A DNA stretch of 64,000 nt from Agaribacterium sp. ZY112 (GTDB lineage Bacteria; Pseudomonadota; Gammaproteobacteria; Pseudomonadales; Cellvibrionaceae), in NCBI RefSeq assembly GCF_041346925.1, contig NZ_CP166840.1, positions 1,488,001 to 1,552,000 on the forward strand, written 5' to 3'. Of the stretch, positions 1-64,000 are shown piece after piece. Below the pieces are notes generated by a model. It made no database searches. It was not told the DNA's origin and saw only the letters and a program-made list of their open reading frames with translations. Positions within the stretch are counted from its first letter, which is position 1. Every line of letters starts with the position of its first letter. The position numbers and the translations under genes are program-made.

Positions 1-839
1 CTTTTGGGGCCATTTTTCCAACCGCCAAAACGACTTCGATCGTGCATTAACTCGCCGGTTAACGTTTCCGCTTCCTTTTCGCGCCGTTTAATCAGTTCCT
101 TTTCCGAGTGGATTTTACCGGGATAGTCTAACTTGGCGTTTTGACCAAACTTATCGACAATATCTGTTAGATAGTCAGGATTTTTAGGTGGGTTCTTTCG
201 CAGTCGAATATTGTCGATAGTAATCTCTTTGTTAAATAAAGCGGATTGCACGCTGAACCGTATATGCTTGATCGCACTTGTATTAATATTTTTCTTTCCC
301 CAAAACGAAATAAATTGCTCATCATCAGACTCCCAGGTAACTGGATTGTTACGCAGGCCCGATAAAAAATTCAGCTCTATATCACCACGGCCATCAGGCG
401 TAGCTAGATCGTGCCCCGCAATCTTCGCGTAATAGGTTCGACTCGGACCCACGGGCACATTTACTGCACGCGTATAATTTGCACCTTTTGCGTCACCTAC
501 GTCTAAATATATGTGAACTGAGTGCTCACCTTGGTTGCTGATATCGAAAGCGATATTGAAATCATCGTATGCGCTCCAGTCGTATGGTGTCTCTGGCTTC
601 AATACAAACGCTGACCATGCATTGTTTTCAGAGTTAAACTTAACATTTAAAGCGGTTGAACCGGTCTCTACTAACGCTCCTTTTGAGGCGGGAAAAGCCA
701 TCTCTGGGGCAATAACACCGTCTTCAAAATCGTAAAGTATTTCAAGCGTTTCATCTGTATCGACAGGAATATGCGCGTTCTCTGTTTGAGTACACGATAT
801 GGACAAGGACGCGAGTATGAGGAAAAGCACTTTTTTCAT
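1..839 (-). CDS. Beta-agarase, glycoside hydrolase family 50 (5' part only; cut by window edge)
   Basis: The frame is open from an ATG at 839 to the left edge, about 279 codons, so only the N-terminal part is present. It begins with a lipoprotein-type signal (MKKVLFLILASLSISC, Cys16), so the enzyme is probably tethered to a membrane. Next comes a beta-rich, carbohydrate-binding-like region containing YDFEDG and WSAYDDFNIAFD. The visible end reads FGQNAKLDYPGKIHSEKEL and then DRSRFGGWKNGPK, which are characteristic of GH50 agarases just before the catalytic barrel. GH50 enzymes cleave beta-1,4 bonds of agarose, usually releasing neoagarobiose. The catalytic glutamates lie outside the window. 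The GH16 agarase next door on the same strand supports the call. Confidence 0.85.
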   Translation of the reverse strand, partial: MKKVLFLILASLSISCTQTENAHIPVDTDETLEILYDFEDGVIAPEMAFPASKGALVETGSTALNVKFNSENNAWSAFVLKPETPYDWSAYDDFNIAFDISNQGEHSVHIYLDVGDAKGANYTRAVNVPVGPSRTYYAKIAGHDLATPDGRGDIELNFLSGLRNNPVTWESDDEQFISFWGKKNINTSAIKHIRFSVQSALFNKEITIDNIRLRKNPPKNPDYLTDIVDKFGQNAKLDYPGKIHSEKELIKRREKEAETLTGELMHDRSRFGGWKNGPK

Positions 840-1324
840 TTTTTTACCTTGGAGGAAACGTATGTTTTTATCTTTAGGACGGATTAGATCAATGCAGCTT
901 AAACACCGTGAGCTTTAGACACGACAACGAGCTATGCGATCATAGCTCTATTGCAATATCGTTATAGTGAATTTTAGTATAGCAACTGTGGAGAACTGTA
1001 CGGATATAAAGCACTGAGGGGTAACTGAGCTTAAAGCCTGCCTTCAAAGTACCAGGGGGCGCCATGCCACTGTAGATAGACTTCGGTATTGCGACTTCCT
1101 CACCAAGTAAACAGCCCAGCACCAGACTATTGCCTTTAGTGCTAATCAAAGGCAATTTTTCGGACGCTTACTGATCGAAGTTACGAAGCCATAGCTCTCC
1201 CAAACCAACTAAACCAAGCTCACCTAAGGTGCGCGTAATATCTAACTAGCCAAGCGTTCTGCGTGTATTCTCTGAACAGTGTTCGAGCGACAAGTAAGCG
1301 AAACGATATGCGCTGTAAAGCAAA
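840..1324. other. Intergenic region between the two agarase genes
   Basis: No convincing gene is visible. A 71-codon open frame on the minus strand (940-1155) has no clear ribosome site or recognisable motif. The stretch presumably holds the promoter and leader of the GH50 gene, which reads leftward from 839; AAGG lies about 9 bases ahead of its ATG. Confidence 0.4.
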
Positions 1325-1354
1325 AGATCCGCCGTTAACAAAAATGGCGGATCT
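1325..1354 (-). terminator. Rho-independent terminator after the GH16 gene
   Basis: A perfect 9-bp stem (AGATCCGCC/GGCGGATCT) with a 12-base loop is followed on the minus strand by TTTTGC. It lies 23 bases beyond the GH16 stop codon, so the two agarases are probably transcribed separately. Confidence 0.8.
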
Positions 1355-1376
1355 CGATTCTCGCATTTATCTATAG

Positions 1377-2756
1377 TCAGGGAGCAAGATCTACACGCTG
1401 ATAACTGCGAATCCAATCAATCTCGAAAATATTATCGGCTTCTATAGATAGCTCATTTACCGTTGGCCAAACTCCTCCGTTTACCTGCCAGCCCTGAGCT
1501 GCGCCGGAGAATAATATTGTTTCTGGCCGACTAAGCCCATTGCCATCCAAGTGCTCATTTGGATCAATCATCTCAGGCCCAGTGACCGTGCGTACCAATA
1601 CACCATCAACGTAATACTCCAGGTGGAAAGGGTCTCGCCAGTAAACGCCAACACGATGAAAACCATCTCTCCAATAAATGTTGTCGGTATGTACGTGCCA
1701 GCTACCAGCATCTTTTGGTTGATAATCTGTTATCGGCGTGGCATCACGATCGAAGGTGTGGTGCGACAAGTGCATACGCTTCGCGTACCACTCGCGACTT
1801 GAGACCGAGCTTTCCGACCAACTGGAGCCGTACGCCTCGACAATATCGATTTCCTCGGCACTGTTATCGCTGAGCATCCAGACCGCATTGGCCATGACAG
1901 AATTCATGACTTTGACGCGTGTTTCGATGAAAGCAGGATAACTAATAGACTGGCGCGCATGAATTGCGCTGAAATAGTTAGTGTTTTGAGCGGCGTCTTT
2001 GGAGGTTGCTTTCAACTGCAGGCTACCATCGAATACACGAGAATTGTCTGGCGTCCAAGTCGTATTTCCGAAGCCGGGCCATGTATTTATATAACCGTCT
2101 TCCCAGCGCTCATTAAATGCCTCGCCTTTGCTTGAGCCCCATGGGGTTTCATAATTGAAGCTGTCTGAAAGCTCGTCGATCAACTGCCAGCTGAATTCAG
2201 TGTTGCCACTCTCAGCAGGAACTTCCAAGCCATCCCAGTCCTGGCTAGCCGCCGGACCTGGATCAATGACTTCAACACTGCGCGTCAAAGTACTTTCATT
2301 GCCAGCGCTGTCTTCAGCGCGATAGGTAATCGTGTAGTTACCAATGTTATCGACGATCACGACGGAATCGGCATCGCTCGTAACCGGTACAGAACCGTCG
2401 ACGTCGTCAACCGCGGTCGCGCCGGGGTCAACAAAGGCCAAGCCAAATTCATGCTGAATAGCTGCATCACCGACCAAGGTAATGACCGGCGCGACACTAT
2501 CAAGCTCTGGGCTAGCTGTTGGTGTGGGAGTCGCTGTAACACTGGGCTCAGGACTTGGTGACGCCGTTGGTGGAGTTGTTGTGGGCTCAGGGCTTGGTGT
2601 CACAGTCGGTTGAGTTGTGGGCTCAGGCGAAGCAGAGGGGGATTCCGGGCTGGTGTCACCTTCGGATCCGCCACAGGCGCTTAGCGCCAGAGTGACGGAT
2701 AACGACAAAAGACTATTTCGACTCAGAAAGGCATAGAGGAAGCTGTGTTTTTTCAT
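1377..2756 (-). CDS. Beta-agarase, GH16 family lipoprotein with Ig-like domain
   Basis: 459 residues from the ATG at 2756; a GTG two codons upstream is less likely because AGG sits 5 bases before the ATG. In order: a lipoprotein signal with lipobox LSAC (Cys28); a Pro/Thr/Ser linker (about 35-85); a DUF5011-type bacterial Ig domain (about 88-165, PVITLVGD...NYTITYRAEDSAGN); and a GH16 catalytic domain (about 190-457). The GH16 signature EEIDIVEAYG gives nucleophile Glu302, Asp304 and acid/base Glu307. Further motifs typical of agarase members of GH16 are ANAVWMLSD, HLSHHTF, FHRVGVYWRDP and the closing IFEIDWIRSYQ. The enzyme hydrolyses internal beta-1,4 bonds of agarose. Porphyran is a possible alternative substrate, but the match to agarase motifs is good. 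Confidence 0.9.
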   Translation of the reverse strand: MKKHSFLYAFLSRNSLLSLSVTLALSACGGSEGDTSPESPSASPEPTTQPTVTPSPEPTTTPPTASPSPEPSVTATPTPTASPELDSVAPVITLVGDAAIQHEFGLAFVDPGATAVDDVDGSVPVTSDADSVVIVDNIGNYTITYRAEDSAGNESTLTRSVEVIDPGPAASQDWDGLEVPAESGNTEFSWQLIDELSDSFNYETPWGSSKGEAFNERWEDGYINTWPGFGNTTWTPDNSRVFDGSLQLKATSKDAAQNTNYFSAIHARQSISYPAFIETRVKVMNSVMANAVWMLSDNSAEEIDIVEAYGSSWSESSVSSREWYAKRMHLSHHTFDRDATPITDYQPKDAGSWHVHTDNIYWRDGFHRVGVYWRDPFHLEYYVDGVLVRTVTGPEMIDPNEHLDGNGLSRPETILFSGAAQGWQVNGGVWPTVNELSIEADNIFEIDWIRSYQRVDLAP

Positions 2757-3359
2757 TTGCACCTGCTTTTTTAGACGTACTTAAAAATCAAACAGCGAGT
2801 GCTTTGTGTACCATCTCCTTCGGAATGATCTTCGCTAATCCTAAGGAGCAGCAAAATCCGTTTTACTTGCTAACGCAGTGCTGTCAGTTATTTGAATAAT
2901 TAATAAACACGCTACCACGACTACTAGTCACACGAAATGTAAGGCATGTTTTTTTTAAAAACTGTCCGGCTTTGGGTTTCGATAGGAAACGACGGACACC
3001 CTTCGGGCAGCCTGATATTAAAAACGGACAGCTAGATGGCGAACAGTTGAGAGACAACGAGCTACAAATCGAAGAACTCGATCGGTGTTGTCTGTTTTTA
3101 ATAGTTTAAAGCCATATCCGTTTCGGAAATTCTATTGAGCGCCTCGAGTTAAAGAATTTTTATATGGAGTCCTGACGGTTTCATTGAGACGCAGATAATG
3201 GAATGCAATGTATGTTGGCTGGCTTGGCCGCAGTGACACTGGAACGATGGTGCTCAAAGGCCCCCTTGGCTTTGTACTCACCTACCGTACAGGCCGAGGT
3301 CCTACAGCTTCAGCCCCCCCTTCAGTCTTAAAACTGAAGGGGGGGCTTTAGTTAGCTCT
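2757..3359. other. 600-base non-coding region
   Basis: No gene is visible on either strand. The stretch around 2950-3130 is rich in short inverted repeats (for example GTTTC-GATAG-GAAAC near 2975) and holds two similar CGGACA motifs about 50 bases apart, so it may be a decayed structured element. The right end carries a strong G/C hairpin, listed separately. Confidence 0.4.
3312..3347. terminator. Strong hairpin, probable terminator of the RNA methyltransferase gene
   Basis: A perfect 15-bp inverted repeat pairs AGCCCCCCCTTCAGT with its complement around a 6-base loop. It lies 13 bases beyond the methyltransferase stop codon. There is no strong T-run on either side; the plus strand shows only CTTTAG. 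It could act as a terminator or an mRNA 3'-end stabiliser. Confidence 0.55.
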
Positions 3360-3848
3360 CTATTCAGTAGCACCCTTCCTAAACTTAAACCCCTCAATCG
3401 TATTGTAATCCTGCCGCTGCTGAGTAAAGGCATTAAAAATAATACCGCTGGCGACATTCACGTTAATCGATGCACCTGCACCAAATTGTGGAATAAAGAC
3501 GCAGCTGTCACATTGTTCAAGAATGCTGGGCTGAATACCGGCGCCTTCGTTGCCGAGAATAAACAGTGCGTTTTTATCGAAGGTTTTTGCGTTGATTGAT
3601 TCTGCATCGGTGGTGATTTCTACAGCGACAACTTCAAAGTCTTTCTGGCGATAGTGGGTGATGGCGTCTTTGATATCAAAAAAGTGCCGAAATTTCGTGG
3701 TACTGGTGGTGCGTTGATTGCCGAAGGTCGAGAACTTTTTGCGTCCGATCACACAAATCTCTAATACGCCAAAGGCATTGGCGGTGCGTATAAGCTGGCC
3801 AATATTGGTATTGCTTTGAATATTAAAAATCAATAAAACAAAATTCAT
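3360..3848 (-). CDS. SpoU/TrmH-family RNA ribose methyltransferase
   Basis: 162 residues from the ATG at 3848 (MNFVLLIFNIQSNTNIGQL). The frame is open further upstream, but that part runs into the aldo/keto reductase gene and does not look like the family. SPOUT motifs are clear: N-IGQLIRTANAFG (motif 1), ALFILGNEGAGI (motif 2) and IPQFGAGASINVNVASGIIF (motif 3), which together form the trefoil knot that binds S-adenosylmethionine. Such enzymes 2'-O-methylate tRNA or rRNA. The RNA target cannot be read from the sequence. The protein is near the minimal length for the family and carries no extra RNA-binding domain. Confidence 0.8.
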   Translation of the reverse strand: MNFVLLIFNIQSNTNIGQLIRTANAFGVLEICVIGRKKFSTFGNQRTTSTTKFRHFFDIKDAITHYRQKDFEVVAVEITTDAESINAKTFDKNALFILGNEGAGIQPSILEQCDSCVFIPQFGAGASINVNVASGIIFNAFTQQRQDYNTIEGFKFRKGATE

Positions 3849-3933
3849 TGCGTTTCCAAAGTTATGCGTCCAGCGGTTTTTAATCGAAGGGTGGTAGCAG
3901 CTTATCAATGGGTAATAGAGGGGTAATGAAGGA

Positions 3934-4974
3934 TTAATACGGTGCAGGGTATTGGCGTCGTACAGCTTGGATGTCTTCCAATACTTGCTGATCCAGTGAA
4001 ATATCGATGGAATCAATATTACTTTTCAGCTGCTTCATCGTGGTTGCGCCAATCAGATTTGAGCTGACAAAACGCTGTTGGTTTACAAACGCTAGCGCCA
4101 TTTGGCAAGGATCTAAACCGTGGCGTTGTGCGATGTCGATATAGGCTTGAGTGGCGGCATCGACAATGGCGCCTACCCGGTGCTCGGGCCGTGTTTCTAG
4201 GGTGAGCCTTGCGCCTGCAGGCTTTTGGCCATTCAGGTACTTACCGCTCAAAATACCACGGGCTAGTGGTGACCACGCTAGCAAACCACAATTTTCGGCG
4301 AGGCTGAACTCGGCTAAGTCGGGCTCAAAGTGGCGGCATAATAAGGAGTATTCATTTTGAATTGAAGCTGCGCGCGGTAGTTGTTCTCGCTCAGCAATAT
4401 TTAACCATTGACTCATACCCCAAGCCGTTTCGTTGGATAAACCAAAGTGGCGAATTTTGCCTTCGTCCATAAGTTGCTGCAGTGTGTTGAGTACTTCAAT
4501 AAAGTTTGCGCGCACGGCCTCGGCATCAAACTCAGGATTAAAATCCCAGGTTTTACCAAAGGCGTATGAGCCGCGATTGGGCCAATGTAATTGGTAGAGG
4601 TCGATATAATCCGTTTGCAAACGCTTGAGGCTGCCCTCTAGGGCGAGTTTGATATTTTTAGCATTAATCTGGTTGTCCCCATTGCGTAACCACTCAAAAC
4701 TCGGCCCAGTAATTTTAGAGGCGAGGATGACCTTCTCGCGGTTTTTGCGGGCGGCAAACCAATTGCCAATAATGGTTTCAGTAGAACCAAAGCGCTCCGC
4801 TGTGGGCGGGATTGCATACATCTCGGCGGTATCAAAAAAGTTAATGCCACGCTCAAGGGCATAATCCATCTGCTCAAAACCTTCGTCTTGCGTATTTTGC
4901 CAGCCCCACGTCATGGTCCCTAAGCCAATAAGGCTGATGTTGAGGTCGGTTTGGCCAAGTTTGCGGTAGTGCAT
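3934..4974 (-). CDS. tas: Aldo/keto reductase, Tas-like
   Basis: 346 residues, the same length as I recall for E. coli Tas. It opens with MHYRKLGQTDLNISLIGLGT, followed by FFDTAEMY (catalytic Asp and Tyr), VILASKI (catalytic Lys) and YIDLYQLHWP (catalytic His). These give the AKR tetrad on a TIM barrel that binds NADPH. The C-terminal NNLIGATTM-type stretch (SSNLIGATTMKQLKSNI) binds the cofactor phosphate. The physiological substrate of Tas is not settled. It is transcribed toward the methyltransferase gene, with 85 bases between the stop codon and the chosen start of that gene. Confidence 0.85.
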   Translation of the reverse strand: MHYRKLGQTDLNISLIGLGTMTWGWQNTQDEGFEQMDYALERGINFFDTAEMYAIPPTAERFGSTETIIGNWFAARKNREKVILASKITGPSFEWLRNGDNQINAKNIKLALEGSLKRLQTDYIDLYQLHWPNRGSYAFGKTWDFNPEFDAEAVRANFIEVLNTLQQLMDEGKIRHFGLSNETAWGMSQWLNIAEREQLPRAASIQNEYSLLCRHFEPDLAEFSLAENCGLLAWSPLARGILSGKYLNGQKPAGARLTLETRPEHRVGAIVDAATQAYIDIAQRHGLDPCQMALAFVNQQRFVSSNLIGATTMKQLKSNIDSIDISLDQQVLEDIQAVRRQYPAPY

Positions 4975-5296
4975 GGTCAGGTCCTTTAATGAGGTGCGGC
5001 GCGATTAAGGGGGAATCTTACCAAGGTGTGCTCTTAAGAGCATGTTTTGTGGGAGGTGTTTTTTCCTAAGGCTGCCTTGTTGATAAGAGCTGATCATGCA
5101 CCAGTGTGGATGCGGGGGGGCAAAACTTATGGTTAGCTTTGGTTAGGGGCAATGGTCGATTTTACAGGAGATGTAGCCAAATGCTGCCGTGTAGCTTACT
5201 TTTGAAAAAGTACTCTGCCCCCTTTATGTGGTTGGTGCCTTCATATCGATAAAGGTGTTAACATCGGGAAAAAATCTAGGGATCAGGTTGAAAATA

Positions 5297-6082
5297 ATGT
5301 CATCAAACCTAAAGCCAGCACTCGAAGCCAATCAGAAAGACGCATATATATTCTCTCTCGAGGCTCTTGCCAAGGAAGTTTCTTACAAGCTAGGTAAAAA
5401 TCTAGATGATTTTGATTTTAGTGATGCTAAAAGCTTAGGTGCGTACTATGTGCCAATTCAGGACTCTCGAGTGGTGCTCGAGATTATGAAAGAGCTAGGT
5501 ATTACGGGAGAAATAGTCATGAAGAACGTACGGGGGAAATCCTACGTTATTTTAAAAGGGACTCCAGGAAACCGTAACCTCCTTAGAGGCACTCGCTATT
5601 TAAGCAATAACCCCCAAATTATTAAAATGGCAATAGGCACAAAGGCCGTTAGCCGATCGATAGTTAAGGGTTCGCTCGTTACGTTAATTATTACCGTTCC
5701 TTTAAGCATCGCTGATGTATGCTTAAAGGATGATTTTACTATGGGGCGTTTATTTGGCACTTTAGCTACTGATATTACAAAGGTACTTATTAGTTCGGGA
5801 GCTGCGAGCTTGGCTGCTTTGGCTGTAGGGGCCGTAACAACGGTTGCTGCGGGCCCACTAATTGCCGCAATATTTGTTGGTGTTGCAGTCGGGGTGGCGC
5901 TTGAGAGTTTGGATCAGCGATTTGGTATCACCGATAAATTAGTAAAAGCTATTGAAGAAGAAATGAATACTTTATATGAGCGTACAATCGGTGAATTTAA
6001 ACGAGAAATTCGGCGTGTTGAAGCGCTTATGGATTATCAATCCAGAAATGGTTTACCTGTTGGGGAAGGTATCTTCTATTAA
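5297..6082 (+). CDS. Glycine-rich membrane protein of unknown function; possible membrane-acting toxin
   Basis: 261 residues from the ATG at 5297, with AGG 10 bases upstream; a GTG 23 codons earlier is also open. The N-terminal third is hydrophilic. At about 85-120 is a basic motif (RGKSYVILKGTPGNRNLLRGTRYL). Then come a hydrophobic helix (SLVTLIITVPLSIADV) and a long Ala/Gly/Val-rich glycine-zipper segment (SGAASLAALAVGAVTTVAAG...FVGVAVGVAL), and finally a charged helical tail. This layout fits a protein that inserts into membranes. It heads a compact cassette and ends 2 bases before a small membrane protein gene. A toxin paired with an immunity protein is an inference from this layout only. 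Confidence 0.55.
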   Translation: MSSNLKPALEANQKDAYIFSLEALAKEVSYKLGKNLDDFDFSDAKSLGAYYVPIQDSRVVLEIMKELGITGEIVMKNVRGKSYVILKGTPGNRNLLRGTRYLSNNPQIIKMAIGTKAVSRSIVKGSLVTLIITVPLSIADVCLKDDFTMGRLFGTLATDITKVLISSGAASLAALAVGAVTTVAAGPLIAAIFVGVAVGVALESLDQRFGITDKLVKAIEEEMNTLYERTIGEFKREIRRVEALMDYQSRNGLPVGEGIFY

Positions 6083-6084
6083 AT

Positions 6085-6492
6085 ATGCTTAGATCTAAAG
6101 CAGAGGCACATTTAATCCTCACGATTTTTGATGTGTTGAGCATTGGAGCAAGTTACTGGGTATTTTGCTCCGTTGCTGATGTGTTTGTCGCTATTGAAGC
6201 GTCAAAACCTGAAGTGTCTTTTGAAAGTTCATTACTGTATTTGCTGCTGCTGTTAATTATGCCTTGCTTTCATTTTTTGGCGCTTTGTCGTTCGAGTAAG
6301 CTTGGGCGTGTGGCGTGGTTTCCTCGTTTTCAACACATAGCTATTACCGGTCTAGCAGTTTTAATTATTCTAAGTAAGTTTCTCACTCAGTCTGTTGTCG
6401 AAAAAAAGCTTTCAGCTGAAAGTTATGTTGAATGCTTCGTCGAAGTGGAAAGGCGATATGTTAAATCAATCTATAAAAAAGACGCTTGTTAG
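6085..6492 (+). CDS. Small polytopic membrane protein; possible immunity protein
   Basis: 135 residues with three likely membrane spans: about 10-30, 48-68 (LLYLLLLLIMPCFHFLALC) and 86-103 (HIAITGLAVLIILSKFL). It starts 2 bases after the preceding stop, so the two are almost certainly co-expressed. A small membrane protein directly after a candidate membrane-active toxin is typical of immunity genes for pore-formers, but I recognise no family. Its 3' end overlaps the next gene by 35 bases. Confidence 0.5.
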   Translation: MLRSKAEAHLILTIFDVLSIGASYWVFCSVADVFVAIEASKPEVSFESSLLYLLLLLIMPCFHFLALCRSSKLGRVAWFPRFQHIAITGLAVLIILSKFLTQSVVEKKLSAESYVECFVEVERRYVKSIYKKDAC

Positions 6493-6904
6493 TATCGGAG
6501 CAACCGTTGTTATTTTTTTTCTGTCACCTTTATCTAGTGCAGCAACAGATGTTCGCTGTCGTATACAGTCTAGTGATTTCCTTAGTGATGGTGAGGTCGA
6601 CCGTTATACGGAAAGCTATAGTCTAAGTGCACCCGCAACAAGGGTGGGTGGGCGCCATTTATTACAGCAGACGGATCAATATGAGCTATGGTTAAAAACC
6701 CATGCCTATGTGAGGCAGGAGGATACCTTTAATGTTACCGGTTATTCTGTTGTTCTATTAGATAAGCATTCTCGTCTAATGTCTGAAGCGTCCAGCACCC
6801 AAGTTCCGCCAAAGCGTGCAGAGCTGACCGTTCATAGTTTAAACGAAAACATGCGTATTTCAGGAAGGCTTATTCTTGACTGTGAAGCGTTAAGTATCGA
6901 ATAA
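6458..6904 (+). CDS. Secreted (periplasmic) protein of unknown function
   Basis: 148 residues from the ATG at 6458, chosen because GGAAAGG lies 6 bases upstream and the protein then begins with a good Sec signal (MLNQSIKKTLVSIGATVVIFFLSPLSSAATD, cut after SSAA or nearby). The open frame extends upstream to 6395. The mature part is about 120 residues, beta-rich in appearance, with two cysteines (VRCRIQ and LDCEAL) that could form a disulfide linking the ends. No family recognised. It overlaps the preceding membrane-protein gene, so the three form one transcription unit. Confidence 0.55.
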   Translation: MLNQSIKKTLVSIGATVVIFFLSPLSSAATDVRCRIQSSDFLSDGEVDRYTESYSLSAPATRVGGRHLLQQTDQYELWLKTHAYVRQEDTFNVTGYSVVLLDKHSRLMSEASSTQVPPKRAELTVHSLNENMRISGRLILDCEALSIE

Positions 6905-6929
6905 ACTGTACTTAAGATAAAAGTAGGCT

Positions 6930-7390
6930 GGGGGGATTTGATTCGCGCTATCCATGTTCCTCATTCTTCGAGCAGCCTTTGGCTGTGTAAAAATGCCTTC
7001 CTGCATTTTTATGAACCCCGCGTATGCAATTCAATTCCACTGCTTTCAGCAGCCAATAACTTACCCCAGGAATTGGGGGGATTTCATTCGGCACATCCAT
7101 GTGCCTCACTCTTCGAGCAGCCTTTGGCTGTGTAAAAATGCTTTCCTGCATTTTTATGAACCCCGCGTATGCAATTCAATTCCACTACTTTCAGCAGCCA
7201 ATAACTTACCCTGGGAATTAGGGGGGGATTTGATTCGCGCCATCCATGGCGCTCACCCCTTCGGGGCGACCTATGAGGTCGTCTAAAACGGCTTTCCTGC
7301 CGTTTTGTGAACCCCGGCGTATGCAATTCGAAACCACTGCTTTCAGCAGCCAATAAAAAACCCCAGGCCTTTCGGACTGGGGTTTTTTAT
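6930..7390 (+). repeat. Three tandem copies of a structured repeat
   Basis: Copies begin near 6931, 7076 and 7223 with a spacing of 145-147 bases. The first two are nearly identical and the third has diverged. Each begins with GGGGGATTT and carries an ATCCATG box, a first hairpin (CAGCC/GGCTG in copies 1 and 2; CGACCT/AGGTCG in copy 3), a second hairpin with constant loop YTTCCT (AAAAATGC/GCATTTTT versus AAAACGGC/GCCGTTTT), the box GAACCCCG, and a tail ending CTGCTTTCAGCAGCCAATAA. Stem sequences change on both sides while loops stay the same, so the fold appears to matter. The array abuts the left prophage attachment site. Confidence 0.85.
7355..7388. terminator. Bidirectional terminator, probably the original ssrA terminator
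   Basis: CCCCAG/CTGGGG stem with a 10-base loop, flanked by six A on the left and six T on the right, so it works in both directions. It lies just outside the left att repeat. Before prophage insertion it would have followed directly after the 3' end of ssrA on the minus strand. Confidence 0.85.
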
Positions 7391-7393
7391 TGG

Positions 7394-7421
7394 TTTGGTG
7401 GAGGCGGGGGGATTTGAACCC
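7394..7421 (-). repeat. Prophage attachment site (attL), copy of the ssrA 3' end
   Basis: These 28 bases match 19024-19051 exactly, including the CCACCA end and T-arm region of tmRNA. Homology stops abruptly at 7422, where prophage sequence begins, so this is the displaced original end of ssrA. Confidence 0.92.
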
Positions 7422-7539
7422 GATATAGTGGGGTATGGTTTTGTCCTGATTTATCTAGTTGTTTGATTTCATGCGGAATTATCTTGTCAGTGAAACTGAG
7501 TTTGTCAGTATATGTACAGTATTTATGGACAGGTTATGG

Positions 7540-8238
7540 TCAATTTTGCTCGCTGGTTTGTACCATGTTTGTGACAAACTCCGGTTCTGTTTCTTTCCCT
7601 TCTCCGTTTTTCTTAAATACTGATATCGCATTTTCTAGTCTCTTGGCTGCGTCAAGCTGAAGCGTGTCTATAAAGGTGATAAATATGCCAATAATAGATA
7701 CGGTGATGATGGCTGAGGATGCAAATAAAAATCGAATGTTTTTGGCTGCATCAAAATCAAGAGGGGAGGTATAAATGGTCAATGGCAATGCCATCATTGC
7801 AATAAAGAAAAAGGTTAGACGTTTTCGTGAATTAATTTGTTTCTCTAGGGGGGGCATATTTGTCTTCAGCTCTGGATGGTCAGCATTTGGGGGGAAGTAG
7901 ATGTAGCGACGGCTTGTAATATAATCTCTATACATATGAATGGAATTTGGATAACGGTCAAAATAGTCAATTTCGTATGATGCCAAATCGCAATCGTATA
8001 AATAGCTGTACGCCGTTTCCTTAAAGGACTCATTACCCATATTATCCTTGGTGGAAAAGAAGGTTGATATAAATTCCATCTTCTCTTTTGTAAAGTCTAC
8101 TTTTCTATTCTTCTTAAGTTGGAAGTGCCTATACATTGAAAGAACTAGATAGAGTAGTCCTATAGCAAGAACTGACATGTTATTGGTAGTGAAAATAGCG
8201 TTAAGAACGCCGAAATTTGGTAGAGCTGTGATATCCAT
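7540..8238 (-). CDS. Prophage accessory membrane protein, unknown
   Basis: 232 residues, last gene before attL. One span near the N-terminus (MSVLAIGLLYLVLSMY), a soluble middle of about 100 residues rich in Tyr and Asp (SYLYDCDLASYEIDYFDRYP), then two spans (LTFFFIAMMALPLTIY and FLFASSAIITVSIIGIFITF) and a charged C-terminal tail. No family recognised. The position at the prophage end, after the non-coding region and away from the structural genes, is where filamentous prophages often carry cargo. A role in superinfection exclusion or host modification is possible but unsupported beyond position. Confidence 0.6.
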   Translation of the reverse strand: MDITALPNFGVLNAIFTTNNMSVLAIGLLYLVLSMYRHFQLKKNRKVDFTKEKMEFISTFFSTKDNMGNESFKETAYSYLYDCDLASYEIDYFDRYPNSIHMYRDYITSRRYIYFPPNADHPELKTNMPPLEKQINSRKRLTFFFIAMMALPLTIYTSPLDFDAAKNIRFLFASSAIITVSIIGIFITFIDTLQLDAAKRLENAISVFKKNGEGKETEPEFVTNMVQTSEQN

Positions 8239-8568
8239 AAGTTCATCCTGATGAGATTTTACTTGCTTTTCTCAGTACCATCATTGGTAACTGTTGTTAT
8301 ATACAGTACTATGGGTGTGGATAATTTGATTTCAAGTGAAAACAATTTTTTAAGTAGCTCTTAATTTCCACTGGTAGTTGAGTAAAAAACTGAAGAAAAG
8401 ATGTCGCTCGCCGCTGGGCAAGGGTTCCAGCGAGCTGAAACCCTATTTCTAGGCTTGAAGGGGGAGTGCTGTAAAGGGGCCGAGTCCTCGCTAAATACGC
8501 GCTTTCGCGCCGCTGCGGGCCGCACCAACCCCTTGACACTTGTAGGGCTGAGTATGCTGGAGGAGGGC
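8239..8568. other. Prophage intergenic region with hairpins
   Basis: No convincing gene in about 330 bases. It contains a bulged hairpin at 8412-8432 (CGCTGG/CCAGCG) and a small CGCG-CTTT-CGCG hairpin near 8500. Filamentous phages keep a structured intergenic region for replication origins and the packaging signal, and this is one of two candidates here; the other lies upstream of rep. A terminator role for the neighbouring gene is also possible. Confidence 0.45.
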
Positions 8569-8793
8569 TTATTCGTGCTGGTTGGGGATTCGCATTAGTA
8601 CTCCGATAGTTGCGTCAAGTACAGCCGTATCGGATTCGTCTAGAGTGACGCTTTGCGTTATCAAAGATATAAGTGAGCTAGATAGATATGCGGCGTCTAA
8701 TAGCGATACTTCCATTTTGCGTGAGGACTTTTTAAGCGTTCTTGCTCCAATTTCAAAATCCATTTTAGTTATTTCATCTATTTGTAGCTTCAT
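8569..8793 (-). CDS. Small prophage protein, unknown
   Basis: 74 residues, beginning MKLQIDEITKMDFEIGARTL. AAGGA lies 6-10 bases ahead of the ATG, which supports translation. Mostly helical in appearance with Ser/Leu-rich segments, no signal peptide or clear membrane span. No family recognised. It lies between the Zot gene and the structured intergenic region on the same strand as the virion genes. Confidence 0.5.
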   Translation of the reverse strand: MKLQIDEITKMDFEIGARTLKKSSRKMEVSLLDAAYLSSSLISLITQSVTLDESDTAVLDATIGVLMRIPNQHE

Positions 8794-8863
8794 CGTATTT
8801 CCTTTTGGGAATTTCCTGTGGGAAATTTGGGGTTGTAAAGTGGGATGTTTAGTTTGGTTCTTG

Positions 8864-8924
8864 CATAAGAAGCGTCAACCCAAGCTCTCGCTACGCTCGA
8901 TGCTCTGTGTTGTCGCTTCTTATG
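8864..8924. terminator. Long hairpin after the Zot gene
   Basis: An 11-bp perfect stem (CATAAGAAGCG/CGCTTCTTATG) extends by four more pairs after one mismatch and encloses a loop of about 30 bases. It directly follows the Zot stop codon. It has no T-run and could instead be part of the phage's packaging or replication structure. Confidence 0.5.
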
Positions 8925-10064
8925 TCATGCAGGATCAGCGCTTACTAACCCTTCAATAAAGCCCTTCGGTTCTTCGTGAGTTCGGCATAGTGCGTAGCCC
9001 TGATAGTCTTGGCCGCCAAGCTTAACCATGCAGTCGTTAACGATTTCAAATTCATACCCCAAGAATGTCAATTCTTCTTGGTTTAGGTGAACTATTGAAT
9101 TCGTGAAGTTAATTTCAAATATGTACTCGATCTTTGTTTTTCCGTTTGGGTATCTAGTGCTAAATCGCCCTGTAATAAACACAGAGTCGGCATCTGATAG
9201 AAAGCGATTTTCCTTTTTTCTTTTCTCCCTAACTTGGGGTTTAGTCGATATCTGGGACTGATCTGATGGCGGAGTGACTTGAGGTTGAATTGGTAGCGAA
9301 GGTGTAACAGCATATTTTGTGGGGGGCGATGAATAATGCCCAATTAAGTGCTGTACGCCATAATACAAGGCGGTCAAACTGAGGATGGCAAGTGCAAATC
9401 CAATTTTTATAGATAGCCGACCAAGTACTGAGAATCGATTATCTATTCTTGATTCATTGCCTGCTTCTCCTGATTTACTCTTTGTATGACTTTGGTATAG
9501 CTGAAATATTTCCTTTTTGAAGGACCCGTGTATCTCCCTTTCACGTTTTGATACAGGAGGTGACGCTCCGGTAACTGGGCCATAATATACATCTACTCTA
9601 TATCTAGAGCTAAACCCTAACTTTGACTGTTTTATTGTTCGGTATGTGGTTTCAACTAAGCTTCTTGCGAAGTTTGCAATCTGTCCAAGATCTTGCGTGA
9701 CCAAAACAATTTCTGTTGAATATCCATTTTCACCAACCATATGTCGGTGCTCAGCTAAAAATGACTTATCCTCCTGTCTTACGTTTTTTGCGTTTAATCC
9801 GGACGGCCAAAGCCTCCATAGTTCGTCGATGATAATTACCGATCCGGCGATAAATACATCTTCCCACCAGTTTGGGTTTTCAACAATGTCTTCAATTCGG
9901 AATTGTTTTACGGTCATGCCAAATCTTGATTGGCACTCTTCATCAATCATCGGGATATTGGTGAACACAACTCGAGAAGCTTCTAAGGCTGGGGCTATGA
10001 CATGTTCGACTACGCCATAGGTTTTTCCGTGCCCAGGCAGCCCAGTATAAGCAGATATAGTCAT
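8925..10064 (-). CDS. zot: Zot-family phage assembly ATPase (pI-like)
   Basis: 379 residues. The N-terminal cytoplasmic ATPase has Walker A GLPGHGKT (8-15) and Walker B SVIIIDE (75-81), followed by a VLVTQD sensor (119-124). A single membrane span lies at about 217-236 (LSIKIGFALAILSLTALYYG), after which the C-terminal 140 residues would be periplasmic. This is the standard layout of filamentous phage pI/Zot, which drives extrusion of the virion through the inner membrane. The start lies 3 bases after the stop of the preceding minor-coat gene. The name comes from a Vibrio protein reported to affect epithelial junctions; nothing here suggests toxin activity. Confidence 0.92.
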   Translation of the reverse strand: MTISAYTGLPGHGKTYGVVEHVIAPALEASRVVFTNIPMIDEECQSRFGMTVKQFRIEDIVENPNWWEDVFIAGSVIIIDELWRLWPSGLNAKNVRQEDKSFLAEHRHMVGENGYSTEIVLVTQDLGQIANFARSLVETTYRTIKQSKLGFSSRYRVDVYYGPVTGASPPVSKREREIHGSFKKEIFQLYQSHTKSKSGEAGNESRIDNRFSVLGRLSIKIGFALAILSLTALYYGVQHLIGHYSSPPTKYAVTPSLPIQPQVTPPSDQSQISTKPQVREKRKKENRFLSDADSVFITGRFSTRYPNGKTKIEYIFEINFTNSIVHLNQEELTFLGYEFEIVNDCMVKLGGQDYQGYALCRTHEEPKGFIEGLVSADPA

Positions 10065-10067
10065 TGG

Positions 10068-10361
10068 TTATCCTATTATAGGTATCCTTCGTAATATAAA
10101 TCGTGCGACATAGGCGCTGACGATAATGCCTAGACCGATATCTAGTTGAAAAGCGCTCGCCGCCCAGCTAACTCCGGATGGTAAGGTATGTGTGCCTAGG
10201 TTGGTCATGAAGTCCGGTACCGGAATAGATTCAAAAAGTCCTGCACAACCCGAAAGAATTGAATCCCAAGTGTCTAGTGCTAGGCCCTGCAATTCGATGC
10301 TTATCCACTCCAATGAGCAAGAGATGTCATACCAGCTGCAGTTACTATTAATTTCACTCAT
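10068..10361 (-). CDS. Small membrane minor coat protein (pVI-like)
   Basis: 97 residues from the ATG at 10361, 2 bases after the adsorption-protein stop; a start 12 codons upstream would overlap that gene. Four cysteines early in the protein, a helical middle (LALDTWDSILSGC) and a C-terminal membrane span (FQLDIGLGIIVSAYVARFIL). Size and position between the adsorption protein and Zot match pVI/DUF2523-type minor coat proteins, which cap the virion end together with pIII. The assignment rests mostly on order. Confidence 0.75.
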   Translation of the reverse strand: MSEINSNCSWYDISCSLEWISIELQGLALDTWDSILSGCAGLFESIPVPDFMTNLGTHTLPSGVSWAASAFQLDIGLGIIVSAYVARFILRRIPIIG

Positions 10362-10363
10362 GA

Positions 10364-11755
10364 CTAGGAGCTCGCAAAAATACGGAATGCAATCCATGTA
10401 TAAATAATCAACATAACTGCGCTAAGAATAGGTTTAACTGATTCCATTAAGTCGCAGTGAATTGTTGTTGATATGTTTTTGTTAATAATTGTGCTTTCTA
10501 GATTAATGCTGAAACCTGGGCAAATAGCATTATCCAACGAAATTATTGTTGTCATATCAGAGAATGCCTGAACAACATTTGATGAGGTTATTCGAGATCT
10601 AAAGTTGGTCATAGCTTCCTCATAACTTCCAACTCCTGCTGAAATATTAGGAGGGAGATCTTTGGGTGGTGGAGAAATACACTCGATGTAGTTAGTAAGG
10701 TTCGGGTCGCAAGGGCCTGAATTGAGGGCCTCATTAATGCTATCAATCTTTGCTCCGACCTGATTAATGGTTCCGATAATGGTCGATGCATTGTTTTCAT
10801 CGAACTGCCGATTGTTATCTAAAGATTCCTGTACTTCATTAATCGCACTTTCTATAGCTCCTGTATTTATCTTGCTTTGGTCTATGTCATCTCGGATTGC
10901 TCGCTCAACGTTACTAAATTCTGGAGTAAGCTCATCTCTAATCATGCCGGCCAAGCTGTATGGGTCTATATGTGCAGTATCCAGTGTTGACCCGCTGCCT
11001 TCATCTGGAGTGGAGGGGTCATTAAATGGGTTTCCATCACCATTTCCTCCAAGGTCTGGGTGGTCTGGTGATTCGGGTGAAATTGAATTGCACTGTAGGG
11101 TCCAGTTTCCTGGATTTATATATTCAAAATTGGACAATTGATCCGCTTCACAATTTGAAGAAAGTACTGCCTCTTCAAAACATGATAGATAGTCAGTACA
11201 AGATGTCGGGCATATGCCAATATCCTGTCGAGCATATGTACCATCAGAGCAGAGCATTAGGTCTGGTCGATCACATCCGTAGTAGCCATTGAGGTTTGGA
11301 GGGAAGCCGTCTTCGCAAAATTCAGGTGTCGCATTCATACAGGCCTGTAAGTCCACTAGTTCACAGTCTCCCGAGGCTCCTTGTAATTCGTAGCCAATCG
11401 GACAGGTTTTTGTGAATGACTCTAGATACATGCAATGAACACCAGGGCCTGATTCGTTAATAGCAAGACACCCATTTAGTGAATAACCAACAGTTGATCC
11501 GCTAGATTCTGATCTGTATCTGGCCAGTTCTGGAAAAGTAACTTTTTCTGCGTGCCAGTATTGAAGGATAGCCCCGCCATTTATTGGTGGTCTGCCTTCG
11601 AACTCATATAGCCCATCAGCATAGCTCGTCAAAAACTCTTCTAGATCTGGTAGTTCCGAGTTCGGATTTTCAATTGTTGGAGATACATATTCGCATTCGG
11701 ACAGACAGTATGATGAATAAGAAACAAAAATTAATATGGAAATTATTTTTCTCAT
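10364..11755 (-). CDS. Filamentous phage adsorption protein (pIII-like)
   Basis: 463 residues from the ATG at 11755, which has a strong GGGAGAGGGG site 5 bases upstream and gives a Sec signal (MRKIISILIFVSYSSYCLSEC). The frame is open 19 codons further. The mature protein has a cysteine-rich N-terminal half, an acidic Gly/Pro/Asp linker at roughly 245-275 (DHPDLGGNGDGNPFNDPSTP), a coiled-coil-prone region, and a C-terminal membrane anchor (VKPILSAVMLIIYTWIAFRIF). This is the arrangement of pIII: receptor-binding domains, flexible linker and anchor. Receptor specificity cannot be inferred. Confidence 0.82.
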   Translation of the reverse strand: MRKIISILIFVSYSSYCLSECEYVSPTIENPNSELPDLEEFLTSYADGLYEFEGRPPINGGAILQYWHAEKVTFPELARYRSESSGSTVGYSLNGCLAINESGPGVHCMYLESFTKTCPIGYELQGASGDCELVDLQACMNATPEFCEDGFPPNLNGYYGCDRPDLMLCSDGTYARQDIGICPTSCTDYLSCFEEAVLSSNCEADQLSNFEYINPGNWTLQCNSISPESPDHPDLGGNGDGNPFNDPSTPDEGSGSTLDTAHIDPYSLAGMIRDELTPEFSNVERAIRDDIDQSKINTGAIESAINEVQESLDNNRQFDENNASTIIGTINQVGAKIDSINEALNSGPCDPNLTNYIECISPPPKDLPPNISAGVGSYEEAMTNFRSRITSSNVVQAFSDMTTIISLDNAICPGFSINLESTIINKNISTTIHCDLMESVKPILSAVMLIIYTWIAFRIFASS

Positions 11756-11771
11756 GTTGCCCCTCTCCCAA

Positions 11772-11849
11772 TTAAAACAATCGAAAGCACATCGCTGATG
11801 TGCAAAATCCAAACAAGAAAAAAGTCCAGTAGTAAAGGTCTAACATCAT
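11772..11849 (-). CDS. Tiny hydrophobic protein, possible pVII/pIX-like minor coat
   Basis: A 25-residue frame starting with two Met codons (MMLDLYYWTFFLFGFCTSAM...), preceded by GGAG 5 bases upstream. Almost the whole peptide is hydrophobic and could span a membrane once. It lies between the coat-gene terminator and the adsorption gene. Ff phages have comparably small minor coat proteins (about 32-33 residues) near the major coat gene. The ribosome site and hydrophobicity support a real gene, but the size makes chance possible. Confidence 0.5.
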   Translation of the reverse strand: MMLDLYYWTFFLFGFCTSAMCFRLF

Positions 11850-11861
11850 TTCTCCATTAAT

Positions 11862-11883
11862 TAGCGGGGAGTAATCCCCGCTA
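11862..11883 (-). terminator. Hairpin after the major coat gene
   Basis: Perfect 9-bp stem TAGCGGGGA/TCCCCGCTA with a 4-base loop, 13 bases beyond the coat stop codon. In filamentous phages a terminator just after the major coat gene keeps its expression far above that of downstream genes. There is no long T-run, so read-through is likely. Confidence 0.7.
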
Positions 11884-11896
11884 TAGTTAATCGGTT

Positions 11897-12046
11897 CTAA
11901 CCGCCGCGAATCATTGCAAGTAGCATCTTGGCACCTTTCACCGAGACTAAAACTGCAACTATTGCAGCCGCTACTGTACCGATGCCGGTGATAATTACTG
12001 TGTAGTCGACTGCGCTAGTGATTGTTGATACTGTTGCTGCATCCAT
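11897..12046 (-). CDS. Major coat protein (pVIII-like)
   Basis: 49 residues, starting MDAATVSTITSAVDYTVI. A short acidic/polar N-terminus is followed by an Ala/Val/Ile-rich membrane helix (TVAAAIVAVLVSV) and a basic C-terminus (KGAKMLLAMIRGG) that would contact DNA inside the virion. That is the standard pVIII plan. No signal peptide is present, so it would insert directly, as in several inovirus groups with unprocessed coats. It starts 5 bases after the upstream gene and is followed by a hairpin terminator. Confidence 0.88.
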   Translation of the reverse strand: MDAATVSTITSAVDYTVIITGIGTVAAAIVAVLVSVKGAKMLLAMIRGG

Positions 12047-12050
12047 AGTT

Positions 12051-12272
12051 TTACCTTAAAAGTTTCATTAATTGAGATAGCCCCCAAGCTGTAGCCCAAG
12101 GGGTTATAAACAGGCCGAAGCCTGCTCCGAACATAGCCGTGGCAACCGTTGGGTCGATTTGGCTAAGGTCAAACGGGATGGGGGCTAGTTGCGTAATCCA
12201 CCCCGTCGAACACGATGTGGAGCCATCACTCAATTCTGTGATGATTCCTTCGCAAGCAATAACAGAAGCCAT
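12051..12272 (-). CDS. Small virion-type membrane protein
   Basis: 73 residues: an N-terminal part with two cysteines (IACEGI, STSCSTGW) that may pair outside the membrane, then a glycine/alanine-rich span (ATAMFGAGFGLFITPWATAWGL) and a short basic end (LMKLLR). Its start codon overlaps the stop of the ssDNA-binding gene (TAATG), implying translational coupling. Proteins of this form commonly sit between the ssDNA-binding protein and the major coat in inovirus genomes and are probably minor coat components. Confidence 0.7.
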   Translation of the reverse strand: MASVIACEGIITELSDGSTSCSTGWITQLAPIPFDLSQIDPTVATAMFGAGFGLFITPWATAWGLSQLMKLLR

Positions 12273-12547
12273 TAGCTGGCTTTTGATAGTGTTTTGGATA
12301 GTGGAATAAGCCCAACTTCAAAAGGGTTGAGCTCTAAGTTTTTAAATCGACCAACCTGGAAGTTGTTCAGTGAGAGTTCATATTCTCCTACTGGGTTTGC
12401 ATCAGTGGGCGCCTTAAGTGGGATTTCAATTTGATGAGGGAATGCGCCACCTAGATGCACATATGCGTCTTGAAAATACCGCACACCGTTTTTGGTGTTT
12501 CGTGATTTTGCTTGGTGGTGACCGTCAATAATGCTGATTTTTACCAT
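12272..12547 (-). CDS. Single-stranded DNA-binding protein (pV/G5P-like)
   Basis: 91 residues starting MVKISIIDGHHQAKSRNTKNG. Aromatic and basic residues in a beta-rich sequence (VRYFQDAYVHLGG) and the closing SLNNFQVGRFKNLEL stretch are typical of helix-destabilising proteins that coat newly made phage ssDNA and hold it for packaging. It lies directly after rep and before the coat genes, the usual place. It may also repress translation of phage genes, as known for M13 pV. Confidence 0.8.
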   Translation of the reverse strand: MVKISIIDGHHQAKSRNTKNGVRYFQDAYVHLGGAFPHQIEIPLKAPTDANPVGEYELSLNNFQVGRFKNLELNPFEVGLIPLSKTLSKAS

Positions 12548-12632
12548 TTTGTTTATCTCTTTCGTTGAGTTTGGAAGATGTGTTATTTCTTTGGGTTGAA
12601 ATTTAATTCAGTGTTTCTATATCTGCGTAGAG

Positions 12633-14420
12633 TTATTGATATGAATCCAAGGCGACCCGCTTTCGCGGATCGCTTTGATCTATTGAATTTATAAAAGGGG
12701 AGTTTTGAAACTTGATTTCATCAATTACCTCAACGATCCCACTCATTATTTTCTGTTGTGCCGATTTAAGGTTTGGAGTGTCTTTAACTTCCCAGTAGTG
12801 AATTCGACTAATTACTGTCATTCCTCCGACTAGAAGGCCGATTACACGTTCAGACGCAGTGTCACCATATTTAGTAAATAGTTTCTTCTTAAGCTCGCCC
12901 GTTTCTTTGTCTAGGTTTTCGCTAGCTCCGTATGCAGGCCTAATAGACTGGTCTGTTCTTGAGACTATCGGCCCGCCCATAGCTTCAGTAAAAGCGGCCC
13001 AATCGTTAGATCGAGCAGCAATACGTAGCTTTTCTAATTCTCCCTCTTGTTCTGACAGGCGTCGTAATTCTCTCCAAACGGTCACGCTGGCACCTCCAAT
13101 CTGTTGGAATTGTCTAATTCGATGGGTTCTTGCCCATGCCTCAATACTCATGGCTATATCTGTGGCGTTTCGGCCAGACCAATCTTTAGAGTCTGATTCG
13201 TTGCAGTTGTTTACGCCGTGCCCGTCAATGTTTTTACAGACGTATTTAATTAGATAGCCTGTAGCTGAGTACTCTTTCCCTGTGGTTGGATTGGTACCGC
13301 TTTTAATTTCTTCCACTTTTAATCGCCGTTTTTTTGCTCCATTTTCATCTGGTGAATCTTGTAGGGCATAATGACGAAATATTTCTTCAACTTGTTCTAA
13401 GTTTTCTTTTGTGGCGAATAGCATGAAATGCCAGTGGGGAGTTCCGTCATGGTGTGGCTCTGCAATTCGGAAGCCATAAGGTTTAATAGATAGGCGGGAC
13501 AATTTAGCTTGTATTCTTGCCCAAACATTAGATAGGTATTTTTGCGCGTCTCTTGGGCTTAGATTTTCATATTTCTTGTTTGGAATAACTTTAATCATTC
13601 GTCCGTTACGAATGATTTTTGTCATTTTGTGAAATCGTGAAGGGGTGGTTAGAGTAATGAAGGCTGCATTATGTTTGTATGCTTTTGCAATAAGCTCAAA
13701 ACCTTTACAGCGAGCCAATAATTCAAACCGTCTTATCGCAGGATTGGAGACAGACTTGTCGGAGAGTTGAGCCAGTGTGAATTCGTCATTTTTCTCATTA
13801 ACTACAATAGTATTTTCTAGGTAGCTTCTACTTGCTTGTCTTTGTGATGTTCTCGTTGCTAACGTGATTGGGGAGCAATAAGGTGATGATTTTGCATTTA
13901 CCTGCCTTAAGTCCCTGGCTAGTATTTCTATGCGTTCGTTTTGCAGGTTCTTTAGCTTTCTTCTCCACCATCTTGAGCAACAAAGTCGGTTTATACATGA
14001 CTTATATGTCGCTCCCTTTTCAACGAAGGGTGGATCAATTTGATATGAATCTGCAATGCTACAAAGCTCGTCGTAACACTCTATTTCTATGTCATATTTT
14101 TTTGAAATGGATTGGCAGAATTCAGCTTTATCGTCTGCAAATGCTATTAGCTCTGAAAGGCTGGTTAACAACCAAAGATCGCTTACTGTAAGGTAGGCTT
14201 CTAGCTCCAGTAAACGAAGATTGGCTGAAGCATGCGATTTAGACTTGGCAAGGTGAAGATATTCTGCGCGAACGGCATTAGCCAGCATCCCGCAACGTTC
14301 AATAATACGTTTGCGAAACGGGGAGCACTCATTAGTGCCAAACTGCTCTAATGTAGTGTTTAAATGAAGGCGGCCGTCAAAATCAACGAATTGGCCAGCC
14401 TTGGTGGCATAAGCTACCAT
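12633..14420 (-). CDS. Rolling-circle replication initiator (HUH endonuclease, phage GPA type)
   Basis: 595 residues. HUH-endonuclease motifs are in order: motif 1 AAFITLTTPSRFH (252-264), motif 2 GTPHWHFMLF with metal-binding His329 and His331, and motif 3 SATGYLIKYVCKN with two tyrosines four residues apart (Tyr389, Tyr393). That paired-Tyr arrangement is typical of replication gene A proteins of the phiX174/P2 class. The protein nicks the phage plus strand to start rolling-circle replication. About 180 residues of helical sequence follow motif 3. The gene leads the virion-gene block. Confidence 0.9.
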   Translation of the reverse strand: MVAYATKAGQFVDFDGRLHLNTTLEQFGTNECSPFRKRIIERCGMLANAVRAEYLHLAKSKSHASANLRLLELEAYLTVSDLWLLTSLSELIAFADDKAEFCQSISKKYDIEIECYDELCSIADSYQIDPPFVEKGATYKSCINRLCCSRWWRRKLKNLQNERIEILARDLRQVNAKSSPYCSPITLATRTSQRQASRSYLENTIVVNEKNDEFTLAQLSDKSVSNPAIRRFELLARCKGFELIAKAYKHNAAFITLTTPSRFHKMTKIIRNGRMIKVIPNKKYENLSPRDAQKYLSNVWARIQAKLSRLSIKPYGFRIAEPHHDGTPHWHFMLFATKENLEQVEEIFRHYALQDSPDENGAKKRRLKVEEIKSGTNPTTGKEYSATGYLIKYVCKNIDGHGVNNCNESDSKDWSGRNATDIAMSIEAWARTHRIRQFQQIGGASVTVWRELRRLSEQEGELEKLRIAARSNDWAAFTEAMGGPIVSRTDQSIRPAYGASENLDKETGELKKKLFTKYGDTASERVIGLLVGGMTVISRIHYWEVKDTPNLKSAQQKIMSGIVEVIDEIKFQNSPFINSIDQSDPRKRVALDSYQ

Positions 14421-14456
14421 ACGCGGGTTCCTCTTTTAGCGAAGCGGGGACAAATC

Positions 14457-14506
14457 AGGGGTACGCCAATACCCCTCCAAGCCATACCAGCGCCAACTGG
14501 TATGGC
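14457..14506. promoter_or_regulatory. Two adjacent hairpins with identical hexanucleotide loops upstream of rep
   Basis: A 7-bp stem (AGGGGTA/TACCCCT, 14457-14476) and a 10-bp stem (GCCATACCAG/CTGGTATGGC, 14481-14506) are separated by four bases. Both perfect stems carry the same loop, CGCCAA (TTGGCG on the rep strand), although the stems differ. They lie between the Cox-like gene and rep. They may be a replication or nicking origin, a protein-binding operator in the rep mRNA leader, or paired attenuators. Confidence 0.7.
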
Positions 14507-14513
14507 TTACCTT

Positions 14514-14732
14514 CTAAAATTCAAATTCTTCTTCTAAGCACTCTTTGTTGAATAATGCGTAATTGATCAAACGACGCTTACCAACCTTCAATGTTGGAAG
14601 CTGCCCCGAATACATCATTCCGCGAACTACATCGACGCGTAGTCCAGTTATATCGCTGAACATCTCTTTTGTGATTGCAGCACCGACGGCGTTAGTTAAA
14701 GTCTTGGATACTTCTAAGGGTTTTGAATCCAC
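14514..14732 (-). CDS. Small DNA-binding regulator (Cox/AlpA-like)
   Basis: 72 residues. The middle (SDITGLRVDVVRGMMYSGQLPTLKVGKRRLINYALFN) has the helix-turn-helix and wing pattern of MerR-like excisionases: helix, recognition helix, then a basic strand that reads the element. Such proteins control lysogeny genes and direct excision. It is divergently arranged with the CI-like gene, the arrangement of a lysogeny switch. Confidence 0.75.
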   Translation of the reverse strand: MDSKPLEVSKTLTNAVGAAITKEMFSDITGLRVDVVRGMMYSGQLPTLKVGKRRLINYALFNKECLEEEFEF

Positions 14733-14863
14733 TTCCCATTCTCCTTCTGGTTTCTTCAGGTTTTGACTTGTTGTGTGGCATCTGCCATATTTACTGCATC
14801 AGTATTCTCTGTGGGTGCAATTGCATCCTGTTGAGGTGCAAAGCTACACTGTCTAGGATTGAT
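14733..14863. promoter_or_regulatory. Divergent control region of the prophage switch
   Basis: The 131 bases between the Cox-like and CI-like genes contain a perfect 10-base palindrome, TGCAATTGCA (14816-14825), and a second GGTGCAA copy at 14835. These are plausible operator half-sites for the CI-like repressor. Promoter elements were not assigned with confidence. Confidence 0.5.
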
Positions 14864-15586
14864 ATGTCAATACCCATTCATGAAAAAATTGAGAGAATAA
14901 GAGCCGCTGTGGGGCTATCGCAGGCCGACTTTGCCGAGCTTGTTGGTCTTTCTGTCAATACGCTCAAAGCTATTGTTAAGAGGGGGAGTTCACCACGGTT
15001 TGAGGTCGTAGAGCAGATCGCTAGACGTTGGCCGCAATACGCTTATTGGTTATTGACGGGGCAGACTATGTCACCGTCGCACGTATCTCCATTGCAAGCA
15101 GATCAACTTATATATCGTGTTTTTGATTCCGCGAATAATCCCGAGCCAGTTGTATCTGAGCTAATGGTGAAGCCTGAGTTCCTTACGCAGTTAATATTTT
15201 TACAGTGTATTGATGAGCCAAATGATCTTTATTGCTTAATTGAAGCTAAGGCGTATACAGCGAGTCAGACCAAGCAGTGTGTTCTTGTTAGTGGAAATAT
15301 GAATTTTTGTAGTGATGATAAGGGCGCTCTCGGATTGGCCAAGTTTGCAGAATTTATTGAGAGGATCGGGCGCGAGGACTTGGTGAAATCCAGCCATATG
15401 AAGCATGTGTTTAGTTCAGACCTTGAAAAGCTTATCAGCAGCTCAGAAATTGCTGGTGAACAGCTTGCCGAGCCTGACCTAGGGACTGCAAAGTGGAAAA
15501 TGTATGTACACCTTAATTTTTCTAAATGGAGGATGGATGGTGCTAGATATGAACCGACGTATTCTTGGCGTGATATGGACTTCTAA
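14864..15586 (+). CDS. CI-like prophage repressor
   Basis: 240 residues from the ATG at 14864; the frame is open upstream but reads low-quality sequence through the control region. The N-terminal 65 residues are a lambda-type helix-turn-helix (EKIERIRAAVGLSQADFAELVGLSVNTLKAIVKRG) followed by RRWPQYAYWLLTG, common in phage Cro/CI proteins. The C-terminal part is not a recognisable LexA-type protease domain; I see no clear Ser/Lys pair, so control of induction may differ. It is followed by the integrase gene on the same strand. Confidence 0.82.
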   Translation: MSIPIHEKIERIRAAVGLSQADFAELVGLSVNTLKAIVKRGSSPRFEVVEQIARRWPQYAYWLLTGQTMSPSHVSPLQADQLIYRVFDSANNPEPVVSELMVKPEFLTQLIFLQCIDEPNDLYCLIEAKAYTASQTKQCVLVSGNMNFCSDDKGALGLAKFAEFIERIGREDLVKSSHMKHVFSSDLEKLISSSEIAGEQLAEPDLGTAKWKMYVHLNFSKWRMDGARYEPTYSWRDMDF

Positions 15587-15644
15587 TGTCTGTTACTGAG
15601 ATTAAAGCGAATATGGATGTTTGGTTGTCTGGGGAGTATTGAAA

Positions 15645-16637
15645 TTGGCAATTCGCAAGGATGGCGATAAATGGCTTGTTGATATTCGCCCGAATGGCGT
15701 AGTGGGGCGACGGGTTAGAAAGAAATTTGATACTAAGTCTGAAGCCATTCGATTTGAAAAGTACCTGTTAGCAAAAGCTAGCTCTGACAAAGAATGGAAT
15801 GAGAGTAAAGCTGATCGTAGATTGCTCTCTGAATTAATTGAGATTTGGTACAAGCTTCTTGGTTATCAGCTGAAAGATGGGCTTCGTCGAAAAAACAAGA
15901 TGATTCACACTTGCGAGGGGTTGGGTGATCCTCGAGCAGAAAAGCTTACGCCAAAGATGTTTCTCAACTATCGATTCGTCAGGACGGAAGCGGGTATTTC
16001 CGGTAAAACCCTTAATAATGAGCTTTGCTATCTAAACAGCATGTATAACGGGTTAAAGGCGTCCGGAGAGGTTAGTTACTCAAACCCCTTGGGTGAAATG
16101 AAAATGCTCAAATTGGATGAGCGTGAATTATCATGGTTGTCGAGTGACGAAATTCAACATCTGCTAGGGACGATATCCAGCTTTTCTGAAAACCCACATG
16201 TACTGCTGCTGACAAAGATCTGCTTGGCAACTGGGGCTAGGTGGGGTGAGGCAGAAGCAATTACTCTTCGTAAATTATCGCAATATAAGCTTACTTTTTC
16301 TCAAACTAAGAGTGGCAAGGTTCGGGTCGTTCCGATATCAAAAGAATTGAATGATGAATTGGTTGAGCACTTGGAGGAATTCGATGTATTTGGCTCATCC
16401 ATTAGTGCGTTTAGGCGTGCTCTTGTTAGGTCAAAGATTCAATTGCCGAAAGGGCAGGCGGCACATGTATTGCGGCACACTTTTGCTAGTCATTTTATTA
16501 TGAACGGAGGAAATATATTGACGTTGCAAAAAATTCTTGGGCACTCTACGATCAATATGACAATGAGATATGCGCACTTGTCTCCCGACCATTTGTATGA
16601 AGCTGTATCATTGAATCCAATTGAAAATTGGTTGTAA
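15645..16637 (+). CDS. int: Tyrosine-recombinase integrase
   Basis: 330 residues from a TTG at 15645, chosen because GGGGAG lies 8 bases upstream and MAIRKDGDKWLVDIRP is the usual N-terminus of such integrases; TTG codons at 15621 and 15639 are also in frame. Catalytic residues: Arg199 (ATGARWGE), His274-x-x-Arg277 (HVLRHTF), His300 (LGHS) and nucleophile Tyr309 (MRYAHLSP). It presumably recombines the 28-bp core in the ssrA 3' end. Its last 30 bases overlap, on the opposite strand, the end of the hydrolase gene. Confidence 0.93.
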   Translation: MAIRKDGDKWLVDIRPNGVVGRRVRKKFDTKSEAIRFEKYLLAKASSDKEWNESKADRRLLSELIEIWYKLLGYQLKDGLRRKNKMIHTCEGLGDPRAEKLTPKMFLNYRFVRTEAGISGKTLNNELCYLNSMYNGLKASGEVSYSNPLGEMKMLKLDERELSWLSSDEIQHLLGTISSFSENPHVLLLTKICLATGARWGEAEAITLRKLSQYKLTFSQTKSGKVRVVPISKELNDELVEHLEEFDVFGSSISAFRRALVRSKIQLPKGQAAHVLRHTFASHFIMNGGNILTLQKILGHSTINMTMRYAHLSPDHLYEAVSLNPIENWL

Positions 16638-17516
16638 CAGCCCTGTAAAATACGATATTACTAAAGTGGTAGTTAGTACGAGGCAGAGTAAAAAACCAGG
16701 GAAGAGTCCTATAGCCTGAATGTGCCACTTTTCATCCGGCCTTTGAATGTCCCATTGGCTAGGCTCAATCTTTCCTTCGGTAAGAAACGGAAGCCAATAT
16801 TGAGAAATAAACTCTTTACTGAAAAAACCGTCGTGGCCAAAATTATGATGGCGGTCTGTGATTTCTGGATGATTAAACCCAAAACGACCTGATGCTCCGT
16901 AGCCAAATGTTGAAGATTTAGCCAGAACGGGCCATATGTCCTTTGTTCCGCAATCGTTTATGAAAAGGTTTTTATCTTGGCTTTTTAATGCTGGCCAGTC
17001 ATGGTTTTCGTCTACAATTGATCCGCAAAGTATAATTTTTTTGAAATTGAATTGCGGATTATGTTTAATAATTTTACTGAGTATGTAAGTCCCGTTGCTA
17101 TGTGCGACTGCGCATAATTCGGCACCTGGATGAGTACCAATAATGGTGTTTATTGCTCGCTGGACCTTACGAACTGGTGAGTTTCTGAAAAGCCATGGGA
17201 TTGGTATCCAGAATCTAATTCCGTCGAAAAATCCGTATTTGCAATGCCTTACTTCAAAATCTCCCGTTTTATTAATCTCGTTTTCAAGGAGGTTAAACCA
17301 CTTCCCTTGAGTTCTAATTCCATGAATTAGAACTACTATTTTTTTGGGGGGAGCGGGCAGCCCTGCAAGGGCAAGATCGATGAGTTGAGATAGCTCTTCT
17401 CTTTCACTTTGCGACGGTATTTGACTTAGGTAAGTCTTGGTGAAGGCAAATTTTTCAGAGTCTGAAACGTGTTTGTATAGCTCTAAAAATTTTTTGTAAG
17501 CCTCAGTTGCTGACAT
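16608..17516 (-). CDS. Alpha/beta hydrolase with C-terminal membrane anchor (cargo operon gene 3)
   Basis: 302 residues. A helical N-terminal segment (1-55) precedes an alpha/beta-hydrolase fold: oxyanion strand VVLIHGIRTQGKW (61-73), nucleophile elbow AVAHSNGTY with Ser140, and likely catalytic His among HHNFGHDG (223-230). The Asp is not certain (Asp188 is a candidate). A single hydrophobic span lies near the end (about 268-292, IGLFPGFLLCLVLTTTLVISYF), so the enzyme is probably membrane-tethered. Substrate unknown; a lipase or esterase is plausible. It starts one base after the stop of the 119-aa gene, as the last gene of the cargo operon. Confidence 0.75.
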   Translation of the reverse strand: MSATEAYKKFLELYKHVSDSEKFAFTKTYLSQIPSQSEREELSQLIDLALAGLPAPPKKIVVLIHGIRTQGKWFNLLENEINKTGDFEVRHCKYGFFDGIRFWIPIPWLFRNSPVRKVQRAINTIIGTHPGAELCAVAHSNGTYILSKIIKHNPQFNFKKIILCGSIVDENHDWPALKSQDKNLFINDCGTKDIWPVLAKSSTFGYGASGRFGFNHPEITDRHHNFGHDGFFSKEFISQYWLPFLTEGKIEPSQWDIQRPDEKWHIQAIGLFPGFLLCLVLTTTLVISYFTGLLQPIFNWIQ

Positions 17517-17517
17517 C

Positions 17518-17877
17518 TTAACCTGCAGCTGTTTTATAAATGACTTTGATTATGTCTGGAGTTACGTGTATGTCTTGCTCGCTTCTCCAGTCATAGATGT
17601 CTTCAGGGATTTCGGTTAAGTAAGGATAGTCCTTGATTCCTCCGTTATCGGCTTTAGATATTACGCGATAATGCTTCTGAAGAAACCCGATGCTCACCAA
17701 GGTGTTTAAAATATGGGTTAACGCATAAGTTGACGATGGAGTTGTTAATTCATATAAGCCGAATAGAGGGTACTCCCTCTTTTCTTCAGAAAAAAGGTTG
17801 AAAATACGCTCAATTGTATGTTCTTCATTTGGATACTTTTGTATTAAGTTTCCAAATTGTTGCGAGAGTATATTCAT
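17518..17877 (-). CDS. Cargo operon gene 2, unknown 119-aa protein
   Basis: 119 residues from the ATG at 17877 (MNILSQQFGNLIQK), which has GGA 8-10 bases upstream and overlaps the 3' end of the 343-aa gene by 53 bases in another frame. The open frame continues upstream, but that part is antiparallel shadow of gene 1. The segment THILNTLVSIGFLQKHYRVIS followed by YPYLTEIPEDIYDW resembles a winged-helix unit but is not a firm match. No catalytic motif or membrane span is visible. It may be a small adaptor or regulator between the two larger proteins. Confidence 0.65.
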   Translation of the reverse strand: MNILSQQFGNLIQKYPNEEHTIERIFNLFSEEKREYPLFGLYELTTPSSTYALTHILNTLVSIGFLQKHYRVISKADNGGIKDYPYLTEIPEDIYDWRSEQDIHVTPDIIKVIYKTAAG

Positions 17878-18856
17878 AGTTTTCCATCGTAACTTTTCTC
17901 CCCAAGCGAAATTCATTGGGGTGCCCACTAATAACCACGTTAATCGGGGAGTTAGGGGTGCTTTCGCCGTCCCTCTCGATAAACCAAAAATTACTATGCT
18001 CGCAATAGCTGTCATCTGTGCTAAACGAGTCAATAGCACCCTTTATGTTCTTATCTGACTTTAATGTTGCTGTTGGGTTCCCTGTCGCTGCCGTTAGGCA
18101 ATTTCCTTGCCCGTTTCGAATTGAACTTTTGGACTCTATAAGTATATCGTCAAGCTCTCCCTCGTCAGCCAAAGTTATTCGGTTTTTTATTGCGCTTAAT
18201 GAAACTTCGTTGAAGCTGTCAAAGTTAATTATATCTGAGATTATTGAAAGAGTGTGGTCATGTGCGGCTTTATAAGCGTCATTGGTCGAATGTGACGCAA
18301 TACGTAATTCAAGTAAGCCATTTTGGCTAAGTCGGACGATATTGGTAGCGCGAGTTTTGACCTCGTCATAGATCTTTGTCACCCTCCCGTTTTCCGATGA
18401 AGTCTCAGCTTCTTTCCTTGTGATGCGTGTCTCAGCAATTTTAAGTACCAAGAAGTCTTTGCTTTCTCTGGAGTCAATGCGGGCGTCTACCAGCTCCGGT
18501 GATTCGGGCAGCTCCAAGATGGCCGGGGATTCTAATAGCCCTTCCTTTCCTATTGTCTTGAGCGCTTCGGTTAGGTGCTTGGTAGTTACAAGATCATTTG
18601 CTGTTGTTGGAGAGCACTTATATAAAAAGACGTGCTGGCGCCCGTGTTCTTCAGTTTCTCTAAGAAATTGGTGCAGGTCGCTTAGTTTAAGGTTTCCGCC
18701 CTCTAGGGCTGGTACGACCCTTTCTTGAAAAAAGGTATTCCATGTGGAAGCTGATCGAGGTAGCCCATTTTGAGCTAGAAACTCTCTTGCTTCTGGGAGT
18801 GTCGCAGCTTCCCGTATTAGATTGAAGAGGAGCGTTTGTTTGGAAGTTTCTACCAT
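17825..18856 (-). CDS. Cargo operon gene 1, unknown 343-aa protein
   Basis: 343 residues starting MVETSKQTLLFNLIREAATL. The first 85 residues are helical (LREAATLPEAREFLAQNGLP, then EEHGRQHVFLYKC), and the middle is mixed alpha/beta (TRATNIVRLSQNGLLELRIASH, then a helical stretch NDAYKAAHDHTLSIISDI). The C-terminal part is strand-rich and ends FRLGRKVTMENYEY. No signal peptide, membrane span, Walker motif or clear nuclease motif is visible. It heads a three-gene overlapping operon between the integrase and attR. I do not recognise the family. Confidence 0.65.
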   Translation of the reverse strand: MVETSKQTLLFNLIREAATLPEAREFLAQNGLPRSASTWNTFFQERVVPALEGGNLKLSDLHQFLRETEEHGRQHVFLYKCSPTTANDLVTTKHLTEALKTIGKEGLLESPAILELPESPELVDARIDSRESKDFLVLKIAETRITRKEAETSSENGRVTKIYDEVKTRATNIVRLSQNGLLELRIASHSTNDAYKAAHDHTLSIISDIINFDSFNEVSLSAIKNRITLADEGELDDILIESKSSIRNGQGNCLTAATGNPTATLKSDKNIKGAIDSFSTDDSYCEHSNFWFIERDGESTPNSPINVVISGHPNEFRLGRKVTMENYEYTLATIWKLNTKVSK

Positions 18857-18974
18857 AAAACAACCTTTTACTGATCAGACTGGCTTTGTGGCTAACACTA
18901 CCTGTCCTAGCCTTCTAATTTATTTATCTTACCTGAACCACTGGACTCTTTGTGGTCATTTTGCGTGTAAAAAC

Positions 18975-19018
18975 ACCGCCAACCCCAAAATGTGTATATA
19001 TATCAAAAGGTTGGCGGT
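18975..19018 (-). terminator. Hairpin terminator, prophage side of ssrA
   Basis: A perfect 10-bp stem (ACCGCCAACC/GGTTGGCGGT) encloses an AT-rich loop of 24 bases and is followed on the minus strand by GTTTTTA. It lies 8 bases beyond the tmRNA 3' end on prophage DNA. The prophage thus seems to supply a replacement terminator for the ssrA copy it regenerates. Confidence 0.7.
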
Positions 19019-19023
19019 TTGTC

Positions 19024-19051
19024 TTTGGTGGAGGCGGGGGGATTTGAACCC
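19024..19051 (-). repeat. Prophage attachment site (attR) inside the functional ssrA 3' end
   Basis: Identical to 7394-7421 over 28 bases. It covers the CCACCA end, the 3' half of the acceptor stem and part of the T arm, so insertion restores an intact tmRNA. Confidence 0.92.
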
Positions 19052-19413
19052 CCGTCCGTCAGCACTCGGCCTTCAGCTCTACATGTTTAGATCCGCTTAT
19101 TGATTTAACGAATAACGACCCAGCGGGCGGGGTGTTAAACGCTGGCCTGTTAAGTTTTAGCTGATCCACCCCAGGCAGGCTTCACTGCGATCCAGTTCTA
19201 GTTGACAGTCAGTAGCGCGGTACTGGCACCTTGCTAAGGACCGATAGCGGCGAACCGCTAAAAGTACTACAAAAAGCTACTTACGCAGCTAGTTGAGCAC
19301 CGTAGTTGTCATCATTGGCAACTGTAAAAATGCAGCTTTGGATTTACGTGATTCGCTACCCTCACGACATGCACATCAGGTTTTGTAACCGGCGTCGAAT
19401 CCTAATCGCCCCC
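19026..19413 (-). ncRNA. ssrA: tmRNA
   Basis: 388 bases including CCA. The 5' end GGGGGCG pairs with CGCCTCC before ACCA at the 3' end, forming the 7-bp acceptor stem with one G-U pair. GATTAGGATTCGACGCC near the 5' end is the conserved D-loop-like block, and GGGTTCAAATCCCCC the T arm. The mRNA-like frame at 19319-19281 encodes, after the charged alanine, ANDDNYGAQLAA and then TAA. The tag is longer than the E. coli AANDENYALAA by a Gly-Ala-Gln-type insertion but keeps the LAA end recognised by ClpXP. Together with SmpB (39850-40329) it rescues stalled ribosomes. A likely promoter upstream has TTGTGA and TATATA 16 bases apart. Confidence 0.95.
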
Positions 19414-19613
19414 GGTGGCTTTACCCATATTTTGTATATATGGGTGCGTTTTCGATTCACAAGTGAGTTGCCGAATCCGCAGGCCAGCTCGACAGTATAC
19501 TCGCTTAGTTGCTTATAGGCTATGAGTGTTGCAGGTTTTGGTGTTTTGGCGCTCGCTGGTGCTAGCTTTGTATTCGGGGGCTGTTATTACAGATGGTGTT
19601 GCTGGGTTTGTGG

Positions 19614-20816
19614 CTAGTTGGCTTTCGCTAGACTGAAGCCAAAGCAAATGCCTTGCTGGTCGTTTTGTTCAAGCCACATGCGGCCGCCTTGGGCTTGGGT
19701 GAATTCTTGGCATAGGTTTAGGCCTAGGCCGGTGCCGCTTTCGCCTTCAGTGCCTTCGGTGCTGGTGTGGCCGTTGTGTTGGTTTTGCATCAGTTGGCTG
19801 GCTATGGGTTCGGGCATAGCTGTGCCCTCGTTGAAGACAAGTATTTCTACTTCGTTGTCGGTAGTGCGGCTGCTAATACGAATGATGCCTTCTTTAGGTG
19901 TGAACTTGATGGCGTTGTTGAGCAGGTTGCGAATGATGGCTTTGCATAAGGTGGTGTCGCCAAGCACTTGTGTGTTGGCACTTACTTCGCATTTGTACTT
20001 GATGTCTTTTAGTGCGAGTGATTCAGCCAGTAGGTCGAAGCTGGAGCTTAGCAGTGGTAAGAGGCTTTGCGCTTTGAGTTCTATTTTATTGGCGCCTATG
20101 CGTTGGGTTGACCATTGCAGCATTTCGTCGAGCAGTTGATAAACGCGCAAGGAGGAGTCGAGTATCAAGTGGGCGTTACGCACGATGCGCCCTTGTTCCA
20201 TTTTCTCGGCTCGTTCGGAGAGCTGCTGCGATAAGCCCAGTATGCCGTTAAAGGGGGTGCGTAGGTCGTGGGCGATGGAGGTCAGCATGCTTTGCTGTTG
20301 TCGATAATTGCGTTCGGCATCTAAGGCGTGTTTACGGAGTTCTAGTTGGCTAATCACTTGTTTTGAAAGGATCTCTAGCGAGAGTCGTTGATTGTCGCTC
20401 AGTTGTTTGGGTTCTCTATCTATCACGCAGAGGGTGCCAATCGGGCAGCCATCGGGGGATACAAGTGGAGCGCCTGCGTAAAAGCGAATATCGGGGGCAC
20501 CTGTGACAAGGGGGTTGTCGGCAAAGCGTTCGTCTTCGGTGGCATTACTCACTTCAAAGATGTGATCTTCTAAGATAGCGTGCGAGCAAAAGGCGATGCT
20601 TTTAGGGGTTTCTAGAGCATCCAAACCTACCCGTGATTTGAACCATTGGCGGTGGTCGTCGACAAGGCTGATAAGTGAAATAGGGGTTTCGCAAATGGCG
20701 GCGGCGAGTTCTGTTAGTTCGTCAAAGGCACGTTCGGCTTCAGTATCCAGTACTTCGTAATAGGCAAGTTTGGTTAGGCGCTGCTGTTCTCGTGGATGTG
20801 CTTTGGCGCTTTGCAT
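19614..20816 (-). CDS. GAF-domain sensor histidine kinase
   Basis: 400 residues with no membrane span. A GAF domain (about 25-160: ICETPISLISLVDDHRQWFKSRVGL, PIGTLCVIDREP) precedes a HisKA dimerisation helix with the phospho-accepting His in SIAHDLRTPFNGILGL. The HATPase domain follows, with N box RNLLNNAIKFTP and G box ESGTGLGLNLC. No receiver domain is attached and no response regulator gene is adjacent, so the partner is unknown. The GAF domain would sense a cytoplasmic ligand or redox state. Confidence 0.85.
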   Translation of the reverse strand: MQSAKAHPREQQRLTKLAYYEVLDTEAERAFDELTELAAAICETPISLISLVDDHRQWFKSRVGLDALETPKSIAFCSHAILEDHIFEVSNATEDERFADNPLVTGAPDIRFYAGAPLVSPDGCPIGTLCVIDREPKQLSDNQRLSLEILSKQVISQLELRKHALDAERNYRQQQSMLTSIAHDLRTPFNGILGLSQQLSERAEKMEQGRIVRNAHLILDSSLRVYQLLDEMLQWSTQRIGANKIELKAQSLLPLLSSSFDLLAESLALKDIKYKCEVSANTQVLGDTTLCKAIIRNLLNNAIKFTPKEGIIRISSRTTDNEVEILVFNEGTAMPEPIASQLMQNQHNGHTSTEGTEGESGTGLGLNLCQEFTQAQGGRMWLEQNDQQGICFGFSLAKAN

Positions 20817-20950
20817 ATTAAGTCCCTGTTTATCGTCAGCAATGGTTAGGGGAAGGCACTATTAAGCATAGGCAAACATAGGCGGATTGCTGTGTTTCTA
20901 AAAAGGGAGGGGCGAGCTCTGGAAGTAAACAAAGGAGGATGTTTGTATAT

Positions 20951-20991
20951 AAAAAAAGGCGCCAACCTCTCCCATACGAAGTTGACGCCTT
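20951..20991 (-). terminator. Rho-independent terminator of the sugar transporter gene
   Basis: An 11-bp stem (AAGGCGTCAAC with AAGGCGCCAAC's complement, one mismatch) is followed on the minus strand by a T7 run. It lies 24 bases beyond the transporter stop codon. Confidence 0.85.
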
Positions 20992-21014
20992 AGAAATCGA
21001 ATTTAGATGTCGTT

Positions 21015-22451
21015 TTAAGTCGGGCTTTGGCTTAGTGCTTCCATTTCTTCAAGGTCAATGCCCTTGGTTTCGTGAACAAATTTGATTACAAAAGCGATGG
21101 ATACAAGGGCGCAAAAAGCGTAGATAGCGTAAGCGGCTGACAGGCCTATACCGGTCAACAGAATTGGGAAGCTGACGGTGATCAAGAAGTTGGAGCTCCA
21201 CTGTGCCAAGCCTGCTATGGCTAAACCGGTGCCGCGAATTTGATTGGGGAACATTTCGCCAAGGGCGATCCACATAACAGGCCCCCAAGAGATGTTAAAG
21301 AAAAACACGTAGAGATTGGCGGAGACTAAGGCGATCAGGCCGCTGGTTTCACTGAGCTTTAATTGGCCGTTGCTTAATAGCTCGCCTTGGGAAAAAGCCA
21401 GAGCAACAAGCGCCAAGGTTAAAGCCATGCCAATAGAGCCGACAATTAAGAAAGGCTTTCGGCCCCAGTGATCGATACGTGCAAAGGTAATGAAGCAGGC
21501 TGCAATACTGATTGCGCCGGAGATAACATTAATAAGCAGGGCGTCGCTTTCATTAAAGCCGACCGCTTGCCAAAGAACGGCGCCGTAATAAAACACCACG
21601 TTAATGCCTACAAGTTGTTGGAAGGTGGCAAGGCCGATGCCCACCCAAACAATGGCTTTAATCTTTTTACTTTGCTTATCGATTAAATCGCTAAAGCGTG
21701 GACGGTGGCTGGTATCGATACTGGCTTGAATGTCTTCTACCATGGTTGCTGCTTGTTGAGCATTAAAGAGTTTGCTTAGGGTCGCTTGAGCGCGCTCTGA
21801 ACGGCCGCGTATCACTTCGTAGCGAGGGCTTTCTGGAATAAAGATAAGCGCAATTAGGAAGAGCAAGGCAGGAATAAGCTCTACCCAGAACATCCAGCGC
21901 CAAGATTCATAACCCAGCCATAATTCAGATACCGAGCCACCTGAGAGCTCAGCAAGGAAAAAGTTGCTTAGAAACGCAAAAAATAGACCGGAGATAATCG
22001 CAATTTGCTGCACTGAGGTGAGCCGGCCGCGAATGTGGGTAGGCGCAATTTCACTGATATAGGCTGGGGCAATAACACTGGCCGCCCCTACAGCTAAGCC
22101 GCCTAAGATTCGATAGAAAACAAATTCAGCCGATTGGGTGGATATGCCCGACCCCCAAGCACTTATAAGAAAAAGTACAGAAGCAACTAACAGCATGGTT
22201 TTGCGGCCATAGGTGTCGGCTAGGCGCCCAGCAAAAAAAGCACCGATGGCGCAGCCTAGTAGCATGGAGGCGACATTGAGCCCGGTACCCACAGAGTCGG
22301 AGTTGAAGCTTGTTCTTAGTCCATCAACCGTGCCGTTGATCACGCCGCTATCAAAACCAAAAAGAAAACCGCCTAAGGTCGCTACTAGTGTGACAAATGC
22401 GATAAAGGGCAAGTTTTGTTCGGCGGTATTTGTGCCTTGATTCTGGGCCAT
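21015..22451 (-). CDS. MFS sugar:proton symporter, probably D-xylose (XylE-like)
   Basis: 478 residues from the ATG at 22451; a GTG 14 codons upstream is also in frame. Twelve predicted spans. Sugar-porter signatures: FGFDSGVINGT in helix 1, GRLADTYGRKTMLL between helices 2 and 3, the PESPRY motif before the central loop, QQLVGINVVFYYG in helix 7, and DHWGRKP between helices 8 and 9. These are typical of XylE/GLUT-type porters. Divergent transcription from xylB with a shared LacI-type operator makes D-xylose the likely substrate; other pentoses remain possible. Confidence 0.85.
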   Translation of the reverse strand: MAQNQGTNTAEQNLPFIAFVTLVATLGGFLFGFDSGVINGTVDGLRTSFNSDSVGTGLNVASMLLGCAIGAFFAGRLADTYGRKTMLLVASVLFLISAWGSGISTQSAEFVFYRILGGLAVGAASVIAPAYISEIAPTHIRGRLTSVQQIAIISGLFFAFLSNFFLAELSGGSVSELWLGYESWRWMFWVELIPALLFLIALIFIPESPRYEVIRGRSERAQATLSKLFNAQQAATMVEDIQASIDTSHRPRFSDLIDKQSKKIKAIVWVGIGLATFQQLVGINVVFYYGAVLWQAVGFNESDALLINVISGAISIAACFITFARIDHWGRKPFLIVGSIGMALTLALVALAFSQGELLSNGQLKLSETSGLIALVSANLYVFFFNISWGPVMWIALGEMFPNQIRGTGLAIAGLAQWSSNFLITVSFPILLTGIGLSAAYAIYAFCALVSIAFVIKFVHETKGIDLEEMEALSQSPT

Positions 22452-22517
22452 GCTTGGGTCTCGTGTTGTTATTTTAATTGAGGCTTCTGCCACTACATTA
22501 AGTGATGACCATCCATT

Positions 22518-22531
22518 TGTAAACGATTACA
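22518..22531. promoter_or_regulatory. LacI-family operator in the divergent xylose promoter
   Basis: TGTAAACGATTACA is a 14-base near-palindrome with the central CG typical of LacI/GalR operators (one mismatched pair beside the centre). It lies between the divergent transporter and xylB genes, where the LacI-type regulator at 25686-26699 would be expected to act. Confidence 0.75.
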
Positions 22532-22602
22532 TTATGGGTTACAGTTCCTCACATGGCTACTATAAGGCCAGCGTGTAGATTGTGGAATAGCTTGGAGGTC
22601 AG

Positions 22603-24099
22603 ATGAAAACAATCATGGGTGTTGATTTAGGCACGCAGAGCCTAAAAGTACTGGTTTACGATGCAGACTCTAAGGCGAGTGTGTTTAGTGCGTCCAGTGC
22701 TTACGATTTAATAACCCGTGATGACGGCTCTGCCGAGCAAGACCCACAGTGGTGGCTAGATGCGTTTCATACCTGCTTGGCCGAGTGCCCCGCTGATATT
22801 AAACAAAGCATTGTTGCTTTGGGGGTATCGGGGCAACAACATGGCTTTGTCGCTTTAGATAAAGGCGGACAGGTGCTGGTGCCTGCGAAGTTGTGGTGTG
22901 ATACCTCTACCAGCACGCAAGCTGAAAGCATCATTAGCGATGCCGGTGGTCGTTCGCGCTGTCGAGAGCTAAGCGGCAATGTGCTGAGTGTCGGTTTTAC
23001 GGCTTCTAAAATTCGTTGGTTAAAAGAAGCTGAGCCTAAAAAATACGCGGCACTCGATTTAATTTTGTTGCCCCATGATTACCTTAATTATTATCTAACT
23101 GGCAAAGCGTGCATGGAGCATGGCGATGCTTCGGGTACTGGGTTGTTGGATGTGCGCCAGCGAAGCTGGAGCCGAGCCATGCTTGATGCACTTGATAGTG
23201 AGCGTGATCTACGGCCTCTGCTGCCTGAGCTTATCAAGGCTGAACAAAGTTGTGGCTCTATCCGCCCTGAGCTTGCAGAGCAACTTGGTTTAAACAAGCA
23301 ACTTATTGTTTCAGCAGGTGGTGGCGACAATATGATGGCTGCAATAGGAACGGGAAATGTTTGTGAGGGGCGTTTGAGCGCAAGCATGGGCACCTCGGGC
23401 ACTTTATTTGCGTATTCATCTAAGCCTGTTATCGATGAAACCGATGAGCTCGCTGCTTTTTGTTCATCTGATGGGGCTTGGCTGCCTTTGCTCTGCACCA
23501 TGAATTGCACAGTGGCAACTGAACAAATGAAACAGCTGTTTGATTGCACAAGCGGCGATTTGGAGCAGCTTGCAGCGACGGTAGCGATAGGTGCCGATGG
23601 CGTTCTAACTCTGCCTTATTACGGTGGTGAGCGCAGCCCCAATCTGCCTCATGCAAAAGCACTTATTTATGGTTTGAATCACAACAACACTTCTCAAGCA
23701 CACATGATTCGCTCGGCAATGGAAGCGGCCGCCTTTGCTTTAAAAAGTGGCTTGCAAGCCTTTGAGCGTATGGGCATGCATTTTAATGAAGTAAGGCTGA
23801 CAGGTGGAGGTAGTAAAAATACGCTGTGGCGACAAATTGTGGCTGATGTTTTTGCTCTGCCGGTTACGGTTCTCAACGAAGAAGAAAACGCAGCTTTGGG
23901 TGCCGTGTTACAAGCGCTTTGGTGTTTTGAGCACGCTCAAGGCCGGCCAATAAAGCTACAGACTTTGGCCGATGAACATATAAGTGAAAACCCCAGCAAA
24001 GCTTGTGAGCCTAAGCCTGATGCAGTTAAAGCCTATGCAGAGGTATATCAGTCTTACCAAGCTTTAGTGGCGCATATGGCACCGCTATTTAGTGCGTGA
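22603..24099 (+). CDS. xylB: Xylulokinase
   Basis: 498 residues, FGGY-family carbohydrate kinase. The N-terminal phosphate-1 motif MGVDLGTQSLKVLVYD, VSGQQHGFVALDKGGQVLVPAKLWCDTST (substrate-binding region characteristic of xylulokinase), the central ASMGTSGTLFAY, and the C-terminal VRLTGGGSKNTLWRQIVADVF (ATP-binding) are all present. It phosphorylates D-xylulose to xylulose 5-phosphate for the pentose phosphate pathway. GGAG lies 8 bases ahead of the ATG. xylA follows on the same strand after 94 bases. Confidence 0.95.
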   Translation: MKTIMGVDLGTQSLKVLVYDADSKASVFSASSAYDLITRDDGSAEQDPQWWLDAFHTCLAECPADIKQSIVALGVSGQQHGFVALDKGGQVLVPAKLWCDTSTSTQAESIISDAGGRSRCRELSGNVLSVGFTASKIRWLKEAEPKKYAALDLILLPHDYLNYYLTGKACMEHGDASGTGLLDVRQRSWSRAMLDALDSERDLRPLLPELIKAEQSCGSIRPELAEQLGLNKQLIVSAGGGDNMMAAIGTGNVCEGRLSASMGTSGTLFAYSSKPVIDETDELAAFCSSDGAWLPLLCTMNCTVATEQMKQLFDCTSGDLEQLAATVAIGADGVLTLPYYGGERSPNLPHAKALIYGLNHNNTSQAHMIRSAMEAAAFALKSGLQAFERMGMHFNEVRLTGGGSKNTLWRQIVADVFALPVTVLNEEENAALGAVLQALWCFEHAQGRPIKLQTLADEHISENPSKACEPKPDAVKAYAEVYQSYQALVAHMAPLFSA

Positions 24100-24193
24100 A
24101 TGTTCATAGTTAGATGCTTTATGACGATGCGATTAAAGCCTCAAAAAATCAGAAATAAAAATAGTTACTACGTGTTTTATAAAGGAACAGGCA

Positions 24194-25531
24194 ATGTCTA
24201 AAATTTTTATCGGTGGCAAAGAATATTTCCCAGAAATAAGCGCAATTCAATATGAAGGTCCAGAGTCGGATAACCCCTTAGCGTTTAAATACTACGACGC
24301 TAATAAAGTTATTGGCTCAAAGACCATGGCAGAGCATTTACGTTTTGCTGTGTGTTATTGGCATACTTTCTGTGGCAAGGGTACGGACCCCTTTGGTGGT
24401 GATACCCAACACTTTGCTTGGGATGTGGCTGCCGACCCTATGTCTGCAGCGTTACAAAAAGTAGACGCAGCCTTTGAATTATTCTCCAAATTGGGGGTGC
24501 CTTATTATTGTTTTCACGATAGAGATTTAGCGCCAGAAGGTGCCAATGTGCTGGAATCTGAAGCTAACTTACAGCGCTTAGTTTCTGAAGCTAAAATTCG
24601 TCAACAAGAAAGCGGTTTAAAGCTGTTATGGGGTACAGCAAACGTATTTAGCCATCCGCGTTATATGAACGGTGCTTCAACGAATCCGAACTTCCAAGTC
24701 CTGACTCACGCAGCGGCACAAGTGAAAGCAGCTATAGATGCCACCATTGAACTCGGCGGTGAGAACTATGTATTTTGGGGTGGGCGTGAAGGTTATATTT
24801 CTTTGTTGAACAGCAATACAAAACAAGAAACTGAGAACATGGCTCGTTTTTTACAAACGGCACGAGACTATGCTCGCCAGCAAGGCTTTAAAGGTACTTT
24901 TTTAATTGAGCCTAAACCAATGGAACCGACAAAACATCAATATGATTTTGATGCGCAAACGGTGATTGGCTTTTTGCGAGAGCACGGCTTAGATAAGGAT
25001 TTTAAATTAAATATTGAGGCTAATCACGCTACCTTGGCAGGCCATACCTTTGCACACGAGCTGCAAATGTGTGCGAATGCTGGAATGCTCGGTAGCATCG
25101 ATGCTAACCGCGGTGATGCACAAAACGGTTGGGATACCGATCAGTTTCCGGTTGATATGTACGATGCAGTACACGGTATGATGGTTGTGCTTGAAAGTGG
25201 CGGTTTTAGTAGTGGTGGCCTGAATTTTGATGCTAAAGTTCGCCGTGAATCTGTAGATATGGAAGATATTCTCCTTGGTCATATAGGCGGTATGGATGCC
25301 TTTGCAAAAGGCTTAGAGGTTGCTCACTCTATTTTACATGACAGTTCATATTTACAGCGTAAGCAAGAGCGTTATCACACCTATGCTCAAGGAGCGGGCG
25401 CTGATTTTAGCGCCGGTAAATTAAACCTAAATCAGCTTCGCGACTTGGCTATTGAATACGGTGAGCCTAAAGCTCTTAGCGGTAAACAAGAGTGGTTTGA
25501 AAATTTAATAAATCAATATTTATTAAAATAA
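24194..25531 (+). CDS. xylA: Xylose isomerase
   Basis: 445 residues, the length typical of the long (class II) isomerases. Metal and substrate residues are visible: [13 protein letters not shown] (catalytic His and Asp), [16 protein letters not shown] (metal-binding Glu and the conserved Lys), [34 protein letters not shown] and [13 protein letters not shown]. It interconverts D-xylose and D-xylulose. AAGGA precedes the ATG by 8 bases. Confidence 0.96.
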
Positions 25532-25549
25532 ATCCCTTAAGGGAAAGGT

Positions 25550-25590
25550 GCTTAGCGGCACCCATTACATATGTTTTTGGGTGCCTAAGC
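25550..25590. terminator. Hairpin after xylA
   Basis: Inverted repeat GCTTAG-C-GGCACCCA (25550-25564) with TGGGTGCCTAAGC (25578-25590), one bulge. It lies 18 bases after xylA. It is not followed by a T-run. Confidence 0.6.
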
Positions 25591-25685
25591 TATGAGTTTT
25601 CTGGGAATAGAGTACTGCCCAAAGTGAGGGGACTTCCCCCTTTTTTTAATTTTTTTACTAATCCGTTTTTTAAGAAGCGGATAGT

Positions 25686-26699
25686 TTAAGAAGTCGCTTT
25701 GGCTGTCGACTTCCGCATAATTAGCTGGTGGGGAATAATCTCAGTTTTAGCCGCCGTATCTTTACCTTCAATGGCATCAATTAAGCGCAAAAGCACTCGT
25801 TTACCTATCAATTCAGTCGGTTGAGCAATGGTGGTTAGGGGCGGATCTTGCACTTCGGCATAGCGGATATCATCAAAGCCGATGATAGAAATATCTTCAG
25901 GGATACGCAGTTTTGCTGTTTTGACTTCATGCATACAGCCAATGGCCATTTCATCATTTGCACAAAAAATAGCAGTGGGTTTTTCAACTTGGGCTAATAA
26001 TCGAGTTGTCGCTAAGCGTGCACCGCCTATGCTTAGCCCACCTTCTTCCAGATAGTAATTGGGCACCTGAAGGCCAGCTTCTTGCATTGCGTCTCTAAAA
26101 CCGCGCTCTCTATCCTGAGTCAGCGTTGATGATTTATCACCATAGATAAATGCAACTCTTTTGTGTCCTAGTGTTATTAAGTGTTCGGTTGCGTCTTTAG
26201 CGGCAGCGTAGTTGTCAATACGAACATTAGGAAAGCTATTGAGTTCAGAGCTAACACTTTCACACCCTAAGACAATGGGTTGGTCGCAGGCTTGTTCTTT
26301 AGCAAAGTTATCACTAAAGGGATAGACACTGGCAAGTAGGATAATACCATCGGCCTGTTTAGAGATAATCATATCGTTATATTGCTCAGCGCTAAGAGAA
26401 TCTAGCTTTGCTTCGCGGATGACAATACTGTACTTGTGCTGCTTGGCTGCTTTCATTAACCCAGACATCACCCCTGAAAAAAATGGGTCGCCAATAGAAG
26501 GTAAAACAACAAAGATAATGCCAGATTTGCCTCGGCGAAAATTCCGGGCAAGGGTGTTTAATGAATAGCCTGTTGCTTTAATGGCTGCTTGGACTTTCTC
26601 TCGTGTGCCTTTTTTGACAAGCTCTGGGTCATTGATATAACGAGATACCGTCGCAGTTGATACTTCTGCAAGTCGTGCAACGTCTTTAATTGAAGCCAT
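25686..26699 (-). CDS. LacI-family transcriptional regulator of the xylose genes
   Basis: 337 residues from the ATG at 26699 (MASIKDVARLAEVSTATVSRYIN), the canonical LacI-family N-terminus; an in-frame start 10 codons upstream is less likely. The helix-turn-helix is followed by the hinge ATGYSLNTLARNFRRG and a periplasmic-binding-type effector domain (GIIFVVLPSIGDPFFSG...). It presumably represses the divergent symporter and xylB-xylA operons through the operator at 22518 and is relieved by xylose or a derivative. It is unlike E. coli XylR, which is an AraC-type activator. Confidence 0.87.
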   Translation of the reverse strand: MASIKDVARLAEVSTATVSRYINDPELVKKGTREKVQAAIKATGYSLNTLARNFRRGKSGIIFVVLPSIGDPFFSGVMSGLMKAAKQHKYSIVIREAKLDSLSAEQYNDMIISKQADGIILLASVYPFSDNFAKEQACDQPIVLGCESVSSELNSFPNVRIDNYAAAKDATEHLITLGHKRVAFIYGDKSSTLTQDRERGFRDAMQEAGLQVPNYYLEEGGLSIGGARLATTRLLAQVEKPTAIFCANDEMAIGCMHEVKTAKLRIPEDISIIGFDDIRYAEVQDPPLTTIAQPTELIGKRVLLRLIDAIEGKDTAAKTEIIPHQLIMRKSTAKATS

Positions 26700-26875
26700 A
26701 GCTAAGGTCCAGTGCTGCTGAGCTGGCATGAAGTTGCCAGTCTTAGAAAGACCAACATTTTACTCACCACTTATAACTTAGCAAGATGGAAAATAGGAGG
26801 GTGGAGTGCGCAGCTTAGACTTTGTTAGCTCAGGCTTTAGTCTGAGAGTGCGCACTAGAGTAAAGCTTGGGCTAC

Positions 26876-27289
26876 TTAGTCATCGGCTGATTCAAGGTAA
26901 TCTAACCAGCTAAGTACAATGTCGTTATAACTGCACACACCAATGACTTCTTCATTCTCTATGACCGGAGCTGAGCTCAAACCAAAGCGATTAAATAAAC
27001 GTGCGCAGTATTTAATATCCATCTCGGGGCGTACGCTAATAACGGGTTTGGCCATAATCTCGTAAAGATTCACGCGGTCTGGGTTGCGGTCTACGGCAAT
27101 GACTTCTTTGGCTATATCACTGAGCTGAACCTGACCGAATTCATCGTGACTGTTGCGCTTTTTAATGATGACTTTTTTATAGTTATTGGCCTTCATAATC
27201 GCCAGTGCGTCGGCGACAGTCATCAAACCATCAACCAATTCAAAGCGTTGGTTCATGACGTCACGGCAGGTAATGATGTGTTTTTTCAT
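26876..27289 (-). CDS. CBS-domain protein, last gene of the DUF1538-PII operon
   Basis: 137 residues with two CBS motifs (about 7-60, and 73-130: IMAKPVISVRPEMDIKYCARLFNRFGLSSAPVIENEEVIGVCSYNDIVLSW). CBS pairs bind adenosine nucleotides and regulate attached or partner proteins. Its start overlaps the PII-like stop by 4 bases, so it belongs to the same operon. It may sense the adenylate state and act on the transporter with the PII-like protein. Confidence 0.85.
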   Translation of the reverse strand: MKKHIITCRDVMNQRFELVDGLMTVADALAIMKANNYKKVIIKKRNSHDEFGQVQLSDIAKEVIAVDRNPDRVNLYEIMAKPVISVRPEMDIKYCARLFNRFGLSSAPVIENEEVIGVCSYNDIVLSWLDYLESADD

Positions 27290-27636
27290 AGCTCGTCCTC
27301 AATTTTGCTTGAGAGTTCCTCTATCTGATGACTAACCCCAACGGCATCTTCTACGTCAATTTGAATCGCAATGCCGGCGCTTGAATTTGCCTCAAAACCG
27401 CCTGCTTGTTCGATGGTTTCAAGTATGTGTCTGCTTAAGTGTTCCTCTACTAAGAACAGCAACACGTCACGCTGGGTTTCAAGGCTTAAACCAAAGAAGG
27501 TACGTTTCTTGTTTAAACCTTCTCCACGTGCGTTGTTGATAATAGTGGATCCGGTTGCACCTGCATCACGTGCTGCTTCGAGGACCGCATCGGTGCGGTC
27601 ATCTTCAACAAAAGCAATGATTAGTTTAAAGCGCAT
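27286..27636 (-). CDS. PII-like signalling protein
   Basis: 116 residues from the ATG at 27636 ([20 protein letters not shown]), with GAGG 9 bases upstream. It has the ferredoxin-like PII fold pattern: first strand, helix, ARDAGATGSTIINNARGEG, then a T-loop region LNKKRTFFGLSLETQRDVLLFLVEE and GIAIQIDVEDAVGV at the end. The T-loop lacks the GlnB uridylylation motif, so it is probably a member of the wider PII-like group. Such trimers bind nucleotides or small metabolites and gate transporters. Its start overlaps the second DUF1538 gene by 11 bases. Confidence 0.83.
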   Translation of the reverse strand: MRFKLIIAFVEDDRTDAVLEAARDAGATGSTIINNARGEGLNKKRTFFGLSLETQRDVLLFLVEEHLSRHILETIEQAGGFEANSSAGIAIQIDVEDAVGVSHQIEELSSKIEDEL

Positions 27637-28396
27637 CGTCTTGGTCCTCTTGTGTTGAATCAGATTTATGTTGGCCGCGCCATTGGGCAATTTGTGCGTA
27701 AGCCATAACGGTGATCATTGGAAATAACGAGGCGAAGGCAATTAGACCAAAGCCATCAATCAGAGCGCTGCGGCCTTCAATGTTTTCCGCAAGACCGAGG
27801 CCGAGAGCCGCTACTAAGGGAACTGTTACGGTTGATGTAGTCACACCGCCACTGTCATAAGCAAGTGGAATAATCAGCTTGGGAGCGAGCGTGGTTTGTA
27901 TCACTACCACAATGTAACCGGCAATAATAAACCAATGTATGGGGTAGCCTGAGACAATACGCCAAGCTCCTAGGCTAATACCTATGGCAACACCTAACGC
28001 CACAGCAAGGCGCAGGCCCCAAACACCAATAGCACCACCACTGACTTGGTTGGCTTTAATCGCTACGGCAATTAAAGAAGGTTCTGCAATAGTGGTGCTG
28101 GCACCAATGGCAAAGGCAAATAAATAGACCCATAAAAATCCACCGCTACGTTCTCCCAGCTCTATCAGTTGGGTTGCCATCGAGCGTCCAACAGGAAACA
28201 AGGCTTGTTCTAAACCGAGCAGAAAAAAGCTTAAACCGACTATTACTAATGCAAAGCCTGTAAGAATACGCTCTGGTGCGGGCAAGGGTCTGCGAATAAC
28301 AAAAAGTTGAAAACCAAAAATGATCGCCGCGATAGGTAAGACATCGATCACTGTGGTCAGCAGAGTCGAACATAAATGAGTAAGCCATCCCATCAT
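27626..28396 (-). CDS. DUF1538 membrane protein B
   Basis: 256 residues, seven or so predicted spans. It shares with its upstream neighbour the motif block [18 protein letters not shown] and [17 protein letters not shown] followed by [16 protein letters not shown], marking both as DUF1538 paralogues. Repeated conserved polar/glycine motifs in the membrane are typical of a transporter core built from two homologous halves. It starts inside the end of the first DUF1538 gene (4-base overlap). Substrate unknown. Confidence 0.83.
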
Positions 28397-29121
28397 GAGT
28401 GTAATACCATGCCGTAAATCATGACAAACATCATTGGTGTTAATGAGGCGAAGGCGATTAGGCCAAAGCCATCAACCATGGGGTTGCGCCCTTTAATTGA
28501 TGAAGCCAAACCAACACCCAGCGCAGTAACAAGTGGTACCGTTATTGTTGAGGTGGTAACCCCGCCGCTGTCATAAGCAATACCGATAATTTCTGCCGGA
28601 GCAAAAAAAGTGAGACAAATAACGAGTACATAACCACCAATAATAAAGTACTGAATTGGCCAGCCTTTAATAATACGCCAAACACCAATAACGATGGCTA
28701 GGCCCACACTAAAAGCGACGGTGTAGCGCAGGCCTTGGGCATAAGCGCGCTTGGCTTCAGCGCTTGTTGCAATAGCGCCTCCGGCGGCAGCAACTTCAGA
28801 GGCCTCTTTCGCAACAGCGATAAGCGCAGGTTCGGCAACCGTGGTGCCAAAGCCTAAGCAAAAGGCAAATGCTAACAGCCAAAATGCGCTACCTTTTTTC
28901 GCAAAGGCATAAGCCATGCTTTCACCGATGGGGAATAAGCCCATCTCCAAGCCACGAATAAACAGGCTTAAGCCAATCGCAACCATTAGAATGCCGCCGA
29001 GCACGGAAGCGACATCAGGCAGCATTTGTTGCAGCACAACAAGCTGAAAAAAAACAATGACAGCAATAATTGGCGCTAAGTCACGCAAGCTGCTGACAAA
29101 GGATTCAAAAAGTAATTTCAT
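28393..29121 (-). CDS. DUF1538 membrane protein A, first gene of the operon
   Basis: 242 residues with about six or seven spans. Motifs [18 protein letters not shown] and [17 protein letters not shown], then [19 protein letters not shown]. The two DUF1538 proteins align along most of their length, so they probably arose by duplication and may form a heterodimeric transporter. It heads a four-gene, fully overlapping minus-strand operon (DUF1538-DUF1538-PII-CBS). Confidence 0.83.
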
Positions 29122-29528
29122 AAACTTAATCTAAGGTGAGGCCGTACTTGCTGTCTACTTTTAAGCACGTTAACTATTAAAAGTTTGATGCTAGCCAACT
29201 TTAAGCATCTTCACTAGTGCTTGGACGGTGAAACAATTACTAGTGCAGATCGTTGGTTGAGGGCGAGCCAATAAGGAGGGTAGTGACTCTGGTCAATCTA
29301 GAATACTAGCTATAAAAAACGTAGAGGTCTGCTAGGAAAGTGAACTTTTTTTTCGTTGAGTCTAACTGCTATTTAATAGCTCTGAGGTGGGCTATCTGAG
29401 TACGGTTATAGCTATATCCGTGAGATCTTCCTAGTAAATTTCTTGACCGTATTGTTGCACACCTTTAGTCTGTTTTTTTTGGGATTGACCACTTTGTTGT
29501 TACGTAGGTTTTATAGGATATTATTTAA
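29122..29528. other. Divergent intergenic region
   Basis: About 400 AT-rich bases between the DUF1538 operon and the poly-serine lipoprotein gene, which read away from each other, so it should hold both promoters. A tract TAACTATTAAAAGTTTGATGCTAGC near 29168 has A/T character suited to a promoter but no element was assigned. No gene is visible. Confidence 0.4.
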
Positions 29529-32500
29529 ATGAAGTTACCTGTGATTCATCTGAAGTTTGTTTTACTTTTAGTGTTTAGCTTGTGTGTAGGCTCCTGTGGT
29601 GGAGGTAGCGCTAAAGGTGAGGGGGGAAGCTCCAGTTCGTCGGGTTCTAGTAGTAGCTCATCCAGTTCTAGCTCAAGTTCATCGGGTTCTAGTAGTAGCT
29701 CATCCAGTTCTAGCTCAAGTTCATCGGGTTCTAGTAGTAGCTCATCCAGTTCTAGCTCAAGTTCATCGGGTTCTAGTAGTAGCTCATCCAGTTCTAGCTC
29801 AAGTTCATCGGGTTCTAGTAGTAGCTCATCCAGTTCTAGCTCAAGTTCATCGGGTTCTAGTAGTAGCTCATCCAGTTCTAGCTCAAGTTCATCGGGCTCT
29901 AGTAGTAGCTCATCCAGTTCTAGCTCCGGCTCACCTGATCCTGTAGTTGCTTTGCATGAGCCTTTGGTCTCTCGTGAGGCGTTTAATGGATTTTTTCCAG
30001 GGGAGCTTCATTCGGATGGCATACTGTCTTTGCGCGGTATATATAGCGCAAAGAGTGCTAGACAATACATGCTTTGGGATCCAGGGTCAGATGAACTGGA
30101 ATTTTATCCAGAATCGTTTATATCCAATACTAAACCGAAATACGCTCATAGTTTAAGGGGCGTTTTTTCTCTAAGCGAAGATAGAGAGCTCTATCTAACT
30201 ACTGCCACAGAACATAGAAGAATAAGCGAAGAGCATAGCGTTGTTGAATATTGGCTTTCTGATGATCATAGCAAACTGTTATTTTTAACTCAGTCGTCAC
30301 CAGAATTAGTTAATACGCCGGAGGGAAGTGTCGTACATAGGGGGGGCATATTGTATGTGCTTGACCTAGATGCATATAGCATTACTCAGTTAAGCCCTAA
30401 TAACGCTCGTCAAACAATCTTAAAAGATGGCGAGCTTAGCTGGCCGAAGCCAAATAAAACTCGGCCGGTATTTTTACCCAACGGTCAACGGGTTATTTAT
30501 GCCGTATATATTGAGAATGAGCAGCGTATTGAACTACGTTCGGCCAATGTTGATGGTACTGAAAGTGTCGTATTGCATTCCAGCCTTTCAACAGAGCCTG
30601 TTTCTAGGTGGTACGAGTTGGAGCATACTTTTGTCTTTAAAGTATCACCGGATTCTTCTCGAGTTGTATATATGATAAGGGATGGGGATAAAGCGGAGCT
30701 CTATTCCATTCAACCGACCGGTATCGGTAATGTGAAAATTAGCGGCGATATTGTTGATGGGGGTTCTGTTTCAAGTGGGGAGCAATTTACAGCAGATATC
30801 AGCCCAAATAGTGCTCATGTGATTTTTAAGGCAAATGCGGAAGACGTTGATCGAGAAGACTTATATAGTGTTTCTATTACGGGTGGAGATCGCTTCCAGC
30901 TTAATCCAAATTTTTCGGTAACACATCAGGCGCCAATTCTTGCAGAGGGCAATAACGTTTTTTATGCTGTAAATGAAAATGGGTTTATATCTCTCTATGC
31001 TACAAATATTGATGAAAGGGAAAGGGTCTTACTTAATGGCTCTGTGGATCTTACTATAATTAAAGATCAAACCTTAAACTTTGATGAAAGCCTATTAGTA
31101 TATTTAGGCTATGATGAAACTCATTCATACGGAATTTTTGCATCAAATACAGATGGGGCCGGCACTATAAAGGCTTCTGGTGTTTTGCCGGATAACGAAA
31201 GAATTAGTGCTGACCCTAGTTACCTTCCTTTATTTTATTTAAGTCAGCATGGCAATGTTGCTGCATTTAATGTTAAAGATAGTATCAGTCATGATCAGAG
31301 GGTGTATGTAGTAAATTTGGATGGAACTGGTAGGGCTTTGATAGGGCCTCATAATCCAGAATCGACCTTCACAACTAACAGAATAATAGGTGTAAGTAAT
31401 GAAAAAGTGTTTTTTAGTTCTGATGCTTTTGACGGAAGGTATAGTAATAAATTATACGAGTACACCATTGCTACTGATACCTTAGAGAAGGTAAGCGATA
31501 ATTTTGGCGATTATATTTCAGAAGATGTAACGGGCTCATTTTTATTGAGTGAGGACGGTTTAAACTCTGCGTTCTATACGGGAGGATCAGCTTATCAGGA
31601 GGTGGCTGTTCTTACCCACTCACCAGAAAACGCATGTCGAACTGAGGTGGATGAAGGTGGATCACTTGTAGATCTAAAAGCAAACTTCTTTATGGGGGGA
31701 AATGCTGAGTACGTCTATTACACTACTTGGTTAAGAGATGCTGCCGATATTCTTACGCGTGTAAAACTAAGTGATTGTAGTTCTGAAGTAATAAGTGCAG
31801 ATTTTCCTGAGCTTCCTATGAGAGTTAAACCTTCTCGAAATGGAGAAAAGCTAGTTGTCGTGGGGAAAAATGGCGGTATTTTCAGTGTTGATTCTGATGG
31901 TGGCAACCCGGTAGGTTTTAACCTTGACAGAACTAGTGGAGGTGTACAGAGTTCCAATGTCGGTGCAATGGCCATTAATGCGGGTTCCAGCCATGTAATA
32001 TACTTATCTAATGAAGCGGGAGACGGAGGGTATCAATTATATGCGTCACCGATTGATAGCTCAAATTCCGTTCAGGTTTCTATGGGGGGCTTGAGAGGTT
32101 CTACTTTCTCTTTTAAACCATTGATTACTTCAGATGCTAGCTGGATTGTTTATGCGGCCGTGCAAGATAATGATTATTTAGAACTCTATAAAGTAAAGCC
32201 TGATGGTAGTGAAAATACAAAAATAAATGGTGAACTTGTAGCTGATAGTGAAGTACAAGCAGAAATTGTTCAAAGCGATTATTTTACTTCTACGGCCATC
32301 ACTGACAATGGAGAGTTTGTGGTATACATGCAGATAGACTCGGAAAATACTTCGCAGTTATATTCTTCTGTTTTAGATTCTGATGCAGCCCCAGTGAAAG
32401 TAACAACACTATTTTCGAGTGGTGCAGGAATCAAAATAAATAAAGGCGCTCAGGGGCCAATGTTTACTCAAGCTTCTGGTTCCGCATTTACCCTTCTATC

Positions 32501-32990
32501 TAACTCTGATCGTGCTATATATATGGCAAGAAGCAGTAGCGAAGGTGTGTATGAGTTGTTTATATCCCAGATAAATGGAGAGGGCTCTATAAAACTAAGT
32601 CATTCCATAGGTGGTACAGAAGAGCTAAAAGACTACTCACTTTCTCCTGATGAATCTACAGCCTTATACACTACCTATGACTCTTTGGATTATCGTTATA
32701 ACTATTATGTGGCGAGCTTGGAGGGGGGGGATACTAGAAAGCTCATTGACGCAGGTTCTAGTTCGGAAGCGCACTTTATCGATGACACACGCATACTCCT
32801 GTTTGCTGAAATCGATGGTGTAAAAGGGTTCTATACTGTTTCCGTCTCTACAGGTGACACAGCTTTACTCTACGAAGTACCAGATAGTCGCTCTGTTGAA
32901 CTTGAGCGAGTTACGCAAACAAGGGCTTTCTTGAAGGGAGATATACGTCAATTAGGTGTGATTGAAATGTTCGAGATGGCTATACCATAA
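29529..32990 (+). CDS. Large poly-serine-linker lipoprotein with beta-propeller repeats
   Basis: 1153 residues. The lipoprotein signal ends LCVGSC (Cys23). Residues about 32-138 are Ser/Gly linker (units of thirteen Ser and one Gly). The rest is built of repeated short strands around blocks such as SPDSSRVVYMIRDGDKAELYSI, SPNSAHVIFKANAEDVDREDLYSVS and LTSDASWIVYAAVQDNDYLELYKV, the pattern of TolB/PD40-like beta-propellers. No catalytic motif was recognised. Poly-serine linkers are a hallmark of secreted carbohydrate-active proteins in Saccharophagus and relatives, so cell-surface sugar binding is possible but unproven. Confidence 0.82.
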   Translation: MKLPVIHLKFVLLLVFSLCVGSCGGGSAKGEGGSSSSSGSSSSSSSSSSSSSGSSSSSSSSSSSSSGSSSSSSSSSSSSSGSSSSSSSSSSSSSGSSSSSSSSSSSSSGSSSSSSSSSSSSSGSSSSSSSSSSGSPDPVVALHEPLVSREAFNGFFPGELHSDGILSLRGIYSAKSARQYMLWDPGSDELEFYPESFISNTKPKYAHSLRGVFSLSEDRELYLTTATEHRRISEEHSVVEYWLSDDHSKLLFLTQSSPELVNTPEGSVVHRGGILYVLDLDAYSITQLSPNNARQTILKDGELSWPKPNKTRPVFLPNGQRVIYAVYIENEQRIELRSANVDGTESVVLHSSLSTEPVSRWYELEHTFVFKVSPDSSRVVYMIRDGDKAELYSIQPTGIGNVKISGDIVDGGSVSSGEQFTADISPNSAHVIFKANAEDVDREDLYSVSITGGDRFQLNPNFSVTHQAPILAEGNNVFYAVNENGFISLYATNIDERERVLLNGSVDLTIIKDQTLNFDESLLVYLGYDETHSYGIFASNTDGAGTIKASGVLPDNERISADPSYLPLFYLSQHGNVAAFNVKDSISHDQRVYVVNLDGTGRALIGPHNPESTFTTNRIIGVSNEKVFFSSDAFDGRYSNKLYEYTIATDTLEKVSDNFGDYISEDVTGSFLLSEDGLNSAFYTGGSAYQEVAVLTHSPENACRTEVDEGGSLVDLKANFFMGGNAEYVYYTTWLRDAADILTRVKLSDCSSEVISADFPELPMRVKPSRNGEKLVVVGKNGGIFSVDSDGGNPVGFNLDRTSGGVQSSNVGAMAINAGSSHVIYLSNEAGDGGYQLYASPIDSSNSVQVSMGGLRGSTFSFKPLITSDASWIVYAAVQDNDYLELYKVKPDGSENTKINGELVADSEVQAEIVQSDYFTSTAITDNGEFVVYMQIDSENTSQLYSSVLDSDAAPVKVTTLFSSGAGIKINKGAQGPMFTQASGSAFTLLSNSDRAIYMARSSSEGVYELFISQINGEGSIKLSHSIGGTEELKDYSLSPDESTALYTTYDSLDYRYNYYVASLEGGDTRKLIDAGSSSEAHFIDDTRILLFAEIDGVKGFYTVSVSTGDTALLYEVPDSRSVELERVTQTRAFLKGDIRQLGVIEMFEMAIP
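29641..29934 (+). repeat. 42-bp tandem repeat encoding the Ser/Gly linker
   Basis: Seven near-perfect head-to-tail units begin at 29641, 29683, 29725, 29767, 29809, 29851 and 29893. The DNA is repeated far more exactly than a 14-residue serine block needs, since serine has six codons, so the array is recent or kept uniform by slippage or recombination. Unit number is likely to vary between strains. Confidence 0.93.
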
Positions 32991-33107
32991 ATATATAAGG
33001 TTAGTTTGGTTCGAAGGTCGGCAGGCATGTTTCTGTCGACCACGTTTTCTTTCTTCTCGGTTTTTATAAAATGATAATTAAGAGATCTTTATTCTGATCT
33101 TTAGGAT

Positions 33108-34244
33108 TTAGCGCAAGGCGTCGGCGGCTGCTTTTGATAGGTTGAGCACACACTGTTTAATGTGTTCATCAAGCTTGAGGCCACTTTCCATGTGTTCAAG
33201 TGAGCGGGTGCCGGTTTCGGATAAGATAGTTAATAAGGTGTGTTCTTGGGTATCGGTAAGCCCCATGCTAAAAAAGCTTTTTTCTACTTCTGCAACCATC
33301 TCATCTAAGATGCTGAGGCTGACTTTCTTATGTTCTTCTTGTTTACTTTGTAGATTGGCCAATACGCTTTGGGCTTCGTCTATGGCCTTATAAATTTGTG
33401 TGAGCTTTTTACTGGAACTTTCATTAAGTTTTTTAAAAAGCTCCAATTTAGCTCGACAGCCTTCTAACAAAGTCATTAAATGATCCTTGAGTGAGCCGCG
33501 TTTTTCATTGTCTGTAGGCATATTTTTAATAAGTAGTACAAGGTGTTCTTGCACAACAAACATGCGCTCGCCCTGCTCAAAGAAGGGCTGCTCATAAGCA
33601 CTAAAACGCTCTAGTAGTTCTTGCTCCAACATCGTTGGGTCGCCATTGCTGGTGAAGGCTAGGCGCTGGTTGCCTATATGAAAATACAGAGCGGCATTGA
33701 GGTTAATGTCGTTAAAAGCGCTGAGCGTGGCTTTCATTAGGTCATTTAGGTCGTTGGCAGAAAAACAGTTTCTAAAATAGTTGATGGTGGTGCTCAGGCC
33801 CGCACTCTCGCTGAGCATGGTGTAGACAATTTGGTTGGCTTGGTCGGCTTGTTCTTTAAGTTGATGGGTGCTTTTTACGCGTGAGGTTGCGCTGCGTACT
33901 TTTTGTAATAAAAGCTCACTGTCGTAGGGCTTGACTATGTAGTCGAGGGCGCCGAGTTCTAAGCCGCGAATGATTTCATCGGTGCTGTCATTGGCCGATA
34001 AAAAGATCACATCAATGCTGTTAAGCTCGGGGTCTTCCTTAATAATCTTGCAGGCCTCGTAGCCATCCATGTCGGGCATGTTGACATCCAGCAGAACGAC
34101 ATCGGGCTTTTGCTGTTTAAACAATTCAAACGCCTGTTTTGCACTTTTAGCGGCGTTAATTTGGTAGTCGTCCTTAAGAATGCTGAGCAGAAGGTGTATA
34201 TCTTCGGCGCTGTCGTCGATGACGGTTATTTTTAATTTGCTCAT
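33108..34244 (-). CDS. Response regulator with long coiled-coil output
   Basis: 378 residues. The N-terminal receiver domain has acidic pocket DD (about 10-11), phospho-acceptor Asp in PDVVLLDVNMPDMDG (about residue 54), Thr/Ser and the Lys in DYIVKPYDSE. The rest has no DNA-binding or enzyme domain. It has a helical segment (about 120-150), a middle alpha/beta part and a long C-terminal coiled coil (LTQIYKAIDEAQSVLANLQSKQEEHKK). It lies 10 bases downstream of the hybrid kinase gene, so the two are one operon. The output is unknown. Confidence 0.82.
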   Translation of the reverse strand: MSKLKITVIDDSAEDIHLLLSILKDDYQINAAKSAKQAFELFKQQKPDVVLLDVNMPDMDGYEACKIIKEDPELNSIDVIFLSANDSTDEIIRGLELGALDYIVKPYDSELLLQKVRSATSRVKSTHQLKEQADQANQIVYTMLSESAGLSTTINYFRNCFSANDLNDLMKATLSAFNDINLNAALYFHIGNQRLAFTSNGDPTMLEQELLERFSAYEQPFFEQGERMFVVQEHLVLLIKNMPTDNEKRGSLKDHLMTLLEGCRAKLELFKKLNESSSKKLTQIYKAIDEAQSVLANLQSKQEEHKKVSLSILDEMVAEVEKSFFSMGLTDTQEHTLLTILSETGTRSLEHMESGLKLDEHIKQCVLNLSKAAADALR

Positions 34245-34254
34245 AATCGTTCAC

Positions 34255-36579
34255 TCACTGAAGTTGAGCTCGTTTTTCCTTAATTAATTGCAGGACTTTG
34301 TCATTGTCGAAGTTATCAAAAGCGCGGCTTAGCTCTTCTGTAAAACCCTGATACGGTGTGTTTTTACATTGTCCAACTAAGGTTTCTATACCACTCATGG
34401 CCTTGGCTAGATCAAACTGTAGGTGTTTCTCTATATCTTCAAGCAACCTAATCATGGGGCCGCTATTGTCGTTTAGTGGACACGAGGGCGCTTGAGTTTC
34501 ATTCATGCTGTCATAAAGCAGTATAGTTTGTGCTTGTTTAAGTTTTAGAATTTCTTCTCTGAATGTGTCGAGTCGTTGTTTGGCCGCCTCTGGGTTTTTA
34601 TCCTTAAGATCTTGCTCTATATGGCCAGCACATAGGCTGAGTGTGTCGGCACCTAAATTGGCTCCAGAGCCTTTAAGTTGATGAGCTAAGCGTTCGGCGT
34701 CTTCCCACTGCGCTTGTTCAAGAAAGGTTTGCATGCGCTCATCAGCATCGGTGTTGTTGTTAATGAACGATATCAGCAGTTTTTTAAGCCTGTCCCAATT
34801 TCCTCGTAAACGCTTAACGGCATCTTCTAAATTAAAACCGTCGAGTTCCGGTAGGCTTGTGCTTTCATTGTGACTGTGGTCGTGCTCACTGTGTTCTATG
34901 GCTTCTACCTTTAATAGTTGGGCGAGTTCACTCATGGCTTTATCTGGCTCTATGGGTTTGGTGAGGTGGGCGTTCATGCCGGCGTCAAAACTTTTTTTGC
35001 GGTCTTCTTGCATGACGTGGGCGGTCATAGCGACGATGGGCAATTGTTGGTATTCGCTGCCTAAAGCTCGAATGGCTTTGGCTGCGCTTAAACCGTCCAT
35101 ATGTGGCATTTGAATGTCCATCATCACAACATCAACGTCTAGGTGTTGAACCATCTCTAATGCATCTAGGCCGCTAATACCTATTTCTACCTGAAAACCA
35201 ACACTTTCAAACAGCTCTTTTGCGACTTGCAGGTTGACGTAATTATCGTCAATCACAAGTAAGCGCTTTCCAATAAAACTGTAGTGAAGTTTTTCTTGCT
35301 CTTTGAATTCAATTTGCTTGCCGGTTAAACACTGGTAAAGCTCGTTATGGCAAACGGGCTTGCAGAGGTGTTTCAGTTGGCGCTTGTCACTTTGTTCATT
35401 GTCTTGGTAGCGGCTTATATTGACGACATTGATATTAGTGAGCTTGATGTTATTAAGTTCAGCGAGGCATTTATCCAATGCCGTCATATCATCATGATCG
35501 AGTAATATTAGATGGTGATGTGCAACAAGTCCGGGCCGTAGCTTAAGCTCTGCCAGTGAATTCAGTACCATAAAGTCTTGGCAGCCAAGCATGGTAAAGC
35601 AGCGTTGGTAGAAGGCTCGGCGCCCGACACTGAGGCTGACAAAAACGATGATGCTCTTGTGTAGGTATTTGCCATACAGTGAGCAAAAACTGGTTTTATC
35701 AATGAACTCTATGGGGAGGTCAAAATAAAACGTGGAGCCTTGCTTAGGTTGGGATTTTATCTCTATGCGTGAGCCGAACTGGCGTACAAGTTTAGCGCTG
35801 ATGCTTAAACCTAGGCCGGTGCCGCCATATTGGCGTGTGGTTGAACTATCAGCTTGGCCAAAAGCTTTAAAAATACGTTGTTGCTGCTGCTCATTTAGAC
35901 CAATGCCGGTGTCGTTTACAAAAATACGGATGCTTTTGTCATCATTGAGTTGAGCACCAATAGTGACTTCGCCTTGCTCAGTAAATTTGATGGCGTTATT
36001 GATTAGGTTGCCTACCACTTGCTTAATGCGTGTGACATCACCTTTCACTCGCATGGGCAGGTTGGGGTCCAAGGCGGAGATAATATCGAGGCCTTTGACG
36101 TGCGCATTGGAGGCAAAGCTGTGTACGACATCTTCCAGTGATGTATAGAGGTTGAACTCGGCGTTCTCTAGTTCTAGTTCAATACTATCGAGCTTAGAAA
36201 ACTCAAGAATATTGTTGATGATAGAAACAAGTAACTCGCCGCTTTCCATGGCGGTATTAATTAACTTCTTACTTTTTGTTTCGTCCTGACAGTTTTGTAG
36301 AGCTCGAAGCATGCCAAGCACCCCGTTCATTGGCGTGCGTATCTCGTGGCTCATGTTCGCTAGGAACAGGCTTTTGGTTTTGGCGCTGGCCAAGGCTTCG
36401 TCACGGGTCTCTTCAAGCTCTTGAGTGCGCGCTTGTACTTGAGCCTCTAAGGAGTCGGCTAGTTTCTCTTGGGCGAGCTTAGCCTTACCCAATTCGAGCG
36501 TATTCTGCTCCAACTGGGTTTCGAGTTGTTGGCACCTTTTAAGTGCCTGCGCGAGTTGCTTTTCTAGCTCGCTGCTCAC
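34255..36579 (-). CDS. Hybrid sensor histidine kinase (HisKA-HATPase-REC-HPt)
   Basis: 774 residues, no membrane span. N-terminal coiled coil (1-60), HisKA with the His in FLANMSHEIRTPMNGVLGML (about 80), HATPase (N box GNLINNAIKFTE, G1 VNDTGIGL, G2 GGTGLGLSI), a degenerate second receiver-like region, then a receiver with Asp in DVDVVMMDIQMPHMDG. An HPt domain follows with His in AERLAHQLKGSGANLGA, and a C-terminal helical tail. This is a full phosphorelay in one protein, probably feeding the receiver at 33108-34244. There is no sensory domain, so input may come through partners. Confidence 0.9.
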   Translation of the reverse strand: MSSELEKQLAQALKRCQQLETQLEQNTLELGKAKLAQEKLADSLEAQVQARTQELEETRDEALASAKTKSLFLANMSHEIRTPMNGVLGMLRALQNCQDETKSKKLINTAMESGELLVSIINNILEFSKLDSIELELENAEFNLYTSLEDVVHSFASNAHVKGLDIISALDPNLPMRVKGDVTRIKQVVGNLINNAIKFTEQGEVTIGAQLNDDKSIRIFVNDTGIGLNEQQQQRIFKAFGQADSSTTRQYGGTGLGLSISAKLVRQFGSRIEIKSQPKQGSTFYFDLPIEFIDKTSFCSLYGKYLHKSIIVFVSLSVGRRAFYQRCFTMLGCQDFMVLNSLAELKLRPGLVAHHHLILLDHDDMTALDKCLAELNNIKLTNINVVNISRYQDNEQSDKRQLKHLCKPVCHNELYQCLTGKQIEFKEQEKLHYSFIGKRLLVIDDNYVNLQVAKELFESVGFQVEIGISGLDALEMVQHLDVDVVMMDIQMPHMDGLSAAKAIRALGSEYQQLPIVAMTAHVMQEDRKKSFDAGMNAHLTKPIEPDKAMSELAQLLKVEAIEHSEHDHSHNESTSLPELDGFNLEDAVKRLRGNWDRLKKLLISFINNNTDADERMQTFLEQAQWEDAERLAHQLKGSGANLGADTLSLCAGHIEQDLKDKNPEAAKQRLDTFREEILKLKQAQTILLYDSMNETQAPSCPLNDNSGPMIRLLEDIEKHLQFDLAKAMSGIETLVGQCKNTPYQGFTEELSRAFDNFDNDKVLQLIKEKRAQLQ

Positions 36580-36680
36580 TTACACCTCGGTGATCACTAA
36601 AGAGGGCAGTGGGCCTGATAGAGAGCCGTACATGGCAGTGTCTCATGGATAAAGTGAAGTCAATAACCATCGCTTCGCTG

Positions 36681-36704
36681 TGGCTTCTATGAGTATAGAA
36701 GCCA
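36681..36704. terminator. Perfect hairpin downstream of the AGCS transporter gene
   Basis: 10-bp stem TGGCTTCTAT/ATAGAAGCCA with loop GAGT, 57 bases beyond the transporter stop codon. No T-run on the minus strand, so termination is only likely. Confidence 0.5.
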
Positions 36705-36760
36705 TTTGCCATGAAATAGGGGAATTTATTCGCTTGCAGTAGGGGGGGGCTTGGCGGGTT

Positions 36761-38311
36761 TTAGTCGCTGTTCTTTTGCCCCATACGCTGTTTGTATTCT
36801 TGCACCTCTTTACGTACAACTGGTGCTAAGAGATAGAGGCCTGCGATATTGAAGAGGCTCATTAAAAACACCATAGAGTCAGAGAAGGTGATGACATTAC
36901 CAAGACTGGCCATGGCCCCAAGGATGATGAACAAACAGAACAGCACCTTAAAGCTATAGGTAGCGATAGCGCTACGGCCAAATAGGAAACCCCAGCTAAT
37001 CGAGCCGTAATAAGACCAGCTCAGCATGGTCGAGATGGCAAAGAGCACCACGGCAATTGCTAAAATGACTTCGAACCAAGGGAAGACAGAGGAGAAAGCC
37101 GAAGCCGTTAATGCAACACCGCTGAGCTCGTTTGCGTTATTAAGGCTGCCGGTAATAATGATGACCAAAGCCGTCATGGTGCAAATCACGACGGTATCGA
37201 TAAATGGTTCAAGCAGGGCGACAAAACCTTCGGTAGCCGGTTCTTTGGTTTTAACAGCGCTGTGAGCTATCGCCGCGGAACCAAAACCGGCTTCGTTTGA
37301 AAAACCTGCGCGCTGAAAGCCTTGAATCATCGCGCCAATAAAACCACCCACAACGCCTTCTGGTGAAAAGGCGCCCTTAATGATCAAAGCAAATGCATCG
37401 GGGATATGAGTGAAATTACTTAAGAGAATCACAACGGCCGTGATGACGTAGATACTGGCCATTAAAGGTACGAGTTTGGCAGTAACTTTGGCGATAGAGC
37501 GAATGCCACCAATAATGACAAAACCCACCAAGATTGCGATCACCAGCCCAAAGAGCCAGCCTTTTCCTGCCAATGGACTAGTTTCACCACCTGTGGCTTG
37601 TAAGGTCATGGCAAAGGCTTGGTTCGATTGAAACATATTGCCAGCCCCTATTGAGCCGCCTATACAACAAATGGCAAAAAAGAAGGCTAATACTTTACCT
37701 AAGTTGGGTAAGTTGCGCTCGGCAAGGCCTGTAGTTAAATAATATTTGGGGCCGCCGCTAATAGAGCCATCGCTGTGGTACATACGGTATTTAACACCCA
37801 AGGTACACTCCGCAAACTTTGAACTCATGCCCAATAAGCCCGCGAGTATCATCCAGAAGGTTGCACCGGGGCCGCCTAAAGAAATGGCGACAGCGACACC
37901 GGCAATATTACCTAGGCCAACGGTACCGGAAAGCGCGGTGGTTAAAGCTTGGAAATGGCTGACTTCACCAGGGCTATGAGGGTCGGCGTATTTACCACGA
38001 ACAAGATCAATGGCGTGTTTAAAGCCCCAGAAACTAACAAAACGTAAATAAAAGGTGAAAAACAGTGCACCGGCAATTAACCAAATAACAATCCAGCGGA
38101 TTTTTATCGTCTCGGTAACAGGGATTTCGTAAAAGACTTTGCCGGCTATCCAGTTACTTATCGGCGCAACAGCTTGGTCAGCGCAGTAGTCTATGCCTTG
38201 GCCTTCAACATCCAGACACTGGCTAAAGCTCTGGCTGGTTTCGGCAAGGCTGGAACTTGAAAATAGCAAGCTTGCGCCGAGAATAAGCGCAATACGAATA
38301 AGATAAGACAT
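36761..38311 (-). CDS. Amino-acid:sodium symporter, AGCS family
   Basis: 516 residues. An N-terminal hydrophobic segment ([23 protein letters not shown]) reads like a signal or first span. The AGCS signature regions follow: [49 protein letters not shown] and [19 protein letters not shown]. The family moves alanine or glycine with Na+ or H+ (related to E. coli YaaJ/DagA). About ten spans are visible and the C-terminus is charged. Confidence 0.9.
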
Positions 38312-38493
38312 GAGTTCCCCGTGGTAAAGTTATGGCTGAGTGACAGCTTCTTATTTGAGGTGCCAGCTTATATGTTTTTTATACATAGAGCGTGCCACGG
38401 GCAGGGATTGTAGCGCTTTGAGTTGAGAAAATCTTTGCAGCCTAGAAAAACTGCAAAGATGTCTTTATTCGTAACTAGCGTTTAATTGTAAAT

Positions 38494-39762
38494 CTATTGC
38501 CAATAATATTCTGCAGCATCACCAAGTTTGCGTTCGATTTCTAATAAACGATTGTATTTCACCAAGCGCTCACCTCGACTGGCGGAGCCAGTTTTTAAGT
38601 GGCCACTGTCCATGGCTACAGCAAAGTCAGCTAAGAAACTATCTTCGGTTTCGCCTGAGCGGTGGGAGTGGAATGCTCGCCAACCTGCATTTCTACACAA
38701 GCGAACCGCGCTGGCGGCTTCACTGACGGTGCCTATTTGGTTAAGTTTAATCAGTGATGAGTTCGCACTGCCCTCATTAATACCGCGTTGAATGTATTTG
38801 GTATTTGTCACAAAAATATCATCACCAACAACTTCAATTTTGTCACCTAAGCGCTCAGTAAAGCTTTTAAAGCCACTCCAGTCTTTTTCTGCTAATGGGT
38901 CTTCCCAAAGAATGATGGGGTATTTATTTACCCATTCTTCACTTAAGGCAATAAGTTCTTCACTGCTCATTGGGCCACGGCCAGACCAGCGTAAATCGTA
39001 ATTACTTTCTAAGTTGGTGCAAAAAGAATTAGCTGCGCTATCTAGGCCGATGGCAATATCCTCGCCGGGCTTGTAGCCTGCGGCCTCTATGGCTTGAATA
39101 ATCATCTCAATGGCGGCTTCGTTGCTGCTGAAATTTGGAGCAAAGCCGCCTTCGTCCCCGACACTTGTGGCTAAACCGTCAGCTTTAAGTAGGGCTTTTA
39201 GTTGATGAAAGGTTTCAGCAACATAACGTAAACCTTCTGCAAAAGTGGGGGCGCCAATAGGGATGGCCATAAATTCTTGAAAATCAACGCTGTTATCCGC
39301 ATGTTCCCCGCCATTGACAATATTCATACAAGGCACAGGTAAGCGCACAGCTGCGCTGCCGCCTAAGTAATGATAAAGGGGCAAATTGCAAGACTGAGCT
39401 GCGGCACGAGCTATAGCCATAGAGCAGCCAAGGATCGCGTTGGCACCAAGTCGGGCTTTATTATCGGTGCCGTCTAGTTCGATAAGCTTCCGATCGAGAA
39501 GGGCTTGATCGAATACACTGTTGCCAATAAGTGCTGAGGCTATCTCCCCTTTGACATTGTTAACCGCAGTTTGTACGCCGAGACCGCCATAGCGTATGCC
39601 TCCATCTCTGAGCTCTACAGCTTCATTGGCGCCGGTACTAGCACCGGAAGGGACGGAGGCGAAGCTCTCACTGCCATCACTGAGTTGAATATATACTCGA
39701 ACTGTGGGGTTGCCGCGGGAGTCAAGAATTTCCTGGGCGTCGATATGCTTAATGCTACTCAT
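38494..39762 (-). CDS. eno: Enolase
   Basis: 422 residues, family length. N-terminal DAQEILDSRGNPTV; the metal and catalytic residues lie in GDEGGFAPN, KIEVVGDDIFVTN and the motif LIKLNQIGTVSEA (catalytic Lys). The substrate loop is SHRSGETEDSFLADFAVA. It dehydrates 2-phosphoglycerate to phosphoenolpyruvate in glycolysis. It stands alone here; no pyrG is beside it. Confidence 0.97.
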   Translation of the reverse strand: MSSIKHIDAQEILDSRGNPTVRVYIQLSDGSESFASVPSGASTGANEAVELRDGGIRYGGLGVQTAVNNVKGEIASALIGNSVFDQALLDRKLIELDGTDNKARLGANAILGCSMAIARAAAQSCNLPLYHYLGGSAAVRLPVPCMNIVNGGEHADNSVDFQEFMAIPIGAPTFAEGLRYVAETFHQLKALLKADGLATSVGDEGGFAPNFSSNEAAIEMIIQAIEAAGYKPGEDIAIGLDSAANSFCTNLESNYDLRWSGRGPMSSEELIALSEEWVNKYPIILWEDPLAEKDWSGFKSFTERLGDKIEVVGDDIFVTNTKYIQRGINEGSANSSLIKLNQIGTVSEAASAVRLCRNAGWRAFHSHRSGETEDSFLADFAVAMDSGHLKTGSASRGERLVKYNRLLEIERKLGDAAEYYWQ

Positions 39763-39849
39763 ACTGCTCTCCGTGCTGAATGGGTTTACAGCAGTGTAAC
39801 AGTGAGTTCTTGCAGTTTTAAGTGACGATTACTTTAGAGCATGATGCCT

Positions 39850-40329
39850 TTAGCGCGCTCGCTGCATGGCGCGCTGCATCTCGCGATTAGAGTCGCGCTC
39901 TTTTTCCACATTGCGCTTATCGTGTTGCTGCTTACCTTTGGCGATGCATATCTCGGCTTTGATCATATGGCCTTTCCAATACAGCGCGGTGCAAACCACG
40001 GTATAGCCTTTTTGATCAGCGTGAGAGGCAAGTTTGTCTATTTGTTTGCGGTGCATCAGCAGTTTGCGATAGCGCGTCGGCTCACATACAAAGTGCGTAG
40101 ATGCGGTTGGCAGCGGCTGGATTTGTGTATTCAGTAAAAAGGCTTCGCCGTTTTTGAAAAACACATAGCTATCGGTTAGCTGAGCTTTGCCGGCACGGCA
40201 GCTCTTAACTTCCCAGCCTTGCAGCTCTAAGCCCGCTTCGAATTTCTCCACCAAAAAGTAATCAAAGCGCGCTTTTTTGTTCTGCGCGATATTATTACTG
40301 GGAGTTTTGCTTTTACCTTTTTTTGCCAT
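39850..40329 (-). CDS. smpB: SsrA-binding protein SmpB
   Basis: 159 residues. The OB-like core is visible as NNIAQNKKARFDYFLVEKFEAGLELQGWEVKS, with AGKAQLTDSYVFFKNGEAFLLN and the basic C-terminal tail rich in Arg and Lys. It delivers tmRNA to stalled ribosomes. The tail is thought to sit in the empty mRNA channel. The partner RNA is encoded at 19026-19413. A gene for RatA reads away from it, 94 bases off, the usual neighbour order in gammaproteobacteria. Confidence 0.95.
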   Translation of the reverse strand: MAKKGKSKTPSNNIAQNKKARFDYFLVEKFEAGLELQGWEVKSCRAGKAQLTDSYVFFKNGEAFLLNTQIQPLPTASTHFVCEPTRYRKLLMHRKQIDKLASHADQKGYTVVCTALYWKGHMIKAEICIAKGKQQHDKRNVEKERDSNREMQRAMQRAR

Positions 40330-40422
40330 GGCGCGGATTATACGGTCTTGCCGAGCACTTGTCCCCCTGTCGTTCGTGTCGTGAAGTGTTAAAATGGCGT
40401 CTTTTTTCTGAAGGTCCTCTTT

Positions 40423-40857
40423 TTGTCAACGATAGAGCGCAGCGCGCTAGTTAATTTTAGTTGTAAGCAGATGTTTGATCTCGTCAACGATTTTGAAGCT
40501 TATCCGCAGTTTATGCCTGGCTGTGTTGCCGCAGAGTTACTTGGCCAAGGTGAGAACTGGCTTGAAGCTAGGCTGCATTTAAGCCGCATGGGGGTGAAGC
40601 AAAGTTTTGCTACCCGCAATATCTTAAACGCGCCTCACTCAATGACCATAAGCCTGCTCGAAGGGCCTTTTCAGCGTTTTGAGGGGGAGTGGTTGTTTCA
40701 AGCGCTGGGTGAAAACGCCTGCAAAGTGATCTTCCGTTTAGATTTTGATGTTAAAAAAGGCCTAGCTGCTTTAGCTTTGCCTAAGTTAATGCAAGCTAGC
40801 GCTTCTGAACAAGTAGATGCTTTGTGCCGCCGCGCTAAGCAGGTCTATTTAAATTAA
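40423..40857 (+). CDS. ratA: RatA-like START/COQ10 family protein
   Basis: 144 residues from a TTG start at 40423. AAGG lies about 10 bases upstream; no ATG or GTG suits. The Coenzyme Q-binding/START fold is indicated by the motifs VNDFEAYPQFMPGC and SLLEGPFQRFEGEW, and the C-terminal helix of ALPKLMQASASEQVDALCRRA. E. coli RatA is reported to bind 50S subunits and block 70S formation; COQ10 members bind ubiquinone. The RnfH gene follows after 11 bases. Confidence 0.88.
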   Translation: MSTIERSALVNFSCKQMFDLVNDFEAYPQFMPGCVAAELLGQGENWLEARLHLSRMGVKQSFATRNILNAPHSMTISLLEGPFQRFEGEWLFQALGENACKVIFRLDFDVKKGLAALALPKLMQASASEQVDALCRRAKQVYLN

Positions 40858-40868
40858 GTGAGTACGAG

Positions 40869-41183
40869 ATGACAGATATAGAACCGATCGCTGTAGAAGT
40901 GGCTTACGCCACACCTGAAAAACAATTGATCATCGCGGTTATGGTTGAGCCGGGTACCACGGCTTACGACGCCGCTTTAAAGTCGAAAGTCTGTGAGGAA
41001 TTTCCAGAGATAGATTTGGAAAGTGCGAAATTTGGTCTCTTTGGCCAGGCTTTAGGCTCTAAAGGCTTAGCCGCTGCTCGTGAATACGTATTGCAAGAAG
41101 GCGACAGAATTGAAATCTATCGTCCCTTAATTGCCGACCCTAAAGAAGTGCGCCGCAAACGTGCAGCGGCTAAAAAGGCTTAG
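40869..41183 (+). CDS. rnfH: RnfH family protein
   Basis: 104 residues with a ubiquitin-like beta-grasp pattern: VEVAYATPEKQLIIAVMVEPGTTAYDAAL, FGLFGQALGSKGLAAAREYVLQEGDRIEIYRPLIADPKEVRRKRA. The family usually lies after ratA (formerly called RatB in that setting). Its function is not settled. It shares an operon with ratA. Confidence 0.9.
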   Translation: MTDIEPIAVEVAYATPEKQLIIAVMVEPGTTAYDAALKSKVCEEFPEIDLESAKFGLFGQALGSKGLAAAREYVLQEGDRIEIYRPLIADPKEVRRKRAAAKKA

Positions 41184-41401
41184 CCTGCTGTATCCATGTT
41201 ATGAAGCAATTGCTGCTTGATACTCGGCTTAGCGCCGTTTTATTTCATTCCTTTTAAACGCTTTGTCAGGTCGATCAGTGTTTTCTGAGTTCGTTAATTG
41301 ATCTGCTTGTTTGTATTGTTTTTACTCATATTTTACACTGCGACCTTGGTTGAAAATATTAAAAAACATTGTAATAACAATAAGATAGGGATTGTCCTTG
41401 C

Positions 41402-42682
41402 ATGAATTTACGTAATGTTTTGCTGAGCTGGACTTTCATTGCTCTTACGGCTTGTGGCGGCTCGAGTGAGGAAAAAACAGCTGAAACCGCACTGGTTGAG
41501 GCTAGTCCTTCACCGCAAGTGAGCTCTTCTCCAGATTTAGGTTTGCTTGTTAAACCCTACGAGGGAAACACTAAGCGAGCTGTACTTACAGAAGATAATC
41601 TCGAGTTACTAACTAGTGCTGCCATGTTGGCTTATCGCGATGTGGAATTACTTAAAGAGATGATTCTTGCCACGACCCATCCAGTTTTAATCTCGTCCTT
41701 GGTTGAAAGTAATGAATCCCTAGCTTGCCCTGGTGGAGGCTCTATGGATGTAGTGCAAGCACCGGAACTCGAAGCCAGAGACGATAGGCTAGATTTAATT
41801 GCCGACTCGGACGTAATTTACCTTCCTGTCGACAGTAGTGAAGTTGAGCTGGAGTTTTCTAACTGTATTCTTGCTCAAGGGCTTCAATTAGAAGAAGGGG
41901 ATAGGCTGGATGGTCGTCTTAATATCACCTGGGGTAGTGTTGAGCTAGTAACTCAAAGAGGGAGTTGGTGGTTTAGTACCGGTAGTTATTATGAGTATTT
42001 GGAGTCAACGTTTGTTTCCGAGCTGCAGTTAAATCAAGAAGATCTGTTTTTTGAAAAGCGCTGTTCTGGCTGGTGTGTATATAAATCCTATTTAAATTTT
42101 GGTGAGCAGTTTTATTATCGAAGCCTGTCCCCTTTTGGCGTAATTGCAGTTGATGAGCTTTTACCTACGGATCCTAGTCAAAGTCTAAGATCGAGAACGG
42201 ATATTAGCACTTGGGATGAAGATATCAGCAGTGAAGGTGAAGGCGGTGACGACCTTCCTGTTTCTAGTACTCCTGCGTATGTCGATTTACAGCTCTATCA
42301 TCCCGAATTTGGTTTTATTGATGTCATGTGGCGCTCAATGGTGAAGGGCTATATTCTCGATGAGCAGGGAGGAGCGTTAGCAAGCTATTCAGCTAGCCCT
42401 CTCGATATGATGACAAGCGTTGAGGAGCCTGAGTGGGAGCCCGGTACAGGGGATTGTGACCTAGAACAAAATACTGAAGATTCGGAAATTAGTTGGTGTA
42501 GCATGTGGCGTTACGCGGATGCTGATGATTTAGCGACCTCTAGAGTGGGATATGACTCAAATGGTAATTTAGTTTTTACTGCGCCGGGTATCGACGAAGA
42601 ACTTGCTGATGTAAATGAATATCTCGTCAAGTTTAACAGTGAGACTTATACCTTCGATCTTCCTTTTGATATTAACCGCTAA
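41402..42682 (+). CDS. Lipoprotein of unknown function
   Basis: 426 residues with a lipoprotein signal (MNLRNVLLSWTFIALTAC, Cys18). The mature protein starts with an acidic/Ser/Pro linker and then is mostly strand-rich, with six or more Cys (for example ESLACPGG, FSNCIL, CSGWC, GDCDLEQ). Acidic throughout. No domain recognised; a surface-exposed disulfide-bonded protein is likely. A terminator follows. Confidence 0.7.
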   Translation: MNLRNVLLSWTFIALTACGGSSEEKTAETALVEASPSPQVSSSPDLGLLVKPYEGNTKRAVLTEDNLELLTSAAMLAYRDVELLKEMILATTHPVLISSLVESNESLACPGGGSMDVVQAPELEARDDRLDLIADSDVIYLPVDSSEVELEFSNCILAQGLQLEEGDRLDGRLNITWGSVELVTQRGSWWFSTGSYYEYLESTFVSELQLNQEDLFFEKRCSGWCVYKSYLNFGEQFYYRSLSPFGVIAVDELLPTDPSQSLRSRTDISTWDEDISSEGEGGDDLPVSSTPAYVDLQLYHPEFGFIDVMWRSMVKGYILDEQGGALASYSASPLDMMTSVEEPEWEPGTGDCDLEQNTEDSEISWCSMWRYADADDLATSRVGYDSNGNLVFTAPGIDEELADVNEYLVKFNSETYTFDLPFDINR

Positions 42683-42705
42683 CTTAATAGTGGAAGGTCG
42701 ATCTT

Positions 42706-42731
42706 AAGGCGGCTCTTTGCAGAGCTGCCTT
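42706..42731 (+). terminator. Rho-independent terminator of the lipoprotein gene
   Basis: Stem AAGGCGGCTCT/AGAGCTGCCTT with one G-T pair and loop TTGC, followed on the plus strand by GTCTTTCTTT. 23 bases after the stop codon. Confidence 0.75.
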
Positions 42732-42745
42732 GTCTTTCTTTGGTT

Positions 42746-44008
42746 TTAAAGCCTTTCGTCAATAAGCGAAATCAGCCTGGCTTGAGCGCCGCGATTTTTT
42801 TCTGCTACAGCTTTTGCTGCACTACCGCGTTTTTTTGCTTCACTTTTATCGAGTAACAATGGCTCAGCTTTCTCGCTTAATTCTACGCTGTTTTTAACCA
42901 GCTGCAGCCCGCCACTTTCAATCAGCTCATCGGCAACTTGCTGGAAATTAAAGGTACTTGGTCCTGCAAAAATTGGTAAAGACCATGCAGCAGCTTCAAT
43001 GTAATTGTGGCCGCCATTTTCGACTAATGAGCCCCCAATAAACGCATAGTCAGATGCACCGAGCATCAGCAGCAGCTCACCCATGGTGTCACCCAGCAAG
43101 ATATCGCAATTCTTTAGCTCTTTATTGTCACTGCGGCGCAAGCAATTAAATCCGCTTGCTTGGCAGAGTTTGTAAACGTCGTTAAAGCGCTCGGGGTGCC
43201 GTGGCACAAGAATTAAACGCAAGCTTGGATATTGTTTTTTTAACGCTGAAAATGCGTCAAGTACGGGTTCGTCTTCACCTGAATGCGTGCTGGCTGCAAT
43301 AAATACCGGTTCCGCTTCAGGGCATAACTCTTTCTTTAAGGCCTGCGCCGCTTTTTGAATCTGCTCGGGGATATTTAGATCGTATTTAATGTTGCCGATG
43401 ATTTTGGCTCGCTCAGGTTTTAGGCCTAATTTAACAAAGCGGCCAGCATCGGCAGTATTCTGAATGGCCGCCAAGGTAATCTTGCTGAGCATAGAGCGGC
43501 TCATGCGTTTAACCAAACCATAACCTCGAGCGCTTTTTTGTGAAAGACGGGCATTGGCTACGATACTCGGAATGTGTCTTTTATGGCAGGCGTGAATAAG
43601 GTTGGGCCACAGTTCTGTTTCTATGCATACAAAGACTTGTGGTTGATAGCGTGTTAAGAAGGCGTTAATGCAAGGCTGTAGGTCATAAGGCAGGTAGCAA
43701 TGCAGTACGTTTTTACCAAAGTTTTTTTGTATTTGCTCTGAGCCGGTGGGGGTCATACAGGTGATCAATAGTTGATGGGAGCCCTGATCGACATAGTGTT
43801 GGATCAAACTTTTGGCTGCAATAAATTCGCCAACGCTGACGGTGTGAAACCAAAGTAAGGGCCTTTGGTCTCGCCCTTTTGTTGAGCTTATGCCTAAACG
43901 TTCGGCCCAGCGCTCTCTATAAGCGGGCGCTTTTTTACCGCGCTGCCAGAGACGCCAAAAAGCTAAGGGAAGTAGCACAAAAAAAAGTATGGAATAAAAA
44001 AAGCGCAT
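42746..44008 (-). CDS. waaA: 3-deoxy-D-manno-octulosonic acid transferase
   Basis: 420 residues, family length. A membrane-anchoring N-terminal segment (FYSILFFVLLPLAFWRLW) is followed by LLWFHTVSVGEFIAAKSLI (catalytic region), FVCIETELWPNLIHACHKR, and the C-terminal donor-binding GGSLVENGGHNYIEAAAW. It adds Kdo to lipid A at the inner leaflet of the inner membrane. It lies 126 bases after msbA on the same strand. Confidence 0.95.
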   Translation of the reverse strand: MRFFYSILFFVLLPLAFWRLWQRGKKAPAYRERWAERLGISSTKGRDQRPLLWFHTVSVGEFIAAKSLIQHYVDQGSHQLLITCMTPTGSEQIQKNFGKNVLHCYLPYDLQPCINAFLTRYQPQVFVCIETELWPNLIHACHKRHIPSIVANARLSQKSARGYGLVKRMSRSMLSKITLAAIQNTADAGRFVKLGLKPERAKIIGNIKYDLNIPEQIQKAAQALKKELCPEAEPVFIAASTHSGEDEPVLDAFSALKKQYPSLRLILVPRHPERFNDVYKLCQASGFNCLRRSDNKELKNCDILLGDTMGELLLMLGASDYAFIGGSLVENGGHNYIEAAAWSLPIFAGPSTFNFQQVADELIESGGLQLVKNSVELSEKAEPLLLDKSEAKKRGSAAKAVAEKNRGAQARLISLIDERL

Positions 44009-44134
44009 GCGTTGTATCGCTCAGGTTTGTCGCGGCTAGTGTAAAAGCTTATTTAAGCATAGCGGCTAGAGGCCCTTGTTCAATCTCTGAAAGCAGGGGC
44101 CTTTTATTATTGTTAGCAGCCGCATACCTGCGGC

Positions 44135-45913
44135 TTAGCTTTGTTTACTTTGGCTGTTATAAAGTGCTGCGTAACTGCCGTTTTTCTCGAGCAAGCTATC
44201 GTGAGAGCCTTGCTCAATAATATGACCGTGATCGAGCACGATGATCTGATCGGCGTCACGTACGGTGCTGAGCCTATGGGCAATAATGAGTGTGGTACGG
44301 CCTTGTTTCAAGGTGTCTAAGGCTTCTTGGATCAGCTTTTCACTGTGATTATCTAATGCTGAGGTCGCCTCATCCAGTATTAAAATAGGTGCGTCTTTAT
44401 AAAGTGCGCGAGCAATAGCTAGGCGTTGACGCTGGCCGCCACTGAGCTTACCGCCACTTTCACCCACATCAGTGTGTACACCTTCTTCTAGCTCTTGAAC
44501 AAAATCAAAGGCGTTGGCATTTTTTAAGGCTGTAATCAGTTTATTGGGGGCTCGTTCTTCTGAACCGTAATAAACATTTTCTTCCACGCTGGCTTCGAAG
44601 ATCACTGGGTTTTGGCTTACAAAGCTAATGTTTCGGCGCACTTCTGCCAGTTGGATATCATTAATGTCGTGACCGTCGATCAAAATACTGTTGTTGTTAC
44701 AACGATAGAGGCGCATAAGCAGTGATGCTATGGTGCTTTTTCCGCTGCCGCTGTGGCCTACTAATGCAACGGTTTGGCCGGCTTTTATATCTAAATTCAG
44801 CTCCTCTAATACGGGTTGATCGTCGTTATAAGCAAAGTTGAGTTGCTGAAAGCGAATATCGCCATTCGCTTTTTGTAGTGTTTTTGTACCATCGTTTTTT
44901 TCGGCTTCTTCGTCGAGTACATCAAAGATGGTTTCAGCAGCGGCAAGACCTGTTTGTACCATGGATACGATACCGCTTAAGGCTTTAATCGGGCGACCAA
45001 GGACGCCTGCTGCCGTCAGGTAGGTGACAGCGGCGGCGGCCTCACCGGCGGGCCAAAAAATTAATACTAAATAAAACAGGGAAGCCAGAGCAATAGCGAT
45101 AACAAAGTGCATAATCGGCGTTTGCAGGGCACTGACACGAGCATATTTGGTTTTGAATATCAGGTTTTCATCGGCAGCACCTTTAAAGCGCTTGGCTTCG
45201 AAGTCTTCGGCGTTATAGCTTTTAACTACTTGAATACCTTGAATGGCTTCGCTGGTTACATGGGTTACTTTGCTAACGCTGGCTTGGATTTTTCGGCTGC
45301 TTTTACGAAAGTAGCGAGCGGCAATAAATACCAAACCCATCAAGACGGGGGCGGCGACAAAAAAGACTAAGGTTAACTGCCAGTTTTGGCTAAACAGCAT
45401 GTACAGCAAGATCAGTAAGAATAGACCTTCTTCAAATAGTGTTTTTACTGCTTTGGTTACCGAGTTACTGACCTGTTCGATGTTGTAGATAACTAATGAG
45501 ATTTGTTTGCTACTGCTGTTTTTGTCGTAATAGTTTTGTGGCAATTTTAGAAGTTTGTCGAAAACTTGCTTGCGTAAATCGTTGACGACATGAAGGCCTA
45601 CACGGCTAATAAAGTAGGAGCCAAGATAGGCGCCTACGCCTCGGAATAGGCTTAATACGAGCACAATAACGGGTAAAAGAAAGATGCTTTCAAGTAGGCC
45701 TGGAGGGAAATAGTCACCCCACTTTTCAATCCATGCAGTTGGTTTTCCTGAGAGCTCATTTAAAAACAGCTCGATACACTTAATTAAAGCGCCCTGACTA
45801 ATCGCAAAGATTAAAAAGCCAATAAAGCTGATTAGAAAAAAGCGCTTGTAGTTAGAGGTATAAGAGAACAGGCGAGCGTAAAGTTTGCCGGAGCTTTGTT
45901 CCTGAGGGCTCAT
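44135..45913 (-). CDS. msbA: Lipid A export ABC transporter MsbA
   Basis: 592 residues from the ATG at 45913 (GCGGA 8 bases ahead); an in-frame ATG eight codons upstream gives MPLHSGLS. A six-span transmembrane domain (about 25-310) is fused to an ATPase with Walker A GHSGSGKST, Q loop FVSQNP, signature LSGGQRQR and Walker B ILILDEATSALD. It flips lipid A-core across the inner membrane. Followed by waaA, so both steps of LPS assembly lie together. Confidence 0.95.
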   Translation of the reverse strand: MSPQEQSSGKLYARLFSYTSNYKRFFLISFIGFLIFAISQGALIKCIELFLNELSGKPTAWIEKWGDYFPPGLLESIFLLPVIVLVLSLFRGVGAYLGSYFISRVGLHVVNDLRKQVFDKLLKLPQNYYDKNSSSKQISLVIYNIEQVSNSVTKAVKTLFEEGLFLLILLYMLFSQNWQLTLVFFVAAPVLMGLVFIAARYFRKSSRKIQASVSKVTHVTSEAIQGIQVVKSYNAEDFEAKRFKGAADENLIFKTKYARVSALQTPIMHFVIAIALASLFYLVLIFWPAGEAAAAVTYLTAAGVLGRPIKALSGIVSMVQTGLAAAETIFDVLDEEAEKNDGTKTLQKANGDIRFQQLNFAYNDDQPVLEELNLDIKAGQTVALVGHSGSGKSTIASLLMRLYRCNNNSILIDGHDINDIQLAEVRRNISFVSQNPVIFEASVEENVYYGSEERAPNKLITALKNANAFDFVQELEEGVHTDVGESGGKLSGGQRQRLAIARALYKDAPILILDEATSALDNHSEKLIQEALDTLKQGRTTLIIAHRLSTVRDADQIIVLDHGHIIEQGSHDSLLEKNGSYAALYNSQSKQS

Positions 45914-45942
45914 AGATAGTCCGCTGTGTAAGGGCATACAAA

Positions 45943-45969
45943 AAAGGGCATTCTAGATGAATGCCCTTT
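45943..45969 (-). terminator. Rho-independent terminator of ilvE
   Basis: Stem AAAGGGCATT/AATGCCCTTT followed on the minus strand by further T residues. It lies 30 bases after the ilvE stop and just upstream of msbA. Confidence 0.88.
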
Positions 45970-45998
45970 GAACTGGAAATTTTGCTGCTAAATCGCCT

Positions 45999-46928
45999 TT
46001 AGGCTTTAACCGGGCTCAACCAGTCGGTGTGCTCGGCTAGTTCGCCGCGCACTGATTTAAAGTACAAGTCTTGAAGCTTGGTGGTAATCGGGCCACGTTT
46101 ACCTTCGCCAATTTTGCGGCCGTCAAGCTCGCGAATTGGCAGCACTTCAGCGGCAGTGCCGGTAAAGAAGGCTTCGTCGGCAACGTAAACCTCATCGCGG
46201 GTAATACGCTTCTCTTCAATTTCGTAACCACAGTCAGCGGCCAGCTGGAAAATAGTGGCGCGGGTAATACCGTCTAGGCATGAGGTAAGCTCTGGGGTGT
46301 AGAGCTTGCCGTTGCGTACCAAGAAGATATTCTCGCCACTGCCTTCTGCAACATAACCTTCGTTATCAAGCAAAAGTGCTTCTTCACAACCGCATTGCAA
46401 GGCTTCTTTCAGAGCTAGCATGGAGTTGATGTAGTGACCATTTGCTTTTGCCTTACACATGCTGATATTCACGTGGTGGCGGGTATAGCTAGAGGTGCGG
46501 ACCTTGATACCAACATCACGAGCTTCAGGGCTCATATAGCTAGGCCAGTTCCAGGCGGCAACAATAACGTGTGTTTTTAAGTTGTCGGCGCGCAAACCCA
46601 TGCCTTCTGAACCATAAAAGGCCATAGGGCGTAGATAGGCTTCGTGCAGATTGTTTTCACGAATCACTAATTTATGTGCTTCGTTCAGCTCTTCCTTGCT
46701 GTAAGGCATGTCCATATCCATGATATGAGCGGAACGGAAGAGGCGGTCGGTATGCTCCTGCAATTTGAAAATGCTGGTGCCGTGTTCGCCTGCTTCATAG
46801 GCGCGGACGCCTTCAAAAACGCCCATGCCGTAGTGCAAAGTGTGGGTAAGTACGTGGACTTTGGCATCGCGCCAATCAACCAACTCACCATCAAACCAAA
46901 TAACGCCGTCGCGATCGGCAAAAGACAT
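45999..46928 (-). CDS. ilvE: Branched-chain amino-acid aminotransferase
   Basis: 309 residues from the ATG at 46928 (GGAG 7 bases upstream; the family begins MSFADRDGVIWFDGELV); a second in-frame ATG lies 4 codons earlier. Class IV PLP fold: HTLHYGMGVFEGVRAYE, the PLP lysine in CKAKANGHYINSMLALKEA, and LDNEGYVAEGSGENIFLV with the C-terminal EAFFTGTAAEVLPI. It interconverts Leu/Ile/Val and their 2-oxo acids with glutamate. It follows glnE on the same strand, an arrangement common in gammaproteobacteria. Confidence 0.95.
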   Translation of the reverse strand: MSFADRDGVIWFDGELVDWRDAKVHVLTHTLHYGMGVFEGVRAYEAGEHGTSIFKLQEHTDRLFRSAHIMDMDMPYSKEELNEAHKLVIRENNLHEAYLRPMAFYGSEGMGLRADNLKTHVIVAAWNWPSYMSPEARDVGIKVRTSSYTRHHVNISMCKAKANGHYINSMLALKEALQCGCEEALLLDNEGYVAEGSGENIFLVRNGKLYTPELTSCLDGITRATIFQLAADCGYEIEEKRITRDEVYVADEAFFTGTAAEVLPIRELDGRKIGEGKRGPITTKLQDLYFKSVRGELAEHTDWLSPVKA

Positions 46929-46982
46929 AGGGGACTCCATTTACAACGTAGTCCGAACTTAGGCTCGGACATTTAACCTTAA

Positions 46983-49847
46983 TTAAGCAGTACCAAATAG
47001 GCGCTGCCAGATTGCTACAACGGAATTTCGCTCTGCAACAAGTTCGTTAACACTGATCTTATTGGACTTCTGCTCAATAGTCAGTCGGTGCATCACGACA
47101 CGCAGCGCTTTGTACGCTGTACTAAGCTGTTCAACCTCTTGGGTCGACAGTTTGTCAGTGAGAGCGAGAGCTTCCAGAATTCGGATGTTGTCCGTGTAGG
47201 TCGCGAGCGACGGGTTAGCATGCGACCAAGCAAGAACCAGATATTGAACCATAAATTCAATATCGACGATACCGCCGGCATCCTGTTTGATGTGAAAAAG
47301 ATCGCTTTCGCTGTCCTTTGTGCCTAAGTGGCCGCGCATTTTAAGGCGCATATCAACAATATCTTTGGCGAGTTTGACTAGCTCTCGCGGCTGGGTCAGG
47401 ATCTTCTTGCGGGTGGCGTTGAACTTTTCTCTTAACTGTTCATTGCCACAAATTGCCCGAGCACGCACCAAGCTTTGGTGCTCCCAAGTCCAGGCTTCTT
47501 TTTCTTGGTAGCGTTCAAAGGCTTTGAGTGTTGTGACTAGCGGGCCGCTCTCACCAGATGGGCGCAGTCTCATATCAACTTCATAGAGGCGGCCGCTGTG
47601 TGTACGAGTATCGATTAGGTGAATCAGTTTTTGCCCAAGGCGCATATAAAAAGTAGCGTTGTCGATAACACGTGGACCGCTGGTCTCACCGTGGATATTG
47701 GCATCGTGAATAAAGACCAGATCAAGATCGGAGCCGTGGTTCATCTCTATACCGCCAAACTTGCCATAGCCACTAATTAAGAACGAGGGGCCGCAATTTT
47801 TTTCACCATCGGGAAAGCCGTGCCGTTCGGTCATGGCATGCCAAGCTAGGCCTAAACAGTATTCAACTAAGGCTTCTGCTAACCATGTTAAGTAATCACT
47901 CACTTTCATCAATGGCAATACACCTGTTACTTCGCAGGCTGCAATACGCAAAGAGTGGCTCAGTTTAAAGTAGCGCAAGGCTTCCATCTGAGCCTCTAGG
48001 TCATCCTCTTCTATGCGCAGCATGACACGGCGTAATTCATCGGCCAGTTCTTCTTTAGCTGGCAGGTGATAGAGGCTGGCGATATCGAGTAGCTCATCAA
48101 GCAAAGCTGGGTGCTTGGCCAATTGTTCGCAGATTTGTGTGCTCGCCTGAGCCAGTTGCAACAACTGTTTGAGTGCTATTGGGTTTTCCATTAAGAGTAC
48201 AAGATAGGCACTTCGCCTAACCACTGCTCGTACCAGAGGCAGTAGCCTTAAGAGCATATCGGAGCCGTTTTCAAAAGCCTCAAGCTCGCTTAAGAGTACG
48301 GGCATAAAGCTGTCTAGACGGCTACGGCTATCGGTATTTAAGTGAAGTACAGCTGTACTTTGGCTGAACTCGTGTAGGGCTTCGCAATTTAAACCGCCGT
48401 CGATATGGCAGAGCCCTTGGCTGGCTGCTTGCCAAAGAGCAGAGGCGTCTTCACTTATATTTTGTTCTTTTTCTGCACTGGGGTTGTCGTCAATCAGTTC
48501 GGCAAATTCACGGCGTACTAAGCTGCGGTATTGTTCGAGCTGCTCTTCAAACTCTGACCAACTATTTATGTTGAGATAACTCAGTAATGCGTTTTGGGCC
48601 TCTGGTGTTTGGGGTAGTTTTTGGCTCTGCTCGTCATTCCAAGCTTGGATTGCATGTTCGCAGTTGCGCAAAAAAATATACGCTTCTAATAATTGCTGTG
48701 CTTTACCCTCAGGTAGATAATTACCTTTTTCGAGCAGCGGTAAGATTTTTCGTAGGCGATTGTCTTGTAGCTCCGTTTCTCGGCCACCGCGAATAAGCTG
48801 GAATACTTGAGCAATAAACTCGACTTCTCGAATTCCGCCAGCACCGAGTTTAACGTCATCATCGAGTTTGCGACGGCGCACTTCTTGGCGGATCATTTCT
48901 TTAAGTTGGCGCAAGGCATCGATGACACTGAAATCAACATATTTGCGGTAGCTAAAGCTGCGTAAGAGACTCATCATCTCATCACTACGAGCCCCCTCAC
49001 CTGAGTGAGCGACGATGCGAGCCTTGATCATGGCGTAGCGTTCCCACTCGCGCCCCTGACTTTGGTAGTAGGTTTCTAAGGCTCCAAAACTTGAGACCAG
49101 CGCGCCGCTCTGACCCCAAGGGCGCAAGCGCATGTCCACTCGAAAAGCGCGGCCTTCGGTGGTCTGCGCATCGAGGCTTTGAATGACTCGTTTACCTAGA
49201 AGGGTAAAAAACTGTTGGTTTTCTACGCTTTTATCGCCATCGGTTTCCCCTTTTTCTGGATAGGCAAAAATAAGGTCGATGTCTGAGCTGAGGTTGAGTT
49301 CCCAAGCCCCTAATTTGCCCATGCCGAGTACGTAGAAATCTTGCTTTTTTCCCTCTGCACAGCGTGGAACACCATAGCTCTGGCTAAGCTCGTGGTAATG
49401 TCTGTCGACACAGTGCTGAATGCAGAGTTCGGCAAGAAAGCTCAGCTCTTTGGTCGTTTCAAACAGTGAGCTTAGGCCATTGCTGTCACGCCAGATAATG
49501 CGTAATTGGGCGAGGTGGCGCCATAGGCGAATGCTGTCATCCTCTGAGCTTTTAAAGATGCTAGCAAGGTGTATTAATTGTACTTGCATCAGTTCTTTGT
49601 AGCTGTATCGCTCTAGTTTTACACCAAGTTGCATATGATTGAGTAACGCTAAGAGCAATTCGGGCCGGCGTTCAAGCTCGCGGCGAGCGTAAAGGCTAAC
49701 ATCAAAGAGCTTGGCCAGCTGTTTGGCCTCACTTTTTTCTAAAGCTTGTTTGAGCTCTAATTGTTGTTCTTTACTGAGCTTGAGCTCGACAGCTTGTTGT
49801 AAATCGGTGTAGTAGGACGCGGAGTTAAGCAGCTGAGACAGCGGCAT
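46983..49847 (-). CDS. glnE: Glutamine synthetase adenylyltransferase/deadenylase
   Basis: 954 residues with two nucleotidyltransferase domains. The N-terminal deadenylase carries LSSDIDLIFAYP and the C-terminal adenylyltransferase GSDLDLVFIHD, each a GSxxDxDxxF-type active site. Each is followed by a regulatory helical domain (RKYVDFSVIDALRQLKEMI; LKMRGHLGTKDSESDLFHIKQDAGGIVDIEFMVQYL). It switches glutamine synthetase activity in response to PII and glutamine. A PII-like gene is encoded elsewhere in the window (27286-27636), but no link between the two is implied. Confidence 0.96.
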   Translation of the reverse strand: MPLSQLLNSASYYTDLQQAVELKLSKEQQLELKQALEKSEAKQLAKLFDVSLYARRELERRPELLLALLNHMQLGVKLERYSYKELMQVQLIHLASIFKSSEDDSIRLWRHLAQLRIIWRDSNGLSSLFETTKELSFLAELCIQHCVDRHYHELSQSYGVPRCAEGKKQDFYVLGMGKLGAWELNLSSDIDLIFAYPEKGETDGDKSVENQQFFTLLGKRVIQSLDAQTTEGRAFRVDMRLRPWGQSGALVSSFGALETYYQSQGREWERYAMIKARIVAHSGEGARSDEMMSLLRSFSYRKYVDFSVIDALRQLKEMIRQEVRRRKLDDDVKLGAGGIREVEFIAQVFQLIRGGRETELQDNRLRKILPLLEKGNYLPEGKAQQLLEAYIFLRNCEHAIQAWNDEQSQKLPQTPEAQNALLSYLNINSWSEFEEQLEQYRSLVRREFAELIDDNPSAEKEQNISEDASALWQAASQGLCHIDGGLNCEALHEFSQSTAVLHLNTDSRSRLDSFMPVLLSELEAFENGSDMLLRLLPLVRAVVRRSAYLVLLMENPIALKQLLQLAQASTQICEQLAKHPALLDELLDIASLYHLPAKEELADELRRVMLRIEEDDLEAQMEALRYFKLSHSLRIAACEVTGVLPLMKVSDYLTWLAEALVEYCLGLAWHAMTERHGFPDGEKNCGPSFLISGYGKFGGIEMNHGSDLDLVFIHDANIHGETSGPRVIDNATFYMRLGQKLIHLIDTRTHSGRLYEVDMRLRPSGESGPLVTTLKAFERYQEKEAWTWEHQSLVRARAICGNEQLREKFNATRKKILTQPRELVKLAKDIVDMRLKMRGHLGTKDSESDLFHIKQDAGGIVDIEFMVQYLVLAWSHANPSLATYTDNIRILEALALTDKLSTQEVEQLSTAYKALRVVMHRLTIEQKSNKISVNELVAERNSVVAIWQRLFGTA

Positions 49848-49944
49848 GCGACATTCCTTGTATTTATCTTTGAAGAAATAATAGCGATCAGAGCTTCAGT
49901 ATAACGAAGCAAAAGGAGGGGGTCTTGTTTTAGATCTGTTTCGC

Positions 49945-50904
49945 TTAGGTGGCTTGAATTACGCAGTTATTGCGGCCGTTTTCTTTAGCTTGGTAAAGGC
50001 CTTTATCGGTGTTGTCTATCCACTGGGTTGTGTTTTTAAACTGATCACTAAACTCGCTAATACCAATGCTAACCGTATAATTAATACTTGTTCCCTCATA
50101 GAAGGCGGTGCTGTCGGCTATGCACTTGCGGATACGTTCAGCCAGCATTAAAGCGGCGTCAGCATTGGTGTCGGGTAATATGATGGCAAATTCTTCACCG
50201 CCATAACGCCCAGTAATATCGACACTGCGTACACATTGCTGAGTGAGCTTGGCAGTCTGACGAATAACTTCGTCGCCAGCTGGGTGGCCGTAATTGTCGT
50301 TAATTTTTTTAAAGTGGTCGATATCAAACATCAGCATAGAACTGGCGTTTTCATAACGAGTACAGCGCTGCAGTTCTTGTTCTAGCTCGAATTCCCATGC
50401 TTTACGGTTCAATAGCCCAGTGAGCCCGTCGGTGCGGCTTAGGCGCTCCAGTTCAGCGTTTAAACTGTCGCTTTGTTGGCGGTTGACCGCAGCTTCCGTT
50501 ACGTCGTAAATAATGATGCACAGGTGGTCGATCTCTCCACGAATATTCTTAAGGGGGATCATCGTACTGTTTTGGTACATGTGTTCGGCGATGCTGGTGA
50601 TGGGCCGATAACTTGGGAATTTAAACAAATACTGACGTTGCTCCCAAGTAGTAAATGCACTGTTGTGCAAGCTAAAAACTGATTCGGCTTTGCGACGAAA
50701 CCAAGTTTCGGGTAGCTCGGGGAAGCTTTCAAAGATGTTGGTGGCAAGTAACTCGGAAGAATCGCGTGCGCTGTGATTTTGCATAAACGCATTACACAGC
50801 TGGATATTGTAGTTTCTGTCTATGATGACTAGGCCGACGTCGATGAACTGTAATACATCCATCAACCAGTGAAAGTCATCTAGCAGAGCCGGTTTGTTAT
50901 CCAT
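49945..50904 (-). CDS. PAS-GGDEF diguanylate cyclase
   Basis: 319 residues, no membrane spans. An N-terminal PAS-like domain (about 10-130, IDRNYNIQLCNAFM...) precedes a GGDEF domain with RTDGLTGLLNRKAWEF, FDIDHFKKINDNYGH and the signature YGGEEF (GGEEF variant, normally active). It makes cyclic di-GMP. No inhibitory RxxD motif was recognised. It lies 60 bases after the CheC-like gene on the same strand and may be co-transcribed. Confidence 0.9.
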   Translation of the reverse strand: MDNKPALLDDFHWLMDVLQFIDVGLVIIDRNYNIQLCNAFMQNHSARDSSELLATNIFESFPELPETWFRRKAESVFSLHNSAFTTWEQRQYLFKFPSYRPITSIAEHMYQNSTMIPLKNIRGEIDHLCIIIYDVTEAAVNRQQSDSLNAELERLSRTDGLTGLLNRKAWEFELEQELQRCTRYENASSMLMFDIDHFKKINDNYGHPAGDEVIRQTAKLTQQCVRSVDITGRYGGEEFAIILPDTNADAALMLAERIRKCIADSTAFYEGTSINYTVSIGISEFSDQFKNTTQWIDNTDKGLYQAKENGRNNCVIQAT

Positions 50905-50964
50905 TTATAAGCGTTGCCCAGGAGCCTCGGTTTATTAGCCATCAATAGCTGTGTAGCTTGGCTG

Positions 50965-51567
50965 TTAGTTTAATAAGTAGTCTAGCTTCTTAAATAGTAG
51001 TTCGAGACTGTTTTCTGTCATCACTATTAGTAGGTCACAATTTATATTGTAGCCTTCAATTGAATAACTGATTTCAGTAACGAGGGCATGCTTCCACCTA
51101 GCTTTATCGAGTTGAAAGAGATCTTTGATGTTTTGGTGTTGGCCAAGCACCATAGGGGGCCCAAAGCTAAAGTCCATATCAATCTGCTCGGCGATGCCAT
51201 TTAGGCATGCGCCAAAAAGCACATTGGTGGTGTCCATGAGTAATTCACACTCGCTGTTTTCATCTAGCTCACCTTCGTAACGCATGATACTGGCAAGGTC
51301 TGCAAAACTGGTGTCGTTAAACAAAAGCATGGCTTCACCTGCTATACCACCACCAATAAAGCCTTGGCAGACACCACTGACACTGCGGTTGGTATCAATA
51401 GCGTGCAGTGCCATTAAAATATCTGATGGTGCCATGATTTCTATATGCGGAATGCTCAGTTCAACAAAAGCATCTAATAAGCGCGCAAGCTTGTCGCCAG
51501 CTTGGCCCATCGCCACATTGCTGATTTCTTGTAAACAATCCCTGTAGTCTTCGCTGAGAGTGAAAAT
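50965..51567 (-). CDS. CheC-like protein with probable ATT start
   Basis: About 200 residues from an ATT at 51567. No ATG, GTG or TTG exists upstream of a GTG at 51516 before a stop codon, yet the extra 17 residues read IFTLSEDYRDCLQEISN, which completes the typical CheC opening ...LQEISNVAMGQAGDKLARLLD. The family dephosphorylates CheY-P in chemotaxis. The second signature appears as DTTNVLFGACLNGIAEQI. The GGDEF gene follows, so it may adjust a c-di-GMP or chemotaxis output. Start codon choice is uncertain; the conservative start is the GTG at 51516. Confidence 0.75.
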   Translation of the reverse strand: MFTLSEDYRDCLQEISNVAMGQAGDKLARLLDAFVELSIPHIEIMAPSDILMALHAIDTNRSVSGVCQGFIGGGIAGEAMLLFNDTSFADLASIMRYEGELDENSECELLMDTTNVLFGACLNGIAEQIDMDFSFGPPMVLGQHQNIKDLFQLDKARWKHALVTEISYSIEGYNINCDLLIVMTENSLELLFKKLDYLLN

Positions 51568-51658
51568 GGCCTTGCCCGCCTATCTGCTAAAGGTTTCCTA
51601 ACTATTTTAGTCGCCACACGGTAAAATGCCTGTTTTTTGCTGATGCGAGGTTGTCTAA

Positions 51659-52309
51659 GTGGCTTTGAAATATTGCACGGTTTCAGTAACGCACTATCAA
51701 CAGAACTGTTCTATCGCTTGGTGTGAGAATACTCGTCAAGCTGCAGTGATTGATCCTGGTGGAGATGTTTCTCGCTTGCTCAATAAAATCAAAGACTTAG
51801 GTGTCGAGCTTAAACAGGTGCTTCTTACTCACGGGCATATGGATCATGTTGGTGGAGCCGCTCAAATAGCGGCAGAGCTAGATTTACCGATTATTGGACC
51901 GGCTATCGAAGATAAATTTTGGATGGACGCATTGGATGGTCAAGCATCGATGATGGGCTTTGAAGCCCAGCCGCCTCTGGTTCCAACGCGCTGGCTAAAA
52001 GATGGCGAGGCGATATCTATCGGAGAGTGTGAGCTTTCAGTGATTCATTGCCCTGGGCATACTCCAGGGCATGTGGTGTTTTATTCGGCTGATGCTCAGC
52101 GCGCTTTTGTGGGAGATGTATTGTTTGCAGGTTCCATTGGCCGCACTGACTTCCCGCAAGGTGATTTAACGACCTTGTTAAACTCCATTCGTAACAAGCT
52201 TTTTGTTTTGGGGGATGATATTGCCTTTGTACCGGGGCACGGTCCTGAATCTAATTTTGGCGCAGAGCGTCAAACCAACCCTTTTGTTGCTGATCACAGT
52301 TTTGGTTAA
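51659..52309 (+). CDS. Metallo-beta-lactamase-fold hydrolase (glyoxalase II-like)
   Basis: 216 residues from a GTG at 51659. Metal motifs of the fold: LTHGHMDHVGG (HxHxDH), CPGHTPGHVVFY, VGDVLFAGSIGRTDFPQGD and the last His in VPGHGPES. It resembles E. coli YcbL/glyoxalase-II-type thioesterases. Substrate unknown, possibly S-lactoylglutathione or another thioester. It is not a beta-lactamase. Confidence 0.88.
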   Translation: MALKYCTVSVTHYQQNCSIAWCENTRQAAVIDPGGDVSRLLNKIKDLGVELKQVLLTHGHMDHVGGAAQIAAELDLPIIGPAIEDKFWMDALDGQASMMGFEAQPPLVPTRWLKDGEAISIGECELSVIHCPGHTPGHVVFYSADAQRAFVGDVLFAGSIGRTDFPQGDLTTLLNSIRNKLFVLGDDIAFVPGHGPESNFGAERQTNPFVADHSFG

Positions 52310-52334
52310 GGGCCTTTAGGTCTAGGAGAAGAGA

Positions 52335-52703
52335 ATGACAAGTCCATTAAGTGACGATTTTGACCAGAACTACGACCAGTTTATTGCAGAAGCAATAGAT
52401 CTTGGTTGTGTATGGGCCTTAGAGGGAGAAGAGGGGTTTGCGCTTTGTCCTTCCGTAGAAAACGAAGAAATTGACGTTATGCCGCTTTGGTCTCAACCTG
52501 AATATGCTCAGGCGCACTGTAAAGAAGAGTGGTCTGTTTATAAGCCAGTGCCCATCGCACTTGAAGAGCTATTAGATGAGTGGCTGCCGGGTATGCACAG
52601 TGATGTTGTATTTGTTGGTGTGAACTGGGACGAGAATATGGAAGGGGTAGAGCTAGAACCACTTGATCTATTAGAAGAGATAGATAGGGAGGCGGCGTCT
52701 TAA
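52335..52703 (+). CDS. DUF2750 protein
   Basis: 122 residues, acidic. The sequence LGCVWALEGEEGFALCPSVENEEIDVMPLWSQPEYAQAHC is characteristic of DUF2750, whose function is unknown. It starts 25 bases after the MBL gene, with GGAG ahead, so it is probably in the same operon. Confidence 0.88.
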   Translation: MTSPLSDDFDQNYDQFIAEAIDLGCVWALEGEEGFALCPSVENEEIDVMPLWSQPEYAQAHCKEEWSVYKPVPIALEELLDEWLPGMHSDVVFVGVNWDENMEGVELEPLDLLEEIDREAAS

Positions 52704-52729
52704 TCTACCTGCTATATTTATACGCAGAA

Positions 52730-52901
52730 GGCTCCAGTAGAGCCTTACGGGAATGTTAATGCATTCGCCCAGCTGAGGTGATCTTTAACCGTAGCGGGTG
52801 CCGATACGCGTCCCTTGTGCTCGATATGTAAAGATCACAAGGGCTAGCAAGAGTCGCACGAGTCGCATTTTATCCCGTAAGGCTCTACTCGAGCCTTTTT
52901 T
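52730..52901 (+). repeat. 172-base nested inverted-repeat element, possible structured RNA
   Basis: Outer arms of 23 bases (GGCTCcAGTAGAGCCTTACGGGA and its complement, one mismatched pair) enclose about 120 bases and are followed on the plus strand by T6. Inside, GTGATCTTTA (52778-52787) pairs with TAAAGATCAC (52829-52838), and CCCTTGTG (52812-52819) pairs with CACAAGGG (52836-52843). These two overlap, so only one can form at a time. It lies between convergent genes, so it may be an elaborate terminator, a small RNA or a MITE-like insertion. Confidence 0.8.
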
Positions 52902-52906
52902 GCTTG

Positions 52907-53404
52907 CTATTGTCCCGCTTTGATTAAACCTACTCGAAGATCCTTGGCTTCATAGATCTTTTCCCCTGCTTTAAAGACAAAACCATCTGCTATACCCATT
53001 GGCATCGGCTTTCTAAATACACGTTTGATATGTATGTGGTAGTCAATTTGTTCTGAATCTGGGTAGATTTGCCCTGTAAATTTCACTTGTCCTACCCCCA
53101 GCGCTCGCCCCCGACCCGCAAGCCCTTGCCAGCCTAGATACACACCCAGTAATTGCCAGAGTGCGTCCAGGCCTAAGCAGCCTGGCATAACAGGGTCGCC
53201 TTTAAAGTGACAGGCAAAGAACCACTGTGAGCTGTGGATCTTAAAGCTCGCTTTGAGCTCGCCGCGCTGATATAGCCCGCCCTCTTGGTTTATATCTGTG
53301 ATCTTGTCGATCATTAACATGTTGTCACTGGGAAGTTGGGCGTTGCCAGGGCCAAAAAAGTCGCTTTGGCTCATCGCGTGTATATCGTCTTTGCTGAAGT
53401 GCAT
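52907..53404 (-). CDS. fabA: 3-hydroxydecanoyl-ACP dehydratase/isomerase
   Basis: 165 residues, slightly shorter than the usual 171-172. Hot-dog fold: FFGPGNAQLPSDNMLMIDKI, WFFACHFKGDPVMPGCLGLDALWQL with catalytic His and Asp, and GQVKFTGQIYPDSEQIDY. It makes the trans-2 and cis-3 decenoyl-ACP that feeds unsaturated fatty acid synthesis. fabB is not adjacent in the window, unlike many gammaproteobacteria. Confidence 0.94.
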   Translation of the reverse strand: MHFSKDDIHAMSQSDFFGPGNAQLPSDNMLMIDKITDINQEGGLYQRGELKASFKIHSSQWFFACHFKGDPVMPGCLGLDALWQLLGVYLGWQGLAGRGRALGVGQVKFTGQIYPDSEQIDYHIHIKRVFRKPMPMGIADGFVFKAGEKIYEAKDLRVGLIKAGQ

Positions 53405-53488
53405 AGGTTTTTCTCGTCTCTGTGTCTCTCGTTGGCAGCTTGTTTATCGCTTGCTGATGAAAAGACGAGTGTGCCGTTGTTGATATGT

Positions 53489-54301
53489 TTAAGGATTGGA
53501 AAAATCGGACATCAGCGAGTGTCGTAAGTTGTGTGGGCTAAGACCAAAGCTGCTCTTAAAGGCGTTGATGTAGTGAGCCTGATCGTAGAAACCATGCTGG
53601 TTTGCAAGCTCGGCAGTACTACTGGTTTGTTGGAAGAAGTGCTTGGCTGCGATTTGGGTTTTTATTGTTTGTAATAGGCGCTTACTTGTTAAGCCAGTAG
53701 CTTGTGTCAGTTTGCGATTTAGATGTCGGCTGCTGAGGCCGGCTTGTTGAGCGAGTTGCTGCACTCTTAATTCACTACTAAAACGAAAAACTTGTTGCAG
53801 GCAGAAGTCGATAACATCTGTTTTAAGCGGTTGGAATTGGGCTAACAGGTTTTGCTCAAGGCTGTGAAAACGTTTAATGATGCTGTTGTGTGAGAACAGC
53901 TCATGGTGCAATTGGGCTAGTTTGGCGCAGCCTAAGAAGTTCACGTCGACGTAAGTACCACTGACTTCTTGTAGATTAACTTTAAAAAAATGGCGCAGTG
54001 CTCCTGGATAAAAATGCACGCCGAGATAGGCGCCAGCTTCTGGCAATAAAAGTTCGCTGGCAGCGTATTGTGTACCACCAAAAAACACGCCATTTTTTGA
54101 GAAAAATAACGCTTGTGTTGCATCAGCCGCAATAGGGTAGGGGGTGGCTTTAGTGGTGCTTATTTGTAGGTAGCTATGAATATAAGGGCGTAAAACAGCA
54201 CACGGTTTCGTGTGCTGATAGTCTAATCCATACTTCGTAAGCCCAGCTTTACTTAGCGTTGGCTGAAAGGGCTGGTAGATTATAGGCGTACTTATAGACA
54301 T
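53489..54301 (-). CDS. AraC-family transcriptional regulator
   Basis: 270 residues. The C-terminal AraC-type double helix-turn-helix contains VQQLAQQAGLSSRHLNRKLTQATGLT and ANQHGFYDQAHYINAFKSSFGLSPHNLR. The N-terminal ~160 residues match a DUF6597-type cupin-like sensor (PLLPEAGAYLGVHFYPGALRHFF). It lies 48 bases downstream of the cytochrome P450 gene on the same strand and so may regulate it. Confidence 0.88.
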   Translation of the reverse strand: MSISTPIIYQPFQPTLSKAGLTKYGLDYQHTKPCAVLRPYIHSYLQISTTKATPYPIAADATQALFFSKNGVFFGGTQYAASELLLPEAGAYLGVHFYPGALRHFFKVNLQEVSGTYVDVNFLGCAKLAQLHHELFSHNSIIKRFHSLEQNLLAQFQPLKTDVIDFCLQQVFRFSSELRVQQLAQQAGLSSRHLNRKLTQATGLTSKRLLQTIKTQIAAKHFFQQTSSTAELANQHGFYDQAHYINAFKSSFGLSPHNLRHSLMSDFSNP

Positions 54302-54349
54302 AAACTAAGGTACTCGCAAAACCCGCAGGTGATGGGTTTGACTCAGTGA

Positions 54350-55759
54350 TTAACGCGGATATAGGTCTACTCTAAGCCCTTCAGGTTGTAAGGTAAATTT
54401 AATACTGTCTTGAGCTGCATGACTGTCGGCGTTGCGTTCAAAGCGATAGTGGCGAATCAGCTCGATAAGTGCCAAGCGCATCTCCACTAAAGACAGCTGG
54501 CGCCCAGGACACAAGCGTGCACCAAAACCAAAGGGCATTAATTGGCTGGCTGTAGCGCGGCTGTTTTCCATGTTTAACCAGCGCTCCGGTTTAAATGCTT
54601 CGCAATCGGGGAAGAGTTGCTCGTTATAAGCTTCGCCACTTAAAAGGCATACAAGGGTTGTGCCCGCAGGACAGTGATGGCCTTTGATCTGTTCGTCTTT
54701 AATTGGTTCGATATAAAGATGTGGTGCTACCGGTTTTAAACGCATGGTTTCGTGAAGCACCGCTGAAATCAGAGGAAAACTTTCCAGCTGTTCAAGGCTG
54801 ATAGGGCCATTACCATTGGTGTGTGTTTGCACTTCTTGATAAAGCTGTTCTTGTAGCTCGGGTCGTTCAACTAAGAAGTCTATCGCCCAGGCAAGTGTGT
54901 TGGCGGTGGTGTCTTCACCGGCAAGTAAAAGCGTAACAACATTGGCAAATAGCTGCTCATCAGTGAAGTGCTCGCCGTCTTCGTTTTCGGCCAAGATCAT
55001 TGCTTCGAGCAGGTTCTCGGCTTGCTCAAAATCTTGCCTTTGCTCGCTCTCTAGTTTCATTCGGGCCTGCTCAATAAAACCATTGACTGCGTGCCTAACC
55101 TCACTGAGAGCGGCGTCGAGTTTCTTGTCTCGCTCTAATTTAAACCAACGCCAATAAGGTAGAGGTGCTCGCAGTCGATAGCTGAGCATAGGGAAGATGA
55201 CGTTGAGTTGATCTTGTAGGTAGTGTTCGTCACTGGCAAGCGTATTCACGTCTATACCAAAGGCCAGTGATGAGGTGACATCGACGGTGTAGGCCATCAA
55301 TATATCTTGGATATCGATGTTTTGTGTTTGCTTATTTAAGCTGCCAATTAATCGCTGTGTGATTTCTTCAATCTTAGGGTAGAACGCTTTGATCTTACTG
55401 GGTTTAAAGGCTGGGTTCATAAGTAAGCGCTGACTGCGCCACTCTTTTGCTTCTGCACTAAAGACGCCGTGAATGCCCATTTCACTAAACATGGTTTCCA
55501 TCACTTTGGCGCGGCGAAAACGCTCTGGACGGTTTTTCATAATGTGTTTAACGGTATCGGCATCTTGCACAATGACCATGTTTTTATGCATGAAGCGAAT
55601 ACGAGCAAAGCCGTTAAACTCGCGAGCCACACCATAAAAGAAGTCGTGTACACACTTGCTATCGAACTGGCCTAGGTTGCCTTTAAGCCAGTGACGTTTA
55701 GGGCCAGCTAGGGTTTTATACGAAGGGGCGGAGATGGAAGGTGCTGAAGTGCTGCTCAC
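54350..55759 (-). CDS. Cytochrome P450
   Basis: 469 residues. The oxygen-binding I-helix motif reads LLLAGEDTTANTLAW, the K-helix ExxR appears as LHETMRLKPVAP, and the heme loop is PFGFGARLCPGRQLSLVEM with the thiolate Cys. No membrane span at the N-terminus, so it is a soluble class I type that depends on ferredoxin partners; none are adjacent. Substrate unknown; the fold resembles CYP102/CYP4-like fatty-acid hydroxylases by I-helix context only. Confidence 0.9.
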   Translation of the reverse strand: MSSTSAPSISAPSYKTLAGPKRHWLKGNLGQFDSKCVHDFFYGVAREFNGFARIRFMHKNMVIVQDADTVKHIMKNRPERFRRAKVMETMFSEMGIHGVFSAEAKEWRSQRLLMNPAFKPSKIKAFYPKIEEITQRLIGSLNKQTQNIDIQDILMAYTVDVTSSLAFGIDVNTLASDEHYLQDQLNVIFPMLSYRLRAPLPYWRWFKLERDKKLDAALSEVRHAVNGFIEQARMKLESEQRQDFEQAENLLEAMILAENEDGEHFTDEQLFANVVTLLLAGEDTTANTLAWAIDFLVERPELQEQLYQEVQTHTNGNGPISLEQLESFPLISAVLHETMRLKPVAPHLYIEPIKDEQIKGHHCPAGTTLVCLLSGEAYNEQLFPDCEAFKPERWLNMENSRATASQLMPFGFGARLCPGRQLSLVEMRLALIELIRHYRFERNADSHAAQDSIKFTLQPEGLRVDLYPR

Positions 55760-56125
55760 AGGTTTAGCCTTAAGTCCGTTTATTGTTAGGGCACTAAATA
55801 TTGCTGACTAGTTAGGCCTTGCCTTCAGGGTGCTTTGAACAAGGCTCAGCGACACCGAGGTCGCTGCGCAGCCCCCAGGGATTGGGTTCACGGCGTCTTG
55901 AGAAAGGCACTCTGCGGGTGAGGCCGGCCTACGAAGCGCGGTGCTTCACATTTAAGCCAGTTCTATTGTGCTTATTTATGGCGCAAGTGTAACAGAGCCC
56001 GCCTTTACTTTTCTGTTTACGGTCTCGCTTGTCACACATGCTTATAAACGGCTGCTGATTGATGCCAGCAATGGCATCTGTTATAACGCTTGGCGACTAA
56101 TAACACATAGATTCGATTACCTGCG
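55760..56125. other. Intergenic region with REP-like element
   Basis: No gene is visible. The part near 55848-55905 carries a hairpin AGCGAC-ACCGAG-GTCGCT (55848-55865) followed by GCGCAGCC and a TTCACGGCGTCTT box that recur near 61051 in the same order. The right half before parC should hold its promoter. parE is not upstream. Confidence 0.55.
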
Positions 56126-58372
56126 ATGTCCAGCGATACGATTTTTGCCGACGAGCAAATAGAGCTCAAAGCCTATACCGAAAAAGCCTACCTTGATTAT
56201 TCCATGTACGTGATCCTCGATCGCGCACTGCCGCATGTCGGTGATGGTTTAAAACCCGTGCAGCGCCGCATTATTTATGCGATGAGCGAACTCGGTTTAA
56301 AGGCTTCTGCAAAGTACAAAAAATCCGCCCGTACCGTAGGTGATGTTATCGGTAAATATCACCCTCATGGTGATAGTGCTTCTTATGAAGCGATGGTCTT
56401 GATGGCGCAGCCTTTTAGTTATCGCTACCCCTTAGTTGATGGGCAGGGCAACTGGGGGTCTCAGGATGACCCTAAATCTTTTGCGGCCATGCGTTATACC
56501 GAAGCCCGCTTGAGTAAATTTACTGAGGTGTATCTCAGTGAGTTGGGTCAGGGCACCGTTGAGTGGTCGCCAAACTTTGATGGCACTTTAGATGAACCCA
56601 AGGTCCTACCTGCGCGAGCGCCAAGTGTCTTGTTAAATGGTGTAACGGGCATTGCTGTTGGTATGGCAACCGATATACCGCCTCACAATTTACGTGAAGT
56701 GATCGCCGCTACCGTGCACTTATTGGAAAACCCTAAGGCGACCGTGCCTGAGCTGTGTGAATTTATCCTCGGCCCAGATATGCCGACCGATGCCGAGATC
56801 ATTACGCCTAAAGCCGACATTCAAAAGCTATATGAAACCGGTCGTGGCTCCTTAAAGATGCGAGCGCTATGGACGAAAGAAGATGGCGATATCGTGATTA
56901 CGGCTTTGCCGCATCAGGTCAGCGGCGCCAAAATTCTTGAGCAAATCAGTGCGCAAATGCAGGCTAAAAAGCTGCCTATGGTGACGGATTTACGCGATGA
57001 AAGTGATCATGAAAACCCGACCCGCTTGGTGATAGTGCCTAAGAGCAATCGCATAGATGTCGATGCGCTGATGGCTCACTTGTTTGCCACCACTGACCTT
57101 GAGCACAACTACCGTGTCAATATGAACCTGATTGGTATTGATGGGCGTCCAGCGGTGAAATCCATCGATAAGATACTTGGCGAGTGGTTGAGCTTCCGCA
57201 TGCAGACCGTGCGCCGACGTTTGCAGCATCGCTTGGATTGGGTGGATAGACGTCTACATATGTTGGATGGCTTGTTAATCGCCTTCCTTAACTTGGATGA
57301 AGTTATTCACATCATCCGCACAGAAGATAAACCCAAAGAAGAGCTAATGAAGCGCTTTGATCTGACCGAAGATCAAGCCAACTACATTCTCGATACGCGC
57401 TTGCGTCAATTAGCGCGTCTTGAAGAAATGAAGATTCGCTCAGAGCAAGATGAGTTAAACCAAGAAAAAGATAAGCTTGAGCAAACGCTGGGTTCTGAGC
57501 GCCGTATGAAAACGCTGATTCGCAAAGAGTTAGTGGAAGTTGGCAAGGAGTATGGTGATGAGCGTCGTTCGCCTATCGTTGAGCGTGAAGAGTCCCAGGC
57601 ATTCAGTGAAACTGATTTGCTGAGCTCGGACCCGATTACGGTTGTTCTATCTGAGCGCGGTTGGATTCGCTCGGCCAAGGGCCACGACATCGATGCAACA
57701 ACACTGAATTATAAAAGCGGTGATGAATTCCGTTTTGCCGCCAAAGGTAAGAGCAACCAAAACGCAATTTTATTAGATAGTTTTGGCCGCAGTTATAGCT
57801 TGCCGGCTCATACCTTACCTTCGGCAAGAGGGCAGGGTGAACCTGTAACGGGGCGCTTGAACCCGGCAAGTGGTGCAAGCTTTGAAGGGCTGTTAATCGG
57901 TGAAGAAAAGCAGCGAGTCTTATTGGCTTCGGATGCTGGTTATGGCTTTATCACTACATTGGCTGATATGCATAGCAAAAATAAAGCGGGTAAGGCTTGT
58001 TTAACGCTGCCTAAAGGTGCGCGAGTTTTACCTCCTCGCTGCTTTGAAAAGGTTGAAGATGCTTGGTTGGTGGCGATTACCAACGAAGGGCGAATGTTGC
58101 TTTTCCCTGTTTCTGAGTTACCTCAACTCGGTCGTGGTAAAGGTAATAAAATTATTGGTATTCCTAGTGCACGAGCGGCCTCACGCGAGGAACTTGTTAT
58201 TGCGCTTGAGGTCATAAGCTCAGATCAGATTCTGCAGGTTTATAGTGGCAAACGTCACTTGAGTATGAAATTCAAAGATCTGGAGCACTATCTTGGTGAG
58301 CGTGGTCGTCGGGGCAATAAACTGCCTCGTGGTTTTCAGAACGTCAGTTCAGCTGAAGTTCTAGAGCGTTAG
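56126..58372 (+). CDS. parC: DNA topoisomerase IV subunit A
   Basis: 748 residues, family length. Breakage-reunion domain motifs: [29 protein letters not shown] and the catalytic Tyr in [14 protein letters not shown] (about residue 122). The C-terminal six-bladed beta-pinwheel is visible as repeated [19 protein letters not shown] and [13 protein letters not shown]. It decatenates daughter chromosomes together with ParE, which is not in the window. In quinolone-resistance terms the region around Asp84/Ser80 reads [10 protein letters not shown]. Confidence 0.96.
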
Positions 58373-58541
58373 TAAGTCCTAGTTCACATTTCTGTTGTTT
58401 GCTTGGTATCGGCGCTTACTTCATTGTTAGCGCCGCGCTACTATCTGGCAAACGAAAAAAAGGCTGTCTAGAAAAACCTTGCTTATCGAAGCACAGAGGT
58501 TTTGTTGTTCTGGCAAAGCAGTGTAAATCGAAGGGGTTGTC

Positions 58542-58787
58542 ATGTCTGGTTTTAGACGTTTCGGCAGGAAGCCCACTGTGGGAGCAATTAGGCTCGAACA
58601 CGAAGCAATCGGCGAACTCGTAGCCGAGACTCAGGATGTGAGTGAAAGTGGTTTATTTGTACGTGGTGATCAATTCCGAGATCATTTGAATGTCGGAGAT
58701 AAAGTTGACGCGACCATAAAAGAAATTCCACACAAGATGAAAGTTGTACGCGTAACAGGCGAGGGTGCTGGTTTAGCGTACATATAG
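58542..58787 (+). CDS. PilZ-like c-di-GMP-binding domain protein
   Basis: 81 residues. It opens MSGFRRFGRKP..., with later SESGLFVRGDQF and GDKVDATIKEIPHKMKVVRVTG. The pattern resembles a minimal PilZ domain (the D/NxSxxG motif here reads DVSESGLF) although the leading RxxxR is not the usual form. It may bind c-di-GMP. A terminator follows. Confidence 0.75.
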   Translation: MSGFRRFGRKPTVGAIRLEHEAIGELVAETQDVSESGLFVRGDQFRDHLNVGDKVDATIKEIPHKMKVVRVTGEGAGLAYI

Positions 58788-58807
58788 CGGTTCTACTTGT
58801 GTATTCC

Positions 58808-58836
58808 GCTGCGCCGACTTGGCGCAGCATTTTTTC
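58808..58836 (+). terminator. Rho-independent terminator after the PilZ gene
   Basis: Perfect 8-bp stem GCTGCGCC/GGCGCAGC with loop GACTT, followed by ATTTTTT on the plus strand. It also lies 12 bases beyond the end of the facing minus-strand gene and could serve both. Confidence 0.88.
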
Positions 58837-58847
58837 CCATCTATTGT

Positions 58848-59492
58848 TTATTTCTGCTCATCAAACAACGACTGCAATGAATCCATGTATTTTTGAGTGG
58901 TTTCTTGGCTGGCCGGCTGTTGTTCAATGTGCCCTGCAACTTGTACTTCCGGCAAAGCAAACTGTTCACCAGCTCGAGCGCGTTCAACCATGCTTAAGTA
59001 GCGCTCTTTAAATACGGGAAAAGCGACATTTTCAGTGTTGCTCTGCAAGAAATGCCAGCCAATATCACGCCCCGTTAAATAGACTGCAGGGTGGCTCCAG
59101 TTTTGCTCGATTTTAGGTGAAGAGGCATTACAGGCTTCGGCATAGGCCGTGCGAACATCCGGCAGGGCTCGCTTGCTAACTCTCTCGCAGTGGTTGAGCA
59201 TGGTTTTTAAGGTGGGTAAGAACTCCGAGGTTTTTACCACAGCCATGGACGCTTCAAGTATGGTTTGAGCATCGTAGCTTTTTAGGTTTTCTAGCCATAA
59301 GCGTTTTACTGCAATAACATCACTTTCTTGAGCGTAAGCCTTAAAGAACTGGTTGTGATAGTTGCGTTTAAATAGAGCAAAAACCTGATTTAAAGCATCG
59401 ATCAAGGCGTGTTGTACCGATTGCTGAGCTGATGCTTGCGCTTGGCCCGAGGCTTTAGTTTGCCCAGCTTCGGTCTGTAAGTTCTTCTTCAA
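58848..59492 (-). CDS. Lambda P-like replication protein (helicase-loader candidate)
   Basis: 214 residues. The centre (NQVFALFKRNYHNQFFKAYAQ, then VKRLWLENLKSYDAQTILEASMAVVKTSEFLPTLKTMLNHCE) resembles Phage_lambda_P/replication P domains that bind DnaB helicase and recruit it to origins. No ATPase motif, in keeping with lambda P rather than DnaC. It overlaps the DnaT-like gene by 38 bases on the same strand, so the two are translationally linked. The setting is chromosomal, with no phage structural genes nearby. Confidence 0.78.
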   Translation of the reverse strand: MKKNLQTEAGQTKASGQAQASAQQSVQHALIDALNQVFALFKRNYHNQFFKAYAQESDVIAVKRLWLENLKSYDAQTILEASMAVVKTSEFLPTLKTMLNHCERVSKRALPDVRTAYAEACNASSPKIEQNWSHPAVYLTGRDIGWHFLQSNTENVAFPVFKERYLSMVERARAGEQFALPEVQVAGHIEQQPASQETTQKYMDSLQSLFDEQK

Positions 59493-60711
59493 GTCGAATC
59501 TCTCTTGTTGAGCGGCTGTTGGCGTTAGTATCTGCTGTCGCTGAGTCGTGACGTTGTGCCCACATGCGTTTTATATGCTGTAAATACTTGGTATTCCACG
59601 AGCCGCATAGCTGGCCTCGATCACGCCAATATATTACAAATTCTGCAATTAAACTCTTAGCGAAGTTTAAATCGATATTGGCTAAGCGCAATACATCAAA
59701 CACATCGCTGGATGGCTGCCAGTTTGCAGGCATAGGTCGAGGGTCGGTATTGTGTTCAATTGCCGAGGTGTATTTGGCCCATTGAATACGAACATGCTGC
59801 ACAAACTTGGTATTCCAAGTGGTGTGACTTTCACCGCGTTCACGCCAATATAAAATAAACTCGGGGATAGCATCTTCCACAAAAGCGCGCTTGATAGCTG
59901 CTTTTTCGACCAATATTTCCATGGCATCCAAGCTGGGTTTCCAGTCATGGCTGATAGGGTTTTGTTGCTCTTGGCGAAAGCGCAGGCTTTCGTGATCGCG
60001 CCATTTGCGAATACATTGCTGCATAAATTTACTGCCCCAGCTGTGGTGTCGCTCACCGCGCTCACGCCAGTAGGTTACAAACTCGGGCACTTGCTGAAGG
60101 GCAAAGTCACGCTGGATATTATGCTGGGCGAGTTGGCTGAGTGTGGTCTCATCGGGTCGCCAGTTTGGCGCAATGATGTTTTTACTTAAAAAGTGAGAGT
60201 GAGGTTCGCCGCGTGGTGTATTGGCTTGATTGCTTATTTGCCCCGACGCTGGAGTTTCCTGAGCTTGGGGGCGTTGCGCTTGGGCATAGTGTGGCTGTTG
60301 CTCTTGTGTATAGCCTTGTTCTCTGGGCTGGGTATTGACCACAGGAATACTGTGGGTGCTAAGAGGATTTTGCGCACTGCTTGTTGTTTGGTTTGTATTT
60401 ACTTGTTGCTCATTAAATGCAAATTGCAGCCGTTGGCAGCTTTCTAAAGGCGGTGAGTTAACAACGATGACGCCTTTTTCGCGTAAGTCAGTAATCAGTC
60501 TTTGTAAATCTCGATTTTGCCAAAAAGGAAATATCTGCTGCAGTTGCTTAAGGTTTAATTGGTACCAACGAAAACCACCGCTGATCTGGGCTTGTTCGCT
60601 CATTACGCGGTCATTTAGGCCAGCGAGCATGCAGGCCTGCTCTAAGCCAAGTGTGCTGGCTAGAGACGGGTAAATAAGTAGAGGCTTTTCAGGAATCAGG
60701 GAACTTGGCAT
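59455..60711 (-). CDS. DnaT-like primosomal protein with three tandem C-terminal domains
   Basis: 418 residues. The N-terminus resembles a winged helix of DnaT (LLIYPSLASTLGLEQACMLAGL ... LREKGVIVVNSP). A Gln/Thr/Pro-rich linker (about 105-170) leads to three repeats of about 55-80 residues: NWRPDETTLSQLAQHNI...EFVTYWRERGERHHSW, DWKPSLDAMEILVEKAAI...EFILYWRERGESHTTW and NWQPSSDVFDVLRLANI...EFVIYWRDRGQLCGSW. E. coli DnaT has one such ssDNA-binding domain. Three in a row should raise affinity for ssDNA. It precedes the lambda-P-like gene, mirroring E. coli dnaT-dnaC order. Confidence 0.85.
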   Translation of the reverse strand: MPSSLIPEKPLLIYPSLASTLGLEQACMLAGLNDRVMSEQAQISGGFRWYQLNLKQLQQIFPFWQNRDLQRLITDLREKGVIVVNSPPLESCQRLQFAFNEQQVNTNQTTSSAQNPLSTHSIPVVNTQPREQGYTQEQQPHYAQAQRPQAQETPASGQISNQANTPRGEPHSHFLSKNIIAPNWRPDETTLSQLAQHNIQRDFALQQVPEFVTYWRERGERHHSWGSKFMQQCIRKWRDHESLRFRQEQQNPISHDWKPSLDAMEILVEKAAIKRAFVEDAIPEFILYWRERGESHTTWNTKFVQHVRIQWAKYTSAIEHNTDPRPMPANWQPSSDVFDVLRLANIDLNFAKSLIAEFVIYWRDRGQLCGSWNTKYLQHIKRMWAQRHDSATADTNANSRSTREIRLEEELTDRSWAN

Positions 60712-61166
60712 GGGCGCTATTCTATCAGTTTGCTTTGCCTGCTAAGAACTATTTTCCAAGGAATCTGCTGGCTAATACGTCTTAGTTATGTGTCATTGCT
60801 TCGGCAGGGAGCAGCTAAGGGGCGCTCGGGAAATGCTGTAGACCCATCCATGCGGCAGCGCTTCCCTCAACCCCTTTTAGCTACTCCTTGCCTAGCGCAG
60901 TACCGTAATTTGAGAGCGCTGAAAGCCGCTTTCAAGTATGCAGGGCTTTTAGTGGATGAATTTATTCGGTTATAAGTAAGCTGTTTAAAAATAAGAGCTT
61001 AGATAGTGAGGGGCCTATCGAGGGTTTGGTGAAAAAGGTATGAGGGAAGCTCCACCGCATGGAAGCGGTGGCGCAGCCTACATGGAGGTATTTACGGCGT
61101 TTTCCGAATGCCTTTTCAGCAAGCCCCTATGGCACAATGCTTGAGGGCATAAAGCAGCAAATAAAA
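60712..61166. other. Intergenic region with REP-like element
   Basis: About 450 bases between divergent genes. It contains the second copy of a structured element: hairpin CCACCGC-ATGGAA-GCGGTGG (61052-61071) followed by CGCAGCC and TTTACGGCGTTTT, matching the copy near 55848. No convincing gene is seen; a short open frame at 61059 leads into the sigma gene. Confidence 0.55.
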
Positions 61167-61697
61167 ATGCGACAAATAGACGAACAATTAATACGAGATA
61201 GTCAGCGCGGGGATCGTGTCGCTTTTGCTCGCCTGTTGCATGTGATTTATGACCTGATTTACCGCTTTGCGCTGAAACTACTCGGCAAGGTTGAAGATGC
61301 TGAGGATCTGACTCAGCAGGCCTGTATTAAGCTGGCGAAGGTGATTAAGCAGTTCCGTTTTGAATCGGCTTTTAGCTCTTGGCTCTACAAGCTGGTTTAC
61401 AACCTCAGTCTCGATTGGCGGCGCAAGCAGGGGCGGCACAAGCTTGAGGCTATCGATGAAAGCTCAGCTGTTGCAGATAAGGCTAAGGGCGAGGCTCAAG
61501 TGGAGCTCGAACGAGTATTGGCGCTGGTCGATAAGATGGGTAAAGGCATGAAAGAAACCCTGATTTTGGTTCACGGTGAGGGCTGCAGCCACAAAGAAGC
61601 GGCTGAAATACTCGGGGTGAAAGAGAGTACGGTGAGCTGGCGCTTGCACGAAATTCGTAAACAGCTACAAATGCTGGAGGCGAACAATGAACGATAA
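61167..61697 (+). CDS. RNA polymerase ECF-type sigma factor
   Basis: 176 residues from the ATG at 61167; the frame is open 36 codons further, but that part is the repeat element and lacks homology. Region 2 (DSQRGDRVAFARLLHVIYDLIYRFALKLLGKVEDAEDLTQQACIKLAKVI, with WLYKLVYNLSLDWRRKQ) and region 4 (LILVHGEGCSHKEAAEILGVKESTVSWRLHEIRKQL) are clear. The next gene starts before the stop (11-base overlap), so it is co-expressed with a membrane VWA protein that may be its anti-sigma-like partner. Confidence 0.9.
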   Translation: MRQIDEQLIRDSQRGDRVAFARLLHVIYDLIYRFALKLLGKVEDAEDLTQQACIKLAKVIKQFRFESAFSSWLYKLVYNLSLDWRRKQGRHKLEAIDESSAVADKAKGEAQVELERVLALVDKMGKGMKETLILVHGEGCSHKEAAEILGVKESTVSWRLHEIRKQLQMLEANNER

Positions 61698-63663
61698 ACA
61701 ACTAAAAGAGCTGTTTCTTAAAGCCAGGCAGGAAGGCGAAGGCTTTGAAGAGCCGCGAGCCGAGGCGAAGAGGCAGGCCATTGATGCTGCTCTGGCCGAG
61801 TTTGAAGCGGCAGAGAAAAAAGATTCAACTTTTTTCCAAGGAATTTGCAAGTGGCTGCGTCTTAGTAGGGCAAATAGCTCAACTGAGGACAGATCCATGA
61901 ATCGTTATTTAATCCCCGGTCTTGGTGCCGGAGCTGCTACCGTTTTTTCCCTATTGTTTTTGGTGTTGCTTGTCGACTTCGATGTTAGCCAACGGCCTTT
62001 AAGTTCCAGCCCTGATGATTTTGTTGTTGCTGACTTAACAAGCTCGGCCAAAACAAGACCCGCCGATAAAGCCCTTGAAGAAGAGCTTATTGTGACAGGC
62101 ATACGTGCCAGTTTTGATGAAGCGCCAGAAATGGAGCGGGCTGCCCCCGCTGCCAAACCTATGATGGCGCAGGCTACTGCCGCTAAGCGTAAAATGGAAG
62201 CCTCCGCTTTTTATGCTCCCTCGGCGGATATGCCAGCGCAGTCTCAACAAGAACATCGCGACCAATTTGAGCACACGGAGCTAAGTGGCATTAAGCTCGT
62301 TAGCAAAGAGCCCGTTTCCACCTTCAGTGTCGATGTCGATACCGCTTCTTATAGTTATGTGCGCCGCGCCTTAAATGAAGGCCGCCTGCCTCCGGCTGAC
62401 AGTGTGCGTATAGAGGAAATGCTAAATTACTTCGATTACAACTACCCCGCACCAACTGATAGCAGTGAGCCATTTAATGTCTCGACTTGGCTGAGTGACA
62501 GTCCCTGGAATGAAGGTAAAAAGCTACTGCATATCGGTATCAAAGGTTACGAGCTGGAAGCTCAACCTAAGAGCAACCTGGTGTTTTTACTTGATGTCAG
62601 TGGTTCCATGGGCAGTGCGGATAAGTTACCGCTGGTGAAGCAGAGCATGAATCTATTGCTCAGCAAGCTTAGGAAAGACGATACGGTGTCCATTGTAGTT
62701 TATGCCGGCGCCGCAGGTACGGTGCTTGAGCCAACTAAGGTAGCCGATAAACAAAAGATACTCAGTGCTCTAAATCGCCTAGAAGCGGGTGGTTCAACTG
62801 CTGGTGGTCAGGGCATAGAGCTGGCCTATCAGTTGGCTGAAGCCAACTTCGACAAAGAGGCGGTGAATAGAATTATCTTGGCCACCGATGGCGACTTTAA
62901 TGTGGGCATTCGCGATAGAGAAACACTCAAAAACTTTGTTGAACGCAAGCGCGACAAGGGGGTTTTCTTAAGTGTGCTTGGTTTTGGTCGCGGCAACTAT
63001 AACGATCAGCTAATGCAGGAACTGGCGCAAAACGGCAACGGCGTGGCGGCTTATATTGATACCTTGGGAGAGGCGAAAAAAGTCTTGGTTGAAGAAGCTC
63101 ACGCGAGCCTCTTTCCCATCGCTAAGGATGTCAAAATCCAGCTCGAGTTTAATCCGGCCCTAGTCAGTGAGTATCGACTTATTGGTTATGAAACTCGCGC
63201 CTTGAGTAATGAAGACTTTAATAACGATAAGGTCGATGCCGGTGATATCGGTGCAGGCCATAAAGTGACGGCGATTTATGAGCTCACTCCGGCGGCTTCT
63301 GCGAGCCAGAGCCACGAGCCTTTACGTTATGCCAATAAAGCTAAAAGGGCCACAGATCACAGTGCCGAATGGGCATTTGTTAAAGTTCGTTACAAACTGC
63401 CAAGTGATAGTAAATCTCAGTTGATAGAGCAGGGTATAAACAAGGCTCAGGAGCAGCTTAGCGCAGAGCTTAAGCAGGAATTTGAGTTCGCCACGGCTGT
63501 GGCAGGGTTTGCTCAGTTGCTAAAAGATGGGCGTTACGTAAATGACTGGGCTCTAGATGATGCTCTAGCTTTGGCTAAAGCAAATCGCGGAGACGATAAC
63601 TTTGGTTATCGCTCCGAGTTTGTACAGCTGATTCGCAAGGCTCAAGTGGCTAGCGATATGTAG
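61687..63663 (+). CDS. VWA-domain protein, YfbK-like, coupled to the sigma factor
   Basis: 658 residues. The first 70 are a short cytoplasmic part typical of anti-sigma regions (MNDKQLKELFLKARQEGEGF), followed by one membrane span (about 74-96, GLGAGAATVFSLLFLVLLVDF), a low-complexity linker and TonB-plug-like YVTGIRAS-type stretch (LIVTGIRASFDE). A von Willebrand domain (about 290-470) has the metal-binding MIDAS motif LLDVSGSMGSADK, with TAGGQGIELAY and LATDGDFNVG. A C-terminal DUF3520 domain ends the protein. The role of YfbK proteins is not known. The overlap with the sigma gene suggests it controls that sigma. Confidence 0.85.
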   Translation: MNDKQLKELFLKARQEGEGFEEPRAEAKRQAIDAALAEFEAAEKKDSTFFQGICKWLRLSRANSSTEDRSMNRYLIPGLGAGAATVFSLLFLVLLVDFDVSQRPLSSSPDDFVVADLTSSAKTRPADKALEEELIVTGIRASFDEAPEMERAAPAAKPMMAQATAAKRKMEASAFYAPSADMPAQSQQEHRDQFEHTELSGIKLVSKEPVSTFSVDVDTASYSYVRRALNEGRLPPADSVRIEEMLNYFDYNYPAPTDSSEPFNVSTWLSDSPWNEGKKLLHIGIKGYELEAQPKSNLVFLLDVSGSMGSADKLPLVKQSMNLLLSKLRKDDTVSIVVYAGAAGTVLEPTKVADKQKILSALNRLEAGGSTAGGQGIELAYQLAEANFDKEAVNRIILATDGDFNVGIRDRETLKNFVERKRDKGVFLSVLGFGRGNYNDQLMQELAQNGNGVAAYIDTLGEAKKVLVEEAHASLFPIAKDVKIQLEFNPALVSEYRLIGYETRALSNEDFNNDKVDAGDIGAGHKVTAIYELTPAASASQSHEPLRYANKAKRATDHSAEWAFVKVRYKLPSDSKSQLIEQGINKAQEQLSAELKQEFEFATAVAGFAQLLKDGRYVNDWALDDALALAKANRGDDNFGYRSEFVQLIRKAQVASDM

Positions 63664-63669
63664 TGTGCC

Positions 63670-63697
63670 CGCGTGCGGAGCTTTAGCTTCGCACGCG
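63670..63697. terminator. Hairpin between convergent genes
   Basis: 8-bp stem CGCGTGCG/CGCACGCG plus GAGC-TTTA-GCTT loop pairing. It lies 7 bases after the VWA stop codon. No T-run. Confidence 0.55.
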
Positions 63698-63703
63698 GCG
63701 AGC

Positions 63704-64000
63704 TTAAAGGCTGCTGAGGGTTTTTACGTTTTTACCGCTCAGCTCAAAGACAAACTTCTTGCCTGCTTGTAGTTTGTCTTCAGAGCGGCCCAGTGAGTAA
63801 CGCATCGTTTGCACTGTGCCGCTGTCATTGTTTACAAAGGTGATGGTTTTATTGGTCTTGTCGACAGATTGCACTAGTGCAGATACGCGTGTAGATGTCT
63901 TTTGCTTTTTGGCGCGTTGTTTGAATACAGCTTTGTCGCCCACCTCTACTTTGCTTAAGTCGGAGTGGCGTTTGCGATTCACACTCACTTTAGTGTTATT
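63704..64000 (-). CDS. Partial gene, unknown (start outside the window)
   Basis: 99 codons are visible from the right edge to the stop at 63704. GTG at 63988 could start it (SVNRKRHSDLSK...), but the frame stays open to the edge (NNTK upstream), so the true start probably lies beyond. The sequence is basic, with KVEVGDKAVFKQRAKKQKTSTRVSALVQSVDKTNKTITFVNND, which looks like a small beta-barrel (SH3/KOW-like). No family named. Confidence 0.5.
   Translation of the reverse strand, partial: NNTKVSVNRKRHSDLSKVEVGDKAVFKQRAKKQKTSTRVSALVQSVDKTNKTITFVNNDSGTVQTMRYSLGRSEDKLQAGKKFVFELSGKNVKTLSSL

Follow-up and report, generated by a model that had tools for sequence, protein, structure and literature searches.

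A three-gene operon at one end of an inovirus prophage forms a real, conserved and co-diverging unit, and our data suggest, with a probability of about 0.6, that it is a mobile phage-exclusion (abortive-infection) module carried as inovirus cargo, in which a DNA clamp would trigger a membrane-anchored hydrolase via the second gene product. The trio probably halts cells under attack by rival viruses in a manner not described so far. The operon lies in a stretch of 64,000 nucleotides from Agaribacterium sp. ZY112, which we refer to as the window.

The prophage spans 11.6 kb and sits in the tmRNA gene (19026..19413, minus strand), its integration target, with a 28-base att core at the tmRNA 3' end (19024..19051) and an exact copy of it on the left (7394..7421). 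A preliminary description of this DNA had proposed a filamentous prophage with three genes between the integrase and the right attachment site. Besides the att repeat, we found a Zot-like protein (8925..10064, minus strand; PF05707, 6.7e-22) and a GPA-type replication protein (12633..14420, minus strand; PF05840, 3.8e-80; phrog_91, 1.9e-154), and since both are expected of an inovirus, the element can be assigned as such. A tyrosine integrase is encoded on the plus strand (15621..16637; PF00589, 7.6e-21; phrog_1, 4.7e-71). Between the left att core and the Zot gene there is a membrane-like ORF of 232 aa without a notable family match (7540-8238, minus strand), possibly a second cargo gene. Directly outside the left core, tandem copies of ~145 bases (6929-7393) end in a 20-base inverted repeat (7350-7393).

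The operon is encoded on the minus strand and comprises i) gene 1 (17825..18856, 343 aa), a putative sensor, ii) gene 2 (17518..17877, 119 aa), a putative adaptor or regulator, and iii) gene 3 (16608..17516, 302 aa), an alpha/beta hydrolase and putative effector. Genes 1 and 2 overlap by 53 bases and a single base separates genes 2 and 3; the re-derived coordinates reproduce the lengths, overlap and gap reported before. The size of gene 2 is counted from an ATG and would be 173 aa with an upstream GTG start. At their 3' ends, gene 3 and the convergent integrase overlap by 30 bases (16608-16637). Promoter and terminator predictions gave two and three sites, respectively, which is not above the level of shuffled sequence.

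The unity of the three genes rests on their recurrence. A survey of homologue neighbourhoods, as suggested in the preliminary description, used 30 aligned hydrolases as query and took in 18 viral-contig loci and 80 of 91 genome loci. Of these 98 loci, 28 have homologues of genes 1 and 2 directly upstream of the hydrolase with the gene order conserved, and in the remaining 70 the hydrolase has a different environment. The scan with gene 1 yielded 17 viral loci, ten of them with the full operon (eight on contigs already known via the hydrolase, two new) and seven with a more distant gene 1 and no hydrolase within the stretch fetched. The resulting set contains 30 operon records (28 via the hydrolase and two via gene 1), of which 12 are viral contigs; L012 and L049 seem to represent the same locus, and L050-L053 share an identical gene 2 and identical scores. 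The overlap of genes 1 and 2 has a single phase in all 30 records. Pairwise protein distances of genes 1-3 correlate across 24 loci with r values of 0.93, 0.94 and 0.90, which none of 2000 permutations reaches and to which host kinship could contribute. Because the same order recurs with one overlap phase and correlated divergence, genes 1-3 are a genuine unit.

This unit is rare: among 398 sampled genomes of the phylum, gene 1 is present in the window's own genome only. Phage and plasmid records gave no match to gene 1 at E<=1 and none to its Pseudomonas homologue at E<=0.01, and phage records gave none to gene 3 at 1e-10. In a protein search of 5.8 billion sequences, which requires shared 5-residue words, the only hit of gene 1 apart from its own entry was a relative of 25% identity, and gene 2 matched only itself; the relatives analysed here came from the locus scans.

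Gene 3 shows the nucleophile elbow, acid, histidine and family match of the alpha/beta hydrolase superfamily. The features read from it earlier were all recovered, namely HGIRT (residues 65-69), HSNG with Ser140 and a C-terminal hydrophobic span, whose best 19-residue mean is 2.3 in the window and exceeds 1.6 in 23 of 30 relatives. H65, G66, T69, H139, S140, G142, T143, G165, D193 and H228 are invariant in alignments of 30 and 25 rows; with 101 rows, S140 is still invariant and H65, D193 and H228 are conserved to at least 90%. From this pattern, S140 is likely the nucleophile, D193 the acid and H228 the base. The match to PF12146 has an E-value of 5.8e-6, but its score of 26.2 compares with a cut-off of 27; 65 of 101 relatives match this family at E<=0.01. 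The gene 3 profile also matched solved structures of hemocyanins at E-values of 8e-5 to 0.012, of a transmembrane protein at 0.0023 and of an alpha/beta hydrolase at 0.028; these matches were not used.

A domain scan of 101 of the 104 gene 3 relatives revealed additional prok_STING (3), EAD11 (2) and DUF4384 (2) domains as well as single cases of EAD1, TIR_2, TRADD-like, cNMP-binding and Response_reg domains and a weak CARD (E 0.003). Some of these 101 also match the PADLOC models TIR, PDC-M60B/C, PDC-M14B and PycC, mostly with one member each, and four match the T6SS phospholipase model Tle3 weakly (best E 6e-4). Judged by these STING, TIR and EAD domains, the earlier suggestion of an abortive-infection effector appears plausible. 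The effector type itself is already known, since three papers link alpha/beta-hydrolase effectors to EADs, Death-like domains and STING (PMC7159879, PMC8195603, PMC10732462), and one of them speaks of membrane-lipid hydrolysis (PMC8195603). For gene 3, we infer membrane lipids as the substrate. Two further groups of hydrolases were noticed. Ten loci (L016, L017, L022, L067, L068, L071, L078, L080, L081, L085) have a hydrolase of the same family with, by eye, an N-terminal receiver-like domain, and in nine of them a second receiver-like gene precedes the hydrolase; this is perhaps another signalling-driven effector system. Five planctomycete loci (L030, L032, L034, L045, L066) have a fused hydrolase preceded by an ORF that overlaps it (216-364 aa in the stretches fetched), possibly a further hydrolase system of two genes.

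For gene 1, the statement that it matches no known family holds for the sequence libraries and fails for the fold, as its predicted model has the three-dimensional RdgC/CENP-N fold. We therefore describe gene 1 as a predicted SAP-like N-terminus joined to an RdgC/CENP-N/L-type DNA-clamp fold; basic residues are conserved among its relatives, and the modelled architecture agrees with the sensor-like role proposed before. At the sequence level, PF04381 (RdgC) was not listed for gene 1 at E<=1 and did not appear in the list of 17 families obtained with 26 relatives, and hhalign gave a probability of 0.4% against 13 RdgC proteins and, with a 26-row gene 1 profile, of 1.0% against lambda RexA. The structure of lambda RexA (8twq) is not among the 50 fold matches listed for the gene 1 model, which has no bearing either way. 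Pfam matches to Nuf2 and GMT-wHTH were weak and below cut-off and were discarded. The host genome has its own RdgC elsewhere. Gene 2 is predicted to be a winged-helix protein, and its small size and modelled fold are in keeping with the adaptor-like role suggested initially; sequence comparison of genes 1 and 2 with solved structures gave chance-level rows only. On seven phage contigs (L103, L114-L119), the gene of a SAP-type gene-1-like protein overlaps with one for a winged-helix/zinc-ribbon-like protein, and a hydrolase is absent from the stretch fetched; in L103 this pair lies, by eye, downstream of a serine-recombinase-like ORF.

The relation of the operon to its phage can be judged from three related elements. 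One close relative was found in viral contigs (L121), with a replication protein 80% identical to that of the window and a core that is collinear at the DNA level in blocks of 67-84% identity. Genes 1-3 are absent from this sibling, which has an unrelated 423-aa ORF beside the integrase on the same strand (L121:32-1303). In L122, whose integrase is 61% identical, the interval between integrase and tmRNA holds a SocA_Panacea gene (over the Pfam cut-off) and a 134-aa ORF, convergent with the integrase; SocA_Panacea genes act as antitoxins. L203 has an integrase of 71% identity with an internal stop, an att core with one mismatch and, in the slot, two ORFs (80 and 135 aa; L203:2465-3115) convergent with the integrase. 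All five ORFs are unlike genes 1-3 (best E 0.85), so the slot by the integrase carries different genes in the three relatives compared. Since L121 has the same core without the trio, the view that the operon is cargo and dispensable to the phage is supported, in line with the initial claim, here based on one close relative, that it is not needed for phage replication.

The genomic context in 12 of the 30 operon records points to defence: a P2 portal in seven (six distinct), an integrase in three, a type I restriction system in one and a ScaI-type endonuclease with a methylase in one. The P2-type portal gene is near the operon in L007, L009, L011, L012/L049, L014 and L043, called by phrog_68 for L007, L011, L043 and L014 and by phmmer for the others, and a Dam-like methylase lies between operon and portal gene in L009, L011 and L014. 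The antiviral hotspot of P2 is described as the cos-proximal region from gpA to the portal gene gpQ (PMC9122126); with the window's replication protein as query, gpA was not found on the far side from the P2 portal. On the viral contigs L006, L008 and L010, the operon is convergent with and overlaps a tyrosine integrase, as in the window. In L023, it is inserted in a type I restriction system, between the specificity/methylase genes and a helicase-like (HsdR-type) gene, and in L025 a ScaI-type endonuclease is located upstream, with two other ORFs in between, and a DNA methylase directly downstream. For the other 18 records, the ORFs examined revealed neither a portal gene nor an integrase next to the operon nor a restriction neighbour; one of them (L055) has an integrase-like ORF ~5.8 kb off.

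In the proposed mechanism, gene 1 would clamp DNA and sense invading or aberrant DNA or replication intermediates, a role suggested by its predicted fold. Gene 2, read from the overlapping frame, may couple gene 1 to gene 3 or keep gene 3 silent. The hydrolase, putatively held at the membrane by its C-terminal span, would damage membrane lipids once released, so that the cell might be arrested before a rival phage matures. This scheme would parallel lambda RexA/RexB, with the RexB channel replaced by the hydrolase and a winged-helix component added. At somewhat below even odds, we tentatively consider an undescribed three-component immune system in which the SAP + RdgC/CENP-N-fold clamp recognises foreign DNA and a membrane-anchored lipase is activated via the winged-helix protein. 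Clamp and winged helix together could then be a portable DNA sensor, also in phages without this hydrolase, and the kinetochore CENP-N/L fold would gain a bacterial immune role.

Other readings have to be weighed against phage exclusion. The operon could be an addiction or lysogeny-control module that stabilises the prophage, with genes 1-2 serving mainly as DNA-binding regulators of the element and checking a toxic hydrolase and phage protection as a by-product. The predicted winged helix of gene 2, the SocA_Panacea gene in the same slot of L122, which belongs to the toxin-antitoxin class, and the hydrolase-free gene pairs on the seven phage contigs would all fit, as would the report that lambda RexA biases the bistable switch (PMC11077077). 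We regard this as rather unlikely, because in L023 and L025 the operon stands among restriction genes and the ORFs examined there gave no sign of a prophage. An operon for lysogenic conversion, with effects on host lipids or on the cell surface (e.g. to block adsorption or to aid virion extrusion) under the control of the DNA-binding genes, would suit an esterase-like and putatively membrane-anchored enzyme, and inoviruses do leave through the envelope. This appears improbable given that the trio also occurs on P2-like phages and among restriction genes, that hydrolase relatives bear immune signalling domains and that the sibling L121 lacks the operon.

Restriction neighbours in L023 and L025 would also agree with a counter-defence module curbing host recombination or restriction, as would the lowering of RecA activities by RdgC (PMC11077077). 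For such a function, one would not expect a membrane hydrolase with immune effectors among its relatives, and we consider this reading very unlikely. A phage replication or structural module is hardly credible at all, even though phages do have RdgC-fold proteins: the collinear sibling L121 does without the operon, genes 1-3 have no PHROG family and the trio is common to unrelated phages and non-phage loci. The distribution speaks against such a module, and the outcome named beforehand as contradicting a defence system, homologues found solely as inovirus structural or replication genes, is not what we see. If phage exclusion is correct, the filamentous-phage cargo slot would join the known antiviral hotspots, and one hydrolase family would be plugged into STING, EAD and DNA-clamp triggers.

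Among described systems, several share single traits with the operon. The HMM searches proposed at the outset returned a hydrolase match just below cut-off for gene 3 and no convincing family for genes 1 and 2 from sequence libraries: for genes 1-3, PADLOC (2023 release) listed no family at E<=1, Pfam none above its cut-off, and NCBIfam (E 0.16) and PHROGs (E 0.019 or worse) chance-level rows only. CBASS was rejected, as genes 1-3 have neither a PADLOC match nor a cyclase Pfam match. CapV/patatin, invoked earlier as an example, shares a putative lipid-splitting activity and is a different enzyme family from gene 3; the closest working precedent is RexA/RexB instead. An EAD-type conflict system was likewise rejected, since the family scan found no EAD in genes 1-3 (none in gene 3 at E<=1; EAD1 or EAD11 in 3 of 101 relatives). 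Relatives of gene 3 resemble the STING-fusion and EAD-linked hydrolase effectors in carrying STING, EAD and other immune domains, whereas gene 3 itself stands alone, without EAD or STING, beside genes 1 and 2; this likeness is one of domains. With the KKP system of Pf prophages, the operon has in common that it is, putatively, defence cargo on a filamentous prophage (PMC11341870), but KKP consists of kinases and a phosphatase unrelated to genes 1-3. Gene 1 shares its predicted fold and conserved basic residues with RdgC (PF04381) and CENP-N/CENP-L (Chl4/Iml3), and differs from RdgC in the missing sequence-level match and in its link to a winged helix and a hydrolase.

The Rex systems (lambda, actinophages, RexAB of P. 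putida prophage P1) are similar in that a prophage-borne protein of RdgC-like fold, which for gene 1 is a predicted fold with putative DNA binding, is combined with a membrane effector. RexA is a DNA-binding dimer with an RdgC/Iml3-like fold (PMC11077077), and it is proposed that RexA triggers membrane damage by RexB or RexBpp (PMC12894663). In contrast, gene 1 has no detectable sequence similarity to RexA, the effector gene encodes a hydrolase whose single hydrophobic span lies at the C-terminus, not a multi-span channel, and the operon adds a winged-helix gene and sits by an integrase. The operon is Rex-like in its proposed working, yet not a Rex system by membership, because both RexA sequence similarity and a RexB channel are missing. 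PMC12894663 also states that only five Rex-like systems are described and that the activation of lambda RexAB is still unknown after 70 years; this question would become testable with a widespread Rex-like relative whose output is an enzyme and whose winged helix is a separate protein. The combination of the trio was not found in our searches of open-licence papers, supplements aside, with an unlabelled listing elsewhere possible. Taken together, we rate the parts as resembling known kinds and their combination as new as far as searched.
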